Shown here one piece after another: positions 1 through 64,000 of a stretch of DNA of 64,000 bases. The first letter of the stretch is position 1. Each line of letters opens with the position of its first letter. The translations under genes and the position numbers were made by a program. The DNA comes from Rhodothermales bacterium (GTDB lineage Bacteria; Bacteroidota; Rhodothermia; Rhodothermales; JANQRZ01): assembly GCA_039944855.1 (NCBI GenBank), contig JBDUXZ010000011.1, positions 62,001 to 126,000 of the forward strand, in the 5' to 3' direction. The notes beneath the pieces are model-generated. The model saw only the letters and a program-made list of their open reading frames with translations. It had not been told where the DNA came from and made no database searches.

Positions 1-501
1 ACGTGCGGCCTCCTCTTCACCCACGCCATCGAATCGGCCGAGGAGCGGGTGTGGATCGCCACGCCGTACTTCGTGCCGGACGGGCGCGTGCTCGGCGCGC
101 TCCAACTCGCGGCGCTGCGCGGCGTCGACGTCCGCATCCTCATGCCGCGGCAGTCGGACAGCGTGTTCTTCAAGTACGTCCCCTACGCGTACCTCCCCGA
201 CGTCGAGCGCGCCGGGGTGAAGGTGTACCTCCACGAGCCCGGCTTCATGCACCAGAAGGTGCTCCTCGTGGACGAGGACTACGCCGCCGTCTCGACGGCG
301 AACTTCGACAACCGCTCGTTCCGGCTCAACTTCGAGATCACCGTCCTCTTCGCCGACGCCGGCTTCGCGCGCGACGTGGCCGCGATGCTCGAAGACGACT
401 TCGCCCGCTCGACGCAGATCACGCGCGCCGACATGGAGGACAAGTCCTACGCCTTCCAGGTCGCGACACAGGTGACGCGGCTCTTCGCGCCCGTCCTCTG
501 A
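1..501 (+). CDS. cls: Cardiolipin synthase / phospholipase D-family protein, C-terminal part
   Basis: The 5' end is cut by the window edge; the open frame runs from base 1 without a start codon. What remains is the second half of a PLD-superfamily enzyme. It carries one HKD motif (HQKVLLVDEDY...STANFDNRS; His-x-Lys-x4-Asp followed by Asn), the second of the two that build the active site, preceded by the TPYFVPD motif usual before the second catalytic half of cardiolipin synthases. These inner-membrane enzymes condense phosphatidylglycerol (or exchange head groups) to make cardiolipin. The extreme C-terminus (TRLFAPVL) also matches the family. The gene ends a few bases before a 34-bp direct repeat at 506. 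Family is sure; cls rather than another PLD member is likely. Confidence 0.88.
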   Translation, partial: TCGLLFTHAIESAEERVWIATPYFVPDGRVLGALQLAALRGVDVRILMPRQSDSVFFKYVPYAYLPDVERAGVKVYLHEPGFMHQKVLLVDEDYAAVSTANFDNRSFRLNFEITVLFADAGFARDVAAMLEDDFARSTQITRADMEDKSYAFQVATQVTRLFAPVL

Positions 502-505
502 GCGT

Positions 506-539
506 CGCTACTCGGTGAAGTCGAGCGTCGTGCCGTCGG
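506..539. repeat. 34-bp direct repeat, left copy
   Basis: Bases 506-539 are identical to 2025-2058. The right copy is the 3' end of the coiled-coil gene at 2027-2458, including its stop codon. Read on the minus strand, the left copy gives the same tail, DGTTLDFTE followed by TAG, preceded by PLPQA where the right copy has LRQGP. The left copy is therefore a stranded duplicate of a gene tail, now lying between the cardiolipin synthase stop and the haloperoxidase-like gene. Confidence 0.9.
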
Positions 540-580
540 CCTGCGGCAGCGGCGGTTTACCGCGCGGTGACATCAGAGAC

Positions 581-1843
581 TCATTCAGGCAGCAGGTAGT
601 TGCTCGTGATATGACTCATGATTCGCCGACCGAGGGCGAGGCCTTCGTCGGCCGCATAGCGGAAATGCCATCCGAGTTGGATGCGCGAGTCGGCGCACTC
701 CTCGGCAGCAGCGCTGAAGCTCATGAACGCCCGCGTCGGCATTCCTTCGGGAGCAGTGGTGGGACTCATCGAGAAGGAAAACTCATCGCCGAACTCGTGT
801 CCGAGTACGCCGAGCGAGGCCGCACAGGCCGTCGCGTGCGCCGACGCATAGTCCTGGAAAGGCGGCGTGGGGCGGAGCGGCTCCCAGTCGGCGGCCGGCG
901 TGGTGGCGGGATTCCCGTCAGCCTCCGCCGCATGGATCGCGGTCACGGGACGCCAGTGGTCGTACTCGTACTTTGAGTCCCACACGGCGATGTAGCCGTC
1001 GTAGAGCGCCACGTTGAGCGTTGCGAAGAGGCGAGCGGCGTCCCAGACGTCGATGCCCTGCTCGGCGACGAGTTCGCGCGCGAGCCGGTTGACAGAGCCC
1101 TCGGCAAACTCCATCCACCACACGGCATAGCCGGTCTGTTCGTCCGTGCGCACGGTGCTGGTCACGCCCCCCTGCGCCTTCGCCTCGGCGTACGCCTCCG
1201 CATAGGCGGCGCTCTTCACCTCGGGCGGGGGAGGCGGACGGAACTGGTCTGGCGATGTCAGCGCGAAGGGCCGGGCATAGCGAAAGCCGGGTTGGAGCAT
1301 GAAGCTGTCCCACGTCCCCGTCGTCTGGTACCGGCCCGGTGCATCGCCGAAGGCGTATTCACCCGCGAAATCCCAACCGTCGCCTTCTCGGAGAGCCAAG
1401 ATGGCCGAGGCGCATGCGCGACCCAACGTTCCCGCCCGCGCCTTCCTGACTCCGGCTGGAATAGGAGCCAACCAACGGGTCAGCGCACTGTCCAGGCTCG
1501 ACCTCCGGTCGGGGTACTGCGTGACGAGCACCTCGTAGGCGGCCTGAGTCACGGCCGCGGTCGGATCAGCGTCGGTCTGCGCGGCGGTGCAGGCGTAGCG
1601 CGTGTACCGTGGCTCGATGGAATTGAGCGCGTCGTGCATGGCGAGGTGCATCATCGAGAACGCGCGGTGCCCCTTAAAGGTGAAGAACGAGTCCTCGGCG
1701 TAGGCGATCTCGTAAGCCACCTCGTTCCACGCTGCGACGACGCTTTCCTCGTCCACCGGGGCCGCGTTCGCGCGTGCGCTGGGATCGTTCGAGAGCGAGA
1801 CGAGGAGCGCGACACCGAAGAGCATCATGGGGCTGGCTTGCAT
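581..1843 (-). CDS. Exported vanadium-dependent haloperoxidase-like / PAP2-fold protein
   Basis: 420 residues with an N-terminal hydrophobic signal (MMLFGVALLVSLS). The three vanadate/phosphate-binding motifs of the VHPO/PAP2 fold are visible in order: Lys-x6-Arg-Pro (KYEYDHWRP), a variant of P-S-G-H (YASAHA), and Ser-Arg-x5-His (SRIQLGWH) with Asp soon after. Family members oxidise halides with H2O2 or dephosphorylate lipids; the substrate cannot be told here. The second motif has Ala for Pro and Gly, as in many bacterial VHPO-like proteins, so catalysis is likely but not certain. The start is backed by a strong AGGAGG at 1850-1855, unlike nearly all neighbours. The gene looks less GC-rich than its surroundings and lies between the two 34-bp repeats, which suggests acquisition. 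Confidence 0.8.
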   Translation of the reverse strand: MQASPMMLFGVALLVSLSNDPSARANAAPVDEESVVAAWNEVAYEIAYAEDSFFTFKGHRAFSMMHLAMHDALNSIEPRYTRYACTAAQTDADPTAAVTQAAYEVLVTQYPDRRSSLDSALTRWLAPIPAGVRKARAGTLGRACASAILALREGDGWDFAGEYAFGDAPGRYQTTGTWDSFMLQPGFRYARPFALTSPDQFRPPPPPEVKSAAYAEAYAEAKAQGGVTSTVRTDEQTGYAVWWMEFAEGSVNRLARELVAEQGIDVWDAARLFATLNVALYDGYIAVWDSKYEYDHWRPVTAIHAAEADGNPATTPAADWEPLRPTPPFQDYASAHATACAASLGVLGHEFGDEFSFSMSPTTAPEGMPTRAFMSFSAAAEECADSRIQLGWHFRYAADEGLALGRRIMSHITSNYLLPE

Positions 1844-2024
1844 AGCTTACCTCCTCGAAATGGGTTCACATCCGTTTGAATGGTAAATATTTACATAGAT
1901 ATGGTCAAGTCGGCATCGCCCTGGGCGTGCTCGGCCTGGCACGACGGGGTGCGGTAGAACCAGCGGCTCTACGACCTGCTCGGCGTCGAGTCGGCGTGGT
2001 GGTAGCCGGTGCCGCTCCGATAGC
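1844..2024. other. AT-richer leader of the haloperoxidase gene with a palindrome and a possible gene remnant
   Basis: On the minus strand this is the upstream region of the haloperoxidase-like gene. It holds AGGAGG (1850-1855) and a perfect 12-bp palindrome GTAAATATTTAC at 1883-1894, an AT-rich island that could be an operator or promoter. On the plus strand, 1901-2004 reads from ATG with one in-frame TAG (1955-1957) and ends with LYDLLGVESAWW, which looks like the C-terminus of a real protein. It may be debris of a gene; I could not name the family. Confidence 0.35.
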
Positions 2025-2058
2025 CGCTACTCGGTGAAGTCGAGCGTCGTGCCGTCGG
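2025..2058. repeat. 34-bp direct repeat, right copy
   Basis: Identical to 506-539. Bases 2027-2058 are the last codons and the stop of the minus-strand gene at 2027-2458, so this copy is probably the original and the left one the duplicate. Confidence 0.9.
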
Positions 2059-2458
2059 GTCCCTGGCGGAGTTTCACGGTGCGGAGCTTCTGCATCACGG
2101 TGAGGGCCAGCTCCAGCTTCTTCTCGAGGTTCTCCAGCTCTAGCTTCTCGGCCGCCGCTCGGTGCTCGCGGGCGTGCGCCAGCCGCTCCTCGGCCTCGGC
2201 GTAGAGCCGCGTGATGTCGGCGAGCTTCTGCTGGTTCTCAATCGACGGCGCTTTCAGCTTGGCCTCCACGAAGGACTGCGCCGCGCCCAGCAACTCCCCC
2301 ATCACCTCGCGCGACGACGGGTCGATCTGCGCATGCGCCAGCCGTTCGACGACGTCCACGAGTGTCTGCTCCAGCCGCGCGAAGAGCGCGTCGAAAAGCG
2401 CAGGGTTCCGGCCCGCGAGGTCGATCTGGAGGGGCTCGCGGCGGTCCGGTGCTAGCAT
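2027..2458 (-). CDS. Hypothetical coiled-coil protein
   Basis: 143 residues, mostly charged heptad-like helix (AEAEERLAHAREHRAAAEK... onward), no signal peptide and no membrane segment, so probably cytoplasmic. I do not recognise a family. The ATG at 2456-2458 overlaps the stop of the upstream Clp-N gene by 7 bases, which points to translational coupling and a shared function. The open frame continues upstream across the Clp-N gene in another frame, but that part is low-complexity Arg/Pro/Ala antisense-like sequence and is not used. Its C-terminal tail is duplicated at 506-539. Confidence 0.7.
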   Translation of the reverse strand: MLAPDRREPLQIDLAGRNPALFDALFARLEQTLVDVVERLAHAQIDPSSREVMGELLGAAQSFVEAKLKAPSIENQQKLADITRLYAEAEERLAHAREHRAAAEKLELENLEKKLELALTVMQKLRTVKLRQGPDGTTLDFTE

Positions 2459-3117
2459 GGCTCCTCGCCCTCCGGGTCCCACGCCGGGACACCGCTGTCG
2501 AGGATCACGAGCCCGTCGCCGCCGAGCGCGCGGTAGAGCGCCGAGAGCGCGAGGAGCAGGTCGGCCACCTCCTCTGTGCTCGTGTCCTCGTCGAAGACGA
2601 TCGAGAGCCGACGGGCGGCCGCGGCGGCGCGAGCGCGCACGGCCTCCGCAGCTTGCGGCGACTCCGGCTCGGGCTCCGCTTCTGTGCCGTGCAGCCGCGC
2701 TACCTCGCTCCGCACGGCCTCGACGGCGACGCCGAACTCGTCGCGGAGCAGGTCGGCGACGACGTTCGCGCTGCCGAGCAACCCCAGCAGTACGTGCTCG
2801 GCCTCGATGGCCGGAGCCGCTTCCGCTTCGCGGCGCGTCAGCTTGAGCGCGTCTTCGGCCTCGGCCGTCAGCCCGAACTCGCTGTGGAGCAACTCGCTCG
2901 GCTCGTCGATGGCGGGCGGAGCCGCCTTTTCCACGGCGTGTCGAAGCTGCTGCGTGTTGACGCCGAGGGCGCGGAGGATGCGCACGGGCGGCCCGCCTTC
3001 GCGGAGCACGCCGAGCACGAGGTGTTCGGCCCCGATGGCGTCGTGGCCGAGGCGGGCGGCTTCCTCGCGGCTGTGGAGCAGCACGGCGCGGGCGCGGGCA
3101 GAGAAACGTTCGTCCAT
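2452..3117 (-). CDS. Clp N-domain protein without ATPase
   Basis: 221 residues. Two Clp-N repeats are visible: residues about 1-70 (FSARARAVLLHSREEA, then IGAEHLVLGVLREG) and about 80-145 (LTAEAEDALKLTRREA, then IEAEHVLLGLLG). These are the substrate/adaptor-binding domains of ClpA/ClpC, here free-standing with no AAA+ module. A third helical region (140-221) is of unknown type. Stand-alone Clp-N proteins are thought to act as adaptors or as decoys for Clp chaperones; that role is inference. First gene of a two-gene overlapping unit with the coiled-coil protein. Confidence 0.8.
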   Translation of the reverse strand: MDERFSARARAVLLHSREEAARLGHDAIGAEHLVLGVLREGGPPVRILRALGVNTQQLRHAVEKAAPPAIDEPSELLHSEFGLTAEAEDALKLTRREAEAAPAIEAEHVLLGLLGSANVVADLLRDEFGVAVEAVRSEVARLHGTEAEPEPESPQAAEAVRARAAAAARRLSIVFDEDTSTEEVADLLLALSALYRALGGDGLVILDSGVPAWDPEGEEPC

Positions 3118-3181
3118 AGACAGGCTCCCGGTTTAGAGGAAGCCTACCCGACGCCTGCGCCAACAGGCTGTCAGACGCGCG

Positions 3182-3358
3182 CTACAGCAGCCGGTACAGC
3201 ACCCACAGCACGGGCAGCAGCATCAGCGCGACGAACAGCCACGCGGCCGGGCCGAAGGTGCGCTTAGGGACCGGATACTCGTAGCCGCACACCGGGCACT
3301 CGGTGGCCTCGGCGTCCACCTCCATCGCGCATGACGGGCACTCGCGGAGCTCGGCCAT
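3182..3358 (-). CDS. Small zinc-ribbon membrane protein
   Basis: 58 residues starting at the ATG that overlaps the previous stop codon (3356-3358, ATGA overlap). The N-terminus holds two CxxC pairs (CPSCAMEV and CPVCGYEY), a zinc-ribbon, followed by one membrane segment (AAWLFVALMLLPVLWVLYRLL) at the C-terminus. It is therefore a tail-anchored zinc-ribbon protein. Function unknown; such proteins often escort membrane or secretion components. Coupled to the lipoprotein gene upstream. A longer reading to 3418 is possible but would add an Arg/Pro-rich stretch of no family character. Confidence 0.75.
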   Translation of the reverse strand: MAELRECPSCAMEVDAEATECPVCGYEYPVPKRTFGPAAWLFVALMLLPVLWVLYRLL

Positions 3359-3660
3359 CAGTCGTCCCGCGCGGCGAGTTGGACTTCGACCTCGGTCAGC
3401 CGGACGGGGATGCCCCACTCGTCGTCGGCCCGCTCGTCGTCGAGGACGTAGCCTTCGAACTCGACCTCCATCCCCTCGCGCTCGAACTCGACGGGGAGAT
3501 TCGTCGGGCGGAAGCGGTCGCCGGCCTCGGTCACGATCCCCCAGAACCCGCCGTCCTGCTCCACGCGCGTGACCGTGCCCACGTGCTCGATCTCGCCGAG
3601 GTCGCAGCCGGCGGCGAAGAGGAGCGGGGTGAGGAGGAGCGGCAGGGCGAGGAGGCGCAT
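3358..3660 (-). CDS. Small lipoprotein of unknown function
   Basis: 100 residues from MRLLALPLL; a lipoprotein signal with lipobox FAAGC near residue 18, then a compact all-beta-looking domain (VGTVTRVEQDGGFWGIVTEAG). The fold could be an OB/SH3-like barrel but I cannot assign it. An upstream ATG at 3735 exists, but it would put about 25 charged residues before the signal sequence, so it is not chosen. Followed by the zinc-ribbon gene with a 1-base ATG/stop overlap. Confidence 0.75.
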   Translation of the reverse strand: MRLLALPLLLTPLLFAAGCDLGEIEHVGTVTRVEQDGGFWGIVTEAGDRFRPTNLPVEFEREGMEVEFEGYVLDDERADDEWGIPVRLTEVEVQLAARDD

Positions 3661-3700
3661 CGAAGCTCGGAAGGGGGACGGGGTGGGGAATATACCTGCC

Positions 3701-4831
3701 TCACTCCGCACTGTCGACGGCGTGGATCCAGCCACCGGCCACGAGATCGTCGTCTTCGTAGAGTACGACGGACTGGCCGGGCGTAATCGCCGCGCGCGGC
3801 TCGGCGAAGGCGACGCGGAGCTCGTCGTCGCCGGTCTGCCATGCGAGGGCGGGCGCGCCGGCGTCCTTGTAGCGGATCTGCCCCGTCACGGGCCGCTCGT
3901 CCATGAGGTCGGCGTACTTCACGAAGTTGAGCTGCCGCGCGGTCAGCGTCTGCCCGAGGAGGTCGTCGCGCTCGCCGACCGTCACCGTGTTCGTCTCAGC
4001 GTCGATCCGCGTGACGTAGGTGGGAAAGCCGAGCGCGAGGCCGAGGCCGCGCCGCTGCCCGATCGTGTAGAACGGATAGCCCTCGTGCTGCCCGACGACC
4101 GAGCCGTCGGAGAGGACGAAATCGCCGCCCGCCACCTCGGCTTCGAGGCCGGGCGTGCGGCGGCGGAGGAAGCCGCGGTAGTCGTTGTCGGGGATGAAGC
4201 AGATCTCGTACGAGTCGGGCTTGTCGGCGACGCGGCTCAGCCCATACTCTGTCGCCATCTCGCGGATGCGCGGCTTCGTGAGTTCGCCGAGGGGGAAGAT
4301 GCTGCGGGCGAGGTGGTCCTGCGGCAAGCCCCACAGCGCGTAGCTCTGGTCTTTGTTCGTGTCGAGCCCGCGCGAGACGACGTGGCGGCCCGTCCCTCCG
4401 GGGCCGTCGTCGTGGCGGACGCGGGCGTAGTGGCCCGTCGCGATGAACGCGCAGCCGAGGTCGTCGGCGCGGCGGAGGAGGGCGGCCCACTTGATGTGGG
4501 TGTTGCAGAGCACGCACGGGTTCGGCGTGCGCCCGGCGAGGTACTCGCTCGTGAAGCGCTCGACGACCCAGTCCCCGAACTCCTCGCGGATGTCGACGAT
4601 GAAGTGGGGGAAATCCATCTTCATCGCCACGCCGCGCGCGTCGTTCATCGACTCGAGGGTGCAGCAGCCGACCTCTTTCTGGCCGGGCTTGCGCGGGCCG
4701 CTCGTCGCGTAGTCCCACGTCTTCATCGTGATCCCGACGACGTCGTAGCCCTCGTCGCGCAGCAGGGCCGCCGTCACCGACGAGTCGACGCCGCCGCTCA
4801 TCGCTACCAGTACGCGTCCGTGCTTGCTCAT
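3701..4831 (-). CDS. mnmA: tRNA-specific 2-thiouridylase MnmA
   Basis: 376 residues, the usual length. It uses ATP and a sulfur relay to thiolate U34 of tRNA-Lys/Glu/Gln in the cytoplasm. The PP-loop SGGVDSS is at residues 12-18; the two catalytic cysteines are visible as C106 (GRTPNPCVLCN) and C211 (DSYEICFI). The ATG at 4829-4831 (MSKHGR) places the PP-loop at the expected distance; an in-frame ATG 10 codons upstream is less likely. A hairpin followed by six T lies 29-54 nt upstream of the start (see 4860-4885), so the gene may be attenuated. Confidence 0.97.
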   Translation of the reverse strand: MSKHGRVLVAMSGGVDSSVTAALLRDEGYDVVGITMKTWDYATSGPRKPGQKEVGCCTLESMNDARGVAMKMDFPHFIVDIREEFGDWVVERFTSEYLAGRTPNPCVLCNTHIKWAALLRRADDLGCAFIATGHYARVRHDDGPGGTGRHVVSRGLDTNKDQSYALWGLPQDHLARSIFPLGELTKPRIREMATEYGLSRVADKPDSYEICFIPDNDYRGFLRRRTPGLEAEVAGGDFVLSDGSVVGQHEGYPFYTIGQRRGLGLALGFPTYVTRIDAETNTVTVGERDDLLGQTLTARQLNFVKYADLMDERPVTGQIRYKDAGAPALAWQTGDDELRVAFAEPRAAITPGQSVVLYEDDDLVAGGWIHAVDSAE

Positions 4832-4859
4832 AGGGATAGTAGTTCGTGCACCGCGAGGC

Positions 4860-4885
4860 AAAAAAGGCCATCACCGGCCACGGCC
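4860..4885 (-). terminator. Hairpin plus T6 in the leader of mnmA
   Basis: On the minus strand GGCCGT (4880-4885) pairs with ATGGCC (4866-4871) around an 8-nt loop and is followed at once by six T (4860-4865). This looks like a Rho-independent terminator but lies only 28 nt before the mnmA start and downstream of any mnmA promoter, since the next gene upstream (5037) is divergent. It could be an attenuator or the end of a short leader RNA. The stem is short and has one G-T pair. Confidence 0.5.
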
Positions 4886-5036
4886 TGCCGCGTTCCCTCT
4901 CTGCTGATTCTTGAAGCACGCGCCCTCAAGCTAGGCGCCTTCTTGGAGCACGCGCCGCCTTTTGCCGGAAAGTTCGCTTGTGGACGGACTAGCAATGGTG
5001 CGAACCTCGGGGGCTCCCACCATCGACCCGCTCCCC

Positions 5037-5432
5037 ATGCCTCCTGCTCCTACCCGGCGAGAGATCGTCAACTCCCCGAACGCTCCCGCCGCGATTGGCC
5101 CGTATAGCCAAGCCATCCTCGCGGGCAACACGCTCTACTGCTCGGGCCAGATCGCATTCATCCCCGAGACGGGCGAGGTGCTGCGGGGCGACATCGAAGA
5201 GGAGACGGCGCAGACCCTGGAGAACCTCGGCGCCGTCCTCCACGCCGCCGGGATGACTTTCCGCAACGTGGTGACGTGCACCGTCTTCCTCACCGACATG
5301 AACGACTACGGGCAGGTGAACGAGGTCTACGCGCGGTACTTCAACGAGTCGCCGCCGGCGCGGGAGGCCATCGAGGTGTCGGCGCTCCCGCGCGGCGCGC
5401 GCGTCGAGATTTCCTGCATCGCGGTGCGGTAG
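5037..5432 (+). CDS. ridA: RidA/YjgF-family enamine/imine deaminase
   Basis: 131 residues beginning MPPAPTRREIVNS. The RidA signature is complete: AIGPYSQAI, YCSGQI, EETAQTLENLGAVL, CTVFLTDMNDYGQVNEVYARYF, PAREAIEVSALPRGARVEISCIA, with the conserved Arg (PAR) and the terminal EISCIA strand. RidA proteins form trimers in the cytosol and hydrolyse reactive 2-aminoacrylate enamines made by PLP enzymes. Upstream in-frame ATGs (4962, 4995) exist, but the region has no family character. It is divergent from mnmA. Confidence 0.95.
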   Translation: MPPAPTRREIVNSPNAPAAIGPYSQAILAGNTLYCSGQIAFIPETGEVLRGDIEEETAQTLENLGAVLHAAGMTFRNVVTCTVFLTDMNDYGQVNEVYARYFNESPPAREAIEVSALPRGARVEISCIAVR

Positions 5433-5448
5433 GTCCGCGCAAACCGCG

Positions 5449-6018
5449 CTAGACGTTGACCTCCACGTTCACGTCGAAGGTGACGGTGAACTGGTAGTTG
5501 CCTGGGCCGGCGTCGGCGACGCGGAGCGTGAGGGTGCCGGTGAAGCTCGGCTGCTGCACGAACTCGGTGATGTCGGCGTCCGAGAGGTCGAGCGTGGCGC
5601 GGCGGAGCTGCGCGTTCGTCGTGAGGATCGAGAGCGACACGTCCGAGGCGCGGGCGACGACCTGCTCCGAGACGCCGGGAGCCGAGAGCGTCAGCGTGGC
5701 CTCTTCGATCATGATGGCGTTCTCCTCGCCACCGGGGAAGTCCATGTTGAGTTCGACGGTGCCGGAGCGGATCGTCGCCGAGGCCACGTCGGCTGGCGTG
5801 AAGCGCATGTCGTTGATGATGTTCTGCGAGGACTGCACCTTCCCCTCGCTGTAGACCTCGCCGTCTTCGAGCGTCCCGGCCGTGTAGACGAAGCTCGCGC
5901 GGTGGTTCGGCGGGGTCGGGAGCGGGAACGTGTCCCCCGTGTCATCGGCGGTATCACACCCGGAGAGCACGAGCGGGATGAAGAGGGCGAGGGGGAGCAA
6001 ACGGCGGAGCATGGTCAT
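5449..6018 (-). CDS. Lipoprotein of unknown function
   Basis: 189 residues from MTMLRRLLPL; the ATG two codons later (6010-6012) is an equal choice. A lipoprotein signal with lipobox VLSGC ends near residue 20, followed by an Asp/Thr-rich linker and about 150 residues of predicted beta structure. I do not recognise the family; the look is that of a secreted immunoglobulin-like domain. Convergent with the RidA gene, 16 bp apart. Confidence 0.75.
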   Translation of the reverse strand: MTMLRRLLPLALFIPLVLSGCDTADDTGDTFPLPTPPNHRASFVYTAGTLEDGEVYSEGKVQSSQNIINDMRFTPADVASATIRSGTVELNMDFPGGEENAIMIEEATLTLSAPGVSEQVVARASDVSLSILTTNAQLRRATLDLSDADITEFVQQPSFTGTLTLRVADAGPGNYQFTVTFDVNVEVNV

Positions 6019-6114
6019 GGCGGTGGTCGATTTGAGTGGAAAGCGGAGGGGCACGCAGCAAGCCGTGCCGAGCGGACTACGGGTAACACAACGGGGAGGT
6101 AGAGGAGCGGTGCA

Positions 6115-6651
6115 TCACTTCACGTCGAGCACGACGTGGACGGGCAGCCCGTCCGGCAGTTGCTCGCGGCCGTTCAGAAACGCGAGTTCGATGAGGAACG
6201 CGAACCCGATGACTTCCGCGCCGACGCGCTCGACGAGCCGGGCTGCGGCCGAGGCCGTCCCGCCCGTGGCGATCACGTCGTCGTGGATCAGCACGCGGTC
6301 GTCGGGGCCGAGGGCGTCGGCGTGGATTTCGACGGCGTCGGTGCCGTACTCGAGCGCGTAGTCCTCGCGGAGCGTCGCCGCCGGGAGCTTGCCGGGCTTG
6401 CGGGCGAGCACGAACCCCGCTCCGAGCCAGTCCGCCATTGGCGTCCCGAAGAGGAACCCCCGCGACTCGACGCCGACGACTTTCGTGATCCCCATGTCGG
6501 CGTAGGGCGCGGCGAGGGCACGGACGGCCGAGCGCAGGAGCGCGGGGTCGGCGAGGATCGGGGAGATGTCTTTGAATTGGACGCCGGGCTCGGGGAAGTC
6601 CGGGACGGTGCGGAGGGCGCCGTAGAGCGCGGCGATGGGGTCGGTGGACAT
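6115..6651 (-). CDS. apt: Adenine phosphoribosyltransferase
   Basis: 178 residues, the normal size. It joins adenine to PRPP to make AMP in purine salvage. The family start (PDFPEPGVQFKDISPIL) and ESRGFLFG are present, and the PRPP loop reads VLIHDDVIATGGT at about residues 120-132. The usual form is VLIVDDLLATGGT, so the His and Val-Ile are mild substitutions that leave both acidic residues and the TGGT intact. No operon partner is evident. Confidence 0.96.
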   Translation of the reverse strand: MSTDPIAALYGALRTVPDFPEPGVQFKDISPILADPALLRSAVRALAAPYADMGITKVVGVESRGFLFGTPMADWLGAGFVLARKPGKLPAATLREDYALEYGTDAVEIHADALGPDDRVLIHDDVIATGGTASAAARLVERVGAEVIGFAFLIELAFLNGREQLPDGLPVHVVLDVK

Positions 6652-6720
6652 GCGTTCGGCAGGCAGACGGGAGGAGGGCGGGCGCGGGCGCCGGCCCCCT
6701 AAGCTACACCGGCCGCTTCG

Positions 6721-7893
6721 TCAATTCGAGGCGAAACGGAAGCCGCGCTCGTACTGCTCTTTGTAGTCGCGGATCGAGCGGAAGATGGCGCTCGCGAGCA
6801 GGTCCTGCCCCTCTGCGCTGCGGAGGAAGCGGGCCTCGCCCGGGTTCGTCACGAAGCCGAGCTCGATGAGGACGGCGGGCATCGAGGCGCGCCACAGCAC
6901 GAGGAAGCCGGCCTGCTTGACGCCGCGCGACGGCCGGTCGGCCCGGTCGGCGAACTGGCCCTCGATCAGCGAGGCGAGCCGCTCGCTCTCACGCTGGTAC
7001 GCCGTCGTGGCGAGCGTCTGCACGATCATCGCCGCGTCGTCGAACCCGGCGTAGAGGTCGGGGTCGCTCTCGAGGGCGACGACGCCGTTCTCGCGCTCCA
7101 TCACGTCGTGCGCGCTGTCGCTCCGGTGGAGGCCGAGGAAGTACGTCTCCGACCCCTTCGCCGAGCTGCTGCCGGCGGCGTTCGCGTGGATCGACACGAA
7201 GAGCTTGCCGCACGACTCATTCGCGATCCGCCCGCGCTCGTGGAGCTCGATGAAGCGGTCGTCGTTACGGGTGTAGACGACACGGATGCCGAGGCGGTCC
7301 TCCACGTACTGCCCGACCTTCTTCGTCACGGCAAGCGTGATGTCTTTCTCACGGACGCCGTTCGAGGCCGCGCCGCCGTCGTGCCCGCCGTGCCCGGCGT
7401 CGAGCACGATGCAGTCGAGAGCCCAGTGCTCGTTGCTCGCGGCGTCGGCCTGCCCGGCGGCGACGGGACCGGCCGGGGGCCGCGTGTACGTCAGCCCGAG
7501 GAGGACGTCATCGGAGTCGCGGTCGGGGTAGGCCTTCGCCTCGACGGGCGTGTTCGGATCGATCTCGAACGTGATAATGATGCGGTCGTCGGTGGGACGG
7601 ATGGTGTAGCGCCGGACCGGACCGCGCGCGTCGTCCCTTCGCACCGTCGTCGCGAGTCCAGTGTGGTAGAGCACGAGTCGCACCTCGGTCGGGCTCACCC
7701 GCTCGGGCTCGCTGTACGCGCCGATCTTGCCGGTGGTGTGGATGCGGACGACGTAGCCTTTGTTGTCCGAGCGTTCCGTGAACGAAATGCGCGCGACGTC
7801 GGAGCCTGCGTGCGCATCGAGCGGCAGCACGAACAAGAGGAGGAGGAGCGTGCGCCCGAGGGTGCGGGCGAGGAGAGGGAGAGACCGCTGCAT
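6721..7893 (-). CDS. amiC: N-acetylmuramoyl-L-alanine amidase (AmiC type)
   Basis: 390 residues from MQRSLPLLART. A signal peptide ends near AHAG (residue 27). An AMIN-like beta domain follows (about 30-130), then an Amidase_3 domain (about 165-385) with zinc ligands His in LDAGHGGHDGG, Glu in HERGRIAN and His in VSIHANA, plus the catalytic Glu in VLIELGFVTN. It cleaves the amide bond between MurNAc and the stem peptide during daughter-cell separation in the periplasm. The frame is open further upstream to 8187, but only this ATG gives a proper signal peptide. Two candidate promoters lie 155-300 nt upstream. Confidence 0.93.
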   Translation of the reverse strand: MQRSLPLLARTLGRTLLLLLFVLPLDAHAGSDVARISFTERSDNKGYVVRIHTTGKIGAYSEPERVSPTEVRLVLYHTGLATTVRRDDARGPVRRYTIRPTDDRIIITFEIDPNTPVEAKAYPDRDSDDVLLGLTYTRPPAGPVAAGQADAASNEHWALDCIVLDAGHGGHDGGAASNGVREKDITLAVTKKVGQYVEDRLGIRVVYTRNDDRFIELHERGRIANESCGKLFVSIHANAAGSSSAKGSETYFLGLHRSDSAHDVMERENGVVALESDPDLYAGFDDAAMIVQTLATTAYQRESERLASLIEGQFADRADRPSRGVKQAGFLVLWRASMPAVLIELGFVTNPGEARFLRSAEGQDLLASAIFRSIRDYKEQYERGFRFASN

Positions 7894-8191
7894 GGCGGAG
7901 GCTGTCGTTAAAAAGTGGCGGGGCGCCGCACGCCGCGGCGTGTCCTCCCCGTCGAATCCCGTGCCGAACGGGGCAGTATCGGCAGCGGCTCGGCGCCGTG
8001 GCGTTGCCGCACGGGGTGGGAACGGCCCGTTTCCAGAACGGGGGCGGATTATATCCGAAAGCGCACGACGCCCCGACCGGCTACCGGTGCGCGACCCTCT
8101 CCTGACGCGCGGGTAGAATGGTACGGGGCCGAGCGATTTCGCTATGCGGGGCGCGCTCCTGATTCGGGGGACAGCGCCACCACACACTTAA
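7894..8191 (-). other. Long leader region of the amidase gene
   Basis: A gene-free stretch upstream of the amidase. On the minus strand it holds a perfect TATAAT at 8048-8053 (no good -35 seen), and a 6-bp stem CCCGTT/AACGGG near 8027-8043. No ORF with family character is visible on either strand and no known riboswitch was recognised. Confidence 0.4.
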
Positions 8192-8220
8192 AGTATAACG
8201 TTAAGTGGGGCGAGTTCCAA
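8192..8220 (-). promoter_or_regulatory. Sigma70-like promoter TTGGAA-N17-TATACT reading toward the amidase
   Basis: On the minus strand TTGGAA (8215-8220) is 17 nt from TATACT (8192-8197). The -10 lies inside a dyad CACTTAA-N9-TTAAGTG (8185-8207), an AT-rich island in GC-rich DNA, so a regulator could cover the promoter. It is just downstream of the ECF operon terminator and is about 300 nt from the amidase start. Confidence 0.5.
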
Positions 8221-8237
8221 GCCTCCCCGTCCAGAGA

Positions 8238-8269
8238 AATGCAGAGGGGCAGCGCGAACGCCGCCCCTC
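8238..8269 (-). terminator. Terminator of the ECF sigma operon
   Basis: On the minus strand GAGGGGC (8263-8269) pairs with GCCCCTC (8244-8250); inside, GGCG and CGCT close on a TTCG tetraloop. The sequence after the stem is moderately T-rich (TGCATTTCTC). It lies 28 nt after the stop of the last operon gene (8297). Confidence 0.65.
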
Positions 8270-8296
8270 CGGTGGAGCCGGGGCCGAGGAGGGCGT

Positions 8297-9085
8297 TTAC
8301 CAGTCTAGCTCGTCGCCTTCGCCGAGGAGGTCGCGCTCGCGACGCTCGATGATCTCGCGGCGAGCCCGCTCGCGCTCGGCGAGCGCTTCGTTGCGCTCGG
8401 CGAGGTCACTCTGAAGGCGTTCTTCGCTCTGCTGAAGATGCTCGATCTGCTCGCGGCGGGCCTGCTGCTTGAGATCGAATGTCTGCTCCAGGGTGGCGCG
8501 CAGCTCGCGCGTGAGGCGCTCGCGCTCGGCCCCTTCGGCACGGCGGAGCTGACGCGCGAGGTCGCGGCTCTCGCGCTCTCCGTCAGCGATGCCGCGGCGC
8601 GTTTCGGGCTCGATGCCCCGACCGCCGAATCCGGGCCACGGCATCAGGCCCTCCTCGCCGAAGGCCATCCCCACGTCGCCGGGCACGCCACGGAAACGCA
8701 GCATCCGGTGTAGGGCCGAATCCACGTCTGCCTCGAAATCGAAGTCGTCGAACTCGACCATCGCGCCGTCGGGCTTCGTGCGGAAGGCGAAGGCGCGCGG
8801 CCCCTCACCGTCGCGCTCGAACCAGACGTTCGGGCCGTCGTCGTCGTGCTGCATCTCGAAACGGCGGTGCGGGCCAGCCTCGCCCTCACGTTCGACGAGG
8901 AGCGGGCCATCCTTAACGCGGACACGGAGCGGGGCGTCTTCGGCTACGGTGAACCGCTCGACGGTCCCGTCGGGCCGGGTGATGGTGACCTCAGTGCCGT
9001 CGCGCTCGACGGTGAGGTCTTGAGCCGTAGCGACCGGGGCGCCGAGCATGACGACGCCCACGAGCAACAGGGTAGAAATACGCAT
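8297..9085 (-). CDS. Exported coiled-coil protein of the ECF operon (paralogue 2)
   Basis: 262 residues from MRISTLLLVG; signal peptide ending near ATAQ (residue 22). The N-terminal half is a beta-rich region with Asp/Glu-rich stretches; the C-terminal 100 residues form a Glu/Arg-rich coiled coil. That coiled coil resembles the end of the next gene upstream (9172-9861): both have LR-x2-L-x3-F-x-LKQ-x2-RRE...RxEII-x2-R. The pair are therefore likely tandem paralogues, last and second-last of the sigma operon. The pattern recalls periplasmic stress sensors such as CpxP/Spy but lacks the LTxxQ signature, so I leave it unnamed. The frame stays open to 10105, but that upstream part is antisense to other genes. 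Confidence 0.8.
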   Translation of the reverse strand: MRISTLLLVGVVMLGAPVATAQDLTVERDGTEVTITRPDGTVERFTVAEDAPLRVRVKDGPLLVEREGEAGPHRRFEMQHDDDGPNVWFERDGEGPRAFAFRTKPDGAMVEFDDFDFEADVDSALHRMLRFRGVPGDVGMAFGEEGLMPWPGFGGRGIEPETRRGIADGERESRDLARQLRRAEGAERERLTRELRATLEQTFDLKQQARREQIEHLQQSEERLQSDLAERNEALAERERARREIIERRERDLLGEGDELDW

Positions 9086-9171
9086 GACAGAAGAGGGTTT
9101 GGTGAGGGATACGGTCGGACGGGGCGTGTGCCCCGCTGCACCCTCCGTAGGCCCTGCCCGGCGAGAAAGCC

Positions 9172-9861
9172 TTACTGCCCCGTCAGTTCGCGCATGCGGT
9201 GCTGGATGATCTCGTCCCGCATCGCCTCGCGCTCCTGCAGCCGCTGGCGCAGCGCCTGCAGCACCTCCTCCACCTGCTGCGCTTCCTCCCGGCGGTTCTC
9301 CTGCTTCAGCTCGAACATCGCTTCGAGCTTCTCGCGGAGTTGCGAGCGGAGCGTTGCCTGATTCGGGACGTTCGGGTTCTGGCGGAGTGTGCGGGCGAGA
9401 CGGAGCGCTTCGGCTTCCATCTCTCGCTCCCGAATGAGGCGCTCGTAGAGCGCGCGGTCCCGCTCGGAGAGCCCCTGCATGTAGGCCTGCTCGGCCTGCT
9501 TGGCGGCCGCTTCGTTCACCGGCTCGGGCCGGGCGAGGGCGAACGCCTGCCGGTCCATGTCCTCCTCCTTGAGCTCCACGAGGCGGTCGCCGTCGAGGGC
9601 GTAGAGCCGGCCGTTGAGCCCGATCGCAGGCGCGACCGGCCCGCTGTACTCGAACGACATGCTCATGCCGTCGATGTCGAGCCCCTGCGGGAGCGCACCT
9701 GCGGGGAGCGCCTCGCCGTCGTGGTAGACAGCGCCGTTGTGGATCTCTAGCCGGTGGACCTGCGCCTCGGCGGCGCGGCCGACGGCGAAACCGGCCGGGA
9801 CCTGCGCTTGCACGGTGCCGGCGAGGAGCGCGAGCCCGGTGAAGAGGACGAAACGTGTCAT
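9172..9861 (-). CDS. Exported coiled-coil protein of the ECF operon (paralogue 1)
   Basis: 229 residues from MTRFVLFTG; signal peptide ending at VQAQ (about residue 19). A short beta region (RLEIHNGAVYHDGEALP) is followed by a long helix from about residue 110 to the end (REREMEAEALRLARTLRQ and onward). The C-terminal part matches the neighbouring paralogue at 8297-9085. Probably periplasmic and part of the sensory or output side of the sigma/anti-sigma system encoded just upstream; this is inference from position. Confidence 0.8.
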   Translation of the reverse strand: MTRFVLFTGLALLAGTVQAQVPAGFAVGRAAEAQVHRLEIHNGAVYHDGEALPAGALPQGLDIDGMSMSFEYSGPVAPAIGLNGRLYALDGDRLVELKEEDMDRQAFALARPEPVNEAAAKQAEQAYMQGLSERDRALYERLIREREMEAEALRLARTLRQNPNVPNQATLRSQLREKLEAMFELKQENRREEAQQVEEVLQALRQRLQEREAMRDEIIQHRMRELTGQ

Positions 9862-9887
9862 GGTCGGTCGGAAACGTGGGGGAGGGA

Positions 9888-10979
9888 TCAGCGCTGGACG
9901 CGCACCTGCATCCAGCCGGTCGCGGCGGGGGTGGAGTCGGGTGCAGCGCCGAGCGAGACGGGCGGCGTGTCCCACCCGAGCCCGGCCTGCGCAGCCTGCA
10001 TCTCGCGGACGCGGAGGTAGAGCAACTGCAATTCCTCGTCACCATCGGTGAGTGGGAGCGTTTCCTCACTCGCGAGCACGAGCCCGTCGGCGTCCGCCGC
10101 CGCATCTGCGAACGAGAATGAGGGAACGGCAGATGGCGCGCTCGCGGGGGGCGCGGTGGCGGGTGCAGCGCGGCGGGCAGACGCGACCTGCACGTCGTCG
10201 CTCTCCACGCTCCGGTTCACGGCCGACGGCGGCGGGGCAGCCGAGGCCACGCGCTCCCTCGCCACGTCAGCGGCGGCAGATCCCGACAGCGCCTCGGTCG
10301 ATGCACCGGCGGGTGCCTCGGCCACGAGCGGTGCCTCATCGGCGGCCGACACGTCGTCTGCGGTTGGCTCTTCGGCTGCGGTTGGCTCTTCGGCTGCGAC
10401 CTGCTGCTCCGCTTCGAACCGGTCGGCGACGATCTCTTGCGGGGTGGCGGCGTCCTGATTCAGCCAGAGCCCACCGCCGAAGACGAGCACGACGGCGAAC
10501 ACCGCACTCAGCGCCGCGACGACCCGGCGGCGCGTCGGCCGTTCCGCCAGTCGGTCGGCGGCGCGTCCCGTAGTGGCGACGACGGGTGCGGGTCCGGCTG
10601 GCGCTGCTGCGGCTGCGACGACAGCGTCGATCACGGAGGCATCGGGCCGCTGGCGCGGGAGGGCGTCGAGGGCCGCTTTCACAGAGGCGAGCGCGGCGGC
10701 TTCCGCCTCGGCGCCTTCCGAAACGAGTGGCTCAGGCTTTTCGTCGTAGGCCGCGCGAATCGGACCGAGGGCGGCCGCTCGCGCCGCTTCCCCCGCCGCC
10801 GCGACGACGGCGTCGATCACCGACGCATCGGGACGCTGCGGTGGAAGGCGATCCAACGCCGCCTTCGTAGAGGCGAGGGCCTCCAGTTCGATCTCCGATT
10901 CGGTCGGAGCGTCGGGGGAATCCCCCTCCGTGCCAGGCACGCCGTAGAGGCGGCGGATGGCGTTCAACTCGTCGTGCAT
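9888..10979 (-). CDS. Putative transmembrane anti-sigma factor
   Basis: 363 residues. The cytoplasmic N-terminal part contains a clear internal duplication: EALASTKAALDRLPPQRP followed by DASVIDAVVAAA near residues 30-60, repeated with few changes near residues 98-130. One membrane segment follows (VVAALSAVFAVVLVFGGG, about 152-172), then an Ala/Glu-rich linker and a periplasmic tail with a LLYLRVREMQ helix. Topology, size and position 60 nt after the ECF sigma gene fit an anti-sigma factor. The classical zinc-binding HxxxCxxC motif of ZAS domains is absent, so the sigma-binding part would be of another type. Confidence 0.7.
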   Translation of the reverse strand: MHDELNAIRRLYGVPGTEGDSPDAPTESEIELEALASTKAALDRLPPQRPDASVIDAVVAAAGEAARAAALGPIRAAYDEKPEPLVSEGAEAEAAALASVKAALDALPRQRPDASVIDAVVAAAAAPAGPAPVVATTGRAADRLAERPTRRRVVAALSAVFAVVLVFGGGLWLNQDAATPQEIVADRFEAEQQVAAEEPTAAEEPTADDVSAADEAPLVAEAPAGASTEALSGSAAADVARERVASAAPPPSAVNRSVESDDVQVASARRAAPATAPPASAPSAVPSFSFADAAADADGLVLASEETLPLTDGDEELQLLYLRVREMQAAQAGLGWDTPPVSLGAAPDSTPAATGWMQVRVQR

Positions 10980-11039
10980 AGTATCGGTGGGATCAAAGGC
11001 TGAGCGGTGTGGTGCGGCCGGGGTGGCAGGAGTGCCGGG

Positions 11040-11624
11040 TTACTTGGCGGCGTTCGGGATGAGGGTCTTGCGGAGGTTGATCAGCGCGTAGCGCATCCGC
11101 CCGAGGGCGGTGTTGATGGAGACGTCCGTGATCTCGGCGATCTCGCGGAACGTGAGTTCGGATTCGTGGCGGAGCAGGACGACCTCGCGCTGTTCCGGCG
11201 GCAGCTTCTCGATAGCATCGCGGAGTTCCTCCACGCGTTCGGCCGTGTCGAGCAGGACGGTGGCGTCGGGCCCGTCATCGGGGAGCCGCTCAAAGAACGA
11301 GGTGCCCTCTTCGTCGCCCGAGTCCACGTCCTGCCACTTCTTGCGGCTGCGGAGGTGATCGAGAGCGGCGTTGCGGGCGATGCGCATCACCCAGCCCAGC
11401 CATCGGCCCTGCTTCTCGTACGAGCCCCGGCGCTTCTGCATCGCGGCGATCGCGCGGAGGAAGGTCTCTTGGAAGAGATCGCTCGCCACCTCGCGGTCGC
11501 GCACCATCCCCACCAGGTAGCCGAAGATCCGGTCCTGGTGGCGTTCGACGAGGAGGCGGAAGGCCCGCTCATCGCCGTGGTCGATGTAGGCTGCGACGAG
11601 GGCTTCGTCTGGCAGGTGCTCCAT
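11040..11624 (-). CDS. RNA polymerase ECF sigma factor
   Basis: 194 residues starting MEHLPDEALVAAY. Region 2 lies at about 15-80 (AFRLLVERHQDRIFGYL, DLFQETFLRAI, WVMRIARNAALDHLRS) and region 4 at about 125-185 (IEKLPPEQREVVLLRHESELTFREIAEITDVSI in two blocks, then a GRMRYAL helix). It directs polymerase to stress or envelope promoters and is presumably held by the membrane protein encoded next. A longer frame to 11843 is open but without family character. First gene of a four-gene operon ending at the hairpin near 8250. Confidence 0.95.
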   Translation of the reverse strand: MEHLPDEALVAAYIDHGDERAFRLLVERHQDRIFGYLVGMVRDREVASDLFQETFLRAIAAMQKRRGSYEKQGRWLGWVMRIARNAALDHLRSRKKWQDVDSGDEEGTSFFERLPDDGPDATVLLDTAERVEELRDAIEKLPPEQREVVLLRHESELTFREIAEITDVSINTALGRMRYALINLRKTLIPNAAK

Positions 11625-11930
11625 GCTGCTGGGCGGCGCGGCGCACGCTCGGGTAACGGCAGCCGCGCCGGGGTTATTGTGCGGAGGGAAGCGCGGCGGC
11701 GGCACCGCGCGGGGAGGGGTAAAATAGCCGCCGGCCCTATCTACGGGCGACCCATCAAAAATGATCTGCCGAGGGCGCCCCCGAGCAACGGGCCAGCCCA
11801 CGGATAGTGTCGACGAGCCCCGAAGGTACTGCCGGCGGCTCATCCACCCGAAGCATTCGCCCCCGTGGGCGGTGCCTCTCGTTTCGGCCGTTCGCCGAGT
11901 CAGGACAGCACATTACGCTGGCAACAGAAC
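11625..11930. other. Intergenic region between the ECF operon and the putative ncRNA
   Basis: About 300 bp that must hold the promoter of the ECF operon on the minus strand and that of the putative RNA on the plus strand. Short open frames here have no start context or family character. I saw no clear promoter hexamers for the sigma gene. Confidence 0.4.
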
Positions 11931-12182
11931 GATAATGTGTACATCTGCGGAACACACCCGGGCCCTTGCCGTCACAGAACCTGCACTTCTTTGACATCGC
12001 ACCTCCCTGAGACGCCTCGAAGTCTCCCAGTGCCCGAGCCAGGTTCTTCCCGCAGACCCTACTCGATCTAACCGCACTTCACATCTCCAGATGTTCAGGC
12101 GTCAAAGAGGGCCCCGCACTTCTGGGCCCGTACTCTGAAGAACGGAAGCCCGGCCGCTCCCCCAGCGGCCGGGCTTCTTTGT
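11931..12182 (+). ncRNA. Putative structured noncoding RNA with its own terminator
   Basis: No coding frame, yet a strong plus-strand intrinsic terminator ends the stretch, so something is transcribed here. A GATAAT -10-like box is at 11931-11936. Within, several complementary arms exist: cgggccc 11959-11965 with 12124-12130; agaacctg 11976-11983 with 12040-12047; ctttgac 11989-11995 with 12101-12107; hairpins 12009-12026 (GAGAC/GTCTC) and 12081-12094 (ACATC/GATGT). The second and third pairs interlock, so a pseudoknot is possible. Length (about 180-235 nt) would suit 6S RNA, but I could not match the 6S bubble; no tmRNA, RNase P or SRP signature is present. Identity unknown. Confidence 0.45.
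12145..12182 (+). terminator. Strong intrinsic terminator
   Basis: A perfect 14-bp stem (12145-12158 with 12164-12177) around a CCCCC loop, followed by TTTGTGTTT on the plus strand. The minus-strand side lacks a T-run, so it primarily stops plus-strand transcription coming from the putative RNA, though it may also bound radA, which ends at 12213. Confidence 0.9.
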
Positions 12183-12212
12183 GTTTCGTCGCTCTGCTCG
12201 GAGGGGCTCCCG

Positions 12213-13589
12213 CTATTCGAGAACGGCTCCCAGCGCCTGCCCGAGCCGCTCGACGGGCGTGACCTTTAGCCCTTTCGGGAAGCTCGCCCCCTTCCGGTTC
12301 GCCTTCGGGATCAGGACCTGCTCGAAGCCGAGCTTCTTCACCTCCGCCACGCGCCCCTCGATCCGGCTCACGGCGCGCACCTCGCCGCCGAGCCCGACCT
12401 CGCCGATCACGACCGTGCCCGAGTCCGTCGGCACGTCGCGGAAGGACGACGCCACGGCGAGCGCCACGCCGAGGTCCACGGCGGGCTCTTCGAGCCGGAC
12501 GCCGCCGGCGACGTTGAGGAACACGTCGTGCTGCGAGAGCCGCATGCCCTCGCGCTTTTCGAGCACGGCGAGGAGGACTTGCAGCCGCTTAGGGTCGAAG
12601 CCGGTCGCCGTGCGCTGCGGGGTGCCGTACGAGGTTGGGCTGACGAGAGCCTGGATCTCGACGAGGATCGGCCGCGTCCCCTCCATCGCGCAGACGATGG
12701 ACGATCCGCTCTGACCGAACTGCCGCTCCGAGAGGAAGATCTCGCTCGGGTTCTCGACCTCGCGCAGCCCGTTCTCGCGCATCTCGAAGAGCCCGATCTC
12801 GCCCGACGCGCCGAACCTGTTTTTGACCGTGCGGAGGATGCGGTAGGCGTGGTGCCGGTCACCCTCGAAGTAGACGACGGTGTCGACCATGTGCTCGAGG
12901 ACGCGCGGCCCGGCAATCGCGCCCGCCTTCGTGACGTGGCCGACGAGGAACGTCGCCGTCGCCATCTGCTTCGTGAGCGTGAGGAGCGCCGCCGTGGACT
13001 CGCGGACCTGGCTGACGGAGCCCGGCGCGCTCGTGAGGTCCGGCCGGTAGATCGTCTGGATCGAGTCGATGACCATCACGTCGGGGCCGATCTCTTGCGC
13101 GGCGGCGATGATCTCTTCGACGTTGGTCTCGGCGAGGAGGTAAAACTCGCCGGTGTCCACGCCGAGCCGCTGCGCGCGGAGCTTCACCTGCCGCGCCGAC
13201 TCCTCCCCCGTGACGTAGAGCACGGTGTGGGCCGGGAGGAAGCGCCCGAGCTCCGTCATCAGCGTCGACTTCCCGATGCCGGGGTCGCCGGCGATGAGCG
13301 TGAGCGAGCCCATCATGATGCCGCCGCCCATCACGCGGTCAAACTCCTGGAGCCCGGTCACGAGCCGAGGCTGTTCGGCGACTTCGACATCGGTGAGCCG
13401 CTGCGCCTTGCCGCCGGTCGAAGCACGGCCAAAGGTCGGGACGATCTGCATCACGGGGGCCTTCACCGCCGAGCGCTCCGTCTCCTCGACGAACGAGTTC
13501 CACGCCTCGCACTCGGGGCACTTGCCCATCCAGCGGTGCGCGGTGTGGCCGCAGCCCTGGCAGGTGAATATGGTCTTAGGTTTAGCCAT
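12213..13589 (-). CDS. radA: DNA repair protein RadA
   Basis: 458 residues from MAKPKTIFTC. An N-terminal C4 zinc finger (C10, C13, C24, C27), a RecA-like ATPase with Walker A GDPGIGKST at 101-109, the RadA-specific KNRFG motif (VKNRFGASGEIG), and a C-terminal Lon-like domain (VAGGVRLEEPAVDLGVALA) are all visible. RadA drives branch migration of recombination intermediates. The frame extends to 13778 but the zinc finger fixes the start. Divergent from mlaE. Confidence 0.97.
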   Translation of the reverse strand: MAKPKTIFTCQGCGHTAHRWMGKCPECEAWNSFVEETERSAVKAPVMQIVPTFGRASTGGKAQRLTDVEVAEQPRLVTGLQEFDRVMGGGIMMGSLTLIAGDPGIGKSTLMTELGRFLPAHTVLYVTGEESARQVKLRAQRLGVDTGEFYLLAETNVEEIIAAAQEIGPDVMVIDSIQTIYRPDLTSAPGSVSQVRESTAALLTLTKQMATATFLVGHVTKAGAIAGPRVLEHMVDTVVYFEGDRHHAYRILRTVKNRFGASGEIGLFEMRENGLREVENPSEIFLSERQFGQSGSSIVCAMEGTRPILVEIQALVSPTSYGTPQRTATGFDPKRLQVLLAVLEKREGMRLSQHDVFLNVAGGVRLEEPAVDLGVALAVASSFRDVPTDSGTVVIGEVGLGGEVRAVSRIEGRVAEVKKLGFEQVLIPKANRKGASFPKGLKVTPVERLGQALGAVLE

Positions 13590-13731
13590 CCCAATCGGTT
13601 GAGCTGCGGCCCCTCGACGGTTGCCGGCTACAGGGTGTTCGTGGTAACGAGTATCTTCACGCAACGACGCGACGCGCTGCGGCGTACCGCGCAGCGCAGC
13701 GCTCAGTATACACTCGCCCCTGTGACACCCC

Positions 13732-14499
13732 ATGGTCGCGTTCCTCAGGACCCGGACGGAAGACCTCTTCGTCGGCATCGGCCGGTTCGGACTGCTGCTG
13801 GGCAGCGCGTTCGGGCAGGTCCGCGATGTCCGGCTCTACTACCGGAACCTCATGGAGCAGTTCGTCCGCGTCGGGATCGACTCGCTCCCGATCGTCGCGC
13901 TCGCGTCGGCGTTCACGGGGGCGGTGACGGCGGTGCAGTCGATCTACCAACTCGAAGGCTCGTTCTACCTCCCGAAGACGGCCGTCGGCTCGTTCGTCAC
14001 GACGAGCGTGATCCTCGAACTCGGTGCGCTCATCGCGGCGTTCATCCTCGCGGGGCGCGTCGGCGCGCGGATCGCGGCGGAGCTGGGGACGATGCGGGTG
14101 ACGGAGCAGATCGACGCGCTCGAGGCGATGGGGCTGAACTCGGCGAGCTACCTCGTCCTCCCGCGCGTGGTGGCGGGCGTGCTGATGTTTCCGGTGATCT
14201 ACGTCGTGGCGTGCACCGTGAGCATCCTGACGGGGATGGCCGTGGGCGAGATCAACGGGGCGATCCCGGTGCAGACGTTCATGGACGGCGCACGCTTGCT
14301 GTTCCGGCCGTACGACGTGTTCTTCGGCGTCGTGAAGTCGCTCGCCTTCGGGTTCGCGATCACGAGCGTGTCGTGCTTCTACGGCTACTTCACGAGCGGC
14401 GGTGCCGAGGGCGTCGGCCGCAGCACGACGCGCGCCACGGTGATGTCGTGCGTGTTCGTCCTCCTCGCCGACTACGTCCTCGCTGTCCTGATGCTTTAG
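13732..14499 (+). CDS. mlaE: Phospholipid ABC transporter permease MlaE
   Basis: 255 residues with about five to six membrane segments and the MlaE/YrbE hallmarks: ALASAFTGAVTAVQ, ELGALIAAFILAGRVGARIAAELGTM (in two parts), EQIDALEAMG, and PRVVAGVLMFP. It is the inner-membrane permease of the Mla system, which moves phospholipids between the inner and outer membranes. First gene of mlaE-mlaF-mlaD. The ATG directly precedes the family N-terminus. Confidence 0.95.
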   Translation: MVAFLRTRTEDLFVGIGRFGLLLGSAFGQVRDVRLYYRNLMEQFVRVGIDSLPIVALASAFTGAVTAVQSIYQLEGSFYLPKTAVGSFVTTSVILELGALIAAFILAGRVGARIAAELGTMRVTEQIDALEAMGLNSASYLVLPRVVAGVLMFPVIYVVACTVSILTGMAVGEINGAIPVQTFMDGARLLFRPYDVFFGVVKSLAFGFAITSVSCFYGYFTSGGAEGVGRSTTRATVMSCVFVLLADYVLAVLML

Positions 14500-14507
14500 A
14501 AGTTTGA

Positions 14508-14567
14508 GGTTGTGGGTTTGGGGTTCTCTCCTCCTGGCCCCGAATCCATGACCCCTAACCCCCAACC
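14508..14567 (+). repeat. Hairpin repeat A at the mlaF start
   Basis: Left arm 14508-14524 and right arm 14551-14567 are complementary in 15 of 17 positions (GGTTGTGGGTTTGGGGT against ACCCCTAACCCCCAACC). The right arm is preceded by ATG (14548-14550) and reads MTPNPQPM followed by TGA, the stop overlapping the GTG start of mlaF at 14571. Related to element B at 17401-17478. Confidence 0.7.
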
Positions 14568-14570
14568 GAT

Positions 14571-15308
14571 GTGATCCAGATCGAGAATCTGTCCAAGAGC
14601 TTCGGCGCGGTGCCCGTGCTGCGCGACGTGTCGCTGGAAATCCGCGAGGGCGAGACCTTCGCCGTGATCGGGCGGAGCGGTTCGGGCAAGAGCGTCCTCC
14701 TCAAGCACCTCATCGGCCTGCTCAAGCCCGACGCCGGGCGCGTCGTCGTCGACGGCGTGGACCCCAACGCGCTCTCGTACAACGAGCTGCGCCGGCTCCG
14801 CCGGAAGTTCGGCGTGCTCTTCCAGGGCGGCGCCCTCTTCGACTCGATGACGGCGCTCGAGAACGTCATCTTCCCGCTCAAGACGTTCGCCCGGCAGTCG
14901 AAGGCGGAGAACGTCGAGCGGGCGCGGTGGTGCCTCGACGTCGTCGGGCTGCCGGACGTGGGGCCGAAGAAGCCGAACGAGCTCTCGGGCGGGATGCAGA
15001 AGCGCGTTGCCCTCGCCCGCGCGATCGCGCTCGAACCGAAGTACATCCTCTACGACGAGCCCACGAGCGGGCTCGACCCCGAGACGTCGGAGACCATCAA
15101 CCGCCTCATCACGCACCTCGCCGAGACGCTCGGCGCGACGAGCATCGTCATCACGCACGACATGCACTCCGTCCTCGCCATCGCCGACCGCGCCGGCTAC
15201 CTCTACGAGGGCCGGATGCACTGGGTCGGGACGATGGAAGACCTGCACTGCTGCGCCGACGAGGCCACGCTCGCCTTCGTGCGAGCGAGCGAATACACCA
15301 TCGGCTAA
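14571..15308 (+). CDS. mlaF: Phospholipid ABC transporter ATPase MlaF
   Basis: 245 residues. Walker A GRSGSGKS (34-41), Q-loop (VLFQGGALFD), signature LSGGMQKR and Walker B ILYDEPTSGLDP are all intact, and LFDSMTALENVIFPL is typical of MlaF. It powers MlaE in the cytoplasm. The start is GTG at 14571, overlapping the stop of a micro-ORF inside hairpin repeat A, which may couple translation. Confidence 0.96.
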   Translation: MIQIENLSKSFGAVPVLRDVSLEIREGETFAVIGRSGSGKSVLLKHLIGLLKPDAGRVVVDGVDPNALSYNELRRLRRKFGVLFQGGALFDSMTALENVIFPLKTFARQSKAENVERARWCLDVVGLPDVGPKKPNELSGGMQKRVALARAIALEPKYILYDEPTSGLDPETSETINRLITHLAETLGATSIVITHDMHSVLAIADRAGYLYEGRMHWVGTMEDLHCCADEATLAFVRASEYTIG

Positions 15309-15314
15309 CGGGCC

Positions 15315-15398
15315 GTTAGCTGCTGGCTCTTGGCCCTTTCGCCGGCAGCCGAAGCCCCACAACCACCACCAGCCAAAAGCCGACAGCCACAAGCCAAC
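15315..15398 (+). repeat. Hairpin repeat C before the mlaD start
   Basis: Arm 15315-15334 (GTTAGCTGCTGGCTCTTGGC) is imperfectly complementary to 15372-15398, an agcc-rich arm (AGCCAAAAGCCGACAGCC). The right arm ends 6 nt before the mlaD ATG at 15405. A different sequence from elements A and B but in the same kind of position. Confidence 0.6.
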
Positions 15399-15404
15399 AG
15401 TCCT

Positions 15405-16358
15405 ATGCGATTCGGAAATGAACTCAAAGTCGGCGTGGCGATCGTGCTGACGGCCCTCGTCATGTTCTTCGGCATCCGCTACCTCGCCGGACTCTCCGTC
15501 TTCGGCTCGGGCTACGAGCTCGTCGCCGTCTTCGACAACACGGACGGGCTGACGTCGGGCAACCCCGTCGATGTCAGCGGCGTGCAGATCGGGACGGTGA
15601 AGTCGGTGGCGCTGCTGCCGGGCGCTCGCGAGGCCGAAGTCGTCCTCTCGATCACGAGCGATACGGGCCTCCCGCGCGGCACCGTCGCCCGCGTCGGCGG
15701 GATCTCCGCCCTCGGGAACGTCGGCGTGACGCTCGACCCCGGCCCCCTCGGCGCGCCCCCGCTCACCGACGGCGACACGCTCCTCGTCAAGGCGTCGTCG
15801 GACCTCATCGGCCTCGTGCAGAACAATGCCGAGCGGCTCTTCGGCAGCGTCGACACGCTTGTCACGGGCGCGGCGGGGACATTCTCGACCGTCGATGACC
15901 TCCTCGCGAACCCGGACAGTGACCTCCGCGCGACCCTCGCCGAACTCCGCGGCGCGGCGACGGCGGCGAACCAGCTCCTCGCCTCGCAACGGACGCAGCT
16001 CGCGGCGACGGTCGCCAGCCTTCGGCAGACCTCGGAGAGCGTCGGCGCGCTGACGGCTGGCGTGAGCACGTTCGCCGAGGAGAACACGGACTCGCTCGCC
16101 GTCACGATCTCCCGGCTCAACCGCGTGCTCGCGAATGTGGACGAGAGCCTCGAAGACTTCGCCTCGACGAGTGCCGAGCTCGACCTCGTCCTCGCCAAGC
16201 TCAACAGCGGCCAGGGCACGCTCGGGCTGATGCTGAACGACCCGGCGCTCTATTACAACCTCGATGCCGCGGTGACGAACCTGAACCAGCTCGTCCTCGA
16301 TTTCCAGGCCGACCCGAAACGCTACCTCAAAGACCTGAAGCTGGTCGACGTGTTTTAG
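15405..16358 (+). CDS. mlaD: MCE-domain lipid-binding protein MlaD
   Basis: 317 residues from MRFGNELKVG. One N-terminal membrane anchor (about 10-28), an MCE domain (about 35-115: GLTSGNPVDVSGVQIGTVKS, then GTVARVGGISALGNVGV), and a long C-terminal helical region (125-310) rich in Ala/Leu/Thr. MlaD forms the periplasmic hexamer that receives lipid from MlaE. It is longer than E. coli MlaD (about 180 aa); the long helix may span part of the periplasm, as in other extended MCE proteins. Third gene of the mla operon. An earlier in-frame start would place repeat C inside the protein and is not chosen. Confidence 0.93.
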   Translation: MRFGNELKVGVAIVLTALVMFFGIRYLAGLSVFGSGYELVAVFDNTDGLTSGNPVDVSGVQIGTVKSVALLPGAREAEVVLSITSDTGLPRGTVARVGGISALGNVGVTLDPGPLGAPPLTDGDTLLVKASSDLIGLVQNNAERLFGSVDTLVTGAAGTFSTVDDLLANPDSDLRATLAELRGAATAANQLLASQRTQLAATVASLRQTSESVGALTAGVSTFAEENTDSLAVTISRLNRVLANVDESLEDFASTSAELDLVLAKLNSGQGTLGLMLNDPALYYNLDAAVTNLNQLVLDFQADPKRYLKDLKLVDVF

Positions 16359-16382
16359 CTCGTCACAAGCCCACCTCCACAC

Positions 16383-16466
16383 TGTCATTGCGAGGAGCGC
16401 AGCGACGTGGCAATCTCCCCGCAGAAGCAGGCCGAAGGAGATTGCTTCGCTGCGCTCGCAATAACA
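16383..16466. repeat. Palindromic intergenic repeat, copy 1
   Basis: Left arm begins TGTCATTGCGAGGAGCGCAG and continues to CAATCTCC; right arm is GGAGATTGCTTCGCTGCGCT...AATAACA. The arms are near-perfect complements, so a long hairpin would form. A second copy is at 60286-60390. This sequence type (CATTGCGAG...GCAATCTC) is a known wide-spread repetitive palindromic element. Confidence 0.88.
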
Positions 16467-16512
16467 AGTTGCTTTGGATTAGGCACCCTCCGCAGCGACA
16501 ACTCGCACACTC

Positions 16513-17394
16513 ATGGACCTCCTCCGCACGCCCGCCGCACGCTTCGACGACCTGCCGGATTATCCCTTCGCTCCGCACTGGGCCGAAGTGGATGGGATGC
16601 GGGTGCACTACGTGGACGAGGGCGAGGGCAAGCCCGTGCTGCTCCTCCACGGCGAGCCGACGTGGTCCTACCTCTACCGCACGATGATCCCGGTGCTGAC
16701 GGACGCCGGGCTCCGCGCCGTCGCGCCGGACCTGCCCGGCTTTGGGAAGTCAGACAAGCCAGCGCGCATTGAGGACTATTCGTACGCCCGGCTCGTCGGG
16801 TGGATGGCGGAGTGGATGGACGCCGTCGACCTGCCGCCCGTGACGCTCGTCTGCCAGGACTGGGGCTCGCTCATCGGGCTCCGCCTCGTCGCCGAGCGCC
16901 CGGACCGCTTCGCCCGCGTCGTCGTCGCGAACGGGTTTTTGCCGACGGGCGGCGAGCAGATCCCGCCGGTGTTCAAGCTGTGGCAGGCGTTCGCCATCTA
17001 CAGCCCGTGGTTCCCGACGGGATGGATCGTGCAGGCCGGCTGCCGCCGCTGGCTCGACCCCGCCGTCCGCGCCGCCTACGACGCGCCGTTCCCCGACCGC
17101 TCGTACGAGGCCGGCGCCCGCACCCTCCCCCGCCTCGTCCCCACCGCGCCCGATGACCCCGCCACGGCCGACAACCTCCGCGCGTGGGAGGCGCTGGAGC
17201 GGTTCGACAAGCCGTTCCTCACCGCCTTCGCGACGGGCGACCCGATCTTCCGCGGCACCGACCGCATCCTCCAACGCCGCATCCCCGGTGCCGCCGGACA
17301 GCCGCACACGCACATCCACGGCGCCGGCCACTTCGTTCAAGAGGACAAAGGCCCCGAACTCGCCCGCGTCGTCGCGGACTTCGTCCGGTCGTGA
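16513..17394 (+). CDS. Haloalkane dehalogenase (class I type)
   Basis: 293 residues, alpha/beta hydrolase. Visible are HGEPTWSYLYR (46-56), the nucleophile elbow VCQDWGS with Asp116 and halide-binding Trp117, the acid Asp243 in TGDPIF, and the base His273 in HGAGHFVQED. The HGEP, QDWG and TGDP motifs together are typical of haloalkane dehalogenases, with Asp late in the chain as in class I (DhlA-like). It would hydrolyse carbon-halogen bonds to alcohols in the cytosol; the natural substrate is unknown. Preceded by a palindromic repeat. Confidence 0.92.
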   Translation: MDLLRTPAARFDDLPDYPFAPHWAEVDGMRVHYVDEGEGKPVLLLHGEPTWSYLYRTMIPVLTDAGLRAVAPDLPGFGKSDKPARIEDYSYARLVGWMAEWMDAVDLPPVTLVCQDWGSLIGLRLVAERPDRFARVVVANGFLPTGGEQIPPVFKLWQAFAIYSPWFPTGWIVQAGCRRWLDPAVRAAYDAPFPDRSYEAGARTLPRLVPTAPDDPATADNLRAWEALERFDKPFLTAFATGDPIFRGTDRILQRRIPGAAGQPHTHIHGAGHFVQEDKGPELARVVADFVRS

Positions 17395-17400
17395 GTTGGA

Positions 17401-17478
17401 GGTTATAGGTTGTGGGTTTTGTGTTCCCTTTCCTTCGCACCGCGCTTACCCCAAACCCATGGCCTCGAACCCCCAACC
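17401..17478 (+). repeat. Hairpin repeat B spanning the start of the HD gene
   Basis: GGTTGTGGGTTT (17408-17419) faces ACCCCAAACCCA just before the ATG and AACCCCCAACC at 17468-17478. The right arm contains the ATG of the HD gene (17459) and its first codons, read MASNPQPT, which parallels MTPNPQPM in element A at mlaF. Confidence 0.65.
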
Positions 17479-18028
17479 GACTTACGACGACGCCCTCGCC
17501 CTTTTCCACACGTGGACGGAGACCGACAGCCTCCGCCGCCACGCCTACGCCGTCGAGGCCGCGATGGCCGAATACGCCGAGCGCTTCGGGGCAGACGTCG
17601 AGCGGTGGCGGATCGCGGGGCTGCTGCACGACATGGACTATGAGAAGCACCCCTCGCCGGAGGAGCATCCGTTCGTCGGCGTAAAAGAACTGGAAGCGCG
17701 GGGCTATGACGACGAGATCCGCACGGCGATCCTCGGCCACGCGCAATACTCCGGCGTACCGCGCGAGAGCCCGATGGCGAAGACGCTCTTCGCCGTCGAC
17801 GAGCTCGCCGGGTTCATCACCGCCGTCGGCTACGTCCGCCCGACGGGGCTCGACGGGCTGACGCCGAAGTCGGTGAAGAAGAAGCTGAAGGACAAAGGCT
17901 TCGCCGCCGCCGTCAGCCGCGACGACATCGCACAAGGTGTGGAGGAACTAGGCGTTGGCCTCGACGAGCACATCGCGACGGTGATTTCTGGGATGCAGCG
18001 GGAAGCCAAACGGCTCGGGTTCGCGTAA
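17459..18028 (+). CDS. HD-domain hydrolase
   Basis: 189 residues. The HD motif is LLHDMDYEKHP (His57, Asp58) with an upstream metal-ligand His in LRRHAYAVEA and a later His in ILGHAQYSG. Such short HD proteins are metal-dependent phosphohydrolases, often on nucleotides. The first eight residues are encoded by hairpin repeat B, so the native start may have been altered by that element; no better start exists downstream before the domain. 8 bp before the DUF445 gene, likely one transcript. Confidence 0.9.
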   Translation: MASNPQPTYDDALALFHTWTETDSLRRHAYAVEAAMAEYAERFGADVERWRIAGLLHDMDYEKHPSPEEHPFVGVKELEARGYDDEIRTAILGHAQYSGVPRESPMAKTLFAVDELAGFITAVGYVRPTGLDGLTPKSVKKKLKDKGFAAAVSRDDIAQGVEELGVGLDEHIATVISGMQREAKRLGFA

Positions 18029-18036
18029 GAGCCCCC

Positions 18037-19443
18037 ATGCCTCCTCCCGACGACGTACCCAAGAAGCAGCGCCGCCTCACGCCCGTCCCCGGCGTGATCG
18101 ACCCCGCTGACCTCGATTTCGACGAAGTCGACGCGCCGGGCGAGGCCGAGAAGCCCGCTGCCGCATCGCCCCCCACCGTTACGAAGCCGGAGAGTGCGAG
18201 CGCCTCGGCGAGCGAAGGCGTAGCCCCCGACGACGCGACACCTGACGATGCGGCCTCCGGCACCGACACAGTCTCCGCCGACACGCCGGGCGACGGCCGC
18301 GCCCACACGATTCCCGAGGCAAAAGCCGTCACGAAACGGCGCGCGCACGACCTCGGGCTCCTCCTCGCGCGCTACGTCCGCCGCCACCTCCCGGTGCGCG
18401 CGCCGGCCGCCCCGCACGTCGTCCCCGAGCCTCCGAAACTGAAAGGGCGACTCGCGCAGATCCTGCCGATCATGCAGACGATCCCGTGGCTGCTCGGGGT
18501 CGTCTTCGCCGTGTCGTTCGTGTGGGACTTCCCCGGCGCGAGCGTCGACCTCTTTGGCCGCGCGCTCCCCATCGAGGGCTTGCTCCGCATCCTCTCCGTC
18601 AGCGGGCTCATCGGGTTCGCGACGAACTGGCTGGCGATCACGATGCTGTTCCAGCCGCGTGAGAAGCGGCCCATCGTGCCGCAGGGGCTGATCCCGGCGC
18701 AGCGCGAGCGCGTCATCTTCCGGCTCGCGCAGGCGATCTCGCAGGAGTTGATCAACGAGGAGATCATCAAGCAGAAAATCGAGGAGAGCGGGGCGATCCG
18801 GAAGTACCGCGAGCAGGCCGTCGGCGTGCTGAAGTCGGTCGTCGAAGACCCGGAGTTTCGGGGCGAGTTGAAGGCGCTCACGACGGTCTACGTCGAGAGC
18901 GTGCTGGGCTCGGAGGAGATGCGCGACAAGCTGACGAAGCTCGCCATGGAGAAGATCGAGTCGTACGCCGGGCAGGGGCTCGGCGGCTTCGCGCTCAAGG
19001 CCTACCGCGCCGTCAACGAGGACGCCTTCCAGCGCAGCATCGCCCGCGCCGTCCGCGAGATCCCCGGCGCGCTCGACCCCGTCCTCGACCGGCTCGACGT
19101 GATGCTCGACCTGGTGCCGGAGAAGGTGGAGGCGCGGAGCGAGCAGATCGAGACGTTCGCCACCAAAACCGTCCTCGGCTTCGTCGAACGACTCGACGTG
19201 TACAGCATGATCGTCGAGAACGCGCGCGGCTTCGACGAGGCGCAGCTCGAGAATCTCCTCAAGAAGACATCGAACGAGCAGCTCAACTACATCAAGTACC
19301 TCGGGGGCATCCTCGGCGTCATCGGCGGCTTCGTGATCTGGGAGCCCGTCCTCGCCCTCGTCGTCCTCACCGCGTTCACCCTCGGCCTGTGGGGGCTAGA
19401 CGAAGCGCTCTACCGCCTCCGGCGCTCCGACGCGCCGGCCTGA
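18037..19443 (+). CDS. DUF445 membrane protein
   Basis: 468 residues. A disordered acidic N-terminus (1-95) precedes two membrane segments (about 148-168 and near GLIGFATNWLAITMLF), then the DUF445 helical body (QPREKRPIVPQGLIPAQRER in part, QAISQELINEEI) and a C-terminal membrane segment (ILGVIGGFVIWEPVLALVVL). The GxIGxxTNWLAixMLF motif is diagnostic of DUF445 (YheB-like). Function unknown; a membrane scaffold is often proposed. The long N-terminal extension is unusual. Confidence 0.88.
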   Translation: MPPPDDVPKKQRRLTPVPGVIDPADLDFDEVDAPGEAEKPAAASPPTVTKPESASASASEGVAPDDATPDDAASGTDTVSADTPGDGRAHTIPEAKAVTKRRAHDLGLLLARYVRRHLPVRAPAAPHVVPEPPKLKGRLAQILPIMQTIPWLLGVVFAVSFVWDFPGASVDLFGRALPIEGLLRILSVSGLIGFATNWLAITMLFQPREKRPIVPQGLIPAQRERVIFRLAQAISQELINEEIIKQKIEESGAIRKYREQAVGVLKSVVEDPEFRGELKALTTVYVESVLGSEEMRDKLTKLAMEKIESYAGQGLGGFALKAYRAVNEDAFQRSIARAVREIPGALDPVLDRLDVMLDLVPEKVEARSEQIETFATKTVLGFVERLDVYSMIVENARGFDEAQLENLLKKTSNEQLNYIKYLGGILGVIGGFVIWEPVLALVVLTAFTLGLWGLDEALYRLRRSDAPA

Positions 19444-19446
19444 TCG

Positions 19447-19932
19447 CTACCGCCCGGCCGCCGTGCGCGCGAGCGTGGAGAGCAAGCCGTTGATCGCGTC
19501 GAGCCGGTCACGCTGCCCGTCGAGCCCGTGGCGCTGGGCAAGGTAGTGCGGGCTGTTGTACGCGACGACGGCGCGGCCGTCCGCCCCTTCGTAGACCAGC
19601 ATCTTCTGCGGGAGGTCGATGGCGAGCGTGGGCGCGGCCTGCATCAGCGGCGTGCCGGCGTTCGGGTTGCCGAAGACGAGCACGCGCGTCGGGCGGAGGC
19701 TCAGCCCCGCACGCTCGGCGTTCGCCGCATGGTCGAACTCGGCGAAGAGCGTGAGGTCGGGGTTCGAGCCGACGGCTTGCCGGAGCCGGGCGAACGTCGT
19801 CTCCACGTCCGCGTCGCTCTCGACCGTGATGAGGCTCATCGTGAGGAAGTCCACCTCGACGGGCTGGGTGCCGGCGCAGCCGACGAGCGTGACGATGAAG
19901 AGGGCGAGCGCGAGGGGCGTGAGGCGGTTCAT
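19447..19932 (-). CDS. DUF302 lipoprotein
   Basis: 161 residues from MNRLTPLALAL; lipobox LVGC near residue 17. The body matches DUF302: ADVETTFARLRQAV, LFAEFDHAANAERAGLSLRP, VLVFGNPNAGTPLMQ, ALDLP-like AIDLPQKMLVYE, and VAYNSPHYLAQRHG. DUF302 proteins are small periplasmic or cytosolic domains of unknown role. Convergent with the DUF445 gene, 3 bp apart. Confidence 0.9.
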   Translation of the reverse strand: MNRLTPLALALFIVTLVGCAGTQPVEVDFLTMSLITVESDADVETTFARLRQAVGSNPDLTLFAEFDHAANAERAGLSLRPTRVLVFGNPNAGTPLMQAAPTLAIDLPQKMLVYEGADGRAVVAYNSPHYLAQRHGLDGQRDRLDAINGLLSTLARTAAGR

Positions 19933-20014
19933 AGCAGCAGGAAGATGGGAGAAGGGAACGGCTCCCATACGCTCGACCGAACCGGAGGATCTGCCTGCAC
20001 CTAGCTTGGCTCCG

Positions 20015-21088
20015 CTACACCTCAGCCGCTTCGCGGCTCGGGCGCGGCAGGTTCGCGGCGACCTTCTTCGGCAGCCGCGCCGGCTTCACCGCCCGCGCGA
20101 CGGCCACCTGCACCTCGGGCTCGTCCTCGCGGAAGTTGAGCAGCACCTCGAGCACGCCGTCCAGCTCGCTCTGCTCCATCAGCAGCATCCGCAGCTTGCT
20201 CGCGTTGCGGAGGCCCTTGAAGTAGCCGCCGTACATCCGCCGCATCTCCAGTACGCCCTTCCGCTCCTCCAGCCACTCGCACTTAAGCTGCAGGTGCTCG
20301 GCGACGACCCCGACACGCTCGTCCCAACTCGGCGGGTCGGGCACCTCGCCGGTGTCGAGGAAGGCACGGGCGTCGCGGAAGACCCACGGGTTGCCGATGG
20401 CGCCGCGCCCGATCATCACGCCGTCCACGCCGGTCTCGTCGAACATCGCCTTGATGCGGTGCGGGTCGTAGGCGTCGCCGTTGCCGAAGAACGGGATGTC
20501 GCGGACGCCCTCTTCTTTGATCCGGCGGAGCCACTCCCAGCGCGCCTCGCCCTTGTACATCTGCGAGCGCGTGCGGGCGTGGACGGCGAGCGCGGCGACG
20601 CCCGTCTCTTCGAGCATCCGCGCCACGTCGAGGATCTGGATCGAGTGGTCGTCCCAGCCCAGCCGGGTTTTGACGGTGACCGGCCGCGTGGCCTCTTCGA
20701 TCACGGCGGCGGTGATGGCCTGCATCTTCGGCAGATTGCGCAGGATGCCCGCGCCGCCGTCCTTACAGACGACCTTCTTGACCGGGCACCCGAAGTTGAT
20801 GTCAATAATGTCCGGCCCGGCCGCATCGACAATGCGCGTCGCCTCGCGGACCTGGTCGATCTCGCCGCCGAAGATCTGGATGCCGAGCGGGCGCTCCTGC
20901 TCGTAGAAATCGAGCTTGCGGACGCTGCCCTCGGCGCCATAGGTCAGGCCGCCGGACGAGATGAACTCGGTGTAGAGGAGGTCCGCGCCGTACCGCTTGC
21001 AGAGGATGCGGAACGGCGGGTCGCTCACGTCCTCCATCGGGGCGAGGAGGAGCGGACGGTCGGGAAGCTGGATGGGGCCGATGTTCAT
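20015..21088 (-). CDS. dusB: tRNA-dihydrouridine synthase
   Basis: 357 residues. TIM-barrel flavoenzyme that reduces U20-region uridines in tRNA with FMN/NADPH. APMEDVSDPPFR, EFISSGGL, DINFGCPVKKVVCKDGGAG (catalytic Cys101), TVKTRLGW, HARTRSQMYKG, FGNGDAYDP and GRGAIGNPWVF are all family blocks. GCPxKKV fits the DusB branch. A 25-30 residue basic tail follows the barrel. The upstream region to 21223 is shared with a divergent small gene. Confidence 0.95.
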   Translation of the reverse strand: MNIGPIQLPDRPLLLAPMEDVSDPPFRILCKRYGADLLYTEFISSGGLTYGAEGSVRKLDFYEQERPLGIQIFGGEIDQVREATRIVDAAGPDIIDINFGCPVKKVVCKDGGAGILRNLPKMQAITAAVIEEATRPVTVKTRLGWDDHSIQILDVARMLEETGVAALAVHARTRSQMYKGEARWEWLRRIKEEGVRDIPFFGNGDAYDPHRIKAMFDETGVDGVMIGRGAIGNPWVFRDARAFLDTGEVPDPPSWDERVGVVAEHLQLKCEWLEERKGVLEMRRMYGGYFKGLRNASKLRMLLMEQSELDGVLEVLLNFREDEPEVQVAVARAVKPARLPKKVAANLPRPSREAAEV

Positions 21089-21222
21089 CGAGAGGCGCGG
21101 CGGGCGGAAGCGGGCTGTACCGAACGGATCACGGTTATCCCGCCCTCCTGTTCCGCCTCCGTTGTAACCTCACGGAGGGCGCATCGTACGACAGAGCGAC
21201 TTTTCACCCTCCGCGCCGCCCA

Positions 21223-21444
21223 ATGATCACCGCTCTCGCCCTCGTCTCGCTCGTCACGACTGTGCTGCTCACGGCTCTCGCCGTGCTCAACGGCATCCTC
21301 GCCCTGCTCGCCACGATCTCCGTGTGGAAGGCGTACCTCGTGCTCGGGACGAAGGTGCTGCTGACGGTGCTCATTTGCATCCCCGTCGTCGGGATCCTGA
21401 TCTACCTGTTCTGGGGCCAGCGCAAGGTGCGCGAAGCCCACTGA
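21223..21444 (+). CDS. Small membrane protein with PLDc_N-like domain
   Basis: 73 residues, two membrane segments. The second (VLLTVLICIPVVGILIYLFWG) followed by a short basic tail fits the PLDc_N (phospholipase D N-terminal) pattern of a hydrophobic hairpin ending in P-x2-G-x2-x-Y. These stand-alone domains are common small membrane proteins of unknown job. Same operon as the next gene (26 bp). Confidence 0.75.
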   Translation: MITALALVSLVTTVLLTALAVLNGILALLATISVWKAYLVLGTKVLLTVLICIPVVGILIYLFWGQRKVREAH

Positions 21445-21470
21445 CCCTCACCCACAGACCTCCCCTCGCC

Positions 21471-21746
21471 ATGCCCCTGATCCGACGCTTCCAGACGGCC
21501 GCTCCTCTCGCTGTGCTCAGCCTCCTCGCGCTCCTGCTCGCCGGCTGCGCCGGAGGCAACCTCATTGAGCTGATCGGGCGACCGTGGGCGTGGGGACCGT
21601 GTACCCTCATCATCGTCATCCTCGACATCGTCGCGCTCGTCGGGCTGTGGCAGAGCGGGCGGAGCACGGGCGACAAAGTGCTGTGGACGCTGCTGATCGT
21701 CTTCTTCCCCGTCGGCGGGCTGATCCTCTACTACCTCTTCGCCTGA
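21471..21746 (+). CDS. Small membrane lipoprotein with PLDc_N domain
   Basis: 91 residues. Signal sequence with lipobox LLAGC near residue 26, then a PLDc_N-type hairpin: LIIVILDIVALVGLWQSG and DKVLWTLLIVFFPVGGLILY. The W-x4-IVFFPVGG-x3-YY form is the domain signature. Follows a paralogue-like small gene and is closed by an intrinsic terminator at 21769-21801. Confidence 0.8.
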   Translation: MPLIRRFQTAAPLAVLSLLALLLAGCAGGNLIELIGRPWAWGPCTLIIVILDIVALVGLWQSGRSTGDKVLWTLLIVFFPVGGLILYYLFA

Positions 21747-21768
21747 GCCCGATGCCGCGAGGCTCCCG

Positions 21769-21801
21769 GCCGGCTGACGTTATCGTCGGCCGGCTTTTTT
21801 T
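21769..21801 (+). terminator. Intrinsic terminator
   Basis: GCCGGCTGACG (21769-21779) pairs with CGTCGGCCGGC (21784-21794), one G-T pair, 4-nt loop, then seven T. Ends the two-gene PLDc_N unit. Confidence 0.92.
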
Positions 21802-21817
21802 ATGGGACCGTCACCGT

Positions 21818-22198
21818 TCACACCCACTGCCGCCCGACCCACAGCCCGAGCCCCGCGAAGACGAGGCCCGCCACGACGCTGAGCCCCACGTTCACGAGCG
21901 CCCACCCCGGCCGGCCGCTCTCCCACAGGGCGAGCGTGTCGAGGCTGAACGTGGAGAACGTGGTGAACGAGCCGAGGAAGCCGATGACGAGCGCGACCCG
22001 GAGGCCCTCCATCCCCCCCGTTCTCGTTATCACGAGTGGAACGACGAACCCGATCAGGAACGACCCCAGCAGATTCACCACCCACGTCCCGACGGGCAAC
22101 CCGCCCCCCCAGAACCGTACGGCAGCAAGACCGACGCCATACCGAGCTGTCGCGCCGAGCGCGCCCCCTACCGCAACGAGAAACAGGTGAGAGAGCAC
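21818..22198 (-). CDS. crcB: Fluoride ion channel CrcB/Fluc
   Basis: 126 residues from a GTG start (VLSHLFLVAVGGALG). Four membrane segments; family blocks GGALGATARYG, GTWVVNLLGSFLIG with the pore Asn, and GFLGSFTTFSTFS with the fluoride-coordinating Phe box are intact. Dual-topology dimers export fluoride. Upstream in-frame sequence is open but lacks family character. I looked for a fluoride riboswitch in the leader and saw none. Confidence 0.93.
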   Translation of the reverse strand: MLSHLFLVAVGGALGATARYGVGLAAVRFWGGGLPVGTWVVNLLGSFLIGFVVPLVITRTGGMEGLRVALVIGFLGSFTTFSTFSLDTLALWESGRPGWALVNVGLSVVAGLVFAGLGLWVGRQWV

Positions 22199-22250
22199 GG
22201 GGGTTACGTGAGTTACAGAGATGTAATGCCGCGCACACGGCGGCGCGCCT

Positions 22251-22256
22251 ATTATA
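22251..22256 (-). promoter_or_regulatory. TATAAT box upstream of crcB
   Basis: A perfect TATAAT on the minus strand, 53 nt before the crcB start, in an otherwise GC-rich intergenic region shared with the divergent DUF1223 gene. No convincing -35 element was seen. Confidence 0.4.
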
Positions 22257-22304
22257 CAGAGCCGACGCCGAACCGAGATACCCGATCTCCATTGCACACG
22301 ATCT

Positions 22305-23105
22305 ATGAAAGTTGTCGCCCCACTCGGCCTGGCTCTATTCGCTCTGCTCGTCGGATTACTGAGCGTCCGTCTCGCTTTGCCTACCCCTACGATTGAGACT
22401 CCCTTAGCGGCGATCGCACCGGCCGCGTCCATCGCACTCCCAGCTGCCGCACCCGTCGCCGTCGTAGAGCTGTTCACCTCGGAGGGCTGTTCCTCCTGCC
22501 CGCCGGCGGACCGCCTGCTGCTCGACTTCGCCGAGCGCTCGGACGACCGCCTCTACCCGCTCGCCTTCCACGTGGACTACTGGAACCGGCTCGGGTGGAC
22601 TGACCCGTTCAGCGACGAGGCGTACTCGCAACGTCAGCGGGCGTACGCTCGGGTCATCGGGTCCGGCCGTGTGTACACGCCGCAAATGATCGTCAACGGG
22701 CGCACCGAGTTCGTGGGGTCGCGCCGAGCACAGGCGGAGCAGGCGCTCCAACGCGCGCTAGAGCGCCCGGCCCGCACCACTATTGACCTGACCGGCTCAC
22801 TGGAAGGCCGAACAGTCGAGATCGCCTATGCAGTCAAGGGCGCGCCGGAGGGAACGGTGCTGAACCTCGCCCTCGTGCAACAGCGGGCCGAGCAAGACGT
22901 GCCACGCGGAGAGAACGCGGGCCGCACGCTCTACCATGCGAACGTGGTCCGAGCCTTCGAAACGGTATCCGACGGAGCGGGCGTGCAGCGACTCGCACTA
23001 CCGCGCGGGCTGCGGGCCGAGGACGCCGCCGTCATCGGCTACGCCCAACTCCCGGCGACGATGGAGATCGTCGGCGCCGCCCGCGTGCAGCTAGTCGGCG
23101 ACTGA
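22305..23105 (+). CDS. DUF1223 thioredoxin-like secreted protein
   Basis: 266 residues. N-terminal signal anchor (about 1-28), then the DUF1223 core: VAVVELFTSEGCSSCPPAD, FHVDYWNRLGWTDPFS, YTPQMIVNGR. The CSSCPP motif sits where a thioredoxin CxxC would be, in the periplasm. Role unknown; probably redox or metal-linked. Its 3' end overlaps the convergent solute-binding gene by 15 bp. Confidence 0.92.
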   Translation: MKVVAPLGLALFALLVGLLSVRLALPTPTIETPLAAIAPAASIALPAAAPVAVVELFTSEGCSSCPPADRLLLDFAERSDDRLYPLAFHVDYWNRLGWTDPFSDEAYSQRQRAYARVIGSGRVYTPQMIVNGRTEFVGSRRAQAEQALQRALERPARTTIDLTGSLEGRTVEIAYAVKGAPEGTVLNLALVQQRAEQDVPRGENAGRTLYHANVVRAFETVSDGAGVQRLALPRGLRAEDAAVIGYAQLPATMEIVGAARVQLVGD

Positions 23106-24143
23106 TTCTGCGGAGGCTTCGGCGGGGTGCGCCTGGAGGTACTCGCTCCCCCGGCCTTTTACGTTCTCGTCCCACCGTTGCATCCAGTCCGCGCCCTCAT
23201 CGGCGAGGAGGTCCCAGTCTACCCCGAGCGGGCGGATGTCGACACGCATCCACTCGGGCAGCGCGTCCGGGGCGATGTCCGTGCGGACGGGGATCCGGTG
23301 GAACTGCTCGGCCTGCTCGACGAGCGCCTCGCGCGAGGTGACGAACTCGTAGAACTGCTTCGCCCGCTCCGGATTCGGCGCTCCCTTGACGAGTGCAATC
23401 GCATCGACGAGCACGGGCGTGCCCTCGGCGGGGATGACCCACGAGAACGGATAGCCGAGGTCGTGGCTCTGGAGGTAGGCGTCGGGGAGGTTCCAGAGGG
23501 TGATGTCGCCCTCACCGCGCGCGAGCGAGAGGTAGAGCTGCGTCGGGTTGGCGGCGTACGTCTTCGTGTTCTCGTCGAGCCGGGCGAGCCAGCGGAACCC
23601 CTCCTCCACGCTCGACTGCCGCTGGATCATCGCACCGAAGATGGTCCGCATCGTCCCCGAGCCGAGCGGGGAGCGCACGAGCACGCGGTCGGCGAATCGC
23701 GGGTCGAGGAGATCGTCCCACCGCTGCGGCACATCCGTCGAGTCCACGGCGTCGTGGTTGTACATGATCACCTCGGGCGTGCGGTACGTGCCGTACCACC
23801 GGTGCTGCGAGTCCCTCGCCTCGGCGGGCACGGCGTCGGCCCACGTAGGCATGTAAGGTTCGAGCAGGCCCTGCTTCGCTGCCTTCGCGAACATCGTCTG
23901 CGGCGCGCCCCACCAGAGGCTAGCCTGCGGATTCGTCACCTCCGTCCGCACCCGGTCGTAGGCCTCCTGGCTGCCCATGTCGAGCCACTGCACGTCCACC
24001 TCGGGATGCTCGCGCTCGAACGCGTCCTCGTACGCTCCGAGGAGTTCTTTGCCGTGCGGCGAATAGATGACGAGGGTCTCCCGGTCGTCGCCGCAGCCGG
24101 CGAGAGAGAGCAGCAGGGCGAGCAGAACGAGCGGACGGGCCAT
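23091..24143 (-). CDS. ABC-type extracellular solute-binding lipoprotein
   Basis: 350 residues from MARPLVLLALLL with lipobox SLAGC (about residue 16). Binding-protein family 1 features: TLVIYSPHGKELLGAYEDAF, WWGAPQTMFAKAAKQGLLEPY, YGTYRTPEVIMYN, WDDLLDPRFADRV, DAIALVKGAPNPERAKQFYE. This is the AfuA/FbpA/phosphonate-binding type that brings iron or an organic anion to an ABC importer. No permease or ATPase gene lies next to it, so it is an orphan whose ligand cannot be told. Confidence 0.9.
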   Translation of the reverse strand: MARPLVLLALLLSLAGCGDDRETLVIYSPHGKELLGAYEDAFEREHPEVDVQWLDMGSQEAYDRVRTEVTNPQASLWWGAPQTMFAKAAKQGLLEPYMPTWADAVPAEARDSQHRWYGTYRTPEVIMYNHDAVDSTDVPQRWDDLLDPRFADRVLVRSPLGSGTMRTIFGAMIQRQSSVEEGFRWLARLDENTKTYAANPTQLYLSLARGEGDITLWNLPDAYLQSHDLGYPFSWVIPAEGTPVLVDAIALVKGAPNPERAKQFYEFVTSREALVEQAEQFHRIPVRTDIAPDALPEWMRVDIRPLGVDWDLLADEGADWMQRWDENVKGRGSEYLQAHPAEASAESVAD

Positions 24144-24316
24144 CGGCGGGGCAGTGGGTGAGGGCGCAAGATAGGCGGCCGACCCTGATTCGTGGTGCCC
24201 GGCCGCGCGCGAGCGGTCTAGCACGAAGCGCCGCCCCCCGCCGTTCCCCACAGCACGGCCGCCCGAGCGCGACGGGCGCACTCGGGCGGAGGAAAGGATG
24301 CTGCTGCCCTCAGCGT

Positions 24317-24676
24317 TCAGCGACCGACCGAGGCCAGCACGACCTCGCGGGCGAACACCTGCACATTCCCGAGGCGCAGCAGCCGCGACAGCACGCCGGG
24401 CCGAGCCGCCGGCCCCGCTCGCGCTACCGTCCGGCGGCCGACGCGGACAAGCACGTCGAGTCCGGTGACCGCGATGACGCCGCTTGCGGTGCGGATCGTC
24501 GCGCGACGGCCTGGACCTGTGGGGAATGGCAGCGTCCTCAACACGGAGATCGCCTTCCGCACGCTTCGAAACGTGGCGACGAGTTCGTCCCCTTCCGAGT
24601 GGACGGAGATGGGCTCGCCATCGACCGACAGCGAGAGGTCGGCGTCGATGTCGAGTCGGGACGCGGGGCTATCCAT
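24317..24676 (-). CDS. Conserved-looking protein of unknown function
   Basis: 119 residues, no signal peptide or membrane segment, mixed alpha/beta (FRSVRKAISVLRTLPFPTG, ATIRTASGVIAVTGLDVLVR). Unrecognised. Its ATG (24674-24676) overlaps the stop of the upstream 71-residue gene by 8 bp, so the two are coupled. No partner of known function nearby. Confidence 0.6.
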   Translation of the reverse strand: MDSPASRLDIDADLSLSVDGEPISVHSEGDELVATFRSVRKAISVLRTLPFPTGPGRRATIRTASGVIAVTGLDVLVRVGRRTVARAGPAARPGVLSRLLRLGNVQVFAREVVLASVGR

Positions 24677-24884
24677 TAGCGGTGTCGCGCGTCCGGACGC
24701 GGATCGTCCCGTTCATCTTCCAGTGCGCGTGCTCGTCACTCCGGGTCCCGCTCGGGACGTACAGGTCGAAGTTGTCGAACTCGTACGTGATCTCGGCGCC
24801 CCGGCCGGTCAGCTTGTCGTAGAGGCCGATGGCGAGGTCGGGCCACGTCTGCGTCGCTTTGGTGGATTGCGCGTTGGTTTCCAT
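24669..24884 (-). CDS. Small protein of unknown function
   Basis: 71 residues from METNAQSTKAT, soluble, acidic middle (GAEITYEFDNFDLYVPSG) and His/Lys-containing tail. Unrecognised. First gene of a two-gene overlapping unit with 24317-24676. The frame continues upstream to 26150 but only as antisense of the reductase gene. Confidence 0.6.
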   Translation of the reverse strand: METNAQSTKATQTWPDLAIGLYDKLTGRGAEITYEFDNFDLYVPSGTRSDEHAHWKMNGTIRVRTRDTANG

Positions 24885-25049
24885 GAGCGGTCTCGTATGA
24901 TGGGAAGAGTAGAGAGAGGGGTTCGCCGCGCGGCGAGCGAGGGGTATGAATCGAGCCCGCTCCTCACAAGTTCCAATATTTACTGAAAGTGACAGAACCC
25001 CATGCTCGCTAATCCGTGGCATCCTCCCCGCCCTCCAACACCGCCCGCC

Positions 25050-26546
25050 ATGTCCCAGCGCATCCTCCTCACCGGCGCCACCGGCTACCTCGGCGGCCGC
25101 CTCGCGCCTCGCCTGCTCGACCGCGGCTACCGCGTACGCTGCCTCGTCCGCGACCCCGACCGGCTCCACGGCTACGACTGGGAAGACCGCGTCGACATCG
25201 TGCAGGGCAACGTGCTGCAACCGGACACCCTCCCGCCCGCGATGGAGGGCGTCGACACGGCGTACTACCTCATCCACTCGATGGCGGCGGGGCCGGGCTT
25301 CGCCGAGCGCGACCGCCGAGCGGCGGCGAACTTCGGGCGCGCTGCGCGCGAGGCCGGCGTCCGCCGCGTGATCTACCTCGGCGGCATCGACCCCGGCGTC
25401 GATGAGACGTCCGACCACCTCCAGAGCCGGATCGAGACGGGCGAGATCCTGCGCGAGACCGGGCCTCCGCTGACGGAGTTCCGCGCGGCCGTGATCGTCG
25501 GCTCGGGCAGCGCGTCGTTCGAACTGATCCGCCACCTCACCGAGCGGCTGCCGGTGATGATCACGCCGAAGTGGGTCCGCACGCGCTCGCAGCCCATCGC
25601 CATCCGCGACGTGCTCTGCTACCTCATGGACGGCCTCAAAATTCCCGAGACCGAGGGCCGCGTCATCGAGATCGGCGGGCCCGAAATCCTGACCTACGAA
25701 GACATGTTTCGGACCTACGCCGACGTGCGCGGGCTGAAGCGCTGGGTCGTCGACGTGCCCTTCCTGACGCCGAACCTGTCCTCGCTGTGGGCCGGCCTCG
25801 TCACACCGATCTCGCCGTCGCTCGCGCGCCCGCTCATCAAAGGCCTCGGGAGCGAAGTCCTCGTGACCGACCCCAGCGGGATGGCCCTCTTCGACGTCGA
25901 TCCGATCACGTACGAAGCCGCCGTCCGCCTCGCCCTCGAACGGTTCCGCCGGGACGAGGTCGAGACGTCGTGGTCGAGCGCGCTCTCGTCGAGCCAGGGC
26001 GACAAGGTGGCGTCGGAGATGACGAGCGAGGAGGGGATGATCTCCGACCGCCGCCGCCTCGTCGTCGACGCCTCGCCCGAGTCGGTGTTCTCCGTCATCA
26101 AAGCGATCGGCGGGGCGAGCGGCTGGCTCTACGCGAATCCGCTCTGGCACATCCGCGGCGTGCTCGATCAGTTCGTCGGGGGCCCCGGCCTCCGGCGCGG
26201 GCGGCGGAACCAGTCTACGGTCCGCGTCGGCGAGGCGATCGACTTCTGGCGCGTGGAGGAACTGGAGGAGAACCGGCTGCTCCGGCTGAGGGCCGAGATG
26301 AAGGTGCCGGGCCGGGCGTGGCTCCAGTTCGAAGTCGAGCCCGAGGAGGGGAGCGCCGCCCCGCGCTCACGCATCACGCAGACGGCGTTCTACGAGCCGA
26401 AGGGGCTGTGGGGCGTTGTGTATTGGTACTCCCTCGTCCCCTTCCACCCCTCCATCTTCAAGGGGATGATCACGGAATTGGGCCGCCGCGCGGAAAAGCG
26501 CGAGGCCGAAACCCGGCAGGCCTCGCTCGACGTGGCTGCCTCGTAG
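25050..26546 (+). CDS. NAD(P)-binding SDR-type protein fused to DUF2867
   Basis: 498 residues from MSQRILLTGATGYLG. N-terminal Rossmann fold (GATGYLGG, 8-15; YYLIHSM, SRIETGEILRET; about 1-310) of the atypical SDR/NmrA type, then a DUF2867 domain (about 330-485: SPESVFSVIKAIGG, GWLYANPLWHIRGVLD, LLRLRAEMKVPGRAWL, GLWGVVYWYSLVPFH). This two-domain layout is a recognised family of putative membrane-associated reductases. Substrate unknown. An ATG at 25002 is in frame but adds only a proline-rich lead. Confidence 0.92.
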   Translation: MSQRILLTGATGYLGGRLAPRLLDRGYRVRCLVRDPDRLHGYDWEDRVDIVQGNVLQPDTLPPAMEGVDTAYYLIHSMAAGPGFAERDRRAAANFGRAAREAGVRRVIYLGGIDPGVDETSDHLQSRIETGEILRETGPPLTEFRAAVIVGSGSASFELIRHLTERLPVMITPKWVRTRSQPIAIRDVLCYLMDGLKIPETEGRVIEIGGPEILTYEDMFRTYADVRGLKRWVVDVPFLTPNLSSLWAGLVTPISPSLARPLIKGLGSEVLVTDPSGMALFDVDPITYEAAVRLALERFRRDEVETSWSSALSSSQGDKVASEMTSEEGMISDRRRLVVDASPESVFSVIKAIGGASGWLYANPLWHIRGVLDQFVGGPGLRRGRRNQSTVRVGEAIDFWRVEELEENRLLRLRAEMKVPGRAWLQFEVEPEEGSAAPRSRITQTAFYEPKGLWGVVYWYSLVPFHPSIFKGMITELGRRAEKREAETRQASLDVAAS

Positions 26547-26557
26547 CGACCCGGACG

Positions 26558-26767
26558 CTACGCCTCGCCTTCGACCGCGCCGAACGCCCGCGGCGGCTTC
26601 AGCCGCTCGATGGCCTCCACCTCGCGGAGCGCCTCGTCGAGCGCCATCTCCTCCAGCACCTCGGCGACGACCTCCTTCAGCCACTCGCGCTGCTCGTGCA
26701 GCGTCTCGGCGATCGCCTCCTTCAGGACCTTCTTGAGCATCTCGTTCTTGGTAGCGGGCTGATCCAT
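26558..26767 (-). CDS. Small helical antitoxin-like protein
   Basis: 69 residues from MDQPATKNEMLKK. Almost entirely helical with the pattern EAIAETLHEQREWLKEVV and VLEEMALDEALREVE, reminiscent of small antitoxins and orphan helical proteins in cyanobacteria and Bacteroidota. No toxin gene is adjacent, so the antitoxin idea is weak. Convergent with the reductase gene, 11 bp apart. Confidence 0.65.
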   Translation of the reverse strand: MDQPATKNEMLKKVLKEAIAETLHEQREWLKEVVAEVLEEMALDEALREVEAIERLKPPRAFGAVEGEA

Positions 26768-27027
26768 CGGACCGGGGATTCGTGGGGGGCAAGCAGGACC
26801 GGAAGCTACGGAATGCCGGGCAGAGAAACAGCGCAGTCCTCGGTACCCCACGCCGTAGGTGGAGGAACCCGGTATTCCACCTCGCGTTTTCGCGCCTGCC
26901 ACTCCTTTCTGAGCCGGTGCACTGCTCCTGCCCGCCTCGTTGCTGTCGCCGTTCCTCGGGAGGGGCTGTGCACTCGTGCCGTACGGCCTGGCATAGCCCG
27001 GTCATCGTCTAGCCACGCTCTCGCCTC

Positions 27028-28257
27028 ATGTCGCAACTCTCTACCGTCCCTTCGATCGCCGGCGGGACCGACGGGGCCGTGGCGGAGGCCCCGCTGCCGG
27101 ACCTCTCGGCGGCGGAGCGGGGCCGGTACGCGCGCCACCTCATCCTGCCGGAAGTGGGACCGGAGGGGCAGCGCAAGCTGAAAGCCGCGTCCGTGCTCCT
27201 CGTCGGAGCCGGCGGGCTCGGGTCGCCGCTCGCTCTCTACCTTGCCGCCGCCGGCGTCGGCCGCATCGGGCTCGTCGACTTCGACGTGGTCGACGCGTCG
27301 AACCTCCAGCGGCAAGTCCTCCACGGGACGAAGGACATCGGGCGGCCCAAGCTGGAGTCCGCGCGCGACCGCATCCACGACGTGAACCCCCACGTCCAGG
27401 TCGACCTCCACCCCGTCCGGCTCACGAGCGAGAACGCCCTCGGCGTCGTCGAGCAATACGACGTCGTCGCCGACGGGACCGACAACTTCCCGACGCGCTA
27501 CCTCGTCAACGACGCCTGCATCCTCACGGGCACGCCGAACGTGTACGGCTCGATCTTCCGGTTCGAGGGGCAGGTCTCCGTGTTCTGCACCGACGCGGGG
27601 CCGAGCTACCGCTGCCTCTACGAGGAGCCGCCGCCGCCGGGCCTCGTGCCGTCGTGCGCCGAGGGCGGCGTGCTCGGCGTGCTCCCCGGCCTCGTCGGGA
27701 CGATCCAGGCGACGGAGACGATCAAGCTCCTCCTCGGCATCGGCGAGCCGCTCATCGGACGGCTCCTCCTCATCGACACGCTCGCGATGGACTTCCGCAC
27801 GCTCCGCGTCCGCCGCAACCCGGACTGGCCCGTCGGTGCCCCGCACCCGACCGTCACGGAGCTGGTGGACTACGAGGCCTTCTGCGGCCTCCCCTCCCTC
27901 ACCTCCAACGGCAGCGCCTCTGCGAACCCGCCCGCCGTCCCCGAGATCACCGTCAGAGAACTCAAAGCGCAGCTCGACCGCGGCGAGCGCCCCTTCCTCC
28001 TCGACGTCCGCAAGCCGAACGAGTACGAGATCGCGAACCTCGGAGGCACGCTCATCCCCGTCGACGAGTTGGAGGACCGGATCGGCGAACTCGAAGCGCA
28101 CCGCGATGAGGACTTCGTCGTCCACTGCCGCTCGGGCGCGCGCTCGGCGAAGGCGGTGCTGATCCTCCGAGCGCACGGGTTCACCGGCCCCGTCAACCTC
28201 AAAGGCGGCGTCCTCGCCTGGAGCGACGAGATCGATCCTTCGATGCCGAAGTACTAG
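27028..28257 (+). CDS. moeB: MoeB/ThiF-type adenylyltransferase with C-terminal rhodanese
   Basis: 409 residues. E1-like ATPase (about 25-270): YARHLILPEVG, GAGGLGSPLALYLAAAGVGRIGLVD (two blocks), DNFPTRYLVNDAC, YRCLYEEPPPPGLVPSCAEGG, LPGLVGTIQATE. Rhodanese domain (about 305-405) with active loop HCRSGARSAKA, catalytic Cys. It adenylates the C-terminal Gly-Gly of MoaD/ThiS-type carriers and hands on sulfur for molybdopterin, thiamine or tRNA thiolation. The linked rhodanese is the MoeZ/Uba4 layout. No moaD or thiS gene is nearby, so the pathway is open. Confidence 0.94.
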   Translation: MSQLSTVPSIAGGTDGAVAEAPLPDLSAAERGRYARHLILPEVGPEGQRKLKAASVLLVGAGGLGSPLALYLAAAGVGRIGLVDFDVVDASNLQRQVLHGTKDIGRPKLESARDRIHDVNPHVQVDLHPVRLTSENALGVVEQYDVVADGTDNFPTRYLVNDACILTGTPNVYGSIFRFEGQVSVFCTDAGPSYRCLYEEPPPPGLVPSCAEGGVLGVLPGLVGTIQATETIKLLLGIGEPLIGRLLLIDTLAMDFRTLRVRRNPDWPVGAPHPTVTELVDYEAFCGLPSLTSNGSASANPPAVPEITVRELKAQLDRGERPFLLDVRKPNEYEIANLGGTLIPVDELEDRIGELEAHRDEDFVVHCRSGARSAKAVLILRAHGFTGPVNLKGGVLAWSDEIDPSMPKY

Positions 28258-28267
28258 CCGAGCGGGC

Positions 28268-30622
28268 TCACCCCACGACCTGCAGCCGAGCGAACTTCAG
28301 CTTGAGTTTTTTCTGCCCGACGGCTTTGAAAAACACCGTCGCCGCCGCGCGGTCGCCGCGGCCTTCGACGGCGAGCACTTTGCCCTCGCCGAAGGTCTGG
28401 TGGAAGACGCGGACGCCGGGGACGATTTCGGCCTCGCCCTCGTCGTAGACGATCCGCCGGCCCTCGGTGGGCTCCGGCGCGGGGCGCGGGCGCTGCTTCT
28501 GAGGGGCGTCGCGGAGGTTCTGCCGGTAGTAGTGCGGGTCCATGTCCTCGAACGAGCCCGTGCCGCCGCGCCCGACGGAGAACCGGTCCTTTTTGCCTGT
28601 GAACGCCCGGCCCGTCTCGGTGCGAATGACATCCTCGGCATCGACCTCGTCGAGGAAGCGGCTGCGGATGTTCGACTGCTGCTCGCCGAAGCGGTAGCGG
28701 CTGCGCGCGTGCGAGAGGAAGAGCAACTCCTCGGCCCGCGTGACGCCGACGTAGAACAACCGCCGCTCCTCCTCCAGTTCCTTCGGGTCCTGCGCCGCGA
28801 CGGCGAGCGGGAAGAGCCCCTCCTCCATCCCCGTCACGAAGACGACCTTGAACTCCAGCCCCTTCGAGCCGTGGAGCGTCATCAGCGTCACGCGGTTGGG
28901 GTCCCCCTCGTCGGCGTCGGCGTCGGTGACGAGCGAGACTTGCTGGAGGAACTCGGAGAGCGTCGGCGTGTGCTCGGCGCTGCCGTGGGCGCCGGTGAAC
29001 TCGGCGACGGCGGAGATCAGCTCCTGCACGTTCTCCCACCGCGCGAGCGCCTCGATCGTGTTCTCCTCGCGGAGGTTCGCGAGGAGGCCGCTCTCGGCCA
29101 GCAACTCGCGCGCGATCTCGTCGGCGGCACCCGTGTTCGCCTTCGCGGCGTAGCGACCGACGAGGAAGGTGAAGCCCTGGATCGCGTTCGCCGCCCGGCC
29201 GCCGACGCCCGCGTCCTCGGCCCGCTCGAGCGCCTGCCAGAGTGTGAGCCCTTCCTCGCGGGCGAATTCCTCGACGCGCTCCATCGTCTTCGCGCCGATC
29301 CCGCGCGTCGGGTAGTTGATGACGCGGCGGACCGACGCCTGATCGTTCGGGTTGACGACGAGGCGGAGGTACGCAATCGCGTCTTTGATCTCCTTCCGGG
29401 CGTAGAACGAGAGCCCACCGACGATGCGGTACGGAATCCCACCGCGCCGCAGCGAGTCCTCGATCGAGCGGCTCTGCGCGTTCGTCCGGTAGAGGATCGC
29501 CACCTGCCGGTACGGTACGCCGTGGCGGACGTGGAGGTCGCGGATGCGGCGCTCGACCTTCTGCGCTTCATCCTTCTCCGAGAGCGCCTCCATCAAGACG
29601 ACGTGCTCGCCCTCGGCGTTCTCGGTCCACAGGTTCTTGTCGAGCTGGTCCGCGTTCCGCTTGATGATGGAGTCGGCGAGGCGCAGGATTTTCGCGGTGG
29701 AGCGGTAGTTCTGCTCCAGCCGGATCGTCGTCGCGCCGGGGTAGTCCTTCTGGAACGAGAGGATGTTCTGGATGTCGGCCCCGCGGAAGGCGTAGATGCT
29801 CTGCGCATCGTCGCCGACGACGCAGAGGTTTTTGTGCGCCGCGGCGAGCATCTTCGCGAGGCTGTACTGCGCGTGGTTCGTGTCCTGGTACTCGTCGATG
29901 TGGAGGTACTTCCAGCGCTTCTGGTACTCGGCGAGCACGTCGGGGTGGCGCTGGAACAGCTCAATGGGCTTGATGAGGAGGTCGTCGAAGTCGAGCGCGT
30001 TCGCGCGGCGGAGGGCGTCGTTGTACGGGCCGTAGACCTTCGCGGCGGCCTCCTCGAACGGGTCGGCGGCGAGGCGCTGGTACTCCTCGGGGCTGACGAG
30101 CTGGTTCTTCGCCCCGCTGATTCGGTGGCGGACGGAGCGCGGCGTGTAGCGCTTCGCGTCGATGCCGTAACGGAGCATCTGGGCCTTGATGATGTTCTCG
30201 GAGTCCGTCGGGTCGTAGATCGAGAAGTCGCGCGTGTAGCCGAGCTTGTCGGCCTCGCGGCGGAGGATGCGGGCGAAGACGGAGTGGAACGTCCCCATCC
30301 AGATCCCCTTCGCCCCCTCCTCCCCGACGAGCCGGAGCACGCGGTCGCGCATCTCGCGCGCGGCCTTGTTGGTGAACGTGAGCGCGAGGATCTGGCTCGG
30401 CCACGCCCGCTTCGCCGCGAGGAGGTACGCGATCCGGTGCGTCAGCGTCCGCGTCTTGCCCGAGCCCGGCCCGGCGACGATCATCACTGGCCCCTCGGTC
30501 GTGGAGGCGGCCTCGCGCTGGACCGGGTTCAGCCCGTCGAGGATCGCGGCGGCGTCCGTCTCGGGCGACGGCGGCGTAGCAGTGGCGTCGGGCGGGGCGT
30601 CGAAGAGCTTGTAGGTGCGCAT
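28268..30622 (-). CDS. pcrA: ATP-dependent DNA helicase, UvrD/PcrA family
   Basis: 784 residues from MRTYKLFDAP. SF1A helicase with Q motif (LNPVQREAA), Walker A GPGSGKTR (51-58), Ia (ALTFTNKAAREMR), II (IDEYQDTNHAQY), III (CVVGDDAQSIYAFRGAD), IV (QNYRS), V (LMTLHGSKGLEFK) and VI (LFYVGVTRAEELL). A C-terminal Tudor-like tail (VFHQTFGEGKVLAVEGRGD) typical of PcrA is present. It unwinds DNA in repair and rolling-circle replication. Convergent with the MoeB gene, 10 bp apart. Confidence 0.97.
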   Translation of the reverse strand: MRTYKLFDAPPDATATPPSPETDAAAILDGLNPVQREAASTTEGPVMIVAGPGSGKTRTLTHRIAYLLAAKRAWPSQILALTFTNKAAREMRDRVLRLVGEEGAKGIWMGTFHSVFARILRREADKLGYTRDFSIYDPTDSENIIKAQMLRYGIDAKRYTPRSVRHRISGAKNQLVSPEEYQRLAADPFEEAAAKVYGPYNDALRRANALDFDDLLIKPIELFQRHPDVLAEYQKRWKYLHIDEYQDTNHAQYSLAKMLAAAHKNLCVVGDDAQSIYAFRGADIQNILSFQKDYPGATTIRLEQNYRSTAKILRLADSIIKRNADQLDKNLWTENAEGEHVVLMEALSEKDEAQKVERRIRDLHVRHGVPYRQVAILYRTNAQSRSIEDSLRRGGIPYRIVGGLSFYARKEIKDAIAYLRLVVNPNDQASVRRVINYPTRGIGAKTMERVEEFAREEGLTLWQALERAEDAGVGGRAANAIQGFTFLVGRYAAKANTGAADEIARELLAESGLLANLREENTIEALARWENVQELISAVAEFTGAHGSAEHTPTLSEFLQQVSLVTDADADEGDPNRVTLMTLHGSKGLEFKVVFVTGMEEGLFPLAVAAQDPKELEEERRLFYVGVTRAEELLFLSHARSRYRFGEQQSNIRSRFLDEVDAEDVIRTETGRAFTGKKDRFSVGRGGTGSFEDMDPHYYRQNLRDAPQKQRPRPAPEPTEGRRIVYDEGEAEIVPGVRVFHQTFGEGKVLAVEGRGDRAAATVFFKAVGQKKLKLKFARLQVVG

Positions 30623-30757
30623 AATTGGCGATGGCGTAGAGACGCGACAGGTCGCGCCGCTACGGGTTGACAGGACGCTCACCGATGATAGCGGCGGACA
30701 CAGCGACGGGCAAGGCGCGGCCCCGATTTCCCCCGCCCTCAACAACCGCCGCGCCTG

Positions 30758-30789
30758 TTTGGTCGCACGCTCTGTTTGTTTATGTTGTG
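30758..30789 (+). promoter_or_regulatory. Bacteroidota-type -33/-7 promoter of the CBS gene
   Basis: TTTG (30758-30761), a 19-nt spacer, then TATGTTGTG (30781-30789), close to the Bacteroidota consensus TTTG / TAnnTTTG. It lies 36 nt before the ATG. The same two boxes with the same spacing occur at 56860-56891. Confidence 0.65.
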
Positions 30790-30824
30790 CCTACCCTTCC
30801 TTCTGCACCCACCGAGAGGACGCC

Positions 30825-31268
30825 ATGTCTGCCCTTGTCTCCAGCATCCTCACCCGAAAAGGCGACTGGGTCATCACGACCGACCCCAAAGTCACCGTCT
30901 TCGATACCATCACACGGATGGTCGAGCACAACGTCGGCGCGATCTGCGTGACGCAGGGCGGCGAGCTGCTCGGCATCTTCACCGAGCGCGACTACCTCCG
31001 CCGGATCGTCCTCCAGGGCCGGACCTCGAAGACGACGCGTGTCGAGGAGGTGATGACGGCCGACGTCGTCTGCGCCATGCCGGACCACACCGTGGACGAG
31101 TGCATGGCGATGATGAGCGAGAAGAAGTGCCGCCACCTCCCCGTCCTCCGAGACGGCCAGCTCGCCGGGCTCATCTCGATGGGCGACTGCGTGAAGGTGA
31201 TGCTGGAGACGACGGAGGACCACGTCCGCGACCTCGAGAGCTTCATCACCGGCGGCTACCCCGGCTGA
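30825..31268 (+). CDS. Tandem CBS-domain protein
   Basis: 147 residues, two CBS motifs: TVFDTITRMVEHNVGAICV ... LLGIFTERDYLRRIVLQG (about 20-75) and TVDECMAMMSEKKCRHLPVL ... LAGLISMGDCVKVML (about 85-140). A single Bateman module that binds adenine nucleotides and usually regulates a partner enzyme or channel. The ATG sits after a GAGAGGA. No partner is adjacent. Ends before a hairpin shared with the next gene. Confidence 0.95.
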   Translation: MSALVSSILTRKGDWVITTDPKVTVFDTITRMVEHNVGAICVTQGGELLGIFTERDYLRRIVLQGRTSKTTRVEEVMTADVVCAMPDHTVDECMAMMSEKKCRHLPVLRDGQLAGLISMGDCVKVMLETTEDHVRDLESFITGGYPG

Positions 31269-31286
31269 GCGTCGGGCGGGACGGTA

Positions 31287-31314
31287 GTAGGGGGTTGATT
31301 CATCAACCCCCTAC
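31287..31314. terminator. Hairpin between convergent genes
   Basis: A perfect 13-bp palindrome (31287-31299 with 31302-31314, GTAGGGGGTTGAT arm) between the CBS gene stop and the stop of the following minus-strand gene, whose stop codon lies in the right arm. No T-run, so possibly a two-way termination or mRNA-stabilising hairpin. Confidence 0.6.
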
Positions 31315-34300
31315 CGCTCGACGCGGGCGTTGAGCACGTCGTACACGTTCGGGTCGCCGGGGTTGATCTTGCCACCGCCGATGTTCGAGTCGCCGCGCTC
31401 GCGGACCTCGCGGAACTCCCCGACCCCGCTGCCCTCGGCGCGCGCGCCCGTGAACACGGTGACGTTCGTCCCGCGCGCCAGATCCGGCAGCACGAACTTC
31501 GGGAGCGAGAACGTCACAGCCGAGTCCTCGACGGAGAACAGCGCGTCGCCCACGCCCTCGAACTCGCCGAGCACGCGGCCCTGCGCATCCTCGATCCGCA
31601 ATCCGTTGCCGACGAAGACGATGTACTCGAAGCCGCCGGCCTTGCGGAACGTGTAGCTCGAACCCCGCCCCGCATCGACCTTCCCGTCTTCCTCCGTATC
31701 GAAGGCGAGGGCGAGGAGGGCGGGCTGGTAGCCGAGCTCGCTCTCGCTCACGACGTTCGCGAGTTCGACGCGGAAGTAGGTCGTGGAGTCGTCCTCGCTG
31801 ATCTCGACGTAGCTGATGTCGAGGACGCCGTCGGGGAAGAGGCCGGGGTAGGTGTACGTCGCCGTCGTGCCCCAGTCGTCGCCGTCGGGGTCGGTGCGGG
31901 AGAGGGTCGGAATCGCGAGGGGGTTCGTGCGGCTGATCTGCGGCGCGTCGAGCGAGCGGGCGCGCTTGACCTCCCGCATCACGGGGTACTCGTCGGGGAT
32001 CTCGGGGGTCGCCCACGCGAAGCCGTCCCACGCCGCCGCGTCGGCGACGGCGTAGCTGCTGTCGGCCGCGACGGTCTCGCCGTCGAGCGTGACGCCGTCG
32101 GCCGAGATCGTCACCGAGACCGAGTCGAGCGGGACGACGAGCGTGTCACCCCGCGCCTCGGCGACGGGGACGACTTTGACCTGGCCGAAGGCGCGGACGC
32201 GAACCGTCGCCCCGCGCGGGAGCCGGCCCGACGGCTTGAGCCCGACCGTCAGTTCGCTCGCGCTCTGCGCGATGCGCGCGACGACGGAGCCGCCGCCGAG
32301 GCGGAACCGCGCCTCCGTCGTGCCCCACGCCTCGGGGAGGTGAGGTTCGAGCACGACCGTATTGCCACCACTGTAGCGAATGCCGGCGTAGTCCTGATAC
32401 GCGTTCCGCACGAACTCGGCGAGCGTCCACGGCTGCACCGGCGAGCCGCCGAGCGCGGACTCGGCCGCCACGTCATCGTCGTCGCCCGGCTGGGGCGGGT
32501 GCGCGTCCACGTTCTCCGCCACCGCCCCGACCACGCCGCGGTCGAGGATATAACGCTGCAGCGCCTCGGTCTGCTCGTACGCCTGCGCGCCCGCGCCCTC
32601 TTCGACGAGGAGCGAGACGAGGGGGCCGCTGAGCCATGTCCAGATCGTTCCGTCGTAGCGCGCGGCGCCAGGCTCGTAGAAGTCGGGCGCGTTGAGGTAG
32701 GGATAGAACAGCGAATCCGTCTGCGGCAGCGTCGAGACGCCGTAGGGATAGGCGAGCGTGCCGGCCGTGCGCTGGAGGATGCGGCGCTCGGTATCCGCGT
32801 CGAGGTCGAAGTCGCGGAGGGCGAAGAGGGCGCTCGGGCGCATCCGCGGGTCCGGCTGATCGTTGGGCCGGAGCACGTCGGCGATCCGGTCCTCGCGGAC
32901 GAACGCGCGCTCGAACCGCTGCTGGAGCACGCGGGCGCTGTCGCCGTATGCGGCGGCCGAGGTGGGGCGCCCGCTGATCTGGCCCATCACGCGGGCGACG
33001 GGCTGCATCGCGCGGAACGCGCGGTAGTAACGCCCCTGCACCTCGGCGGCGCGGTTCACGCGCGGCACCCGGCCGCGCCCGTCGTAGGGCTGCACCCACG
33101 TCTGGCCCGCCGCGTTGCGGAGGAAGCCGTCGGGCGTGCGGATGTCGTCGAGCCCGCGCACGGCGTAGACCGTCCGCGTCCAGAACTCGGCCCCGTTGTC
33201 GGTGATGATCCCGCGGTCACCCGTCGCGCGGAGGTAGTCGCCGACGGCGGCGACCCACACCGGCGTCGCGTCGACGGTCGTGTAAACGGGCCGGCCGTCG
33301 ACGAACTCGTTGGGGATGCGGCCGAAGAGGTCGATGCGGCGGTCGCGGCGCTGCGAGCGGCCGAAGCGCGTGAGGAGCTGACGAGCCCGCTCCCAATCGC
33401 CCGTGGCGAGGAACGCGCCCTCGAACGCCGTGAGCGTGCTGCGCCCGCGCGCGAGGTCGGTGCCGGGGATGCCGGAGACGAGCGTGAACCCCGTCGAGTC
33501 CTCTTCGACGAGGGCTTCGAGCGAGAGCCGCGCCCAGTCGAAGGCGCGGTTGAACGCCTCGTCCTCGGTGCGGATCGTGCTGCCGTCGAGCACACTCGCG
33601 AGCCGCTGCTGGCGCTGCGTGAGGAGCGATGCGCGGCGGCCGAGCGCCTGCTGCGCGGCGGCGGCGGCGGCCTCCGGCGTGTTGCCCGAGGCGAAGGCGA
33701 CGGCGCCGGGCGTGGCGAAGCGGACGAGGCCCAGCCCGAGCCCGCGCTCCCGCACGCCGAGTCCGTCCTCTAGCTGCGCCGCCGTCGTGGCGGCGGTCCC
33801 GTCCGTACTGGCGACGGCCAGCCACACCGGGCGGCGGCTGTCGGCACGCGGCTCGGTGTAGTTCGCCCGCGCGACGAGGAGCACGTCGCCCTGCGCCTGC
33901 ACGGTGTAGTCGGAAGCGGCGCGGCGGTCGCTGAACGTCGGCGTCAGTTCGACCGTCCCCACACTGTCCGCGACTTCGACGAGGAGCGCGCCGTCGGCGA
34001 GCGTGATCGTCTCAGTGAGCGTAGCGAGGTCGTCGCCCTGGATGCGGCGGAGGAGCGTCTCGAAGAAACCCGCCGAGTCGGCCTGCACGTACGTCCGCGC
34101 GGCGTAGTCGGGGCGGACGACGCCGCCCGTGATCTCGCTCGGGCCGACGCCCACGGAGTCCGCATCGAGCCACCAGCGCCAGCCGTCCACGAGCCGGAAG
34201 CCGCCGGCGATGAAGCCCATCGCGGGGTCGGTCTGCTCGCCCGAGAGCGCGTCGTAGTAGTACGCCCCCGCCTTGTCGGTGAAGAAGAACGAGCGGTCGG

Positions 34301-34454
34301 CGCTGGAGTCGGCGGCGACGGCGAGGCGGGCGAGCACGGCGGGCTCGCCCTCCGCGATCTCCGAGGGGACCTCGGCGTCGTCGCCGCACCCGACGGACAG
34401 GAACGCGACGAGCCCGAGGAGGACAGCGGCAACGGCAGAGCGGGAAGCGATCAC
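31311..34454 (-). CDS. Large lipoprotein: debranching-enzyme-like glycosidase with glucodextranase C-terminal domain
   Basis: 1047 residues; lipobox SVGC near residue 23. The middle (about 290-740) looks like an amylo-alpha-1,6-glucosidase/GH-type (alpha/alpha)6 barrel: FNRAFDWARLSLEALV, GIPGTDLARGRSTLTAFEGAF, RIPNEFVDGRPVYTTVDATP, YDGTIWTWLSGPLVSLLV, GSPVQPWTLAEFVRNAYQD. Residues about 800-1040 resemble the glucodextranase C-terminal DOMON-like module (WDGFAWATPEIPDEYPVMREV, TYTYPGLFPDGVLDISYVEI). It would act on alpha-glucans at the cell surface or periplasm. Catalytic acids were not assigned. No susCD pair is next to it. Confidence 0.78.
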   Translation of the reverse strand: MIASRSAVAAVLLGLVAFLSVGCGDDAEVPSEIAEGEPAVLARLAVAADSSADRSFFFTDKAGAYYYDALSGEQTDPAMGFIAGGFRLVDGWRWWLDADSVGVGPSEITGGVVRPDYAARTYVQADSAGFFETLLRRIQGDDLATLTETITLADGALLVEVADSVGTVELTPTFSDRRAASDYTVQAQGDVLLVARANYTEPRADSRRPVWLAVASTDGTAATTAAQLEDGLGVRERGLGLGLVRFATPGAVAFASGNTPEAAAAAAQQALGRRASLLTQRQQRLASVLDGSTIRTEDEAFNRAFDWARLSLEALVEEDSTGFTLVSGIPGTDLARGRSTLTAFEGAFLATGDWERARQLLTRFGRSQRRDRRIDLFGRIPNEFVDGRPVYTTVDATPVWVAAVGDYLRATGDRGIITDNGAEFWTRTVYAVRGLDDIRTPDGFLRNAAGQTWVQPYDGRGRVPRVNRAAEVQGRYYRAFRAMQPVARVMGQISGRPTSAAAYGDSARVLQQRFERAFVREDRIADVLRPNDQPDPRMRPSALFALRDFDLDADTERRILQRTAGTLAYPYGVSTLPQTDSLFYPYLNAPDFYEPGAARYDGTIWTWLSGPLVSLLVEEGAGAQAYEQTEALQRYILDRGVVGAVAENVDAHPPQPGDDDDVAAESALGGSPVQPWTLAEFVRNAYQDYAGIRYSGGNTVVLEPHLPEAWGTTEARFRLGGGSVVARIAQSASELTVGLKPSGRLPRGATVRVRAFGQVKVVPVAEARGDTLVVPLDSVSVTISADGVTLDGETVAADSSYAVADAAAWDGFAWATPEIPDEYPVMREVKRARSLDAPQISRTNPLAIPTLSRTDPDGDDWGTTATYTYPGLFPDGVLDISYVEISEDDSTTYFRVELANVVSESELGYQPALLALAFDTEEDGKVDAGRGSSYTFRKAGGFEYIVFVGNGLRIEDAQGRVLGEFEGVGDALFSVEDSAVTFSLPKFVLPDLARGTNVTVFTGARAEGSGVGEFREVRERGDSNIGGGKINPGDPNVYDVLNARVER

Positions 34455-34534
34455 AGGACGGCGGAGAGAGGCGGAGGAGCGAAGGATAAAATAGATAACG
34501 GACTTGGGAGCCGTGAGACGCCTGCTGAGATAGA

Positions 34535-34640
34535 GTCCCCCTCCTGGTCAGGAGGGACGTGTCCCGTAGGGGACAGGGGTGGTCGAATGAGGGCTGATGC
34601 CACCTTCGATCTACCCCCTCCCCCTGTCTAGGGGGATGAC
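34535..34640. repeat. Palindromic intergenic repeat of a second kind
   Basis: Between the glycosidase and ispG. Left part (GTCCCCCTCCTGGTCAGGAG, then GGGGACAGGGGTGGTCGAA) and right part (TTCGATCTACCCCCTCCCCC, then CTAGGGGGATGAC) can fold back on each other; internal arms CCTCCTGGTCAGGAGG and GTCCCGTAGGGGAC are local hairpins. A similar wording is a common repeated intergenic element in many bacteria. One copy seen in this window. Confidence 0.6.
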
Positions 34641-34687
34641 TTCAAACGGCCTCTCACGAAACAGGACAGAGGGAACGAAGCGCGGCG

Positions 34688-35794
34688 TCATCCCTCCACG
34701 GCCTCCGTCTCCTCATCCCACGTCGCGATCGCCTCCAACACGGCCTCGACGATCTCGCCTTCGGGCACCGTCCGCACGATCTCGCCGCGCTTGAAGAGGT
34801 GCGCCCGGCCGCGCCCGAGCGACACGCCGAGGTCGGCCCCGGCGGCCTCGCCCGGCCCGTTGACCGCGCAGCCCATCAGCGCCACGTTGAGGTCCTTGTC
34901 GAACTTCGCCGCCTTCACCGCCGCCTCGACCTCGTTCACGACCGAGAACAGGTCGCCCGTGAGCCGGCCGCACGTCGGGCACGCGATGATGTTGACGCCG
35001 GGCCGCCCGAGCCGGAGCGACTTCAGGATCTGGTGGCCGACCTCGACCTCGTGGATCGAGTCGGCGGCGAGCGAGACGCGGATCGTGTCGCCGATGCCGT
35101 CGGCGAGGAGCGTGCCGATGCCGATCGACGACTTGATGGTGCCGGTCTGGAGCGAGCCGCTCTCGGTCACGCCGAGGTGGAGCGGGTAGTCGGTCCGCTC
35201 GGCGAGGAGGCGGTACGACTGGATCATGAAGAACACGTCGGAGTGCTTCACCGAGATGATGAGGTCCTCGAACCCGTTCTTCTCGCAGATCTCGACGTGC
35301 CGCATCGCGCTCTCGAAGAGGGCCTCGGGCTGCGGGTAGCCGTACTTGTCGAGGATGTCCTTTTCGAGCGACCCGGAGTTGACGCCGATGCGGATCGGGA
35401 TCCCCTTCTCCTTTGCCGCGAGCAGCACCTCGCGCTCCCACTCCGGCTTCCCGATGTTGCCCGGATTGAGCCGCACCTTCGCCACGCCCGCCTCGACGGC
35501 CTGGAGCGCGTACTGGTAGTTGAAGTGGATGTCGGCCACGACCGGCACCGGGCTCCCGGCGACGACCTCGGCAAGCGCGTCGGCGTCCTCGGGCCGCGGC
35601 ACGGCGACGCGAACGATGTCGGCCCCGGCTTCGGCAAGCCGCGTGATCTCGGCGACGCACTTCTCGACGTCGTGCGTCTTGCCGGTCGTCATCGACTGGA
35701 CCGAGATCGGCGCGCCGCCACCGACCTGGACGGGGCCGACGTGGACGGCGCGGGAGATGCGGCGGGGGCGCGCGACGGCGCTGGGGCGTTCCAT
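34688..35794 (-). CDS. ispG: 4-hydroxy-3-methylbut-2-enyl diphosphate synthase IspG
   Basis: 368 residues, the compact bacterial form. It turns MEcPP into HMBPP in the MEP isoprenoid pathway, using a 4Fe-4S cluster. Blocks VGGGAPISVQSMTTGKT, GADIVRVAVP, PVVADIHFNYQYAL, RLNPGNIG, RIGVNSGSLE and the cluster ligands in ACPTCGRLTGD and MGCAVNGPGEA (three Cys) are all visible. No other MEP gene is nearby. Confidence 0.97.
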   Translation of the reverse strand: MERPSAVARPRRISRAVHVGPVQVGGGAPISVQSMTTGKTHDVEKCVAEITRLAEAGADIVRVAVPRPEDADALAEVVAGSPVPVVADIHFNYQYALQAVEAGVAKVRLNPGNIGKPEWEREVLLAAKEKGIPIRIGVNSGSLEKDILDKYGYPQPEALFESAMRHVEICEKNGFEDLIISVKHSDVFFMIQSYRLLAERTDYPLHLGVTESGSLQTGTIKSSIGIGTLLADGIGDTIRVSLAADSIHEVEVGHQILKSLRLGRPGVNIIACPTCGRLTGDLFSVVNEVEAAVKAAKFDKDLNVALMGCAVNGPGEAAGADLGVSLGRGRAHLFKRGEIVRTVPEGEIVEAVLEAIATWDEETEAVEG

Positions 35795-35908
35795 AACAGG
35801 CGGTGGGGAGTGAGCGGGTCGGCCGTAATACCGACAGGGCGGACGGGAGTTCAGCGGGAGAAGTTAATATTCGGCAAGTCCTCCATGCCTGTCCTCCCCG
35901 AGGTTCCG

Positions 35909-36454
35909 ATGCGTTTCGCCGTGAGCGCCCTCCTGCTTTCCCTCGCCGTCCTCGCCACGGGCTGCACGCACGCGCGGCTCATCGCCACGCCGGACCCGAT
36001 GGAGTGCGTGCGCGAAGTGCCGCCGGACTGCGGCTACCACGGGTGCAGAGGGATTACGACGGTGACGCTCACGAACGGCGAGCGCCTGCGGGTGTCGGAG
36101 ATCGCCACGGTGCGCCCGGACTCCCTCTCCCCGTGGTCCGATTCCCTCGCCCTCTGGTCCGACTATTCGGGCGGCTTCGCGGAGCGGGTCGTCCCCCGCG
36201 ACCACATCGCGAAGATCCGCAGGGTGCAGCGGCGCTGGGCGTTCCCCAGCACCACGCTGCCAGCCGCAATTGGCGGATCCCTCGGGATGTGGGGAGGCGC
36301 GAGCATTGCAGCGTCGAGAAATCGAGCGGGGGAAGCGTCTCCGGTAGGAGGCTATGCGCTCATCTACGGAGTCGGCGCCGTCGGTGCCCTCGCAGCGATC
36401 CTAGTCGGCAACCGGATCGTCTCCGTCCGCGAGTGCCGGGTCGAGCGGCCCTGA
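35909..36454 (+). CDS. Lipoprotein with C-terminal membrane segments
   Basis: 181 residues from MRFAVSALLLSL, lipobox ATGC near residue 18. An N-terminal Cys-containing segment (ECVREVPPDCGYHGCRG) and a beta region are followed by two hydrophobic segments (LPAAIGGSLGMWGGASIAA and YALIYGVGAVGALAAILVG). I do not know the family. An ATG at 35886 is in frame but places eight residues before the signal. Confidence 0.7.
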   Translation: MRFAVSALLLSLAVLATGCTHARLIATPDPMECVREVPPDCGYHGCRGITTVTLTNGERLRVSEIATVRPDSLSPWSDSLALWSDYSGGFAERVVPRDHIAKIRRVQRRWAFPSTTLPAAIGGSLGMWGGASIAASRNRAGEASPVGGYALIYGVGAVGALAAILVGNRIVSVRECRVERP

Positions 36455-36560
36455 CCGAAGCGCCGGCCGGCCGCGCGAAACGAGAGCGGGCGAGACGGCT
36501 CCCACCCCGTCCCGCCCGCCTGCACGGCCCGCACTGTCGGAAACGCCGGGCCGCGCTACC

Positions 36561-38078
36561 CTACTCCCCCTGCGCGAGGGAGAAGCCGGGCGTGCCGTCG
36601 AAGGCGTAGAGGTTCTCCGTCTTGATCACGTCGAACCCCGCCTTCACGAGCCGCCGCTGGAGGTCGACGACCTGCTCGGGGCGGACGGTGCCGTCGGGCG
36701 CGGTGAAGCGGCAGCGCCAGTGGTCGGTCCAGAACGTCTCGGGGAGGCCGTCGGGGTAGACCTTCACGCCGCGGTTCGTGATGAGCTTGAGGGCGAGCCC
36801 GTTGCCGCCGTGCTCCTTCAGCCGCGTGCCGAGGACGTCGGGCGCGCGCCCGGCCTCGTCCCAGTCGAGGAAGACGTCGACGCCGACGAGCGTCTTCGCC
36901 TGATGCTTCGACGGCGTGACCTCGACGTGGATGCCGGTGCCGTGGTAGTGCACGGGCTCGAGGTGGCGGGGCTTCTCGCCGAGCCGCTCGATCACGGCAT
37001 CGGTGAAGTGCTCGGTCGAGAGTTGCCGGTGGCTGAGGTGCGGGCGGTAGATATCTGGCGTGTGGAGGCCCGCTTCGAGCGTGGCGAGCCATGCGTTCTT
37101 GATGGTCTCGGCGATGCGCGGGAGGCCGAGGTGGACGAGCATCATCGCCGCGCCGCGCAGCAGCCCCGACGGGTTCGCCACGCCGCGCCCAGCGATGTCC
37201 GGGGCCGAGCCGTGGATGGCCTCGAACATCGCGAAGTCGCTCCCGACGTTCGCCGAGCCGGCGAGCCCGACGGAGCCCGACGCCTCGGCCGCGATGTCGG
37301 AGAGGATGTCGCCGTAGAGGTTCGGCGCGACGATGACGTCGAGCGTCTCGGAGCGCGCCGCCACGAGCGCCGCGCCGATGTCGATGATGCGGTGCTCGGC
37401 CTCGATCTCCCCATACTCGGCGGCGATCTCGTCGAAGACGCGGTGGAAGAGGCCGTCGGTGAGCTTCATGATGTTGTCCTTCGTCATGCACGTCACGCGG
37501 CGGCGGCCGTGGGCGCGGGCATACTCGAAGGCGTAGCGGACGATGGCTTCGGAGCCAGGCCGCGTGATGAGCTTGAGCGTCTGCGTGACCTCCGTCGTCT
37601 GCCGGTGCTCGATGCCGGCGTAGGTGTCCTCCTCGTTCTCGCGGATGATGACGAGGTCCATCCGCGGCTGCGCCGCCGCGACGAACGGGCTGTAGCTCTT
37701 GCACGGGCGGACGTTCGCGTACATCCCGAGCGCCTTGCGCAGCGTCACGTTGAGGCTCTTGTAGCCGCCGCCCTGCGGCGTCGTGATTGGCGCTTTGAGG
37801 AAGACGCGGTGGCGGCGGAGCACGTCCCACGCCTCGGGCGCGATGCCGGACGTGTGGCCCTGCCGGTAGACGCCCTCGCCGATGTCGATCACGTCGTAGC
37901 GGAGCGGCGCGCCGGCCGCGTCGAGGATGCGGAGCGTGGCCTCCATGATCTCCGGGCCGATGCCGTCGCCGTGCGCGACGGCAATCGGGATAGGCTGGGG
38001 GATGTCGGTCTGAGGCTCTGCGGCCGTCGGGGTGAGCGTGTCGGCGTCGGCGGCGTGGCCGTTCGTGAGATTGGTCAT
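36561..38078 (-). CDS. icd: NADP-dependent isocitrate dehydrogenase, Thermus-like long form
   Basis: 505 residues. IPIAVAHGDGIGPEIMEATL, LNVTLRKALGMYANVRP, DLVIIRENEEDTYAGIEHR, CMTKDNIMKLTDGLFHRV, VAPNLYGDILSDIAAEASG and EAIHGSAPDIAGRGVANPSG are the beta-decarboxylating dehydrogenase blocks. The C-terminal 140 residues (KTLVGVDVFLDWDEAGRAPD onward) are an extra domain seen in the long Thermus/Bacteroidota IDH group. It makes 2-oxoglutarate in the TCA cycle; NADP preference is inference from group. Confidence 0.92.
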   Translation of the reverse strand: MTNLTNGHAADADTLTPTAAEPQTDIPQPIPIAVAHGDGIGPEIMEATLRILDAAGAPLRYDVIDIGEGVYRQGHTSGIAPEAWDVLRRHRVFLKAPITTPQGGGYKSLNVTLRKALGMYANVRPCKSYSPFVAAAQPRMDLVIIRENEEDTYAGIEHRQTTEVTQTLKLITRPGSEAIVRYAFEYARAHGRRRVTCMTKDNIMKLTDGLFHRVFDEIAAEYGEIEAEHRIIDIGAALVAARSETLDVIVAPNLYGDILSDIAAEASGSVGLAGSANVGSDFAMFEAIHGSAPDIAGRGVANPSGLLRGAAMMLVHLGLPRIAETIKNAWLATLEAGLHTPDIYRPHLSHRQLSTEHFTDAVIERLGEKPRHLEPVHYHGTGIHVEVTPSKHQAKTLVGVDVFLDWDEAGRAPDVLGTRLKEHGGNGLALKLITNRGVKVYPDGLPETFWTDHWRCRFTAPDGTVRPEQVVDLQRRLVKAGFDVIKTENLYAFDGTPGFSLAQGE

Positions 38079-38139
38079 GGGATCGGGAGGTTGGGTTCGG
38101 GGAGGAATGAGGACGCGGGCGTGGGGAGCGCGCGGCGGG

Positions 38140-39192
38140 TCAGACCGGGCGGAGCTCGGCCATGAGCGCGCGCAGGTCCGTCGTGCGGGCGCGCTCTTCC
38201 ACGGCGGGCCGGTGCGTCTGGTAGAGGCTGCGGCCCTGCTCGGCGTGTCGCTCGAAGAGGCCCCGGAGGGCATCGGTGCTGAGCCGACGGCCGCCGCCGT
38301 AGTAGGCCTTCGCGGCGTGGCCGAGCGCGTAGGTGGCCGCGAAGGTGAAGGCGGAGCCCGTAGCAGCGGCGGCGACGGTCTTCGCCTTCTTGCCTTTCTT
38401 CCCCTTCTTCTTGCCGCCCATCGCCTTCCCGAGCGTGGCCTGCGCGAGCCCCCCGAAGAGGCCCCGCGCGTAGGTCTCGGCCACCTGCGAGGTCAGGCCG
38501 AGCCCCACCGTCGCGAGCAGTTCCTTGGCGTGGCCCTGATCGAGTTGGTGCCCGTAGTGGAGCCCGACGCGGTACACCATCTTCGTCTGCATCGGGATGA
38601 CGGCGAGGGTGGCGATCTTCTGCGGCAGGAGTTCCAGCCCGCCGTTGAGGACGGCGTAGCGGAGGATCATCCCGTCGAGCGCCGCGTCGGCGTCGTGTGC
38701 CGCGGGGATCACCTCCTCCGGGGCAGCGAGGACGAGCACACCGCTTGCCGCACCGTCGCCGGTGGCGAGCGTTCCCGTCGGGACGGCCGACCCGGTCCTC
38801 GCCGTGTGGGCGTCGGCGTCGGCCGGCGGCAGCGCGAGGGCGTCGCCCACGGCGTCGATCTCGGAGGCGGTTTCGGGGTCGAGCCCGAGCGCGTGGCGGA
38901 GGCGGTCGAGGAACGCTTGCTCGGCGGCGTCCGCACGGCCGTCCGCGTCACAGATCCCGACGGCCATTTCGTAGGCCAGCGCGCGCACGGCCGGCGTCGT
39001 GAGCCGGGCGGCCTCGTCGTCGAGGCTCGCGTGGCCGAGCAGGACGCGCTCGGTGCGCGCGGGGGAGAACCCGGCGTCGAGGCTGGCGAACACGTCGCGG
39101 AGCCGCGTGCGCTCGCGCTCGTCGTTGCGGCCGTCGGCGAAGGCGGCCATCAGGCAGAGGGTGGCGACGGCGTCGCGTTCGTTCGTCGTCAT
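38140..39192 (-). CDS. TerB-like and DUF697 protein
   Basis: 350 residues. N-terminal TerB-like helical domain (about 1-115: LCLMAAFADGRNDERERTRL, VGICDADGRADAAEQAFLDR). C-terminal DUF697 domain (about 170-335: GMILRYAVLNGGLELLP, QTKMVYRVGLHYGHQL) with a Gly/Lys-rich stretch (GGKKKGKKGKKAK) in the middle and a hydrophobic segment after it. DUF697 proteins are membrane-associated and of unknown role; TerB domains are linked to tellurite/stress responses. Starts 30 nt after the terminator of the upstream operon. Confidence 0.85.
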   Translation of the reverse strand: MTTNERDAVATLCLMAAFADGRNDERERTRLRDVFASLDAGFSPARTERVLLGHASLDDEAARLTTPAVRALAYEMAVGICDADGRADAAEQAFLDRLRHALGLDPETASEIDAVGDALALPPADADAHTARTGSAVPTGTLATGDGAASGVLVLAAPEEVIPAAHDADAALDGMILRYAVLNGGLELLPQKIATLAVIPMQTKMVYRVGLHYGHQLDQGHAKELLATVGLGLTSQVAETYARGLFGGLAQATLGKAMGGKKKGKKGKKAKTVAAAATGSAFTFAATYALGHAAKAYYGGGRRLSTDALRGLFERHAEQGRSLYQTHRPAVEERARTTDLRALMAELRPV

Positions 39193-39221
39193 GGGTGCGG
39201 TTCGTTAGGGGTGGAGAAAAC

Positions 39222-39264
39222 AAAAAAGGCCGACACGCGACGCCGGGGCGTCGGATGTCGGCCT
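39222..39264 (-). terminator. Intrinsic terminator of the antiporter/carbonic anhydrase operon
   Basis: On the minus strand AGGCCGACA (39256-39264) pairs with TGTCGGCCT (39227-39235) with an inner 7-bp stem (38-44 with 47-53 of the 39200s), followed at once by six T (39222-39227). It closes the operon that ends with the MpsC gene at 39374. Confidence 0.9.
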
Positions 39265-39373
39265 ACGGTCACCGCGTCCGGTCTCTGACCGTGCGCGCTG
39301 CGGGTGTGCCGTGTACGATGTCGTGCTCGGAGATCGGACCCGCCTGAGGCGCTTCCCTACTCCGAGCGGGGGG

Positions 39374-39742
39374 CTATACCTCGTCGAATAGCGGCTGTTC
39401 CAGCCCGAAGACGAAAACGCGCTCGCCCGTCCGCGTGCTGATGTCGGTGTGCATCGAGACGACGGGCACGCCGACTTCGGCCTCGACGAGGCGGGCGAGC
39501 GCGGCGTCGGAGCCCTCGATCAGGCGCGAGCGCACCTGCTTGATGAGCTCGACGCCGCCGGGTTCGAGGCTGAGCTGCTGCTCGGCCGTGCTCAGAATCC
39601 CCTTCATCCGCACGAGGACGAGGTCCTGCACGACGAAGGTGCGGGCTTCCCGAGGCCCGCGCCCCAGGAAGTCCCGCTCGAACTGCGTGAGCGCCGCCGT
39701 GACGGCCGCCTCGACCTGCCCTTTCGTCTTCGGTGCTGGCAT
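39374..39742 (-). CDS. mpsC: MpsC-family (DUF2294) protein
   Basis: 122 residues, soluble. The DUF2294 pattern is clear: KTKGQVEAAVTAALTQFERD, GRGPREARTFVVQDLVLVRM, LSTAEQQLSL, IKQVRSRLIEGSD, VSMHTDISTRTGERVFVFGL. MpsC is the third gene of the mpsABC locus of staphylococci, where MpsAB is a bicarbonate/sodium-linked transporter. Here MpsA and MpsB are absent from the window, and MpsC directly follows a carbonic anhydrase gene with an 8-nt gap. Its biochemical role is not known. Confidence 0.88.
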   Translation of the reverse strand: MPAPKTKGQVEAAVTAALTQFERDFLGRGPREARTFVVQDLVLVRMKGILSTAEQQLSLEPGGVELIKQVRSRLIEGSDAALARLVEAEVGVPVVSMHTDISTRTGERVFVFGLEQPLFDEV

Positions 39743-39750
39743 GGTCCGGG

Positions 39751-40497
39751 TCAGTCCGCGTTGATCGTCTCGGCCGTGATCATCGAGTCCTCGAAGAACA
39801 TGACCTCGCCCGTCGCCACGTCATGCATGGCGCCGACGACGATGAGCTTGCCTTCCTCGACGAGCCCGTACATCACCGGGCTCCGCTCGACCATGTTGCG
39901 GACGGTCATCTCCACGTTCTCGTGCGCGACGGCCTGCACGAACGTGGGGTTGCTCGACGTGTACGGCCCGGCCACGTCGTCGCGCACGGCGTAGACGGCC
40001 GGAGCGATGTTGGCGAGCGTGCTCGTGAGGTTGCCGAGCTCGACGTGGTCGCACGCGCCTTTCACGGCACCGCACTCGGTGTGGCCGAGGACCACGATCA
40101 CCTTCGAGCCGGCCGCGGCCGTCGCGAACTCGAGCGAGCCGAGGATGTCGGTGTTGACGAAGTTGCCGGCCACGCGCGCCGAGAAGATGTCGCCGACGCC
40201 CTTGTCGAAGATGATCTCGTGGGGGACGCGGCTGTCGATGCAGCCGAGGATAGAGGCCATCGGATACTGCCCGCCGGCCGTCTGGCGGACCTGGGCGAGG
40301 AAATCACGCTCGACCGACTCACCGGCGAGGAACCGCTGGTTGCCGTCTTTGAGGAGCTGGAGCACTTCCATCGGCGTGAGCGCCGCCTGCGTCTCCGCCG
40401 TCAGCGGAGCGGTGAGGTCGCGCTCCTGCGCCGAGGCGGGCGCGGCGAGGAAGAGGACCGCGAGGGCGAGGGCAGAAAAAGAGAAAGTGGTTCGCAT
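39751..40497 (-). CDS. Exported beta-class carbonic anhydrase
   Basis: 248 residues. Sec signal peptide with cleavage after PASA (residue 23), so periplasmic. Zinc ligands C86, H139, C142 and the Asp88-Arg90 dyad are present (ILGCIDSRVP, LGHTECGAVKGA), as are KDGNQRFLAG and ARVAGNFV. It interconverts CO2 and bicarbonate plus a proton. Most beta-CAs are cytosolic; a periplasmic one linked to MpsC and NhaA suggests a role in inorganic carbon supply or local pH control. 85 nt after nhaA and 8 nt before mpsC. Confidence 0.95.
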   Translation of the reverse strand: MRTTFSFSALALAVLFLAAPASAQERDLTAPLTAETQAALTPMEVLQLLKDGNQRFLAGESVERDFLAQVRQTAGGQYPMASILGCIDSRVPHEIIFDKGVGDIFSARVAGNFVNTDILGSLEFATAAAGSKVIVVLGHTECGAVKGACDHVELGNLTSTLANIAPAVYAVRDDVAGPYTSSNPTFVQAVAHENVEMTVRNMVERSPVMYGLVEEGKLIVVGAMHDVATGEVMFFEDSMITAETINAD

Positions 40498-40582
40498 GAG
40501 GGTAAAGGGTGTTGGGTTGTGAAGGGTGTAGAGAACGCCGGCCGTGCCCGCCCGAGTCGGCGGGCGGCCGGTTTGTGGGAGA

Positions 40583-41956
40583 TCAAGCGGCCGGCTCCGC
40601 CTCGAGCCGTCGGCCGGGCGCCGCCGCGGTCGCGGTCGGCGGGGCGGACCGCACGAGGAGCACCCAGCCGATAAGGCCGGAGATGAGCGAGCCTACGAGG
40701 ATGCCGAGCTTGGCGCTGTCGAGCAGCGCCGCCTGGCCGGGGAAGGCTAGCGTCGCGATGAAAATCGACATCGTGAAGCCGATGCCGCAGAGCGCGCTGA
40801 TGCCGACGACCTGCCGCCACGTCGCGCCCGCCGGGAGCGTCGCGAGGCCGCTCTTGACGGCGATCCACGCGCAGAGCGTGATCCCGATCGGCTTGCCGAC
40901 GACGAGGCCGAGCACGATGCCGAGCGTCACCGGGCTCGCGAAGAGCTCGGCGAACCCGCCCGTGACGGCGACGCCAGCGTTCGCGAGCGCGAAAATCGGG
41001 ATGATGAAGAAGGCGACGGGCTTGTGGAGGCCGTGCTCCAGCCGCGCGAGCGGCGTCTCCGCCGCCTCGCAGGCGTTCTCGAGCGCGAAGATCGCGTTCT
41101 GCTGCTGGAGCGTCGGCTCGGCCTCGCCCGGCTGCACGTCCTCGGCGAACGAGCGGAGGTACTCCCGCGCGCGGTCGAGGAAGTCCGGCGCGTCGAGCCG
41201 CCGGTGGACGGGGATCGTGAGGGCGAGGAGCACGCCGGCGACGGTCGCGTGGACGCCCGACTTCAGGAACGCCAGCCACAGCCCGAGCCCGAGGATCATG
41301 TACACCGCCGTCTTCATCACGCCGAGCCGGTTGAGCACGACGAGCGCGGCGAGGAAGCCGCCCGCCCACATCAGCGCGACGGTCGACACCTCGGCCGTGT
41401 AAAAGAGCGCGATGACGAGCACGGCGCCGAGATCGTCGACGATCGCGAGCGCGGTGAGGAACACCTTGAGCGCGAGCGGGACGCGGGGGCCGAGGAGCGC
41501 GAGCACGCCGAGCGCGAACGCGATGTCCGTCGCCATCGGAATCCCCCAGCCGCTGATGCCGACGCCACCCGCGTTGAGCAGGACGTAGGCGAGCGCGGGC
41601 ACGGCCATCCCGCCGAACGCGGCGGCCACGGCGAGCGCGGCGCTCTTCGGGTTCGACAGCTCGCCGCCGAGCACTTCGCGCTTGATCTCCAGCCCGACGA
41701 GCAGGAAGAAAATCGCCATGAGCCCGTCGTTGATCCACAGCAGCAGCGCTTTCGAGATCACGAACGAGCCCGCGCCGACCGTCACGGTCGTCTGCCACAC
41801 GTCGAAGTACGACGCGGCGAACGGGCTGTTGGCCCACGCGAAGGCGACGACGGCGCAGACCAACAGCAGGATGCCGCCGGCGGCCTCGGCGCGGAAGAAC
41901 GCCTGCAGCGGCCCGATGATCGGGTGGGAGGACTTAGGGGACAATGGAGTAGCCAT
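40583..41956 (-). CDS. nhaA: Na+/H+ antiporter NhaA
   Basis: 457 residues, about 12 membrane segments. Cation site residues D144 (MATDIAFALGVLALLG) and D174-D175 (AIVDDLGAVLVIA) match E. coli D133 and D163/D164. VGLEIKREVLGGEL is the usual block after TM2. It exchanges external protons for internal Na+ and protects at high pH or salt. The large loop near 270-310 and the extended C-terminus are typical of longer NhaA forms. 33 nt after the CPA2-EIIA gene. Confidence 0.96.
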   Translation of the reverse strand: MATPLSPKSSHPIIGPLQAFFRAEAAGGILLLVCAVVAFAWANSPFAASYFDVWQTTVTVGAGSFVISKALLLWINDGLMAIFFLLVGLEIKREVLGGELSNPKSAALAVAAAFGGMAVPALAYVLLNAGGVGISGWGIPMATDIAFALGVLALLGPRVPLALKVFLTALAIVDDLGAVLVIALFYTAEVSTVALMWAGGFLAALVVLNRLGVMKTAVYMILGLGLWLAFLKSGVHATVAGVLLALTIPVHRRLDAPDFLDRAREYLRSFAEDVQPGEAEPTLQQQNAIFALENACEAAETPLARLEHGLHKPVAFFIIPIFALANAGVAVTGGFAELFASPVTLGIVLGLVVGKPIGITLCAWIAVKSGLATLPAGATWRQVVGISALCGIGFTMSIFIATLAFPGQAALLDSAKLGILVGSLISGLIGWVLLVRSAPPTATAAAPGRRLEAEPAA

Positions 41957-41989
41957 ATCGATACAGGAGAGCGTCGGGAGGAAGGGACG

Positions 41990-44269
41990 TTAGTTGCGGC
42001 TCGGAGCGAGGTCGGGCGGCGCGTCGAGCAGGCGGCGGCGTGGGGCGTCGAGGACGAGCCGGCGCAGCGCGGCCGCGTCGGAGGCGGCGAGCCAGCGCCG
42101 CTCGAAGTCGCCGGACTGCACGACCTGGGCGATCGCCGAGAGCGTGCGGAGGTGGCGCGAGCGGGCGTCCGGCGCGGCGACGATCACGAACGCCGCACGG
42201 ACCGGCTCCTCGTGGTTCGGGAAGAGGATGCCCTCGCGGCAGCGGACGACGGCGAGGACGAAGGTCCCGCGCCCGCTCATGCGGACGTGCGGGATCGCGA
42301 GGCCCGGCAGGATGACCGTGCTGTTCGTCGTCTCCCGGCTGATGAGCCGCTCCATCAGCCGCTCCGGCTTGGTCCCGACGGCTGGTGCTAGCTCGCCAGA
42401 CACGACCTTCGCGAAGTCGGCGATCGAGAGCGGGCCGTCGAGGTCGAGCACCGGCGCCTCGGCGATGAGACGGTGGAAATCGTCGAGCGGCTCGGCGTGG
42501 TGGCGGAGGACGTAGACGGCGTCGCCGGGGCGGAGCGCGCCGCCGCTGTGGGCGGGCGCGGCCACGCCGCCGCGGACAACGACGAGCGGGAGCCAGTCTT
42601 TCCCCTGTGCGGTGGCGAGCGCGGCCAGCGTCGTCGCTTCTTCGACGGCGTGCGGCTCCACGGCCGTCTCGCCCCCGGCGATGCGGAGGTCCCACGCATC
42701 GATCCGTGTCGGCCCGCCGAAGAGGGTCTGCGCGCCGAGGTGGGCGGCGAGCTCGTCGTGCGGCGTCCGCGCCTCGTTCCGGTCGAGGACGTAGATGTCC
42801 GGCACGGCGAACGTCTCGCGGGCGAGGCGGGCCGCGAGGACGTCGACCTCGGGGTTCCGCGTGAGGGCGACGAGGGCGCCGGCGTGGGCGGCCTCGGCCT
42901 GGCTCAGCACGCGCTCGTCGAGGGCGCTGCCGCGGATCGCGCGGAGCCCCTCGCGCTCGGCGGCGGCGACGTGGGCCGCGCTGCTGTCCACGATCCGCAC
43001 GTCGGCGCCGTGCTCGCCGAGGACGCGGGCCAGCAGCCGCGCCGTCGGCCCGCCGCCGACGATGACGGTCCCGCTCCGCTCCTCGCGCGAGCGCTCGAGC
43101 TCGCCGCGCCCGCGCAGCCACGCCACGCCCCACTTCAGCGTCACGGGCACGAGCGCCGTCGTCGCGATCGCCATGAAGACGAGGACGGAGAAGATGTCCT
43201 GCGAGATGAGCCCCATCGAGAGCGCGATCTGTGCGACGATGATCTCGACCGCGCCGCGCCCGTTCATCCCGAGCCCGATCGTCGTCCCCTCACGCCAGCC
43301 GTGGCCCGTCGGCAGATAAAACAGCGCGGTCCCGACGACTTTCCCAACGGACGCGAGCCCGACAAGCCCGAGCAGGAGGACGAGGTCCGTCCGGAAGATG
43401 TCGAGCGAGACGGCGAACCCGGCCGTCACGAAAAAGACGGGCGCGAGGAAGCCGATCGACACGTCGCGGACGACGTGCATGATCTCTTGGGATAGCGAGC
43501 GGCCGAGCACGCTCTCTCGCAGGAAGAGCCCGGCGAGGAACGCCCCGAGGATGCCGTGCATCCCGGCGAGGTGCGCGCCCTCGGCGTAGGCCAGCATCAC
43601 GAGGAGGATGGCGGTGAACTTCGCCGTCCGGCTCGGCACGCGCTCCAGCCAGCGCCCGAGCGTGGGCAGCACTTTGAGCCCGACGAGCACGGCGAGCGCG
43701 AAGTAGCCCACGGCCCCGACGAGCACGGTCGCCAGCCGCTCCACCTCGAACGTCCCGCTCTCCGCCACGCCGAGCACGACGGCGAAGAGCACGAGCGAGA
43801 CGGTGTCGGCGACGAGCGCGCCCGCCATCATCACGTGTGCGATCCGCGTGTCGAGCAAGTGCAAATCGACGAGGATGCGCGACTTCGTGGCGAGGCTCGT
43901 CACGCCCGCCGCGAGCCCGACGAACACGCCCGCGATCGGTGGGAAGCCGAGGGCGACGACGAGGAGGTAGCACAGCACGAACGGCGTGATGAACCCGCCG
44001 ACCGCCGCCAGAATCCCCCCTTTCGACGCCCGTCCCAGCTCGCCCGGGTCGATCTCCATCCCGATGTAGAGCATCATCAGCAAGATGCCCACCTCCGCGA
44101 TCACCGCGAGCGCCTCGCCCCCCTGCAGCAGCCCGAGGAGGGGCGGCCCGAGGGCGATACCGGCGAGCAGCTCCCCGAGCACGGCGGGGTAGCCGAGCCG
44201 GCTGGCGATGAGGCCGGCGAGCCAGGCGACGACGAGGACGGCGAGGAGGTTCAGCAGGCTGAGTTCCAT
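41990..44269 (-). CDS. CPA2 cation/proton antiporter with RCK and PTS EIIA domains
   Basis: 759 residues. Membrane part (1-385) with about 12 segments of the KefB/CPA2 type (YPAVLGELLAGIALGP, LMMLYIGMEIDP, HGILGAFLAGLFLRE, IGLGMNGRGAVEIIV). TrkA-N/RCK_N (about 400-515; TVIVGGGPTARLLARVLGE), RCK_C-like (about 525-595), and a C-terminal PTS EIIA type 2 domain (about 605-755) with the phosphoryl-accepting His in LPGLAIPHVRMSG (His661). The antiporter would be gated by nucleotides and possibly by phosphorylation. This fusion is known in marine and alkaliphile bacteria. First gene of a probable operon with nhaA, carbonic anhydrase and mpsC. Confidence 0.93.
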   Translation of the reverse strand: MELSLLNLLAVLVVAWLAGLIASRLGYPAVLGELLAGIALGPPLLGLLQGGEALAVIAEVGILLMMLYIGMEIDPGELGRASKGGILAAVGGFITPFVLCYLLVVALGFPPIAGVFVGLAAGVTSLATKSRILVDLHLLDTRIAHVMMAGALVADTVSLVLFAVVLGVAESGTFEVERLATVLVGAVGYFALAVLVGLKVLPTLGRWLERVPSRTAKFTAILLVMLAYAEGAHLAGMHGILGAFLAGLFLRESVLGRSLSQEIMHVVRDVSIGFLAPVFFVTAGFAVSLDIFRTDLVLLLGLVGLASVGKVVGTALFYLPTGHGWREGTTIGLGMNGRGAVEIIVAQIALSMGLISQDIFSVLVFMAIATTALVPVTLKWGVAWLRGRGELERSREERSGTVIVGGGPTARLLARVLGEHGADVRIVDSSAAHVAAAEREGLRAIRGSALDERVLSQAEAAHAGALVALTRNPEVDVLAARLARETFAVPDIYVLDRNEARTPHDELAAHLGAQTLFGGPTRIDAWDLRIAGGETAVEPHAVEEATTLAALATAQGKDWLPLVVVRGGVAAPAHSGGALRPGDAVYVLRHHAEPLDDFHRLIAEAPVLDLDGPLSIADFAKVVSGELAPAVGTKPERLMERLISRETTNSTVILPGLAIPHVRMSGRGTFVLAVVRCREGILFPNHEEPVRAAFVIVAAPDARSRHLRTLSAIAQVVQSGDFERRWLAASDAAALRRLVLDAPRRRLLDAPPDLAPSRN

Positions 44270-44615
44270 GGTACGCGGTGAGTGGGAGGGGTAAATCCGG
44301 CCGGGGACCTCCGACCGACGCGTAGCCCGCCCAAACGTCGGGGCAGGGAGCCTCGCCGCACCTCAGCGGCGAGAGGGCGTCCTCGTCCATGTACGGCGAG
44401 GAGGCCGAGCTAGGAAGCTAGCGGCTACGCAGACAGCGTAGCGTGTTCCAACGGCGTGCAACGCATCGCGAGCCACGCCATGCGCCCGCACACGGGGCGC
44501 AGCGTCGGAGGGAGCGGGATGTAGCAGTGCACGGTCATAGGGAGAACCCCGATGCGGGGTGGGTGATGGCTCGTGCACGCCCCCCGCCCGCGCCCGGTTG
44601 CAGCGCGAAGGTTAT
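44270..44615 (-). promoter_or_regulatory. Structured leader of the CPA2-EIIA gene
   Basis: A gene-free stretch of 387 bp in total. It folds into several perfect hairpins: CTCGCCGC/GCGGCGAG (44352-44359 with 44366-44373), CCGACG/CGTCGG (44315-44320 with 44336-44341), GCTAG/CTAGC (44409-44422) and GCTACGC/GCGTAGC (44424-44442). No ORF of family character. The position ahead of a cation antiporter would suit a metal- or ion-sensing riboswitch, but I matched no known class. Confidence 0.4.
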
Positions 44616-44631
44616 GTGAAGCCGATTTCAC
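44616..44631. promoter_or_regulatory. Dyad operator-like element GTGAA-N6-TTCAC
   Basis: A perfect inverted repeat GTGAA-GCCGAT-TTCAC. It lies within about 40 bp (44586-44632) that resemble 46648-46684, the region upstream of the second CPA2 gene. Sited 346 nt before the CPA2-EIIA start. Confidence 0.5.
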
Positions 44632-44656
44632 AGCCTCCACCCGGGCCGCTCCGGCT

Positions 44657-46573
44657 TTACCCCGCGAGCCGCAGCCGGACTTCGCCGAGGGAGTCCGGCG
44701 TCGCGACGAGCGTGACCTCGTCGCCGAGGTGGAGCACGGTGTGCCCGCTCGGCACGACGGCGCTCCCGTTCCGGCTGACTTCGAGGAACAGCACGTCGAG
44801 CGGGAGGCGGAGGTCGCGCAGCGGCACGCCGTCGAGGTCGGCGTTCGAGACGCGGAACTGCACGACGAGGCGGCCCGGCGCGCGGCGCAGCAAGAGCGCG
44901 GCCGACTGCGGCGCGCGGACGGCCTGCTCCAGCAGCGTCACCATCGCCGACGCCGGATCGACGACGAAGGCGCCGAGCTCCTCGAAGGCGCGCTCGTGGC
45001 GGCGGCCGGCGGGGCGGACGATCAGCCGCTCGATCCCGCGCCGCTCGTACGCGAAGCGGAGCGCGCGGAGGTTCGCCCCGTCGTCCGGCAGCAGCGTCAC
45101 GACGGCGGCGGTCTCCTCGGTGATGAGGTCTTCGAGCACGGCCTCGTCCACGGCTGGGATGTGGCGCTCGTCGACGTCCTCGGCCGCGAGGCGCCGGACG
45201 TGCTCGGCGTCGGGGTCGGCCATGATCACGTTCCAGCCCTGCCGGCCGAGCGAGCGCGCGAGCGCGACGGACTGCCCCTCCACGCCGAGGATGAGCACGC
45301 CGCGCGCCTCGTCGCCGGGCATGCCGCCGGGCAGGTGCGTCTCGCCGACGCGCTTGAGCACGGACTTCAGGAAGATCGGCCCGAACACCTCGTTGAGCAC
45401 GACGACGGAGATGATGAGCGTGGCGAAGGCGTTGCCGAGCTCGGGGAACTGCACGGCCACCTCGCGCGCGAGCCCGAGCGCGATGCCCGCCTGCGTGATG
45501 TACGCCATCCACCCGAATCGCCGCACGACGGAGGGCTCGCCCGCGAGCGCCGCCCCCGCCGCCGCGCCGACCCCGATCCCGAGCATCCGCACGCCGAAGA
45601 GCACGGCCGCGATCGGCAGCGTCGCCCACAGCAGGTCGAGCTTGAGCGCGAGCCCGGTAATCGTGAAGAACGCGACGTAGACGACCGGCCCGACGTCGTG
45701 GAGGATCCGGTCGAACTCGTCGCGGAAGCGCGAGAAGTTGGTGACGAGGAAGCCGCCGATCATCGCGATGAGGAGCGGCTCGATGTAGATCTCGAACCCG
45801 AGCCGCGCCGTGCTCTCCGTCTTCACCCAGCCCGCGAGCGCATAGATCCCGTACCCGATCCCGAGCACGAGCGCCGTCTTGACGAGGGCCGGCCACCGCT
45901 TCCCGAGCACGGCCTTGAGGAGCTGCCCCACGACCCAGCCGAGCCCGACCGCGAGCCCCAGATCCAGCACGAGGAGCGCGGCGAACGCCGGGCTGAGCGG
46001 CTCGCCCGTGAGGAGCGCGCCCGCCAGCGACGTCGCCACGGCGAAGAGCACGATGATGACCACATCCATCAGCACGGTCACGCCGAGGGCCGTCCGCGTG
46101 AACGCCCCCCGCGCGCGGACCTCCTTGATGACGGCGATCGTTGAGGGCGGCGAGAGGGCGAGGAGGACGGCCGCGCCGAGGAGCGCCGTGGCGAGCCGCG
46201 CCGCCGGCGCCCAGTCGGCCGTGAACGGGAGCAGCGCCGTGAGGAGGTAGACCGCGACGGCGACGAGTACGAACGTCACCGCGAGGATGCCGCCCGCGCT
46301 GAAGAGGATGGGCCGGAGCCGCTGCCGCAGCTCTTTGAGGTAGAGCTCGCTGCCCGCCACGAACGCGATGACCGCGAGCGCGATCTCGTCCACGAATCGG
46401 AGCGACTCCGCCGCGCTCGACGGCAGGAAGTCCAGCCCGAACGTCCCCACGAGCGCGCCCGCGAAGAGGTAGCCCGTGATCGTCGGGAGCCGCAGCCACT
46501 TGAACCCCTGCCCGATGAGGGCCGAGGCGAGGCAGATGACCGCGAAGGCGATCGTGTATTCGAGCGTCTGCAT
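44657..46573 (-). CDS. CPA2 cation/proton antiporter with RCK_N and RCK_C domains
   Basis: 638 residues. Membrane part (about 1-400; LPTITGYLFAGALVG, LALSPPSTIAVIKEVRARG, MDVVIIVLFA, FFTITGLALKLDLLW, GWMAYITQAGIALGLA), TrkA-N domain (about 415-530; ILGVEGQSVALARSLGRQGW) and a C-terminal TrkA-C domain (about 550-635; VPLRDLRLPLDVLFLEV, LGDEVTLVATPDSL). Likely a K+ or Na+ / H+ exchanger gated by nucleotide binding to RCK. Upstream gene of the antiporter block, separated from the next by a 387-bp gap, so probably its own transcript. Confidence 0.92.
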   Translation of the reverse strand: MQTLEYTIAFAVICLASALIGQGFKWLRLPTITGYLFAGALVGTFGLDFLPSSAAESLRFVDEIALAVIAFVAGSELYLKELRQRLRPILFSAGGILAVTFVLVAVAVYLLTALLPFTADWAPAARLATALLGAAVLLALSPPSTIAVIKEVRARGAFTRTALGVTVLMDVVIIVLFAVATSLAGALLTGEPLSPAFAALLVLDLGLAVGLGWVVGQLLKAVLGKRWPALVKTALVLGIGYGIYALAGWVKTESTARLGFEIYIEPLLIAMIGGFLVTNFSRFRDEFDRILHDVGPVVYVAFFTITGLALKLDLLWATLPIAAVLFGVRMLGIGVGAAAGAALAGEPSVVRRFGWMAYITQAGIALGLAREVAVQFPELGNAFATLIISVVVLNEVFGPIFLKSVLKRVGETHLPGGMPGDEARGVLILGVEGQSVALARSLGRQGWNVIMADPDAEHVRRLAAEDVDERHIPAVDEAVLEDLITEETAAVVTLLPDDGANLRALRFAYERRGIERLIVRPAGRRHERAFEELGAFVVDPASAMVTLLEQAVRAPQSAALLLRRAPGRLVVQFRVSNADLDGVPLRDLRLPLDVLFLEVSRNGSAVVPSGHTVLHLGDEVTLVATPDSLGEVRLRLAG

Positions 46574-46647
46574 GCGGTGCCGGATCGGGAGAGGGGACGG
46601 GCGGGGCCAAAGATAGACGCCGGACCGCGAGCGGCGAGTGCCTAGCC

Positions 46648-46684
46648 GCCCGTTCCAGCGCCGTATGAAGCGGATTTCTCAAAC
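46648..46684. promoter_or_regulatory. Second copy of the antiporter upstream element
   Basis: Shares GCCCG, CAGCGC, TATG, AAGC, GATTTC and following bases with 44586-44632, in the same order. The dyad here is ATGAA-N6-TTCTC (46665-46680), weaker than the first copy. It lies 91 nt before the start of the CPA2-RCK gene. Next to it, GCTTGC and GCAAGC (near 46702-46722) form another hairpin. Confidence 0.45.
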
Positions 46685-46758
46685 GCCGGCCCCCGCCGCC
46701 ACGCTTGCATTCGCTCGCAAGCTCGCTCATGCTTCACGGAGCGGGGGGTCCCACAACG

Positions 46759-46798
46759 CGACGCGCCCCCGGCTCACGGAGTAGCCGGGGGCGCGTCG
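46759..46798 (-). terminator. 16-bp stem-loop after the penicillin acylase gene
   Basis: CGACGCGCCCCCGGCT (46759-46774) pairs perfectly with 46783-46798 around an 8-nt loop. It begins 22 nt after the stop of the acylase gene. There is no T-run on either strand, so termination efficiency is unsure. Confidence 0.6.
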
Positions 46799-46819
46799 TG
46801 CATTTCAGGGCGCTCTCGG

Positions 46820-49033
46820 TCAGCGCACGACGGTCAGCTTCCGCGCCTGCGTCGTGCCGTCGGCGGTGAGGCGGACGAAGTAGACGCCGCTCGGGAGGCC
46901 CGACGCATCGAACGCCGCCGACTGGGAGCCCGCCGCCTGCGGCCCGTCCGCCAGCACGGCCACAGTCCGCCCGAGCACGTCGATCACCTCAATGCGTGCG
47001 GTGCCGCTCTCGGGCATCTCGAAGCGCACGGTGAGCCCGTCGGCCGTGAGCGGGTTCGGGTAGAGCACGCCGAGCGACGGCGTCTCGCCCGGTGTGGCGC
47101 CCGTCTCGTTCGCCACCGGGTTTGCCCCGAGAAAGAGAAAGGGCTTCATCTCGTACGTCTGGTAGAGCGGCCACTGGTCGGCGATGTGCGGGCTCGGTTG
47201 GCCGACCGAGTTGAAGAAGGCGCTCTGTCCGGGCGGGACCATGTTCTCCGCGCGGCTCCCATTCTCCGCGAACTGCAGGAGCTGCTGGTACGTGCCCGGG
47301 TACTCCCGCGCGTCGATCACCGCGTGGATCCCCTTCATCTCATCGAAGGCGAGCGGCACTTCCTGCGTCACAAACTCCTCAATGTCGAGCACGCCGTCGT
47401 AGCTCCGGCCGCCGGCGGGCGCCCACGGCATGATGTCGCCGTGATCCCACCAGACGGCGGGCTTGTTATTCCAGTTGACGTAGTAGCCCTGCGCCGGGTT
47501 GGCATCCTGCGGGAGGCTCCCGAAGTCGAGGATCCCATCCCACTCCTGCGAGCCGTCGCCGAGGAGCGGGAGGCGCGGGTCGGCCCCATCCGGACGATCG
47601 GGATAGCGGCCGACGTGCCAGAAGTTGATGTTCTGGTCCTTGTCGGCATGGAAGAAATTGAACGAGACCGGGACAATCTCGAGTGCCGCCTCGGCCTCGC
47701 CCACGCTCTCCGCTTTCCAGATGTCGTAGAACGCCGTCGCCATGTCGAGTTCACGGCTCCAGAACGTGTACTGCCACGTGAAAGCCTGCTGGTTGTCGAG
47801 GTCCGTCGCGTAGACCGGCCCGTGAACGGAGCGGTGGTGCGTGAACTCGATCGGCGCACCGCCGAGGACGTTGATCGTCTCCGTGATGACGTCGTAGTCC
47901 ACGAACGATCCGTCGTACAGATAGCGAGAGAGCGTGTTGTCCTCGGTCGTCTCGACGAACGTGTCGACGTTGTCCGATACGCCGCTCGTGAGGGTCCACG
48001 CACGGTCCGCGGTGCGACCGATGATGATGCCCGGAATACCCGGCACCGTCATCCCCGCCACGTGCAACTCGGGATCGTCCACCGAGCCGACGAGGAGTTC
48101 GGACTCCCACGTCACGGCCCGGCCCGTCGCCCCCGGCCCCGTCACGCTCGGCACACCCATCTGCGGCGCCCCGAGCAGCATCACGTCGCCGGACACCGAC
48201 TGGCTCCCGCCGATGAGCGCCGCGTACGACCCGAACTTGCGCGGCACGCCGATCTCATCGTAGAGCCGCTCCACCGCTTCGCGCCGCGCCGCGACGGCCT
48301 CGTGGAGCGCCGGGTCGACGGACGGCCCGCGGTACGTCACCGTCGCCGGGGCGGGCAGCGCCGCTGTGCCAGCAGGGATCGTCGTAGGCGCCGTCGGGTC
48401 GTTGATCGGGCGGTTCTCATCGAACCACGCCTGGCCGTTGGCTTCGAGTTCGGCGAGGCGGTCCAATTCTGCGCCGCCCGCTTCGCCGAACCGACGGATG
48501 AAGAACTGCGTCACCGCCACCAGCTTATCGGTGTCCCACGGCTCAGCGCCGAGCGCCGAGAGCGGGAACTGCGTGTACTCGACGGGCAGGTAGACGTCCG
48601 GATTGGCGACCGTCGAGTCGATGTATGCGTTGACGCCGTCGCGGAAACCGAGCATCATCGTCTGGATCCGGTCGGGGAGCGCCTCGAACTGCGTCTGGCG
48701 CTCGGCAGGCGTGTAAAACAGTGTCCGCGCCTGCTGGTCCGCGCCGACACCCGCCGCGCCGATCAGTTCGGAGAGCCGACCCGTCGAGGAGCGCCAGAAC
48801 GTCTCCATCTGGAAAAGCCGGTCCTGCGCTACGGCGAAGCCCTGCCCGAAGAACACGGCGGCCTCGGTCTCGGCGGTGATGTGCGGCACGCCGAAGTCGT
48901 CACGGTCGATCGTGACCGTCGTGCCGTCGGGGGCTTCGAGGGTGAGGTCCTGCGCGGCCTGGGCCTGCGCGGTGACGAGCGGGGCGCATCCTATCAGCAG
49001 GACGGCGAGGAATCGGACGTAGCGGTTGGGCAT
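46820..49033 (-). CDS. Secreted penicillin-acylase-family amidase with T9SS sorting domain
   Basis: 737 residues with signal peptide (about 1-28). Ntn-hydrolase penicillin acylase blocks: DDFGVPHITAETEAAVFFGQ, GFAVAQDRLFQME, GRLSEL; the presumed new N-terminal nucleophile is Ser269 in KFGSYAALIGGSQSVSGDV, where the usual form is SNxW. Substrates of the family are beta-lactams, acyl-homoserine lactones or cyclic imides. The last 80 residues are a type A T9SS C-terminal domain (LGVLYPNPLTADGLTVRFEM, IEVIDVLGRTVAVLADG, GLPSGVYFVRL), so the protein is exported across the outer membrane. The Ser-Tyr instead of Ser-Asn makes the exact cleavage site tentative. Confidence 0.9.
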   Translation of the reverse strand: MPNRYVRFLAVLLIGCAPLVTAQAQAAQDLTLEAPDGTTVTIDRDDFGVPHITAETEAAVFFGQGFAVAQDRLFQMETFWRSSTGRLSELIGAAGVGADQQARTLFYTPAERQTQFEALPDRIQTMMLGFRDGVNAYIDSTVANPDVYLPVEYTQFPLSALGAEPWDTDKLVAVTQFFIRRFGEAGGAELDRLAELEANGQAWFDENRPINDPTAPTTIPAGTAALPAPATVTYRGPSVDPALHEAVAARREAVERLYDEIGVPRKFGSYAALIGGSQSVSGDVMLLGAPQMGVPSVTGPGATGRAVTWESELLVGSVDDPELHVAGMTVPGIPGIIIGRTADRAWTLTSGVSDNVDTFVETTEDNTLSRYLYDGSFVDYDVITETINVLGGAPIEFTHHRSVHGPVYATDLDNQQAFTWQYTFWSRELDMATAFYDIWKAESVGEAEAALEIVPVSFNFFHADKDQNINFWHVGRYPDRPDGADPRLPLLGDGSQEWDGILDFGSLPQDANPAQGYYVNWNNKPAVWWDHGDIMPWAPAGGRSYDGVLDIEEFVTQEVPLAFDEMKGIHAVIDAREYPGTYQQLLQFAENGSRAENMVPPGQSAFFNSVGQPSPHIADQWPLYQTYEMKPFLFLGANPVANETGATPGETPSLGVLYPNPLTADGLTVRFEMPESGTARIEVIDVLGRTVAVLADGPQAAGSQSAAFDASGLPSGVYFVRLTADGTTQARKLTVVR

Positions 49034-49166
49034 GGGGATGGGGAAAGTGGAAGAGGAGGAACGGCGTTAACCGTAACTTAACATGGCCGAAAGCGGTTCC
49101 AGGTCCTCCCCCGCCGCCGCTCGGATCGGTGTAGCTTGCGGCCTCCGCCCTTCCCTGCCCGCGCCG

Positions 49167-50384
49167 ATGAAAGACCGCATCCGCTCCCTCAACGCCGACC
49201 TCTTCGACGACATCGTCGCCACGCGCCGGGCGCTCCACCGCCGTCCCGAACTCGCCTTCGAAGAGCACGAGACCGCCGCGCTCGTCGCCGAGACGCTCGG
49301 TGGGCTCGACGGCGTGGCCGTGCAGACGGGCGTGGCGAAGACCGGCGTCGTCGCGACGATCCACGGCGCGAAGCCCGGACCCACGCTCGCGCTTCGCGCG
49401 GACATGGACGCCCTCCCCATTCAGGAGCAAAACGACTTCGACTTCGCCTCGGAGCACGACGGCAAAATGCACGCCTGTGGGCACGACGCGCACACGGCCT
49501 CGCTCCTCGGCACGGCGCGGATCCTCCACGCGATCCGCGACGAGCTGAGCGGGAGCGTCCGCCTCCTCTTTCAGCCTTCGGAGGAGAAAATCCCCGGCGG
49601 CGCGTCCGTAATGATCGAAGCCGGCGCGCTCGACGCCGACGTGCCCGAAGCCGGAGCGCCGGCCCCGACGGAGATCGTCGGGCAGCACGTCTTCCCGAGC
49701 CTGCCCGCCGGCACGATCGGCATCCGCAGCGGCGATTTCATGGCGAGCGCCGACGAGGTCTACCTTACGATTCGCGGCGAGGGCGGCCATGCCGCCGCGC
49801 CCCACGCCCTCCGCGCCGACGCCGTGCTCGTGCAGGCCCACATCCTCACCGCGCTCCAGAGCGTCATCAGCCGCAACTCCCCGCCCGACGTGCCGAGCGT
49901 GCTCTCGTTCGGCAAGATCACGGCCGACGGCGCGACGAACGTGATCCCCGAAGTCGTCCGCATCGAGGGCACGTTCCGCGCGATGGACGAGGGCTGGCGC
50001 TCGAAGGCGCACGACCTCATCCGCCGCGTCGCCGAAGGGACCGCCGCCGCGTTCGGCGCGACGTGCGAGGTCGAGATCGCCGTCGGCTACCCCGCGCTCA
50101 CGAACGACCCCGACCTCGCGGCGGCCGTGCGTGCGGCGGCCGTGGACTACGTCGGCGCCGAGCGTGTGGTCGACCTCCCGCGGTGGTTCGCGTCGGAGGA
50201 CTTCGCGTTCTACACGCAGCGGATGCCGGGCGCGTTCTACGTCCTCGGCGTGGGGAACGAGGCCGAGGGGATCACGCACGGGCTCCACACCCCGCGCTTC
50301 ACGATCGACGAAGAGGCGTTGCGCGTCGGGCCGGGGTTCATGGCCTACCTCGCGTGGCGGCGCGGCACCGAAGCGACCGACTGA
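49167..50384 (+). CDS. M20-family amidohydrolase (IAA-amino acid hydrolase/hippurate hydrolase type)
   Basis: 405 residues from MKDRIRSLNADLF. Metal-binding blocks LALRADMDALPIQE, MHACGHDAHTASLLGTA, FQPSEEKIPGGASVMIEAGAL, GQHVFPSLPAGTIG, GEGGHAAAPH and WFASEDFAFY fit the M20D group, which removes acyl groups from amino acids. Typically cytosolic. Upstream in-frame ATG at 49083 is not used: it starts in the gap near a GTTAA-N7-TTAAC palindrome (49066-49082) and adds 28 unlike residues. Divergent from the penicillin acylase, also an amide hydrolase. Confidence 0.93.
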   Translation: MKDRIRSLNADLFDDIVATRRALHRRPELAFEEHETAALVAETLGGLDGVAVQTGVAKTGVVATIHGAKPGPTLALRADMDALPIQEQNDFDFASEHDGKMHACGHDAHTASLLGTARILHAIRDELSGSVRLLFQPSEEKIPGGASVMIEAGALDADVPEAGAPAPTEIVGQHVFPSLPAGTIGIRSGDFMASADEVYLTIRGEGGHAAAPHALRADAVLVQAHILTALQSVISRNSPPDVPSVLSFGKITADGATNVIPEVVRIEGTFRAMDEGWRSKAHDLIRRVAEGTAAAFGATCEVEIAVGYPALTNDPDLAAAVRAAAVDYVGAERVVDLPRWFASEDFAFYTQRMPGAFYVLGVGNEAEGITHGLHTPRFTIDEEALRVGPGFMAYLAWRRGTEATD

Positions 50385-50478
50385 GCGAGAGACCCACGCC
50401 GAATGCGCCTGCTCCCGCGTTGATCCGCCAAGGGATACGCCCTATCATCGGGTCTCCTTCCTCCGACCCACCGTGGCT

Positions 50479-51054
50479 ATGCCCTCCGCCTCCCGGCCCG
50501 ACGTCACCCGGATCCTCGCCGAGGCCCGCGCCGGCGACCCCGCCGCGCTCGACCGCCTCCTCCCGATCCTCTACGACGAGCTCCATGCCCTCGCCCACCG
50601 CGAGCGCGGCCGGCGCGGCGCGGCCGAGACGCTCAGCACCACGGCCCTCGTCCACGAGGCCTACGAGAAGCTCGCCCGCGCCGACGGCGGCTGGAACGAC
50701 CGCGCCCACTTCTTCCGCGTCGCTGCGCAGGCCATGCGGCAGGTGATCGTGGACTACGCCCGCGCCCAGCACGCCCAGAAACGCGGCGGCGGCCCGGCCC
50801 GCTCGCTCACGAACGTCCCCGCCCTCGGCCTCTCCATCGACGCCCGCGCCGACGACGTGCTCGCGCTCGACATGGCGCTCGACCGCCTCGCCGCGCTCGA
50901 CCCCCGGCAGGGCGAGGTCGTCGAGCTCCGCTACTTCGCCGGGCTGACGGTGCCGGAGACGGCCGAGGTCCTCGACGTCTCACCCGCCACCGTCAAGCGG
51001 GCGTGGACGGCGGCGCGGGCGTGGCTCCACCGCGAGATTGGCGCGGCCGGCTGA
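50479..51054 (+). CDS. ECF-type sigma factor (ECF_sigma70 / kinase-linked group)
   Basis: 191 residues from MPSASRPDVTRIL. Sigma region 2 (LLPILYDELHALAHRERGRR, TTALVHEAYEKLARADG, RAHFFRVAAQAMRQVIVDYA) and region 4 (DPRQGEVVELRYFAGLTVPE, VSPATVKRAWTAARAWLHRE) are those of the ECF group found beside Ser/Thr kinases in planctomycetes and Rhodothermales. No anti-sigma gene follows. The next gene is the kinase, 8 bp away, so the kinase probably controls this sigma factor. Confidence 0.95.
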   Translation: MPSASRPDVTRILAEARAGDPAALDRLLPILYDELHALAHRERGRRGAAETLSTTALVHEAYEKLARADGGWNDRAHFFRVAAQAMRQVIVDYARAQHAQKRGGGPARSLTNVPALGLSIDARADDVLALDMALDRLAALDPRQGEVVELRYFAGLTVPETAEVLDVSPATVKRAWTAARAWLHREIGAAG

Positions 51055-51062
51055 CGGAGCCT

Positions 51063-53687
51063 ATGCCTACGCAAGACGACATCGACCGCTACCGCCGCGC
51101 GCAGGAACTCTTCCTCGACGCGCTCGACGTCCCGCCTGCGGAGCGCGCCGCCTGGCTCGACGAGGCCTGCGACAGCGACGAACTCCGGGCCGAGGTGGAC
51201 TCGCTCCTCGCCGCCCACACCGAGCCCGGTCTCCTCGACAACGACCTCCACGACGCCGGGCTCCTGCCCGATGGCGAGCGGCCGGACCCGATGCTCGGCC
51301 GCACCGTCGGCCCGTGGCGGCTGGAGGCGCGGCTCGGCGTGGGCGGGATGGGCGCCGTCTACCGCGCCGTCCGCGACGACGGGCTCTACGAACGCGCCGT
51401 CGCCGTGAAGCTGCTGCGGCCCGGGGCCGACGCGCAGGCGCTCGGGCGACGGCTCCGCGGCGAGCGCCAGATCCTCGCCCGGCTCGAGCACCCGCACATC
51501 GCCCGGCTCTACGACGGCGGCATGACCGACGACGGCCTCCCCTTCCTCGTGCTCGAACTCGTCGACGGCGAGGAGCTCACGGCCTACGTCGAGCGCCGGC
51601 AGCCGAGCGTGGACGAGCGGATCGCGCTCTTCCTCGACGTATGCGATGCCGTGGCCTACGCCCACCGCAACCTCGTCGTCCACCGCGACCTCAAGCCGTC
51701 GAACATCCTCGTCACGGCCGACGGCGAGGTGAAGCTGCTCGACTTCGGCATCGCCCGGCTGGTCGAGGCCGACGACGCGGACGAGCGAACCCGGACGGTC
51801 GGTGCGTTCCTGACGCCGGCCTACGCCGCGCCCGAGCAGGTCCGCGGCGAGCCCGTCACCACGGCGACCGACGTCTACGCGCTCGGCGTCGTCCTCTACG
51901 AGTTGCTCGCGGGCCAGCGCCCCTACGACCTCACCGGGCGGTCGGCGAGCGAGATCGAGCGGGCCGTCTGCCTCACGCTCCCGACGAAGCCCTCGGCGAC
52001 GATCCGCGACGCGGCCTACGCCGGGCGCGCCGAGCCCGCCGCCCGCCTGCGGGGCGACCTCGACACGATCGTGCTGAAGGCGCTCGCGAAAGAGCCCACC
52101 GTGCGGTACCCCAGCGCCGAAGCCTTCGCCGACGACCTCCAGCGCCACCTCGGCGGGCTCCCGGTCCGCGCCCGCCCCGCCACGGCCGGCTACCGCACGC
52201 GGAAGTTCATCCAGCGTCACCGGACTGGCGTCGCCGCCGGAGCCCTCGCCGTCGTCGCCCTCCTCGTCGGCCTCGGCATGGCGGTGTGGCAGGGCCGCGT
52301 GGCGAGCACGGAGGCGGCCAAGGCCGAGACGGTCAACGCGTTCCTGCTCGACATGCTCGCCTCGCCCGACCCGTACGCGGACGGGCGCGAGGTCCGCGTC
52401 GTGGACGTGCTAGACCGGACGCGGGACCGGGTCGAGGGGCAGTTCGAGGGCCAGCCCGCCGTCGAGGCCGCCGTGCGCCACACGCTCGGCGTGACCTACC
52501 ACGAGCTCGGGCTCTACGACGAGGCCGAGGCGCACTTCCGCCGCGCGCTCGCCCTCCGCGAGCGCCTCCACGGCCCGCGCCACGCCGACGTCGCCGAGAC
52601 GCAGGGCCGCCTCGCGCGCACGCTCCAGCGCCGGGGCGAGCACGTCCCCGCCGACTCCCTCTTCCGGCTCGCCCTCGGCACGGACCGCGCCCTCTTCGGC
52701 GACGAGCACACCCGCGTCGCCGGCCGCCTGAGCGACATGGGGACCGTGCTCTGGGAGCAGGGCGACTACGACGCCGCCGAGCCCTACCTCCGCGACGCGC
52801 TCGCCCTCGAAGAGCGCCTCCGCGGCCCCGCCCACGACGAGGTCGCGACCAACCTCGGCAACCTCGCCACGCTCCTCTCCGACCGGGGCGACAACGAGGA
52901 GGCCGAGCGGCTCTACCGCCGCGAGCTCGCCATCCTCCGCGCCAACCACGGCGACGACCACCCCGGCATCCCGCAGGCCCTCTCCCACATCGCCATCATC
53001 CGCGACGACCTCGAGGACCACGCCGAGGCCGAGGCCCTCCACACCGAGGCCCTCGCGCTCTTCCGCCGCCTCAAAGGCGACGATCACCCCGACGTCGGGT
53101 ACGCGATGAACAACCTCGCCTCGGTCAAGGCCAACCTCGGCGACCTCGACGCGGCCGTCGCGCTCCAGAGCGAGGCCGCCGCACTCTACGAGGCCGCGCT
53201 CGGCCCGGACCACCCGAACCTCGGCATCCAGTACAACAACATCGCCTCCGTGCAACGGCAGCAGGGCGACATCGCCGGAGCCGAGGCCGCTTACCGCCGC
53301 GCCGTCGAGATCTGGCAGGCCGGGCTCTCCCCGGACCACCCGTACCTCGGCTACGGGCTCTCCAACCTCGGGGCCGTGCTGCTCGCGCAGGATCGCCCGC
53401 GCGAGGCGCTCCCGCTGTTGCGCGAAGCCCACGCGATCCGCGTCGCCCTCCTCCCCCCCGACAACCCCGAGCGGGCCAACACCGCGAGCATCCTCGGCGC
53501 CGCGCTCAGCGATCTCGGTGACGTCGCCGAGGCCGAGTCCCTCCTCGTTGCGTCCTACGAGGTGCTCCACGAGGCGCTCGGCGCGGGCCACACGATGACG
53601 GCACGGGCAGCCGAGCGCCTCGCCGACTTCTTCCGAACGCAGGGCCGGCCGGGCGAGGCGGCCCGGCTGGAAGAGAGCGGCGGCTAG
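51063..53687 (+). CDS. Transmembrane Ser/Thr protein kinase with TPR repeats
   Basis: 874 residues. Hanks-type kinase (about 80-370): glycine loop LGVGGMGAVY (91-100), Lys116, HRDLKPSN (207-214), DFG (227-229), APEQ (256-259). One membrane segment (about 389-409). The extracytoplasmic part (430-870) is at least eight tetratricopeptide repeats of the 42-residue Kinesin-light-chain kind (YDEAEAHFRRALALRERLHG, HPDVGYAMNNLASVKANLGD). Standard partner of the sigma gene just upstream; together they form a one-step signal route. All catalytic residues are present. Confidence 0.96.
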   Translation: MPTQDDIDRYRRAQELFLDALDVPPAERAAWLDEACDSDELRAEVDSLLAAHTEPGLLDNDLHDAGLLPDGERPDPMLGRTVGPWRLEARLGVGGMGAVYRAVRDDGLYERAVAVKLLRPGADAQALGRRLRGERQILARLEHPHIARLYDGGMTDDGLPFLVLELVDGEELTAYVERRQPSVDERIALFLDVCDAVAYAHRNLVVHRDLKPSNILVTADGEVKLLDFGIARLVEADDADERTRTVGAFLTPAYAAPEQVRGEPVTTATDVYALGVVLYELLAGQRPYDLTGRSASEIERAVCLTLPTKPSATIRDAAYAGRAEPAARLRGDLDTIVLKALAKEPTVRYPSAEAFADDLQRHLGGLPVRARPATAGYRTRKFIQRHRTGVAAGALAVVALLVGLGMAVWQGRVASTEAAKAETVNAFLLDMLASPDPYADGREVRVVDVLDRTRDRVEGQFEGQPAVEAAVRHTLGVTYHELGLYDEAEAHFRRALALRERLHGPRHADVAETQGRLARTLQRRGEHVPADSLFRLALGTDRALFGDEHTRVAGRLSDMGTVLWEQGDYDAAEPYLRDALALEERLRGPAHDEVATNLGNLATLLSDRGDNEEAERLYRRELAILRANHGDDHPGIPQALSHIAIIRDDLEDHAEAEALHTEALALFRRLKGDDHPDVGYAMNNLASVKANLGDLDAAVALQSEAAALYEAALGPDHPNLGIQYNNIASVQRQQGDIAGAEAAYRRAVEIWQAGLSPDHPYLGYGLSNLGAVLLAQDRPREALPLLREAHAIRVALLPPDNPERANTASILGAALSDLGDVAEAESLLVASYEVLHEALGAGHTMTARAAERLADFFRTQGRPGEAARLEESGG

Positions 53688-53689
53688 GC

Positions 53690-54904
53690 CTACCAGTCCC
53701 CCCCGTCGTAGCCACCCTGGTCGTACACGTCGTCGAGATCCGTGGCCTGGTTGTACTGCAACGCGTCCGGGTTGTCGTAGCCCTGCGATCCGACCACATT
53801 CCCGCTCGGATCGGTCCAATAGGTGTTGTAGCCACTCTCCGCTCCGTAGATCGACTGGCCGGCCTGGGCGTCGTAGAGGTCCACGGTCCCGTTGATCTCG
53901 TTGATGGTGCGGCGGTGCATCTCGTCGCTGGAGCGCTGCGTGTTCTGCCACGACTGCATCTGCATGTCAGCGACCTGACTGTTGCTCCGGTAAACCTGCT
54001 GCGAGGCGTCGAACGCAGCCTGGTTCGATGCCATCCGCTGTTGATGTGCGTTGAACGCCGCCTGGTTGCTCGCCATGCGCTGCTGATGCTGCGTGGCCTG
54101 CCGCTGCATCGCGGCTTGGTTGATTTGCTCCATCCGCTGCTCGAACGCCGGGTTGTGCTGGAAGCCGTTGGCGATCTGCGCGTTGAGCCGGAGCGTCGCG
54201 GCGGCGCGGTCGGCCGGGCTGAGGATGACGGACGCGACCACCACGCCCATCCCGGCCATCTGCGGCGACGTCCAGTGCAGCACATGCACGGCGCCCTCCA
54301 CCGGCCCCCGGTCGGACTGCGCGCGGAGGGGTGCTTCGAAGCCTTCGATGCGGAAGCCCATCTGCTGCGCCTTCGCGGCGGCCCGCTGGAACGGGCGCAA
54401 ACGTTCCAACCGCTCGCTGCGCTGCAAGCTGCCGATGGAGACGTTGCCGACTTCCCCCTGCGCGCCTTGCATCGCGAGGCCGCGCCACGTCTGCTCGAAG
54501 CCGGCACCCGTCATCGGGCCGTAGTTGGCGGGGCGGAGGCCGCGGATCAACTCGCCGTTCGGCCCCCGGATGTCGAGCCGGTAGCGGGCGGGCTGCCCCG
54601 TGTTCGGGTCGGTGGCGACGTCCTGCTGGAGCTGCCAGCCGGCGGGAATCATGTACGTGCCCTGCGCTATCTGCAGGCCCCGGTCCACGATCACTACCGG
54701 CTGCGTTCCGCCGTCCGGTGTCGGCGCGGAAATCTCTTGACCGAAAGCGCCGGGAGCTTCGGCGTAGGCGTCGTCGGATGCGAAGGAGTCGTCGGAGGTC
54801 ATGGCTTCGTCGGCGTAATCATCGTACGAGTCGGACGAGCTGCCACAGGCGGCGAGGGCGAGGGGCGCGAGCAGGAGCGCGGCGACGAGCAGAGGGCGGG
54901 ACAT
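53690..54904 (-). CDS. Glutamine-rich lipoprotein with short repeats
   Basis: 404 residues, lipobox ALAAC near residue 20. An Asp/Ser-rich linker (25-50) precedes a folded part (60-230) with IPAGWQLQQDV and HWTSPQMAGMGVVVASVIL. Residues about 255-300 contain QQRMASNQAAF twice in tandem. A C-terminal Tyr/Asp-rich tail follows. Unrecognised family. It converges on the kinase gene with a 2-bp gap between stops. Confidence 0.75.
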   Translation of the reverse strand: MSRPLLVAALLLAPLALAACGSSSDSYDDYADEAMTSDDSFASDDAYAEAPGAFGQEISAPTPDGGTQPVVIVDRGLQIAQGTYMIPAGWQLQQDVATDPNTGQPARYRLDIRGPNGELIRGLRPANYGPMTGAGFEQTWRGLAMQGAQGEVGNVSIGSLQRSERLERLRPFQRAAAKAQQMGFRIEGFEAPLRAQSDRGPVEGAVHVLHWTSPQMAGMGVVVASVILSPADRAAATLRLNAQIANGFQHNPAFEQRMEQINQAAMQRQATQHQQRMASNQAAFNAHQQRMASNQAAFDASQQVYRSNSQVADMQMQSWQNTQRSSDEMHRRTINEINGTVDLYDAQAGQSIYGAESGYNTYWTDPSGNVVGSQGYDNPDALQYNQATDLDDVYDQGGYDGGDW

Positions 54905-55088
54905 GGGGCGTGCTGGTTTCGAGGTCAGGAGGTGCCGTTCCCTCCTATTAACGGGAACGCTCGTCGAGCCGGCTCATCGGCCGCGGGCTCTCGAAGGGCG
55001 CAGCCGCGTCCGTTCTTCGACCTCCCACTGACACGCCGTCTGCACCGCCGCCTGCTATCTTCCGCTCCCCCCAACCGCCCCACTCCCG

Positions 55089-55784
55089 ATGCTCCACGCC
55101 GACCTCCCGCCCTTCCCCGGATTCCGCGAAGAGGGCCTCCAGTTCCTCCGCGACCTCAAGCAGCACAACGAGCGCGAGTGGTTCAAGCCGCGCAAGCAGA
55201 CGTTCGAGGACGAGATCCTCTGGCCCTTCCAGTGTCTCGTCGCCGATTTCACCCGCCGCGCGCGCGCCGCCGGCCTCCCCCTCTCTGGCGACCCGAAGCG
55301 CTCCATCTTCCGGATCTACCGCGACACGCGGTTCTCGAAGAACAAGCAGCCGTACAAGACGCACGTCGGCGCCGTGCTCTCGCGGAGCGGCGGGCGAGGG
55401 GAACAGGGCTCGGTCTACGTCCACGTCGAGCCGGGGGCCTCGTTCATCGCGGGGGGCTTCTGGCGGCCCGAGACCGACCTCATGCGCCGCTGGCGCAACC
55501 GGATGATGGCCGACCCGGGCGGGTTCCTGGAGATGACCGAGCAGATGGAGGCCGCCGGCCACCCCGTCGAGGTCGAGGAGTCGTACAAGCGGATGCCGCG
55601 TGGCAGCGAGGGCTTCGCCGACACCGACCTCGAACACTGGCTGAAGGCGAAGTCGCTCGTTGCCGTGCAGCCGGTCGCGGATGAGGAGTTGATGCGTCCG
55701 GCCTTCACCGAGACCCTCCTCGCGGCGGCCCGGACGATGGAGCCGCTGCTGGCGTTCGGGTGGGACGCGCTGGAGCCGGCCTGA
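55089..55784 (+). CDS. DUF2461 (TIGR02453) family protein
   Basis: 231 residues. FLRDLKQHNEREWFKPRKQTFE, SIFRIYRDTRFSKNKQPYKTH, YVHVEPGASFIAGGFWRPE and GSEGFADTDLEHWLKAKSLVA are the family blocks. The fold is unknown and the job not established; the family is common in Bacteroidota. Its TGA overlaps the ATG of the next gene (ATGA arrangement), so the two are coupled. Confidence 0.95.
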   Translation: MLHADLPPFPGFREEGLQFLRDLKQHNEREWFKPRKQTFEDEILWPFQCLVADFTRRARAAGLPLSGDPKRSIFRIYRDTRFSKNKQPYKTHVGAVLSRSGGRGEQGSVYVHVEPGASFIAGGFWRPETDLMRRWRNRMMADPGGFLEMTEQMEAAGHPVEVEESYKRMPRGSEGFADTDLEHWLKAKSLVAVQPVADEELMRPAFTETLLAAARTMEPLLAFGWDALEPA

Positions 55785-56350
55785 TGCCGCGCCTCGCTCG
55801 CGTCCTGCTCGTCCTCGCCGCCGCAGCGCTGGCGGCGTGCGGTGGCGTGCGCGAAGTGAGGACGCAGGCGCCGCGCCCGGCCGTCGTCGTGCCCGATACC
55901 GCGAGCGCGCCCGACCGTACGGCCCTCGCGGTGACCCTCGTCGTCGCTGACTCGATGCCGGCGGACGTGACGGCGCTTCGCCTCCGCGTCACCGCGCTGT
56001 GGCTGCGTCCAGCCGGAGGGGACTGGCAGAAGCGGCCCGTCGACCGCGGCGCGGTGGAAAGCGGAGGGCCGCCCGTCCGCCTCCTCGCCGCCGACGTGCC
56101 GCGCCGCCGCTACGACTCGCTCGCCGTCGTCCTCGCCGAGCCGTTCGTCACGTTCGGCCCGAACGCCGGGGGACCGCTCACCCTCGCCGACAGCGGGCTC
56201 GTCCGCGTGCCACTCGTCCTCGACCTCCTCAGCCGGAGCCGCGCCGACCTCCGCCTCCGGCTCGACCCCGCCGCCTCGCTCGCCCGCGATTCCACCGGGG
56301 CGTGGCGATTCCGGCCGCGCCTCGCGGTGTCGAACACCGCGCAGGACTGA
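55784..56350 (+). CDS. Lipoprotein, DUF4382-like
   Basis: 188 residues from MPRLARVLLVLAAAA, lipobox ALAAC (about residue 20). The body has a beta pattern reminiscent of DUF4382 (ADVTALRLRVTALWLRPAGG, PVRLLAADVPRRRYDSLAVV, VPLVLDLLSRSRADLRLRLD). Family name is tentative. Overlaps the DUF2461 gene by one base and is followed by a GC hairpin at 56374-56399. Confidence 0.7.
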   Translation: MPRLARVLLVLAAAALAACGGVREVRTQAPRPAVVVPDTASAPDRTALAVTLVVADSMPADVTALRLRVTALWLRPAGGDWQKRPVDRGAVESGGPPVRLLAADVPRRRYDSLAVVLAEPFVTFGPNAGGPLTLADSGLVRVPLVLDLLSRSRADLRLRLDPAASLARDSTGAWRFRPRLAVSNTAQD

Positions 56351-56373
56351 CGCGCATCGACGCACGGAGCCCC

Positions 56374-56399
56374 GGCCGTCGCGGAGACAGCCGGGGCTT
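56374..56399. terminator. GC-rich hairpin between convergent genes
   Basis: AGCCCCGGC pairs with GCCGGGGCT with an 11-nt interior in which CGTC and GAC may also pair. No T-run on either side. It separates the convergent DUF4382-like and SnoaL genes. Confidence 0.5.
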
Positions 56400-56421
56400 A
56401 CAAGCGCAGAGGCATCGGGGC

Positions 56422-56787
56422 TCAGGCGTGGTAGAACGTCTCTTTCACGATCTGCCCGTCCTTCCACTCCTGCACGGCGACCTGCTCCAGGCGCGTGTCA
56501 TTGCCGTAGGCGGAATGGTCGAAGTGCATGAACCACTCCGTGAAGGCGGTGCCGCTGCCCTCGCCGGTTTCGTGCACGGCAGAGCTTTTGATTTCGGCCC
56601 CGTGGAAGGCCGTGATGCCGCCGACGAACTGCTTCTCGTGCTCGCGGTTGCGGTCCTTGCCGCGGCGGTGGTCCTGGTTGTTGTCGCTCATCACGACGTC
56701 GTCGGCGTAGTACTTCTCGAACGCGCCGAGGATGTCGCCATCGAGGATCTGCTGGTTGAGGGCGTCGACTTTCTGGCGTAGGGACAT
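56422..56787 (-). CDS. SnoaL-like (NTF2-fold) protein
   Basis: 121 residues. SnoaL-like: LNQQILDGDILGAFEKYYAD, DVVMSDNNQDHRRGKDRNRE, VGGITAFHGAEIKS, GTAFTEWFMHFDHS, VQEWKDGQIVKETFYHA. The NTF2 fold makes a small cone with a ligand pocket; many members are isomerases or have no known reaction. The Asp-Asn motif near residue 35 and the closing ETFYHA are typical of the SnoaL-like group in Bacteroidota. Confidence 0.88.
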   Translation of the reverse strand: MSLRQKVDALNQQILDGDILGAFEKYYADDVVMSDNNQDHRRGKDRNREHEKQFVGGITAFHGAEIKSSAVHETGEGSGTAFTEWFMHFDHSAYGNDTRLEQVAVQEWKDGQIVKETFYHA

Positions 56788-56859
56788 GATTCGGGGAGGC
56801 TGGGTGGAGGAGGGTGGGCCTCATTAATTGTCACAACAAGTAAGTAGTTCCGCCTCCTC

Positions 56860-56891
56860 TTTGAATCTTCCCCACACCGCGTTATGTTGTG
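56860..56891 (+). promoter_or_regulatory. Bacteroidota-type -33/-7 promoter of the lipoprotein gene
   Basis: TTTG (56860-56863), 19-nt spacer, TATGTTGTG (56883-56891); identical boxes and spacing to 30758-30789. It is 76 nt before the ATG of the lipoprotein gene at 56968. Confidence 0.65.
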
Positions 56892-56967
56892 AGTCTGCCC
56901 CACTCTCGCACCGCGCTGCCTATTCCCCTTGCCACGGCTCCTCCCCCTCCACTCGACCCCCGGTGTC

Positions 56968-57627
56968 ATGGCTCGCACGCTCCTCTCGCTCTTCGCTCTC
57001 GTTCTCCTGCTCCCCGGCTGTGACCTCTGGGACCACGGCGGCGAGACCCCCGACCGCCCCGCTCTCCTCCCCCTCGCTGAGGGCACGGAATGGGCGATGG
57101 CCTTCACCCGCACGAACGCCGACGGCGAGGTCACCGAAGCGACGACGGACACGCTTCGCGTCGTGGGCAGCATCCGGGTCGAGGGCGAGCGGTGGGCCGA
57201 GATCACCTGCTCTCGCTCCCGCGCGACGTGCATCCCCGGCGGGTTCTACACCAACCGGGAGGACGGCGTCTGGAAGTGGGAAGGCCCCGACTCCGACGCA
57301 ACTCCCTACCTCCTCTACAAGTATCCCGCCCGCGTCGGCGCGACGTACGAGCTGCCCGGCCCGACGAACTTCACCGTGACGGTGCTCGCGCAGAACGTGC
57401 CCGTAGAGACGCCCGCTGGCACCCTCCGCGCCTACCACTACGAGCTCGAGACCGACATGGTCTATGACTACCCGGTCCGCGAGGGCGACGGCCGGCTCGA
57501 CCGGTTCCTCGTCCCCGGCCAGGGCTTCGCGTTCATCGGCTGCTCGTTCCTCCGCACGAACGACAGCGGTGAGCTTGTCCTCCATTCCCGGTTCGACTGG
57601 CAGTTGATTGACGTCCTCACGCCGTAG
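56968..57627 (+). CDS. Lipoprotein of unknown function
   Basis: 219 residues from MARTLLSLFAL, lipobox LLPGC (about residue 18). A beta-sandwich-like body with two pairs of Cys (ITCSRSRATC and IGCSF) and the pattern LPLAEGTEWAMAFTRTNADG, then ARVGATYELPGP. The ordering recalls lipoproteins of Rhodothermales, with no assigned family. Own promoter at 56860-56891; ends before a strong hairpin. Confidence 0.75.
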   Translation: MARTLLSLFALVLLLPGCDLWDHGGETPDRPALLPLAEGTEWAMAFTRTNADGEVTEATTDTLRVVGSIRVEGERWAEITCSRSRATCIPGGFYTNREDGVWKWEGPDSDATPYLLYKYPARVGATYELPGPTNFTVTVLAQNVPVETPAGTLRAYHYELETDMVYDYPVREGDGRLDRFLVPGQGFAFIGCSFLRTNDSGELVLHSRFDWQLIDVLTP

Positions 57628-57652
57628 CAGACGGCGCCCGCGTAGAAATGAC

Positions 57653-57685
57653 AAGCCCCGGCCGCCTGCATGGCGGCCGGGGCTT
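57653..57685. terminator. Bidirectional hairpin between convergent genes
   Basis: A perfect 14-bp stem, AAGCCCCGGCCGCC (57653-57666) with 57672-57685, loop of 5. It has A/T at both ends but no long T-run. Lies between the lipoprotein gene and the convergent NifU-like gene. Confidence 0.8.
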
Positions 57686-57712
57686 CGTACGTGTAGCGTT
57701 CGCGCGCGAGCG

Positions 57713-57982
57713 TCAGCTCATCGGGGCGGGCGTGACGGCCTCGACGCGGCTGATCTCGGGGATCGACCGCTTGAGCGCCTGCTCGATCCCGGCGCGGAGC
57801 GTCATCATGCTCATCGGGCACGTCCCGCACGCGCCGAGCAGTTCGAGCTCGACCACGAACTCGTCGGTGACGCTCTGGAGACGGACGGAGCCGCCGTCGG
57901 CCATGAGGTACGGGCGGATCTGGTCGAGGGTCTCCTCGATTCGCTGGTGGAGGGCCGGGTCGGTGTGGATCGTCTCAGGCAT
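57713..57982 (-). CDS. NifU-like Fe-S scaffold domain protein
   Basis: 89 residues. NifU C-terminal domain with IRPYLMADGGSVRL and CxxC (LGACGTCPMSMMTLRAGIE; Cys52 and Cys55) that binds a bridging cluster between two subunits. It carries assembled 4Fe-4S clusters to target proteins. It sits 92 nt after the Mrp gene on the same strand, so the two Fe-S carriers may share a transcript. Confidence 0.95.
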   Translation of the reverse strand: MPETIHTDPALHQRIEETLDQIRPYLMADGGSVRLQSVTDEFVVELELLGACGTCPMSMMTLRAGIEQALKRSIPEISRVEAVTPAPMS

Positions 57983-58074
57983 AGGGAGTGGCGGCTGGCG
58001 GAATCGGGGAGTATAACGCCGGAGAGGGCCGAAAGATCGCGCGGGGTCGCCCGCTTGGCAGCGAATTCGCGGGG

Positions 58075-59181
58075 TCAGCGGTAGAGGATCTCCACCTGCG
58101 GCGTCGGCGGGAGGTCGGCGTTGCGGATCGAGATCTGCTGCGCGGCGAGCTCGGCGATTCGGCGGAAGGCGCGGGCCGAGATGCTGTCCGGGTCTTTCTC
58201 GACGATTGGCGTGCCGTGGTCGCCGCTCTCGCGGAGGCTCTGCTCGATCGGGATCTCGCCGAGGAACGGGACGGCGATGTCCTCGGCGAGCCGGCGCGCG
58301 CCGCCCTCGCCGAAGAGGTAGTACTTCCGGTCCGGGAGGTCCGGCGGCGTGAAGTACGCCATGTTCTCGACGATCCCGAGGACCGGCACGTTGACGTTCC
58401 CGAACATCGCCACGCCCTTGCGGGCGTCCGCGAGCGCCACTTCCTGCGGCGTCGAGACGATGATGGCGCCCGTCAGCGGGACGGTCTGCACGATCGTGAG
58501 CTGGATGTCGCCCGTGCCGGGCGGGAGGTCGAGCACGAGATAGTCGAGGTCGCCCCACGCGGCGTCGTTGAGGAACTGGCGGACGGCGGACGAGACCATC
58601 GGGCCGCGCCACACGACGGCCTGCTTCTCATCGACGAGGAAGCCCATCGAGAGGAGCTTGACGCCGAACTTTTCGAGCGGGACGATCTTCCGGTCCTCGC
58701 CCACGCGCGGCTTCTCGCTGGCCGGGATGCCGAACATCGTCGGGACGGACGGGCCGTAGATGTCGGTGTCGACGAGCCCGACGGCCGCGCCGGTCTGCGC
58801 GAGCGCGACGGCGAGGTTCGCCGCGACCGTGCTCTTGCCGACGCCGCCTTTGCCACTCGCGACGGCGATGATGTTTTTGATCCCGCCCATCACCGGCGGC
58901 TGCCGGCCCGGCCCGGCCGCCGCGCCCGGCTTGCTCGTCACGTTCGAGGTCATATTGACCGTCACCTCCGCGTCGGCGTCGACGAGTTCGTGGACGGCCT
59001 TGACGCACGCGCCGCGGATCTGCTCTTTCAGCGGGCAGGCGGGCGTCGTGAGGATGACGGTGAACGTCACCCGCTTGCCGTCGACTTCGACGTCCTTCAC
59101 CATGCCGAGGGTGACGAGGTCTTTGCCGAGGTCGGGCTCGATGACGTTCGAGAGCGCGTCGAGAACCTGTTCGCGAGTCAT
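58075..59181 (-). CDS. Mrp/ApbC Fe-S carrier ATPase
   Basis: 368 residues from MTREQVLDAL. N-terminal MIP18/DUF59 domain (1-85; VIEPDLGKDLVTLGMVKDV, TTPACPLKEQI) and P-loop ATPase with Walker A GKGGVGKST (110-118), VDTDIYGPSVPTMFG and LDLPPGTGDIQLT. It loads and delivers 4Fe-4S clusters. The C-terminal CxxC of most Mrp proteins is replaced by NMAYFTPPDLPDRKYYLFG, as in many Bacteroidota; cluster binding there must differ. A GTG/ATG further upstream (59226) is not chosen. Confidence 0.95.
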   Translation of the reverse strand: MTREQVLDALSNVIEPDLGKDLVTLGMVKDVEVDGKRVTFTVILTTPACPLKEQIRGACVKAVHELVDADAEVTVNMTSNVTSKPGAAAGPGRQPPVMGGIKNIIAVASGKGGVGKSTVAANLAVALAQTGAAVGLVDTDIYGPSVPTMFGIPASEKPRVGEDRKIVPLEKFGVKLLSMGFLVDEKQAVVWRGPMVSSAVRQFLNDAAWGDLDYLVLDLPPGTGDIQLTIVQTVPLTGAIIVSTPQEVALADARKGVAMFGNVNVPVLGIVENMAYFTPPDLPDRKYYLFGEGGARRLAEDIAVPFLGEIPIEQSLRESGDHGTPIVEKDPDSISARAFRRIAELAAQQISIRNADLPPTPQVEILYR

Positions 59182-59338
59182 AGCTGCGGGATCAGAGGAA
59201 GCGTGCGGAGTGGGGCGGGAGTGCACGGCAGCGCCGGGCGCGGGTTCCCTCTAGAGGGAGACGAAGAGCGGAAGAGCCGAGGAGCGGAAGAGGTCAGCCC
59301 TCGCTCTCGCGCTCCGTAGCTCCTCGATTCGTCGTCTC

Positions 59339-60244
59339 CTAGCCTCCTCCCTCTGCCATCCACCGGAGGGCGAGGCCGTGGCGGAGGCCGCGCGGGCTCG
59401 GGCGGATCGCGTCGAACCCGAAGCGCCGCATGAACGCGTCGAGGATCAGCACGCCGGCGGCGTACACGTCGGCGCGGCCGGCGAGGAGCGCCGGGTCGAG
59501 CGCGAGCACGTCGTCGGCCGAGAGCGTCAGCAGGCGGTCGCGCCACGCGCGGACCGTCGCGGCATCGACCGGATCGGTGGGCGCGTCGGGGTGTTCGAGC
59601 GCGCCGAGCACGCGGACGGTGCCCGACGAGCCGAGGAGCGGCAGGCTGTTGTCCACGTCGAGCCCGGCGAACACGTCGGCGACGACCTCTTCGGCGCGGC
59701 CGATGGCGTAGTCCGACGGCGGCAACGTCGGGAAGCAGCGCTCCGTCAGCCGCACCGAGCCGATGTCCACGCTCACCCGCTCCGGCTCGCCCGCGTCAGC
59801 ACGCCCGGTGACGACTTCGGTCGAGCCGCCGCCGATGTCGACGACGCACGCGGCGGCGAGGTCGGGGAAGGCGGAGCAGGCGGCGCGGAAGGTCCACAGC
59901 GCCTCCACGTCGCCCGAGATCATCTGATAGTCGAGGCCGAGCGCGCGGACGCGCTCCTTCAGTTCGTCGAGGTTCTGCGCATCGCGCGACGCGCTCGTCG
60001 CCCCGATTATGACGGTCTCGGCTCCGAACTCCTCGGCGCAGGCTCGGTAGTCCGTGAGCGCGGCGATCACCCGGCCGATGGCTTCGGGGGCGAGGCGTCG
60101 GTTCGCGTCCACGCCCTGCCCGAGCCGGACGTAGCGATCCTCTTCGTGGACGATGGATAGCTGCCCCTTCCCCACGTCGCCGATGAGCAAAAGGGCCGTG
60201 TTCGTCCCCACGTCTACCGTAGCGATGCGCGTCGTCGATTCCAT
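59339..60244 (-). CDS. ppx: Ppx/GppA-family phosphatase
   Basis: 301 residues from MESTTRIATVDVGTNTALLL. ASKHA fold with DVGTNTALLLIG (phosphate 1), ATSASRDAQN, and VDIGGGSTEVVTG (phosphate 2). Such short Ppx/GppA proteins remove terminal phosphates from polyphosphate or pppGpp; only the first two domains are present, without the HD-like end of long forms. The frame continues upstream to 60316 but that part is encoded by a palindromic repeat, so the start is at 60242-60244 (60262 also possible). Confidence 0.9.
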   Translation of the reverse strand: MESTTRIATVDVGTNTALLLIGDVGKGQLSIVHEEDRYVRLGQGVDANRRLAPEAIGRVIAALTDYRACAEEFGAETVIIGATSASRDAQNLDELKERVRALGLDYQMISGDVEALWTFRAACSAFPDLAAACVVDIGGGSTEVVTGRADAGEPERVSVDIGSVRLTERCFPTLPPSDYAIGRAEEVVADVFAGLDVDNSLPLLGSSGTVRVLGALEHPDAPTDPVDAATVRAWRDRLLTLSADDVLALDPALLAGRADVYAAGVLILDAFMRRFGFDAIRPSPRGLRHGLALRWMAEGGG

Positions 60245-60285
60245 GTCAGGCGTCCAATTCATTTGAGGCGATAGAAAAACATCTT

Positions 60286-60390
60286 TGTCATTGCGAGGAG
60301 CGCAGCGACGAAGCAATCTCCTCCGGTCTGCTAGAGTCGGGAGATTGCCACGTCGCTACGGGACAAGTCCCTCCGCTCCTCGCAATGACA
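60286..60390. repeat. Palindromic intergenic repeat, copy 2
   Basis: TGTCATTGCGAGGAGCGCAG ... GCAATCTCC, then GGAGATTGCC...CTCCTCGCAATGACA; a long hairpin with an interior of about 20 bases. Same element as 16383-16466; here the right arm has an extra segment (GGACAAGTCCC). Confidence 0.88.
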
Positions 60391-60401
60391 GCTTTGGGTT
60401 G

Positions 60402-61247
60402 TCAGGCGTCCGATTTTTTAGTCACGATCAGGCTCCACCACTCGTTCTCCGTGGCCTCGTCGTAGAGCGCGAGCCCGGCGGCGTCAATCGAGGCGAGCAG
60501 CACGTCGCGGTCGGTTTGCAGCAGGCCGGCGAGCACAAGCCGCCCGTCCGGCGTCAGCTTCTCGGCGAAGCGGGGCATGAGGTCGAGCAGCACGTTCCGG
60601 TTGATGTTGGCGAAGACGAGGTCGAATGGCCCCTCCGGCACCACGTCGAGCCCGCCCTCGCGGACCTCGAAGCGGTCGCCGACACCGTTGAGCAGGGCGT
60701 TCTCCGTCGCGTTCACGCTCGCCCACGGGTCGATGTCGAAGCCGACGGCCGAGGCCGCGCCGAGCTTGAGCGCGGCGATGCCGAGCACGCCCGTGCCCGT
60801 CCCCGCATCGAGCACCGTTTCGCCGCCGTGCACGACAGCCGGTAGGAAGCCGAGCACGAGCCGCGTGCTCTCGTGGTAGCCCGTCCCGAAGCTCATCTTC
60901 GGGTCGATCTCCAGCAGCATCTTGTCGGCGTGTTCGGGCGGCACGTCAGCCCACGTCGGTTTGATCAGGAAGCGGCCGACGGCGAGCGGGCGAATCGTCT
61001 CCTCCCACTGCGCGTTCCAGTTCTCCTCGCTGACGATCCGCTCCTCGATGGCGACGGGCAGGTCGTGGGCGAGGAGCCAGTGCTCGATGGCCTCGCGGCG
61101 GACGTCGCTCCAGCGCCCCGCCGGGGCGTAGGCCTTGAGGAGGTCGTCGTCCTGCTCGAAGCTCTCGAAGTCGAGGTCGGTCAGCTCGGCGATGAGGAAT
61201 TCGTGATAGCGATCCGGGACGCGGAGGACCAGTTCGAGCGTTTTCAT
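60402..61247 (-). CDS. prmA: Ribosomal protein L11 methyltransferase PrmA
   Basis: 281 residues. ENWNAQWEETIRPLAVG, FLIKPTWA, EIDPKMSFGTGYHESTRLVL and the SAM site VLDAGTGTGVLGIAALKLGA are PrmA blocks; the catalytic loop reads FANINRNVLLDL. The enzyme trimethylates L11 in the cytosol. The FGTGYHEST/ NINRNVL forms are those of Bacteroidota PrmA. On the same strand as Ppx, separated by the palindromic repeat. Confidence 0.95.
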   Translation of the reverse strand: MKTLELVLRVPDRYHEFLIAELTDLDFESFEQDDDLLKAYAPAGRWSDVRREAIEHWLLAHDLPVAIEERIVSEENWNAQWEETIRPLAVGRFLIKPTWADVPPEHADKMLLEIDPKMSFGTGYHESTRLVLGFLPAVVHGGETVLDAGTGTGVLGIAALKLGAASAVGFDIDPWASVNATENALLNGVGDRFEVREGGLDVVPEGPFDLVFANINRNVLLDLMPRFAEKLTPDGRLVLAGLLQTDRDVLLASIDAAGLALYDEATENEWWSLIVTKKSDA

Positions 61248-61286
61248 GCAGGGGCAGAGGACGAAGAGAGCGAGGTGAGTCTGCCC

Positions 61287-63194
61287 CTACGCCTCGGACA
61301 CCGTCGTGTTCGCTTCCTCAGGCGGGGCCGGCGGCGCGGGCGGCGGCGGCGCACCATCCGCCCGCTCGACGACGATGCCCCACGCGCCTGGATCGACGGG
61401 CGAGCCCTGGCTGAAGTCGCCGAAGGCGTGGGAGTCGTCCGTCTGGAAGTGGACGGTGTAGGTCCCCGCCGGGAGCGTGACCGTCCCCTTGAATTGCCGG
61501 TTCTTGCGCGAGCCGCCAGCGGACTCCGTGTTCGAGCGCGTCATCTCCCACACGAGATCGTTCGCGCGCTCGTCGATGATCCAGCCGTAGTCGTAGCGGT
61601 CGGTGAGGAGGATCTCGCCGACGGCGTAGATGCGGAGCGTCGTCTCTTCGTCGAGCGTGAAGGTGCGCGCGACCTCCTCGCCGTTGCGCAGGGGCGCGAG
61701 GCGGACGGGGAGCGCGCCGTCCGGGCTCCGTGGAGGCGTCGGACCGTAGTCATACCCTTCGCGCTCGCTGCTCCGCGCCACCTCGATGCCGGGCACCTCG
61801 CCGTCGAGGGCGAAGAGCGTGACGCCCCACCGCTCGGGGTGGTCCGGCGGGTCGCCGCGCCAGCGCGCGGGGCTGTGCGAGTCGTCGGAGGCGAAGTGGA
61901 GGGTGTACGTCGCGGGCGGGAGGACGAAGCTGGCCTCTTCGACGCGGTTCCGCTTCTCGCCGCCGGCGTGGTGGGTCTCGTCGTAGTCCATCTCCCACAC
62001 CGTCCCGTTCCCGTCGCGGATCAGCCAGGCGTGGTCGTAGGGGTCGCCGCGCCGCATCTCGCCGAGGGCGTAGGCCCAGACGCGGAGCGAGTCGTCGAGG
62101 GTAAACGTGGCCGTTTCGAGTGCGTCGTCGCCCACGCCCGTCATCTCGACGACCTTCGGCAGTTGGGTCCACGGGTCGAAGGGGGCGACGCGGTCCGGGG
62201 TGTCGGTGTAAAGGTAGAGCCCCCACGCGGCCGGGTCGAGCGGGGGGTTCGCCGTCCACCCGTCGGCGTCGTGGGAGCCGTCGGTCTCGAAGGCGGCGCG
62301 GTAGAGGCCGGGGGCGAGGTCGATCGTCCCCTGGTAGCGGCGATTCTTGATCGAGCCGCCGGCCCACTCGGTGTTCTCCTCCGTCATCTCCCAGACGCGC
62401 TCACCCGTCGCGAGGTCGTCGATCCAGCCGTAGTCCGTCGCGCCTCGGTAGAGTTCGCCGGTGGCCGCGATGCGGAGGGATGCCGGGTCCGTCACCTTGA
62501 ACGTGTAGACGAGGCGGTCGCCGCCCCGCACGGATGAGATGGACGTGCTCCCATTTCCAATCGTGATGGTGTGGGAGCCGCTGCTACGCCGCCCCGCCGG
62601 CCCACCGGCCCAGAGCAGGTCCGCTCCGGCCGGCGCGGTGTTCCGCTCATCGCTCCCCGTGAGGCGCTCGGCGACCGCGGCATCGGCGGGGTCCACGAGG
62701 TCGAGGCGGAAGGCCCACTTGCTCTGGTCGGACTCCCACGCGCGGTTGCCGAAGCGGAGCAGGCCCGTCATCCACTCCCCTACCGACTCCGCCTGCTCGA
62801 CGGGCCGCAGCGGGTCGCCGAAGGTCGCGAAGTAGGCGTCGTAGGTCCCGGCGTCGAGCGTGATCGTATCGGCGACGATGGCGAGCGTGCCGCGCGGGCG
62901 GCTCGCCAGCTTCGGCGTCATCTGCCAGACGACGGCGCGGTCCTCGCGGCGGACGATCCAGCCGTAGGCCGCGAGGGCGGAGTCCGTCTCGAACGAGCCG
63001 ACGGCCGCGATGGCGAGTTGGACGGGCTGCGCGAGGCGGAACGCGTCGTGGCGGAGCCGGTCCTCGTCCCACCCCCCGCCGAAGTCGACGAAGTTGCCGT
63101 GGTCCTCGTGGCTGGAACAGGACCGCACGACGAAGGCCACGGCGAGGCCGAAGAGGGTGACAAGGAGGAGTCGGGAGACGCCGCGCTGCGTCAT
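61287..63194 (-). CDS. Secreted protein of four tandem WEM/AGG-type repeats
   Basis: 635 residues from MTQRGVSRLLLVTLF (ATG at 63192-63194); a GTG five codons upstream is possible. Signal anchor about 6-26 followed by Cys residues (RSCSS), perhaps a lipoprotein. The remainder is four copies of a 110-140-residue domain: LRIAATGE...YGWI-x6-R-VWEMT-x3-T-x-AGGS-x-KNR...PGxYxxxFxTDxSH...WGxxLY. Copies start near residues 50, 220, 350 and 495; the first is the most diverged. I do not recognise the family. All beta, probably a carbohydrate-like or protein-binding surface module. Confidence 0.8.
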   Translation of the reverse strand: MTQRGVSRLLLVTLFGLAVAFVVRSCSSHEDHGNFVDFGGGWDEDRLRHDAFRLAQPVQLAIAAVGSFETDSALAAYGWIVRREDRAVVWQMTPKLASRPRGTLAIVADTITLDAGTYDAYFATFGDPLRPVEQAESVGEWMTGLLRFGNRAWESDQSKWAFRLDLVDPADAAVAERLTGSDERNTAPAGADLLWAGGPAGRRSSGSHTITIGNGSTSISSVRGGDRLVYTFKVTDPASLRIAATGELYRGATDYGWIDDLATGERVWEMTEENTEWAGGSIKNRRYQGTIDLAPGLYRAAFETDGSHDADGWTANPPLDPAAWGLYLYTDTPDRVAPFDPWTQLPKVVEMTGVGDDALETATFTLDDSLRVWAYALGEMRRGDPYDHAWLIRDGNGTVWEMDYDETHHAGGEKRNRVEEASFVLPPATYTLHFASDDSHSPARWRGDPPDHPERWGVTLFALDGEVPGIEVARSSEREGYDYGPTPPRSPDGALPVRLAPLRNGEEVARTFTLDEETTLRIYAVGEILLTDRYDYGWIIDERANDLVWEMTRSNTESAGGSRKNRQFKGTVTLPAGTYTVHFQTDDSHAFGDFSQGSPVDPGAWGIVVERADGAPPPPAPPAPPEEANTTVSEA

Positions 63195-63448
63195 ACGTGG
63201 GGAGGGCACGGTGGGAGAACGTTAAAGCGCCGGAAGGGAGCGCTAGGGGGCGGTACGGGGACCGCCGCCAGAAGTTACCCCGCCGGGTTGCGGGCGGGCG
63301 ACGGTATATTGGCCGGGCCCCGGCGCCGCTTCGGCCCGACGTATCCGAGGCGATCGCGTTTCGAGACCGCCGTGCAACTCGGTCCCCCCTCCGCTCGCTA
63401 TGCAGACGGATCGCGCCCGCTCACCCACTCCGAGGACCCCTGCCTACC

Positions 63449-64000
63449 GTGCAGCTTCCTTCGCTCCCGCTTGACCGCGTCCTCCCGGCGCTGGCTGGGG
63501 GGCGCGCGCGACGCGCCTTGCTGTGGACGGCGTTGGCGCTGGGGACGCTCCTCGTCATCACGTACCACGCCGGCATCACGGCCGTCGGCGAGCCGCCCTC
63601 GACGGCGACGTTGGTCCTCGTCAACTTCGGCGTCGCGGCGTGCGTCGGCCTGCTGGCGTTCCTCGTCTCCGGGCTGTTCACCCGGCGCGTGTTCAACCCC
63701 GTACGCGCGCTGTGGACCCCGCTCGTGGTCGGCGGGCTCGGGGCGGCGCTCGAAGTCACCCTCGTCACGATGGGCGGCCCGGCCGAGGTAGACCTCCAGA
63801 CCGGCGTGCCCGAGGGGTTCGGCGACGTGACGCAGGTGGTCGGCGTGGCCCTCGTCGAGACGATCGTGGCGCTCGCGCTCCTGTTCTCGCTGCGCACGCT
63901 CGTGCTCTTCAAGCGGACCTCGGGCAGTGTGCGCAACTGGCGGATCATGCTCGGCACGATGACGGCCGCCGCCCTCGTCCTCCTCGGCCACGGCGCGACC
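63449..64000 (+). CDS. Membrane protein, N-terminal part (cut by the window end)
   Basis: From a GTG at 63449 the frame runs 184 codons without a stop to the window edge. It has clear membrane segments: LLWTALALGTLLVITYHAG, ATLVLVNFGVAACVGLLAFL, LWTPLVVGGLGAALEVTLVT, VVGVALVETIVALALLFSL, and MTAAALVLLGHGA. The rest is not in view; such five-segment starts occur in membrane-bound signalling phosphatases or sensor enzymes, but nothing here fixes that. A TATATT box at 63304-63309 lies about 140 nt upstream. Confidence 0.7.
   Translation, partial: MQLPSLPLDRVLPALAGGRARRALLWTALALGTLLVITYHAGITAVGEPPSTATLVLVNFGVAACVGLLAFLVSGLFTRRVFNPVRALWTPLVVGGLGAALEVTLVTMGGPAEVDLQTGVPEGFGDVTQVVGVALVETIVALALLFSLRTLVLFKRTSGSVRNWRIMLGTMTAAALVLLGHGAT

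Follow-up and report, generated by a model that had tools for sequence, protein, structure and literature searches.

A four-gene unit in the window, a 64,000-nucleotide stretch from the genome of a Rhodothermales bacterium of marine/halophile type, encodes a CPA2-RCK-EIIA antiporter, the Na+/H+ antiporter NhaA, a beta-carbonic anhydrase (CA) that appears to be exported, and MpsC/DUF2294. Judging from gene content and gene order, there is a chance of about two in three that this unit belongs, in rearranged form, to a split bicarbonate-supply island of the Rhodothermales, with MpsC as a probable soluble accessory protein or regulator. The order of the four genes is a single genome's version of that wider island. 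In the simplest history, one island would have been split and shuffled, and CA-MpsC would have been left where the Roseithermus genome G165 has SbtA. If this reading is correct, largely heterotrophic halophiles build a sodium-driven bicarbonate-supply island from exchangers, an exported CA, SbtA or DabAB, PII and, unexpectedly, isocitrate dehydrogenase (IDH), and an orphan family named for a staphylococcal operon in which it is dispensable gains a testable role in inorganic-carbon supply. To our knowledge, the class is not known as autotrophic. The parts are already known; their assembly and MpsC as a cross-phylum marker of bicarbonate and CO2 metabolism are undescribed in the literature searched.

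The preliminary description of this DNA had four genes on one strand followed by an intrinsic terminator, an arrangement confirmed by coordinates, profile matches and a hairpin scan (Table 1). The gaps measure 33 nt between the CPA2-EIIA gene and nhaA, 85 nt between nhaA and the CA gene, and 8 nt between the CA gene and mpsC. The hairpin in the nhaA-CA gap may be a processing or attenuation site that could split the transcript. A sigma-70 scan, the consensus of which may not fit this phylum, found no consensus promoter in the gaps between the unit's genes. Given the terminator after mpsC, the TerB gene is expected to have its own transcript. Absent from the preliminary description were the hairpin, the second CPA2 gene upstream and the TerB and IDH genes downstream.

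Table 1. Features of the four-gene unit and its flanks (window coordinates)
Feature	Position	Strand	Evidence or remark
CPA2-type cation/proton antiporter, TrkA_N + TrkA_C, 638 aa	44657..46573	-	Profile match; 387 nt upstream of the four-gene unit
CPA2-RCK-EIIA antiporter, 759 aa	41990..44269	-	Pfam PF00999 Na_H_Exchanger, PF02254 TrkA_N, PF00359 PTS_EIIA_2
NhaA Na+/H+ antiporter, 457 aa	40583..41956	-	PF06965 1e-150; TIGR00773 equivalog
Hairpin in nhaA-CA gap, 13-bp, GC-rich, without U-run	40538..40571	-	-30.1 kcal/mol, z -4.0
Exported-type beta-carbonic anhydrase (CA), 248 aa, putative signal peptide 1-23	39751..40497	-	PF00484 Pro_CA 1e-37; NCBIfam PRK15219 above cut-off
MpsC/DUF2294, 122 aa, no hydrophobic segment (hydropathy)	39374..39742	-	PF10057 7.8e-31
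Intrinsic terminator 3' of mpsC, stem + U-run	~39227..39264	-	z -4.3
TerB/DUF533-like protein, between mpsC and IDH	38140..39192	-	Profile match
Isocitrate dehydrogenase (IDH), Thermus-type, PF18324 C-terminal domain, 570 aa as called	36561..38273	-	

The CA had been described as carrying a signal peptide, and the protein does appear to be exported. Its N-terminus (MRTTFSFSALALAVLFLAAPASA-QERD) was judged by eye to be a Sec-type signal, and its homologues also possess export-type N-termini, three of the closest with a lipobox-like Cys, whereas cytosolic CAs, including the second CA of the genome, lack them (alignment A3). The Cys-His-Cys zinc ligands and the Asp-Arg dyad are present (C86, D88, R90, H139 and C142) and are invariant in the same alignment. 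The protein resembles the exported beta-CA subfamily PRK15219 in its above-cut-off match, export-type N-terminus and active-site residues, but differs in its setting, which here consists of antiporters and MpsC and in relatives of SbtA and a protein that is porin-like by sequence appearance only, with no Pfam match. Neighbourhoods were compared across a class sample of 245 genomes, in which related genomes count as separate and expected numbers assume random gene placement. Six genomes, from 2 families, have an exported CA gene near SbtA, against an expectation of 0.13. In f11 genomes (L053, L054), an exported CA with up to 85-86% identity to the window's stands first in the order CA-porin-IDH-SbtA-PII; one of these loci has an additional CA. 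Two f13 genomes (L045/L104 and L046/L139) have the order MpsC-exported CA-SbtA-PII, with CAs 62-65% identical to the window's. The MpsC-exported CA adjacency is thus also found in two genomes of another family.

NhaA and the CPA2 protein have the full-length domains of NhaA and CPA2 KefB/C-like antiporters, but differ in the C-terminal EIIA domain on CPA2 and in forming a conserved two-gene pair in the Rhodothermales. At least five further families have the pair, and CPA2-EIIA copies with 56-61% identity precede NhaA in L071, L161, L143, L145, L146, L150 and L155. In Roseithermus (L071), NhaA follows CPA2-EIIA after 48 nt and is itself followed after 96 nt by SbtA, while L161 has the order CPA2-EIIA-NhaA-SbtA-PII-CPA2. 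In a genome from the window's own family (G001, L069), CPA2-EIIA-NhaA stands upstream of porin-like genes-IDH-SbtA-PII-CPA2, and NhaA is 83% identical to that of the window. The CPA2 gene located after SbtA-SbtB in L069 and L161 parallels the second CPA2 gene of the window. In nine genomes, which represent 3 families, NhaA and SbtA are no more than 10 kb apart (0.26 expected). The L071 and L161 orders support sodium/proton exchange as part of an inorganic-carbon setting, as had been proposed, and together with the MpsC-exported CA-SbtA-PII loci they place the unit in that context.

Both the MpsC-CA adjacency and the CPA2-EIIA-NhaA pair recur in other families, and are therefore not due to chance. 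The exact order NhaA-CA-MpsC, on the other hand, was found among the 245 class genomes only in that of the window, which is also the only one of 25 genomes holding both NhaA and an exported CA to have them within 10 kb. Since this adjacency is unique, the idea that the four genes form one conserved unit was rejected. What survives of the carbon-and-sodium module first proposed is the exported-type CA, the carbon context and Na+/H+ exchange, backed by the gene neighbourhoods of relatives and not by the grounds first given; the four-gene order, seen in a single genome, and the argument from MpsAB do not.

No match to SbtA was found in the window. The genome does encode SbtA (PF05982; G000:C40:55880-56788) on another contig, contig 40, in the order SbtA-SbtB(PII)-cytosolic CA (L052), which supplies the transport step that is absent from the unit. 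The preliminary description had missed this cluster as well as the link to IDH. The dependence of SbtA on Na+ has been shown in E. coli as well as in cyanobacteria (PMC4275256). Cyanobacterial SbtA-SbtB systems resemble the present one in combining SbtA with a PII-like SbtB, in sodium dependence and, in some species, in possessing an extracellular CA (EcaA/EcaB). They differ in that SbtA here lies off the window's contig and the exported CA is physically joined to antiporters and MpsC.

From the composition, order and recurrence of these genes, we infer a scheme in which periplasmic hydration of leaked, respired or ambient CO2 by the exported CA would yield HCO3- and H+, and the HCO3- would enter with Na+ through SbtA. 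NhaA and the CPA2 exchangers would move Na+ out and H+ in, which would restore the sodium gradient and remove the proton made by the CA, and the cytosolic CA would balance CO2 against HCO3- for carboxylation. At about 115 aa and soluble, MpsC would most likely assist or regulate inorganic-carbon supply rather than serve as a membrane subunit.

MpsC had been taken at first as the sign of a sodium-linked pump like staphylococcal MpsAB, an argument that fails because mpsC is dispensable in S. aureus and the window's genome lacks a recognizable DabA/MpsB. Deleting mpsC does not alter the growth of S. aureus, and mpsAB by itself can make up for the missing CA in an E. coli mutant (PMC6689103); the non-functionality of mpsC in the operon was restated later (PMC8552792). 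The suggested search for mpsAB/dabAB elsewhere in the genome (G000, 97.9% complete) gave no match to DabA/MpsB (PF10070), and a role for MpsC within an MpsAB complex was rejected on this basis. The single MpsC copy of the genome matches PF10057 with 106.9 bits (cut-off 23) over profile positions 1-110 of 111. Its AlphaFold model has a mean pLDDT of 88.8, but fold matches stayed at the usual background level (Foldseek, lowest E 0.016; VIA, highest Z 7.2; several TRAPP/V4R and H-NOX-like chains, Z 5-7), and no activity can therefore be read from the model. No solved homologue was found. An identity as Upx_antiphage (NCBIfam) was indicated for 1 of 58 relatives (E 0.0014) and was treated as chance.

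According to the published view, mpsC adjoins mpsAB nowhere outside staphylococci (PMC6689103). The MpsC-DabB-DabA loci of the Rhodothermales contradict this view, and the claim would be corrected if the present reading is right. MpsC is present in 26 of the 245 class genomes, and all but one of these 26 possess SbtA or DabA. Most f12 genomes (relatives named Salinibacter, Salinivenus and Longimonas) have DabB and DabA directly downstream of MpsC, often with PII next and sometimes with a CA, and L090 has the order MpsC-IDH-DabB-DabA. Of the 20 class genomes that encode both MpsC and DabA, 16 have the two within 10 kb, where 0.13 would be expected. The window's genome thus shares the MpsC/DUF2294 protein with the MpsAB(C) system of Staphylococcus and with the Salinibacter-type DabAB loci, but differs from them in lacking DabA.

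The four genes could instead be two independent units that happen to be adjacent, CPA2-EIIA-NhaA serving Na+ and pH homeostasis and CA-mpsC forming a carbon pair that is transcribed from a separate promoter or released by transcript processing. In several families (L143, L145, L146, L150 and L155) neither SbtA nor a CA is close to CPA2-EIIA-NhaA, although many of these stretches are short, and the junction of NhaA with the CA, peculiar to the window's genome, spans the hairpin-bearing gap. These points count against the island reading, as do the neutral delta-mpsC mutation (PMC6689103) and the lack of a bicarbonate transporter in the unit itself. However, SbtA follows the antiporter pair in three families, that of the window included, and the pair therefore repeatedly joins carbon genes. 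With the common strand and the short gaps throughout, this makes two unrelated units unlikely.

It is less probable again that MpsC is the leftover of a lost MpsAB (DabAB) operon with no current role with the CA. The genome has MpsC without DabA, the mpsC deletion of S. aureus is neutral (PMC6689103), and MpsC of f12 genomes heads DabB-DabA, sometimes with IDH, such that MpsC-TerB-IDH of the window could be a relic of the order seen in L090. The window's MpsC is nevertheless intact and retains the family-invariant residues, and MpsC-CA-SbtA and MpsC-SbtA arrangements are found where SbtA is the transporter. Slightly more doubtful still is a primary role in alkaline or saline pH homeostasis, with the exported CA buffering periplasmic pH and feeding protons to the antiporters and carbon assimilation being secondary. 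NhaA takes up H+ from the periplasmic side, where a periplasmic CA would free it, and antiporters head the unit. SbtA, PII and the carboxylation-linked genes of relatives would be superfluous for pH buffering, though, and no NhaA was seen within 10 kb of the DabA-linked MpsC loci.

Across 84,980 species genomes, 56 MpsC loci were found. At about half of those outside the class no carbon gene was seen, and the Calditrichota copies lie beside a P-type ATPase and Usp proteins. Among Bacillota, L111 and L122 have the order MpsC-SbtA-MpsC-PII, and L110 is similar. The Bacillota class used as an independent replicate was the 113-genome class of G248 (the sample around G247 held 3 genomes), where MpsC and SbtA are at most 5 kb apart in 5 of the 6 genomes with both (0.08 expected). 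Expectations were calculated for the transporter links of MpsC, and its other Bacillota neighbours are listed without a background rate: PII, PurE, PurK, biotin carboxylase, NADH-type formate dehydrogenase, a putative CA (PF20393) and a CODH-epsilon/2-oxoacid:ferredoxin oxidoreductase cluster. The enzymes among them consume or release CO2 or bicarbonate. No literature tying DUF2294/PF10057 to carbon genes outside staphylococci was found, subscription papers being mostly outside the search. In a tentative extension, somewhat less likely than not, MpsC/DUF2294 would be a soluble protein of wide occurrence that senses CO2/bicarbonate or acts as an allosteric accessory, serving the unrelated systems DabAB, SbtA and CAs and CO2- or HCO3--using enzymes across several phyla; the window would then link it with an exported CA and with Na+/H+ exchange. 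The most interesting by-product of the analysis is that MpsC accompanies bicarbonate transport and CO2 metabolism across phyla.

The Thermus-type IDH downstream of the unit, for which the best solved match is 2d1c, recurs beside MpsC and SbtA in the class. Of 51 IDH-bearing class genomes, 24, drawn from 8 families, have IDH near MpsC, SbtA, DabA or a CA, and SbtA or DabA is present in 50 of the 51, a figure inflated by shared ancestry. A reductive IDH reaction, recapture of respired CO2 or inherited gene order may account for the link.

Among the 51 genomes of the class survey that carry a Thermus-type isocitrate dehydrogenase (IDH), the gene has MpsC, SbtA, DabA or carbonic anhydrase nearby in 24, representing 8 families. 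SbtA or DabA is present in 50 of the 51, a figure that is inflated by shared ancestry. In two relatives' loci, L054 and L069, genes for porin-like exported proteins lie in the interval that separates the exported carbonic anhydrase or NhaA from IDH-SbtA. These proteins have no Pfam match, and they possibly provide an outer-membrane route for bicarbonate.

Coordinates of features in the window and in relatives' loci
Feature	Sequence	Position
Thermus-type IDH gene	window	36561-38273
nhaA/carbonic anhydrase gap hairpin	window	40538-40571
Penicillin-amidase-family gene	window	46820-49033
Porin-like exported protein	L054	7592-8824
Porin-like exported protein	L069	9354-11617
Calditrichota MpsC context	L107	8001-14356
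Calditrichota MpsC context	L109	8001-14369
Permease-EIIA-TrkA_C fusion	L138	8748-10850
Permease-EIIA-TrkA_C fusion	L105	9229-11325

The Bacillota loci L111 and L122, and similarly L110, have the order MpsC-SbtA-MpsC-PII, followed 3' by a CODH-epsilon-like gene and a 2-oxoacid:ferredoxin oxidoreductase, and SbtA and MpsC have PurE/PurK close by in L110, L113, L117 and L126. In L127, L133 and L136 the gene immediately 3' of MpsC belongs to PF20393, a putative carbonic anhydrase family; one of the three was assigned by scan and two by clustering. The two MpsC-family genes in each tabulated Calditrichota context are accompanied by PsiE, a P-type cation ATPase and universal stress proteins, with no carbon genes there. 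An amino-acid permease fused to EIIA and TrkA_C follows MpsC in L138 and L105 (Bacteroidetes and Calditrichota), with NhaA close by in both.

Within the window, the gap between nhaA and the carbonic anhydrase gene holds a strong GC hairpin without a U-run, and the penicillin-amidase-family protein ends in a C-terminal Por secretion tail.
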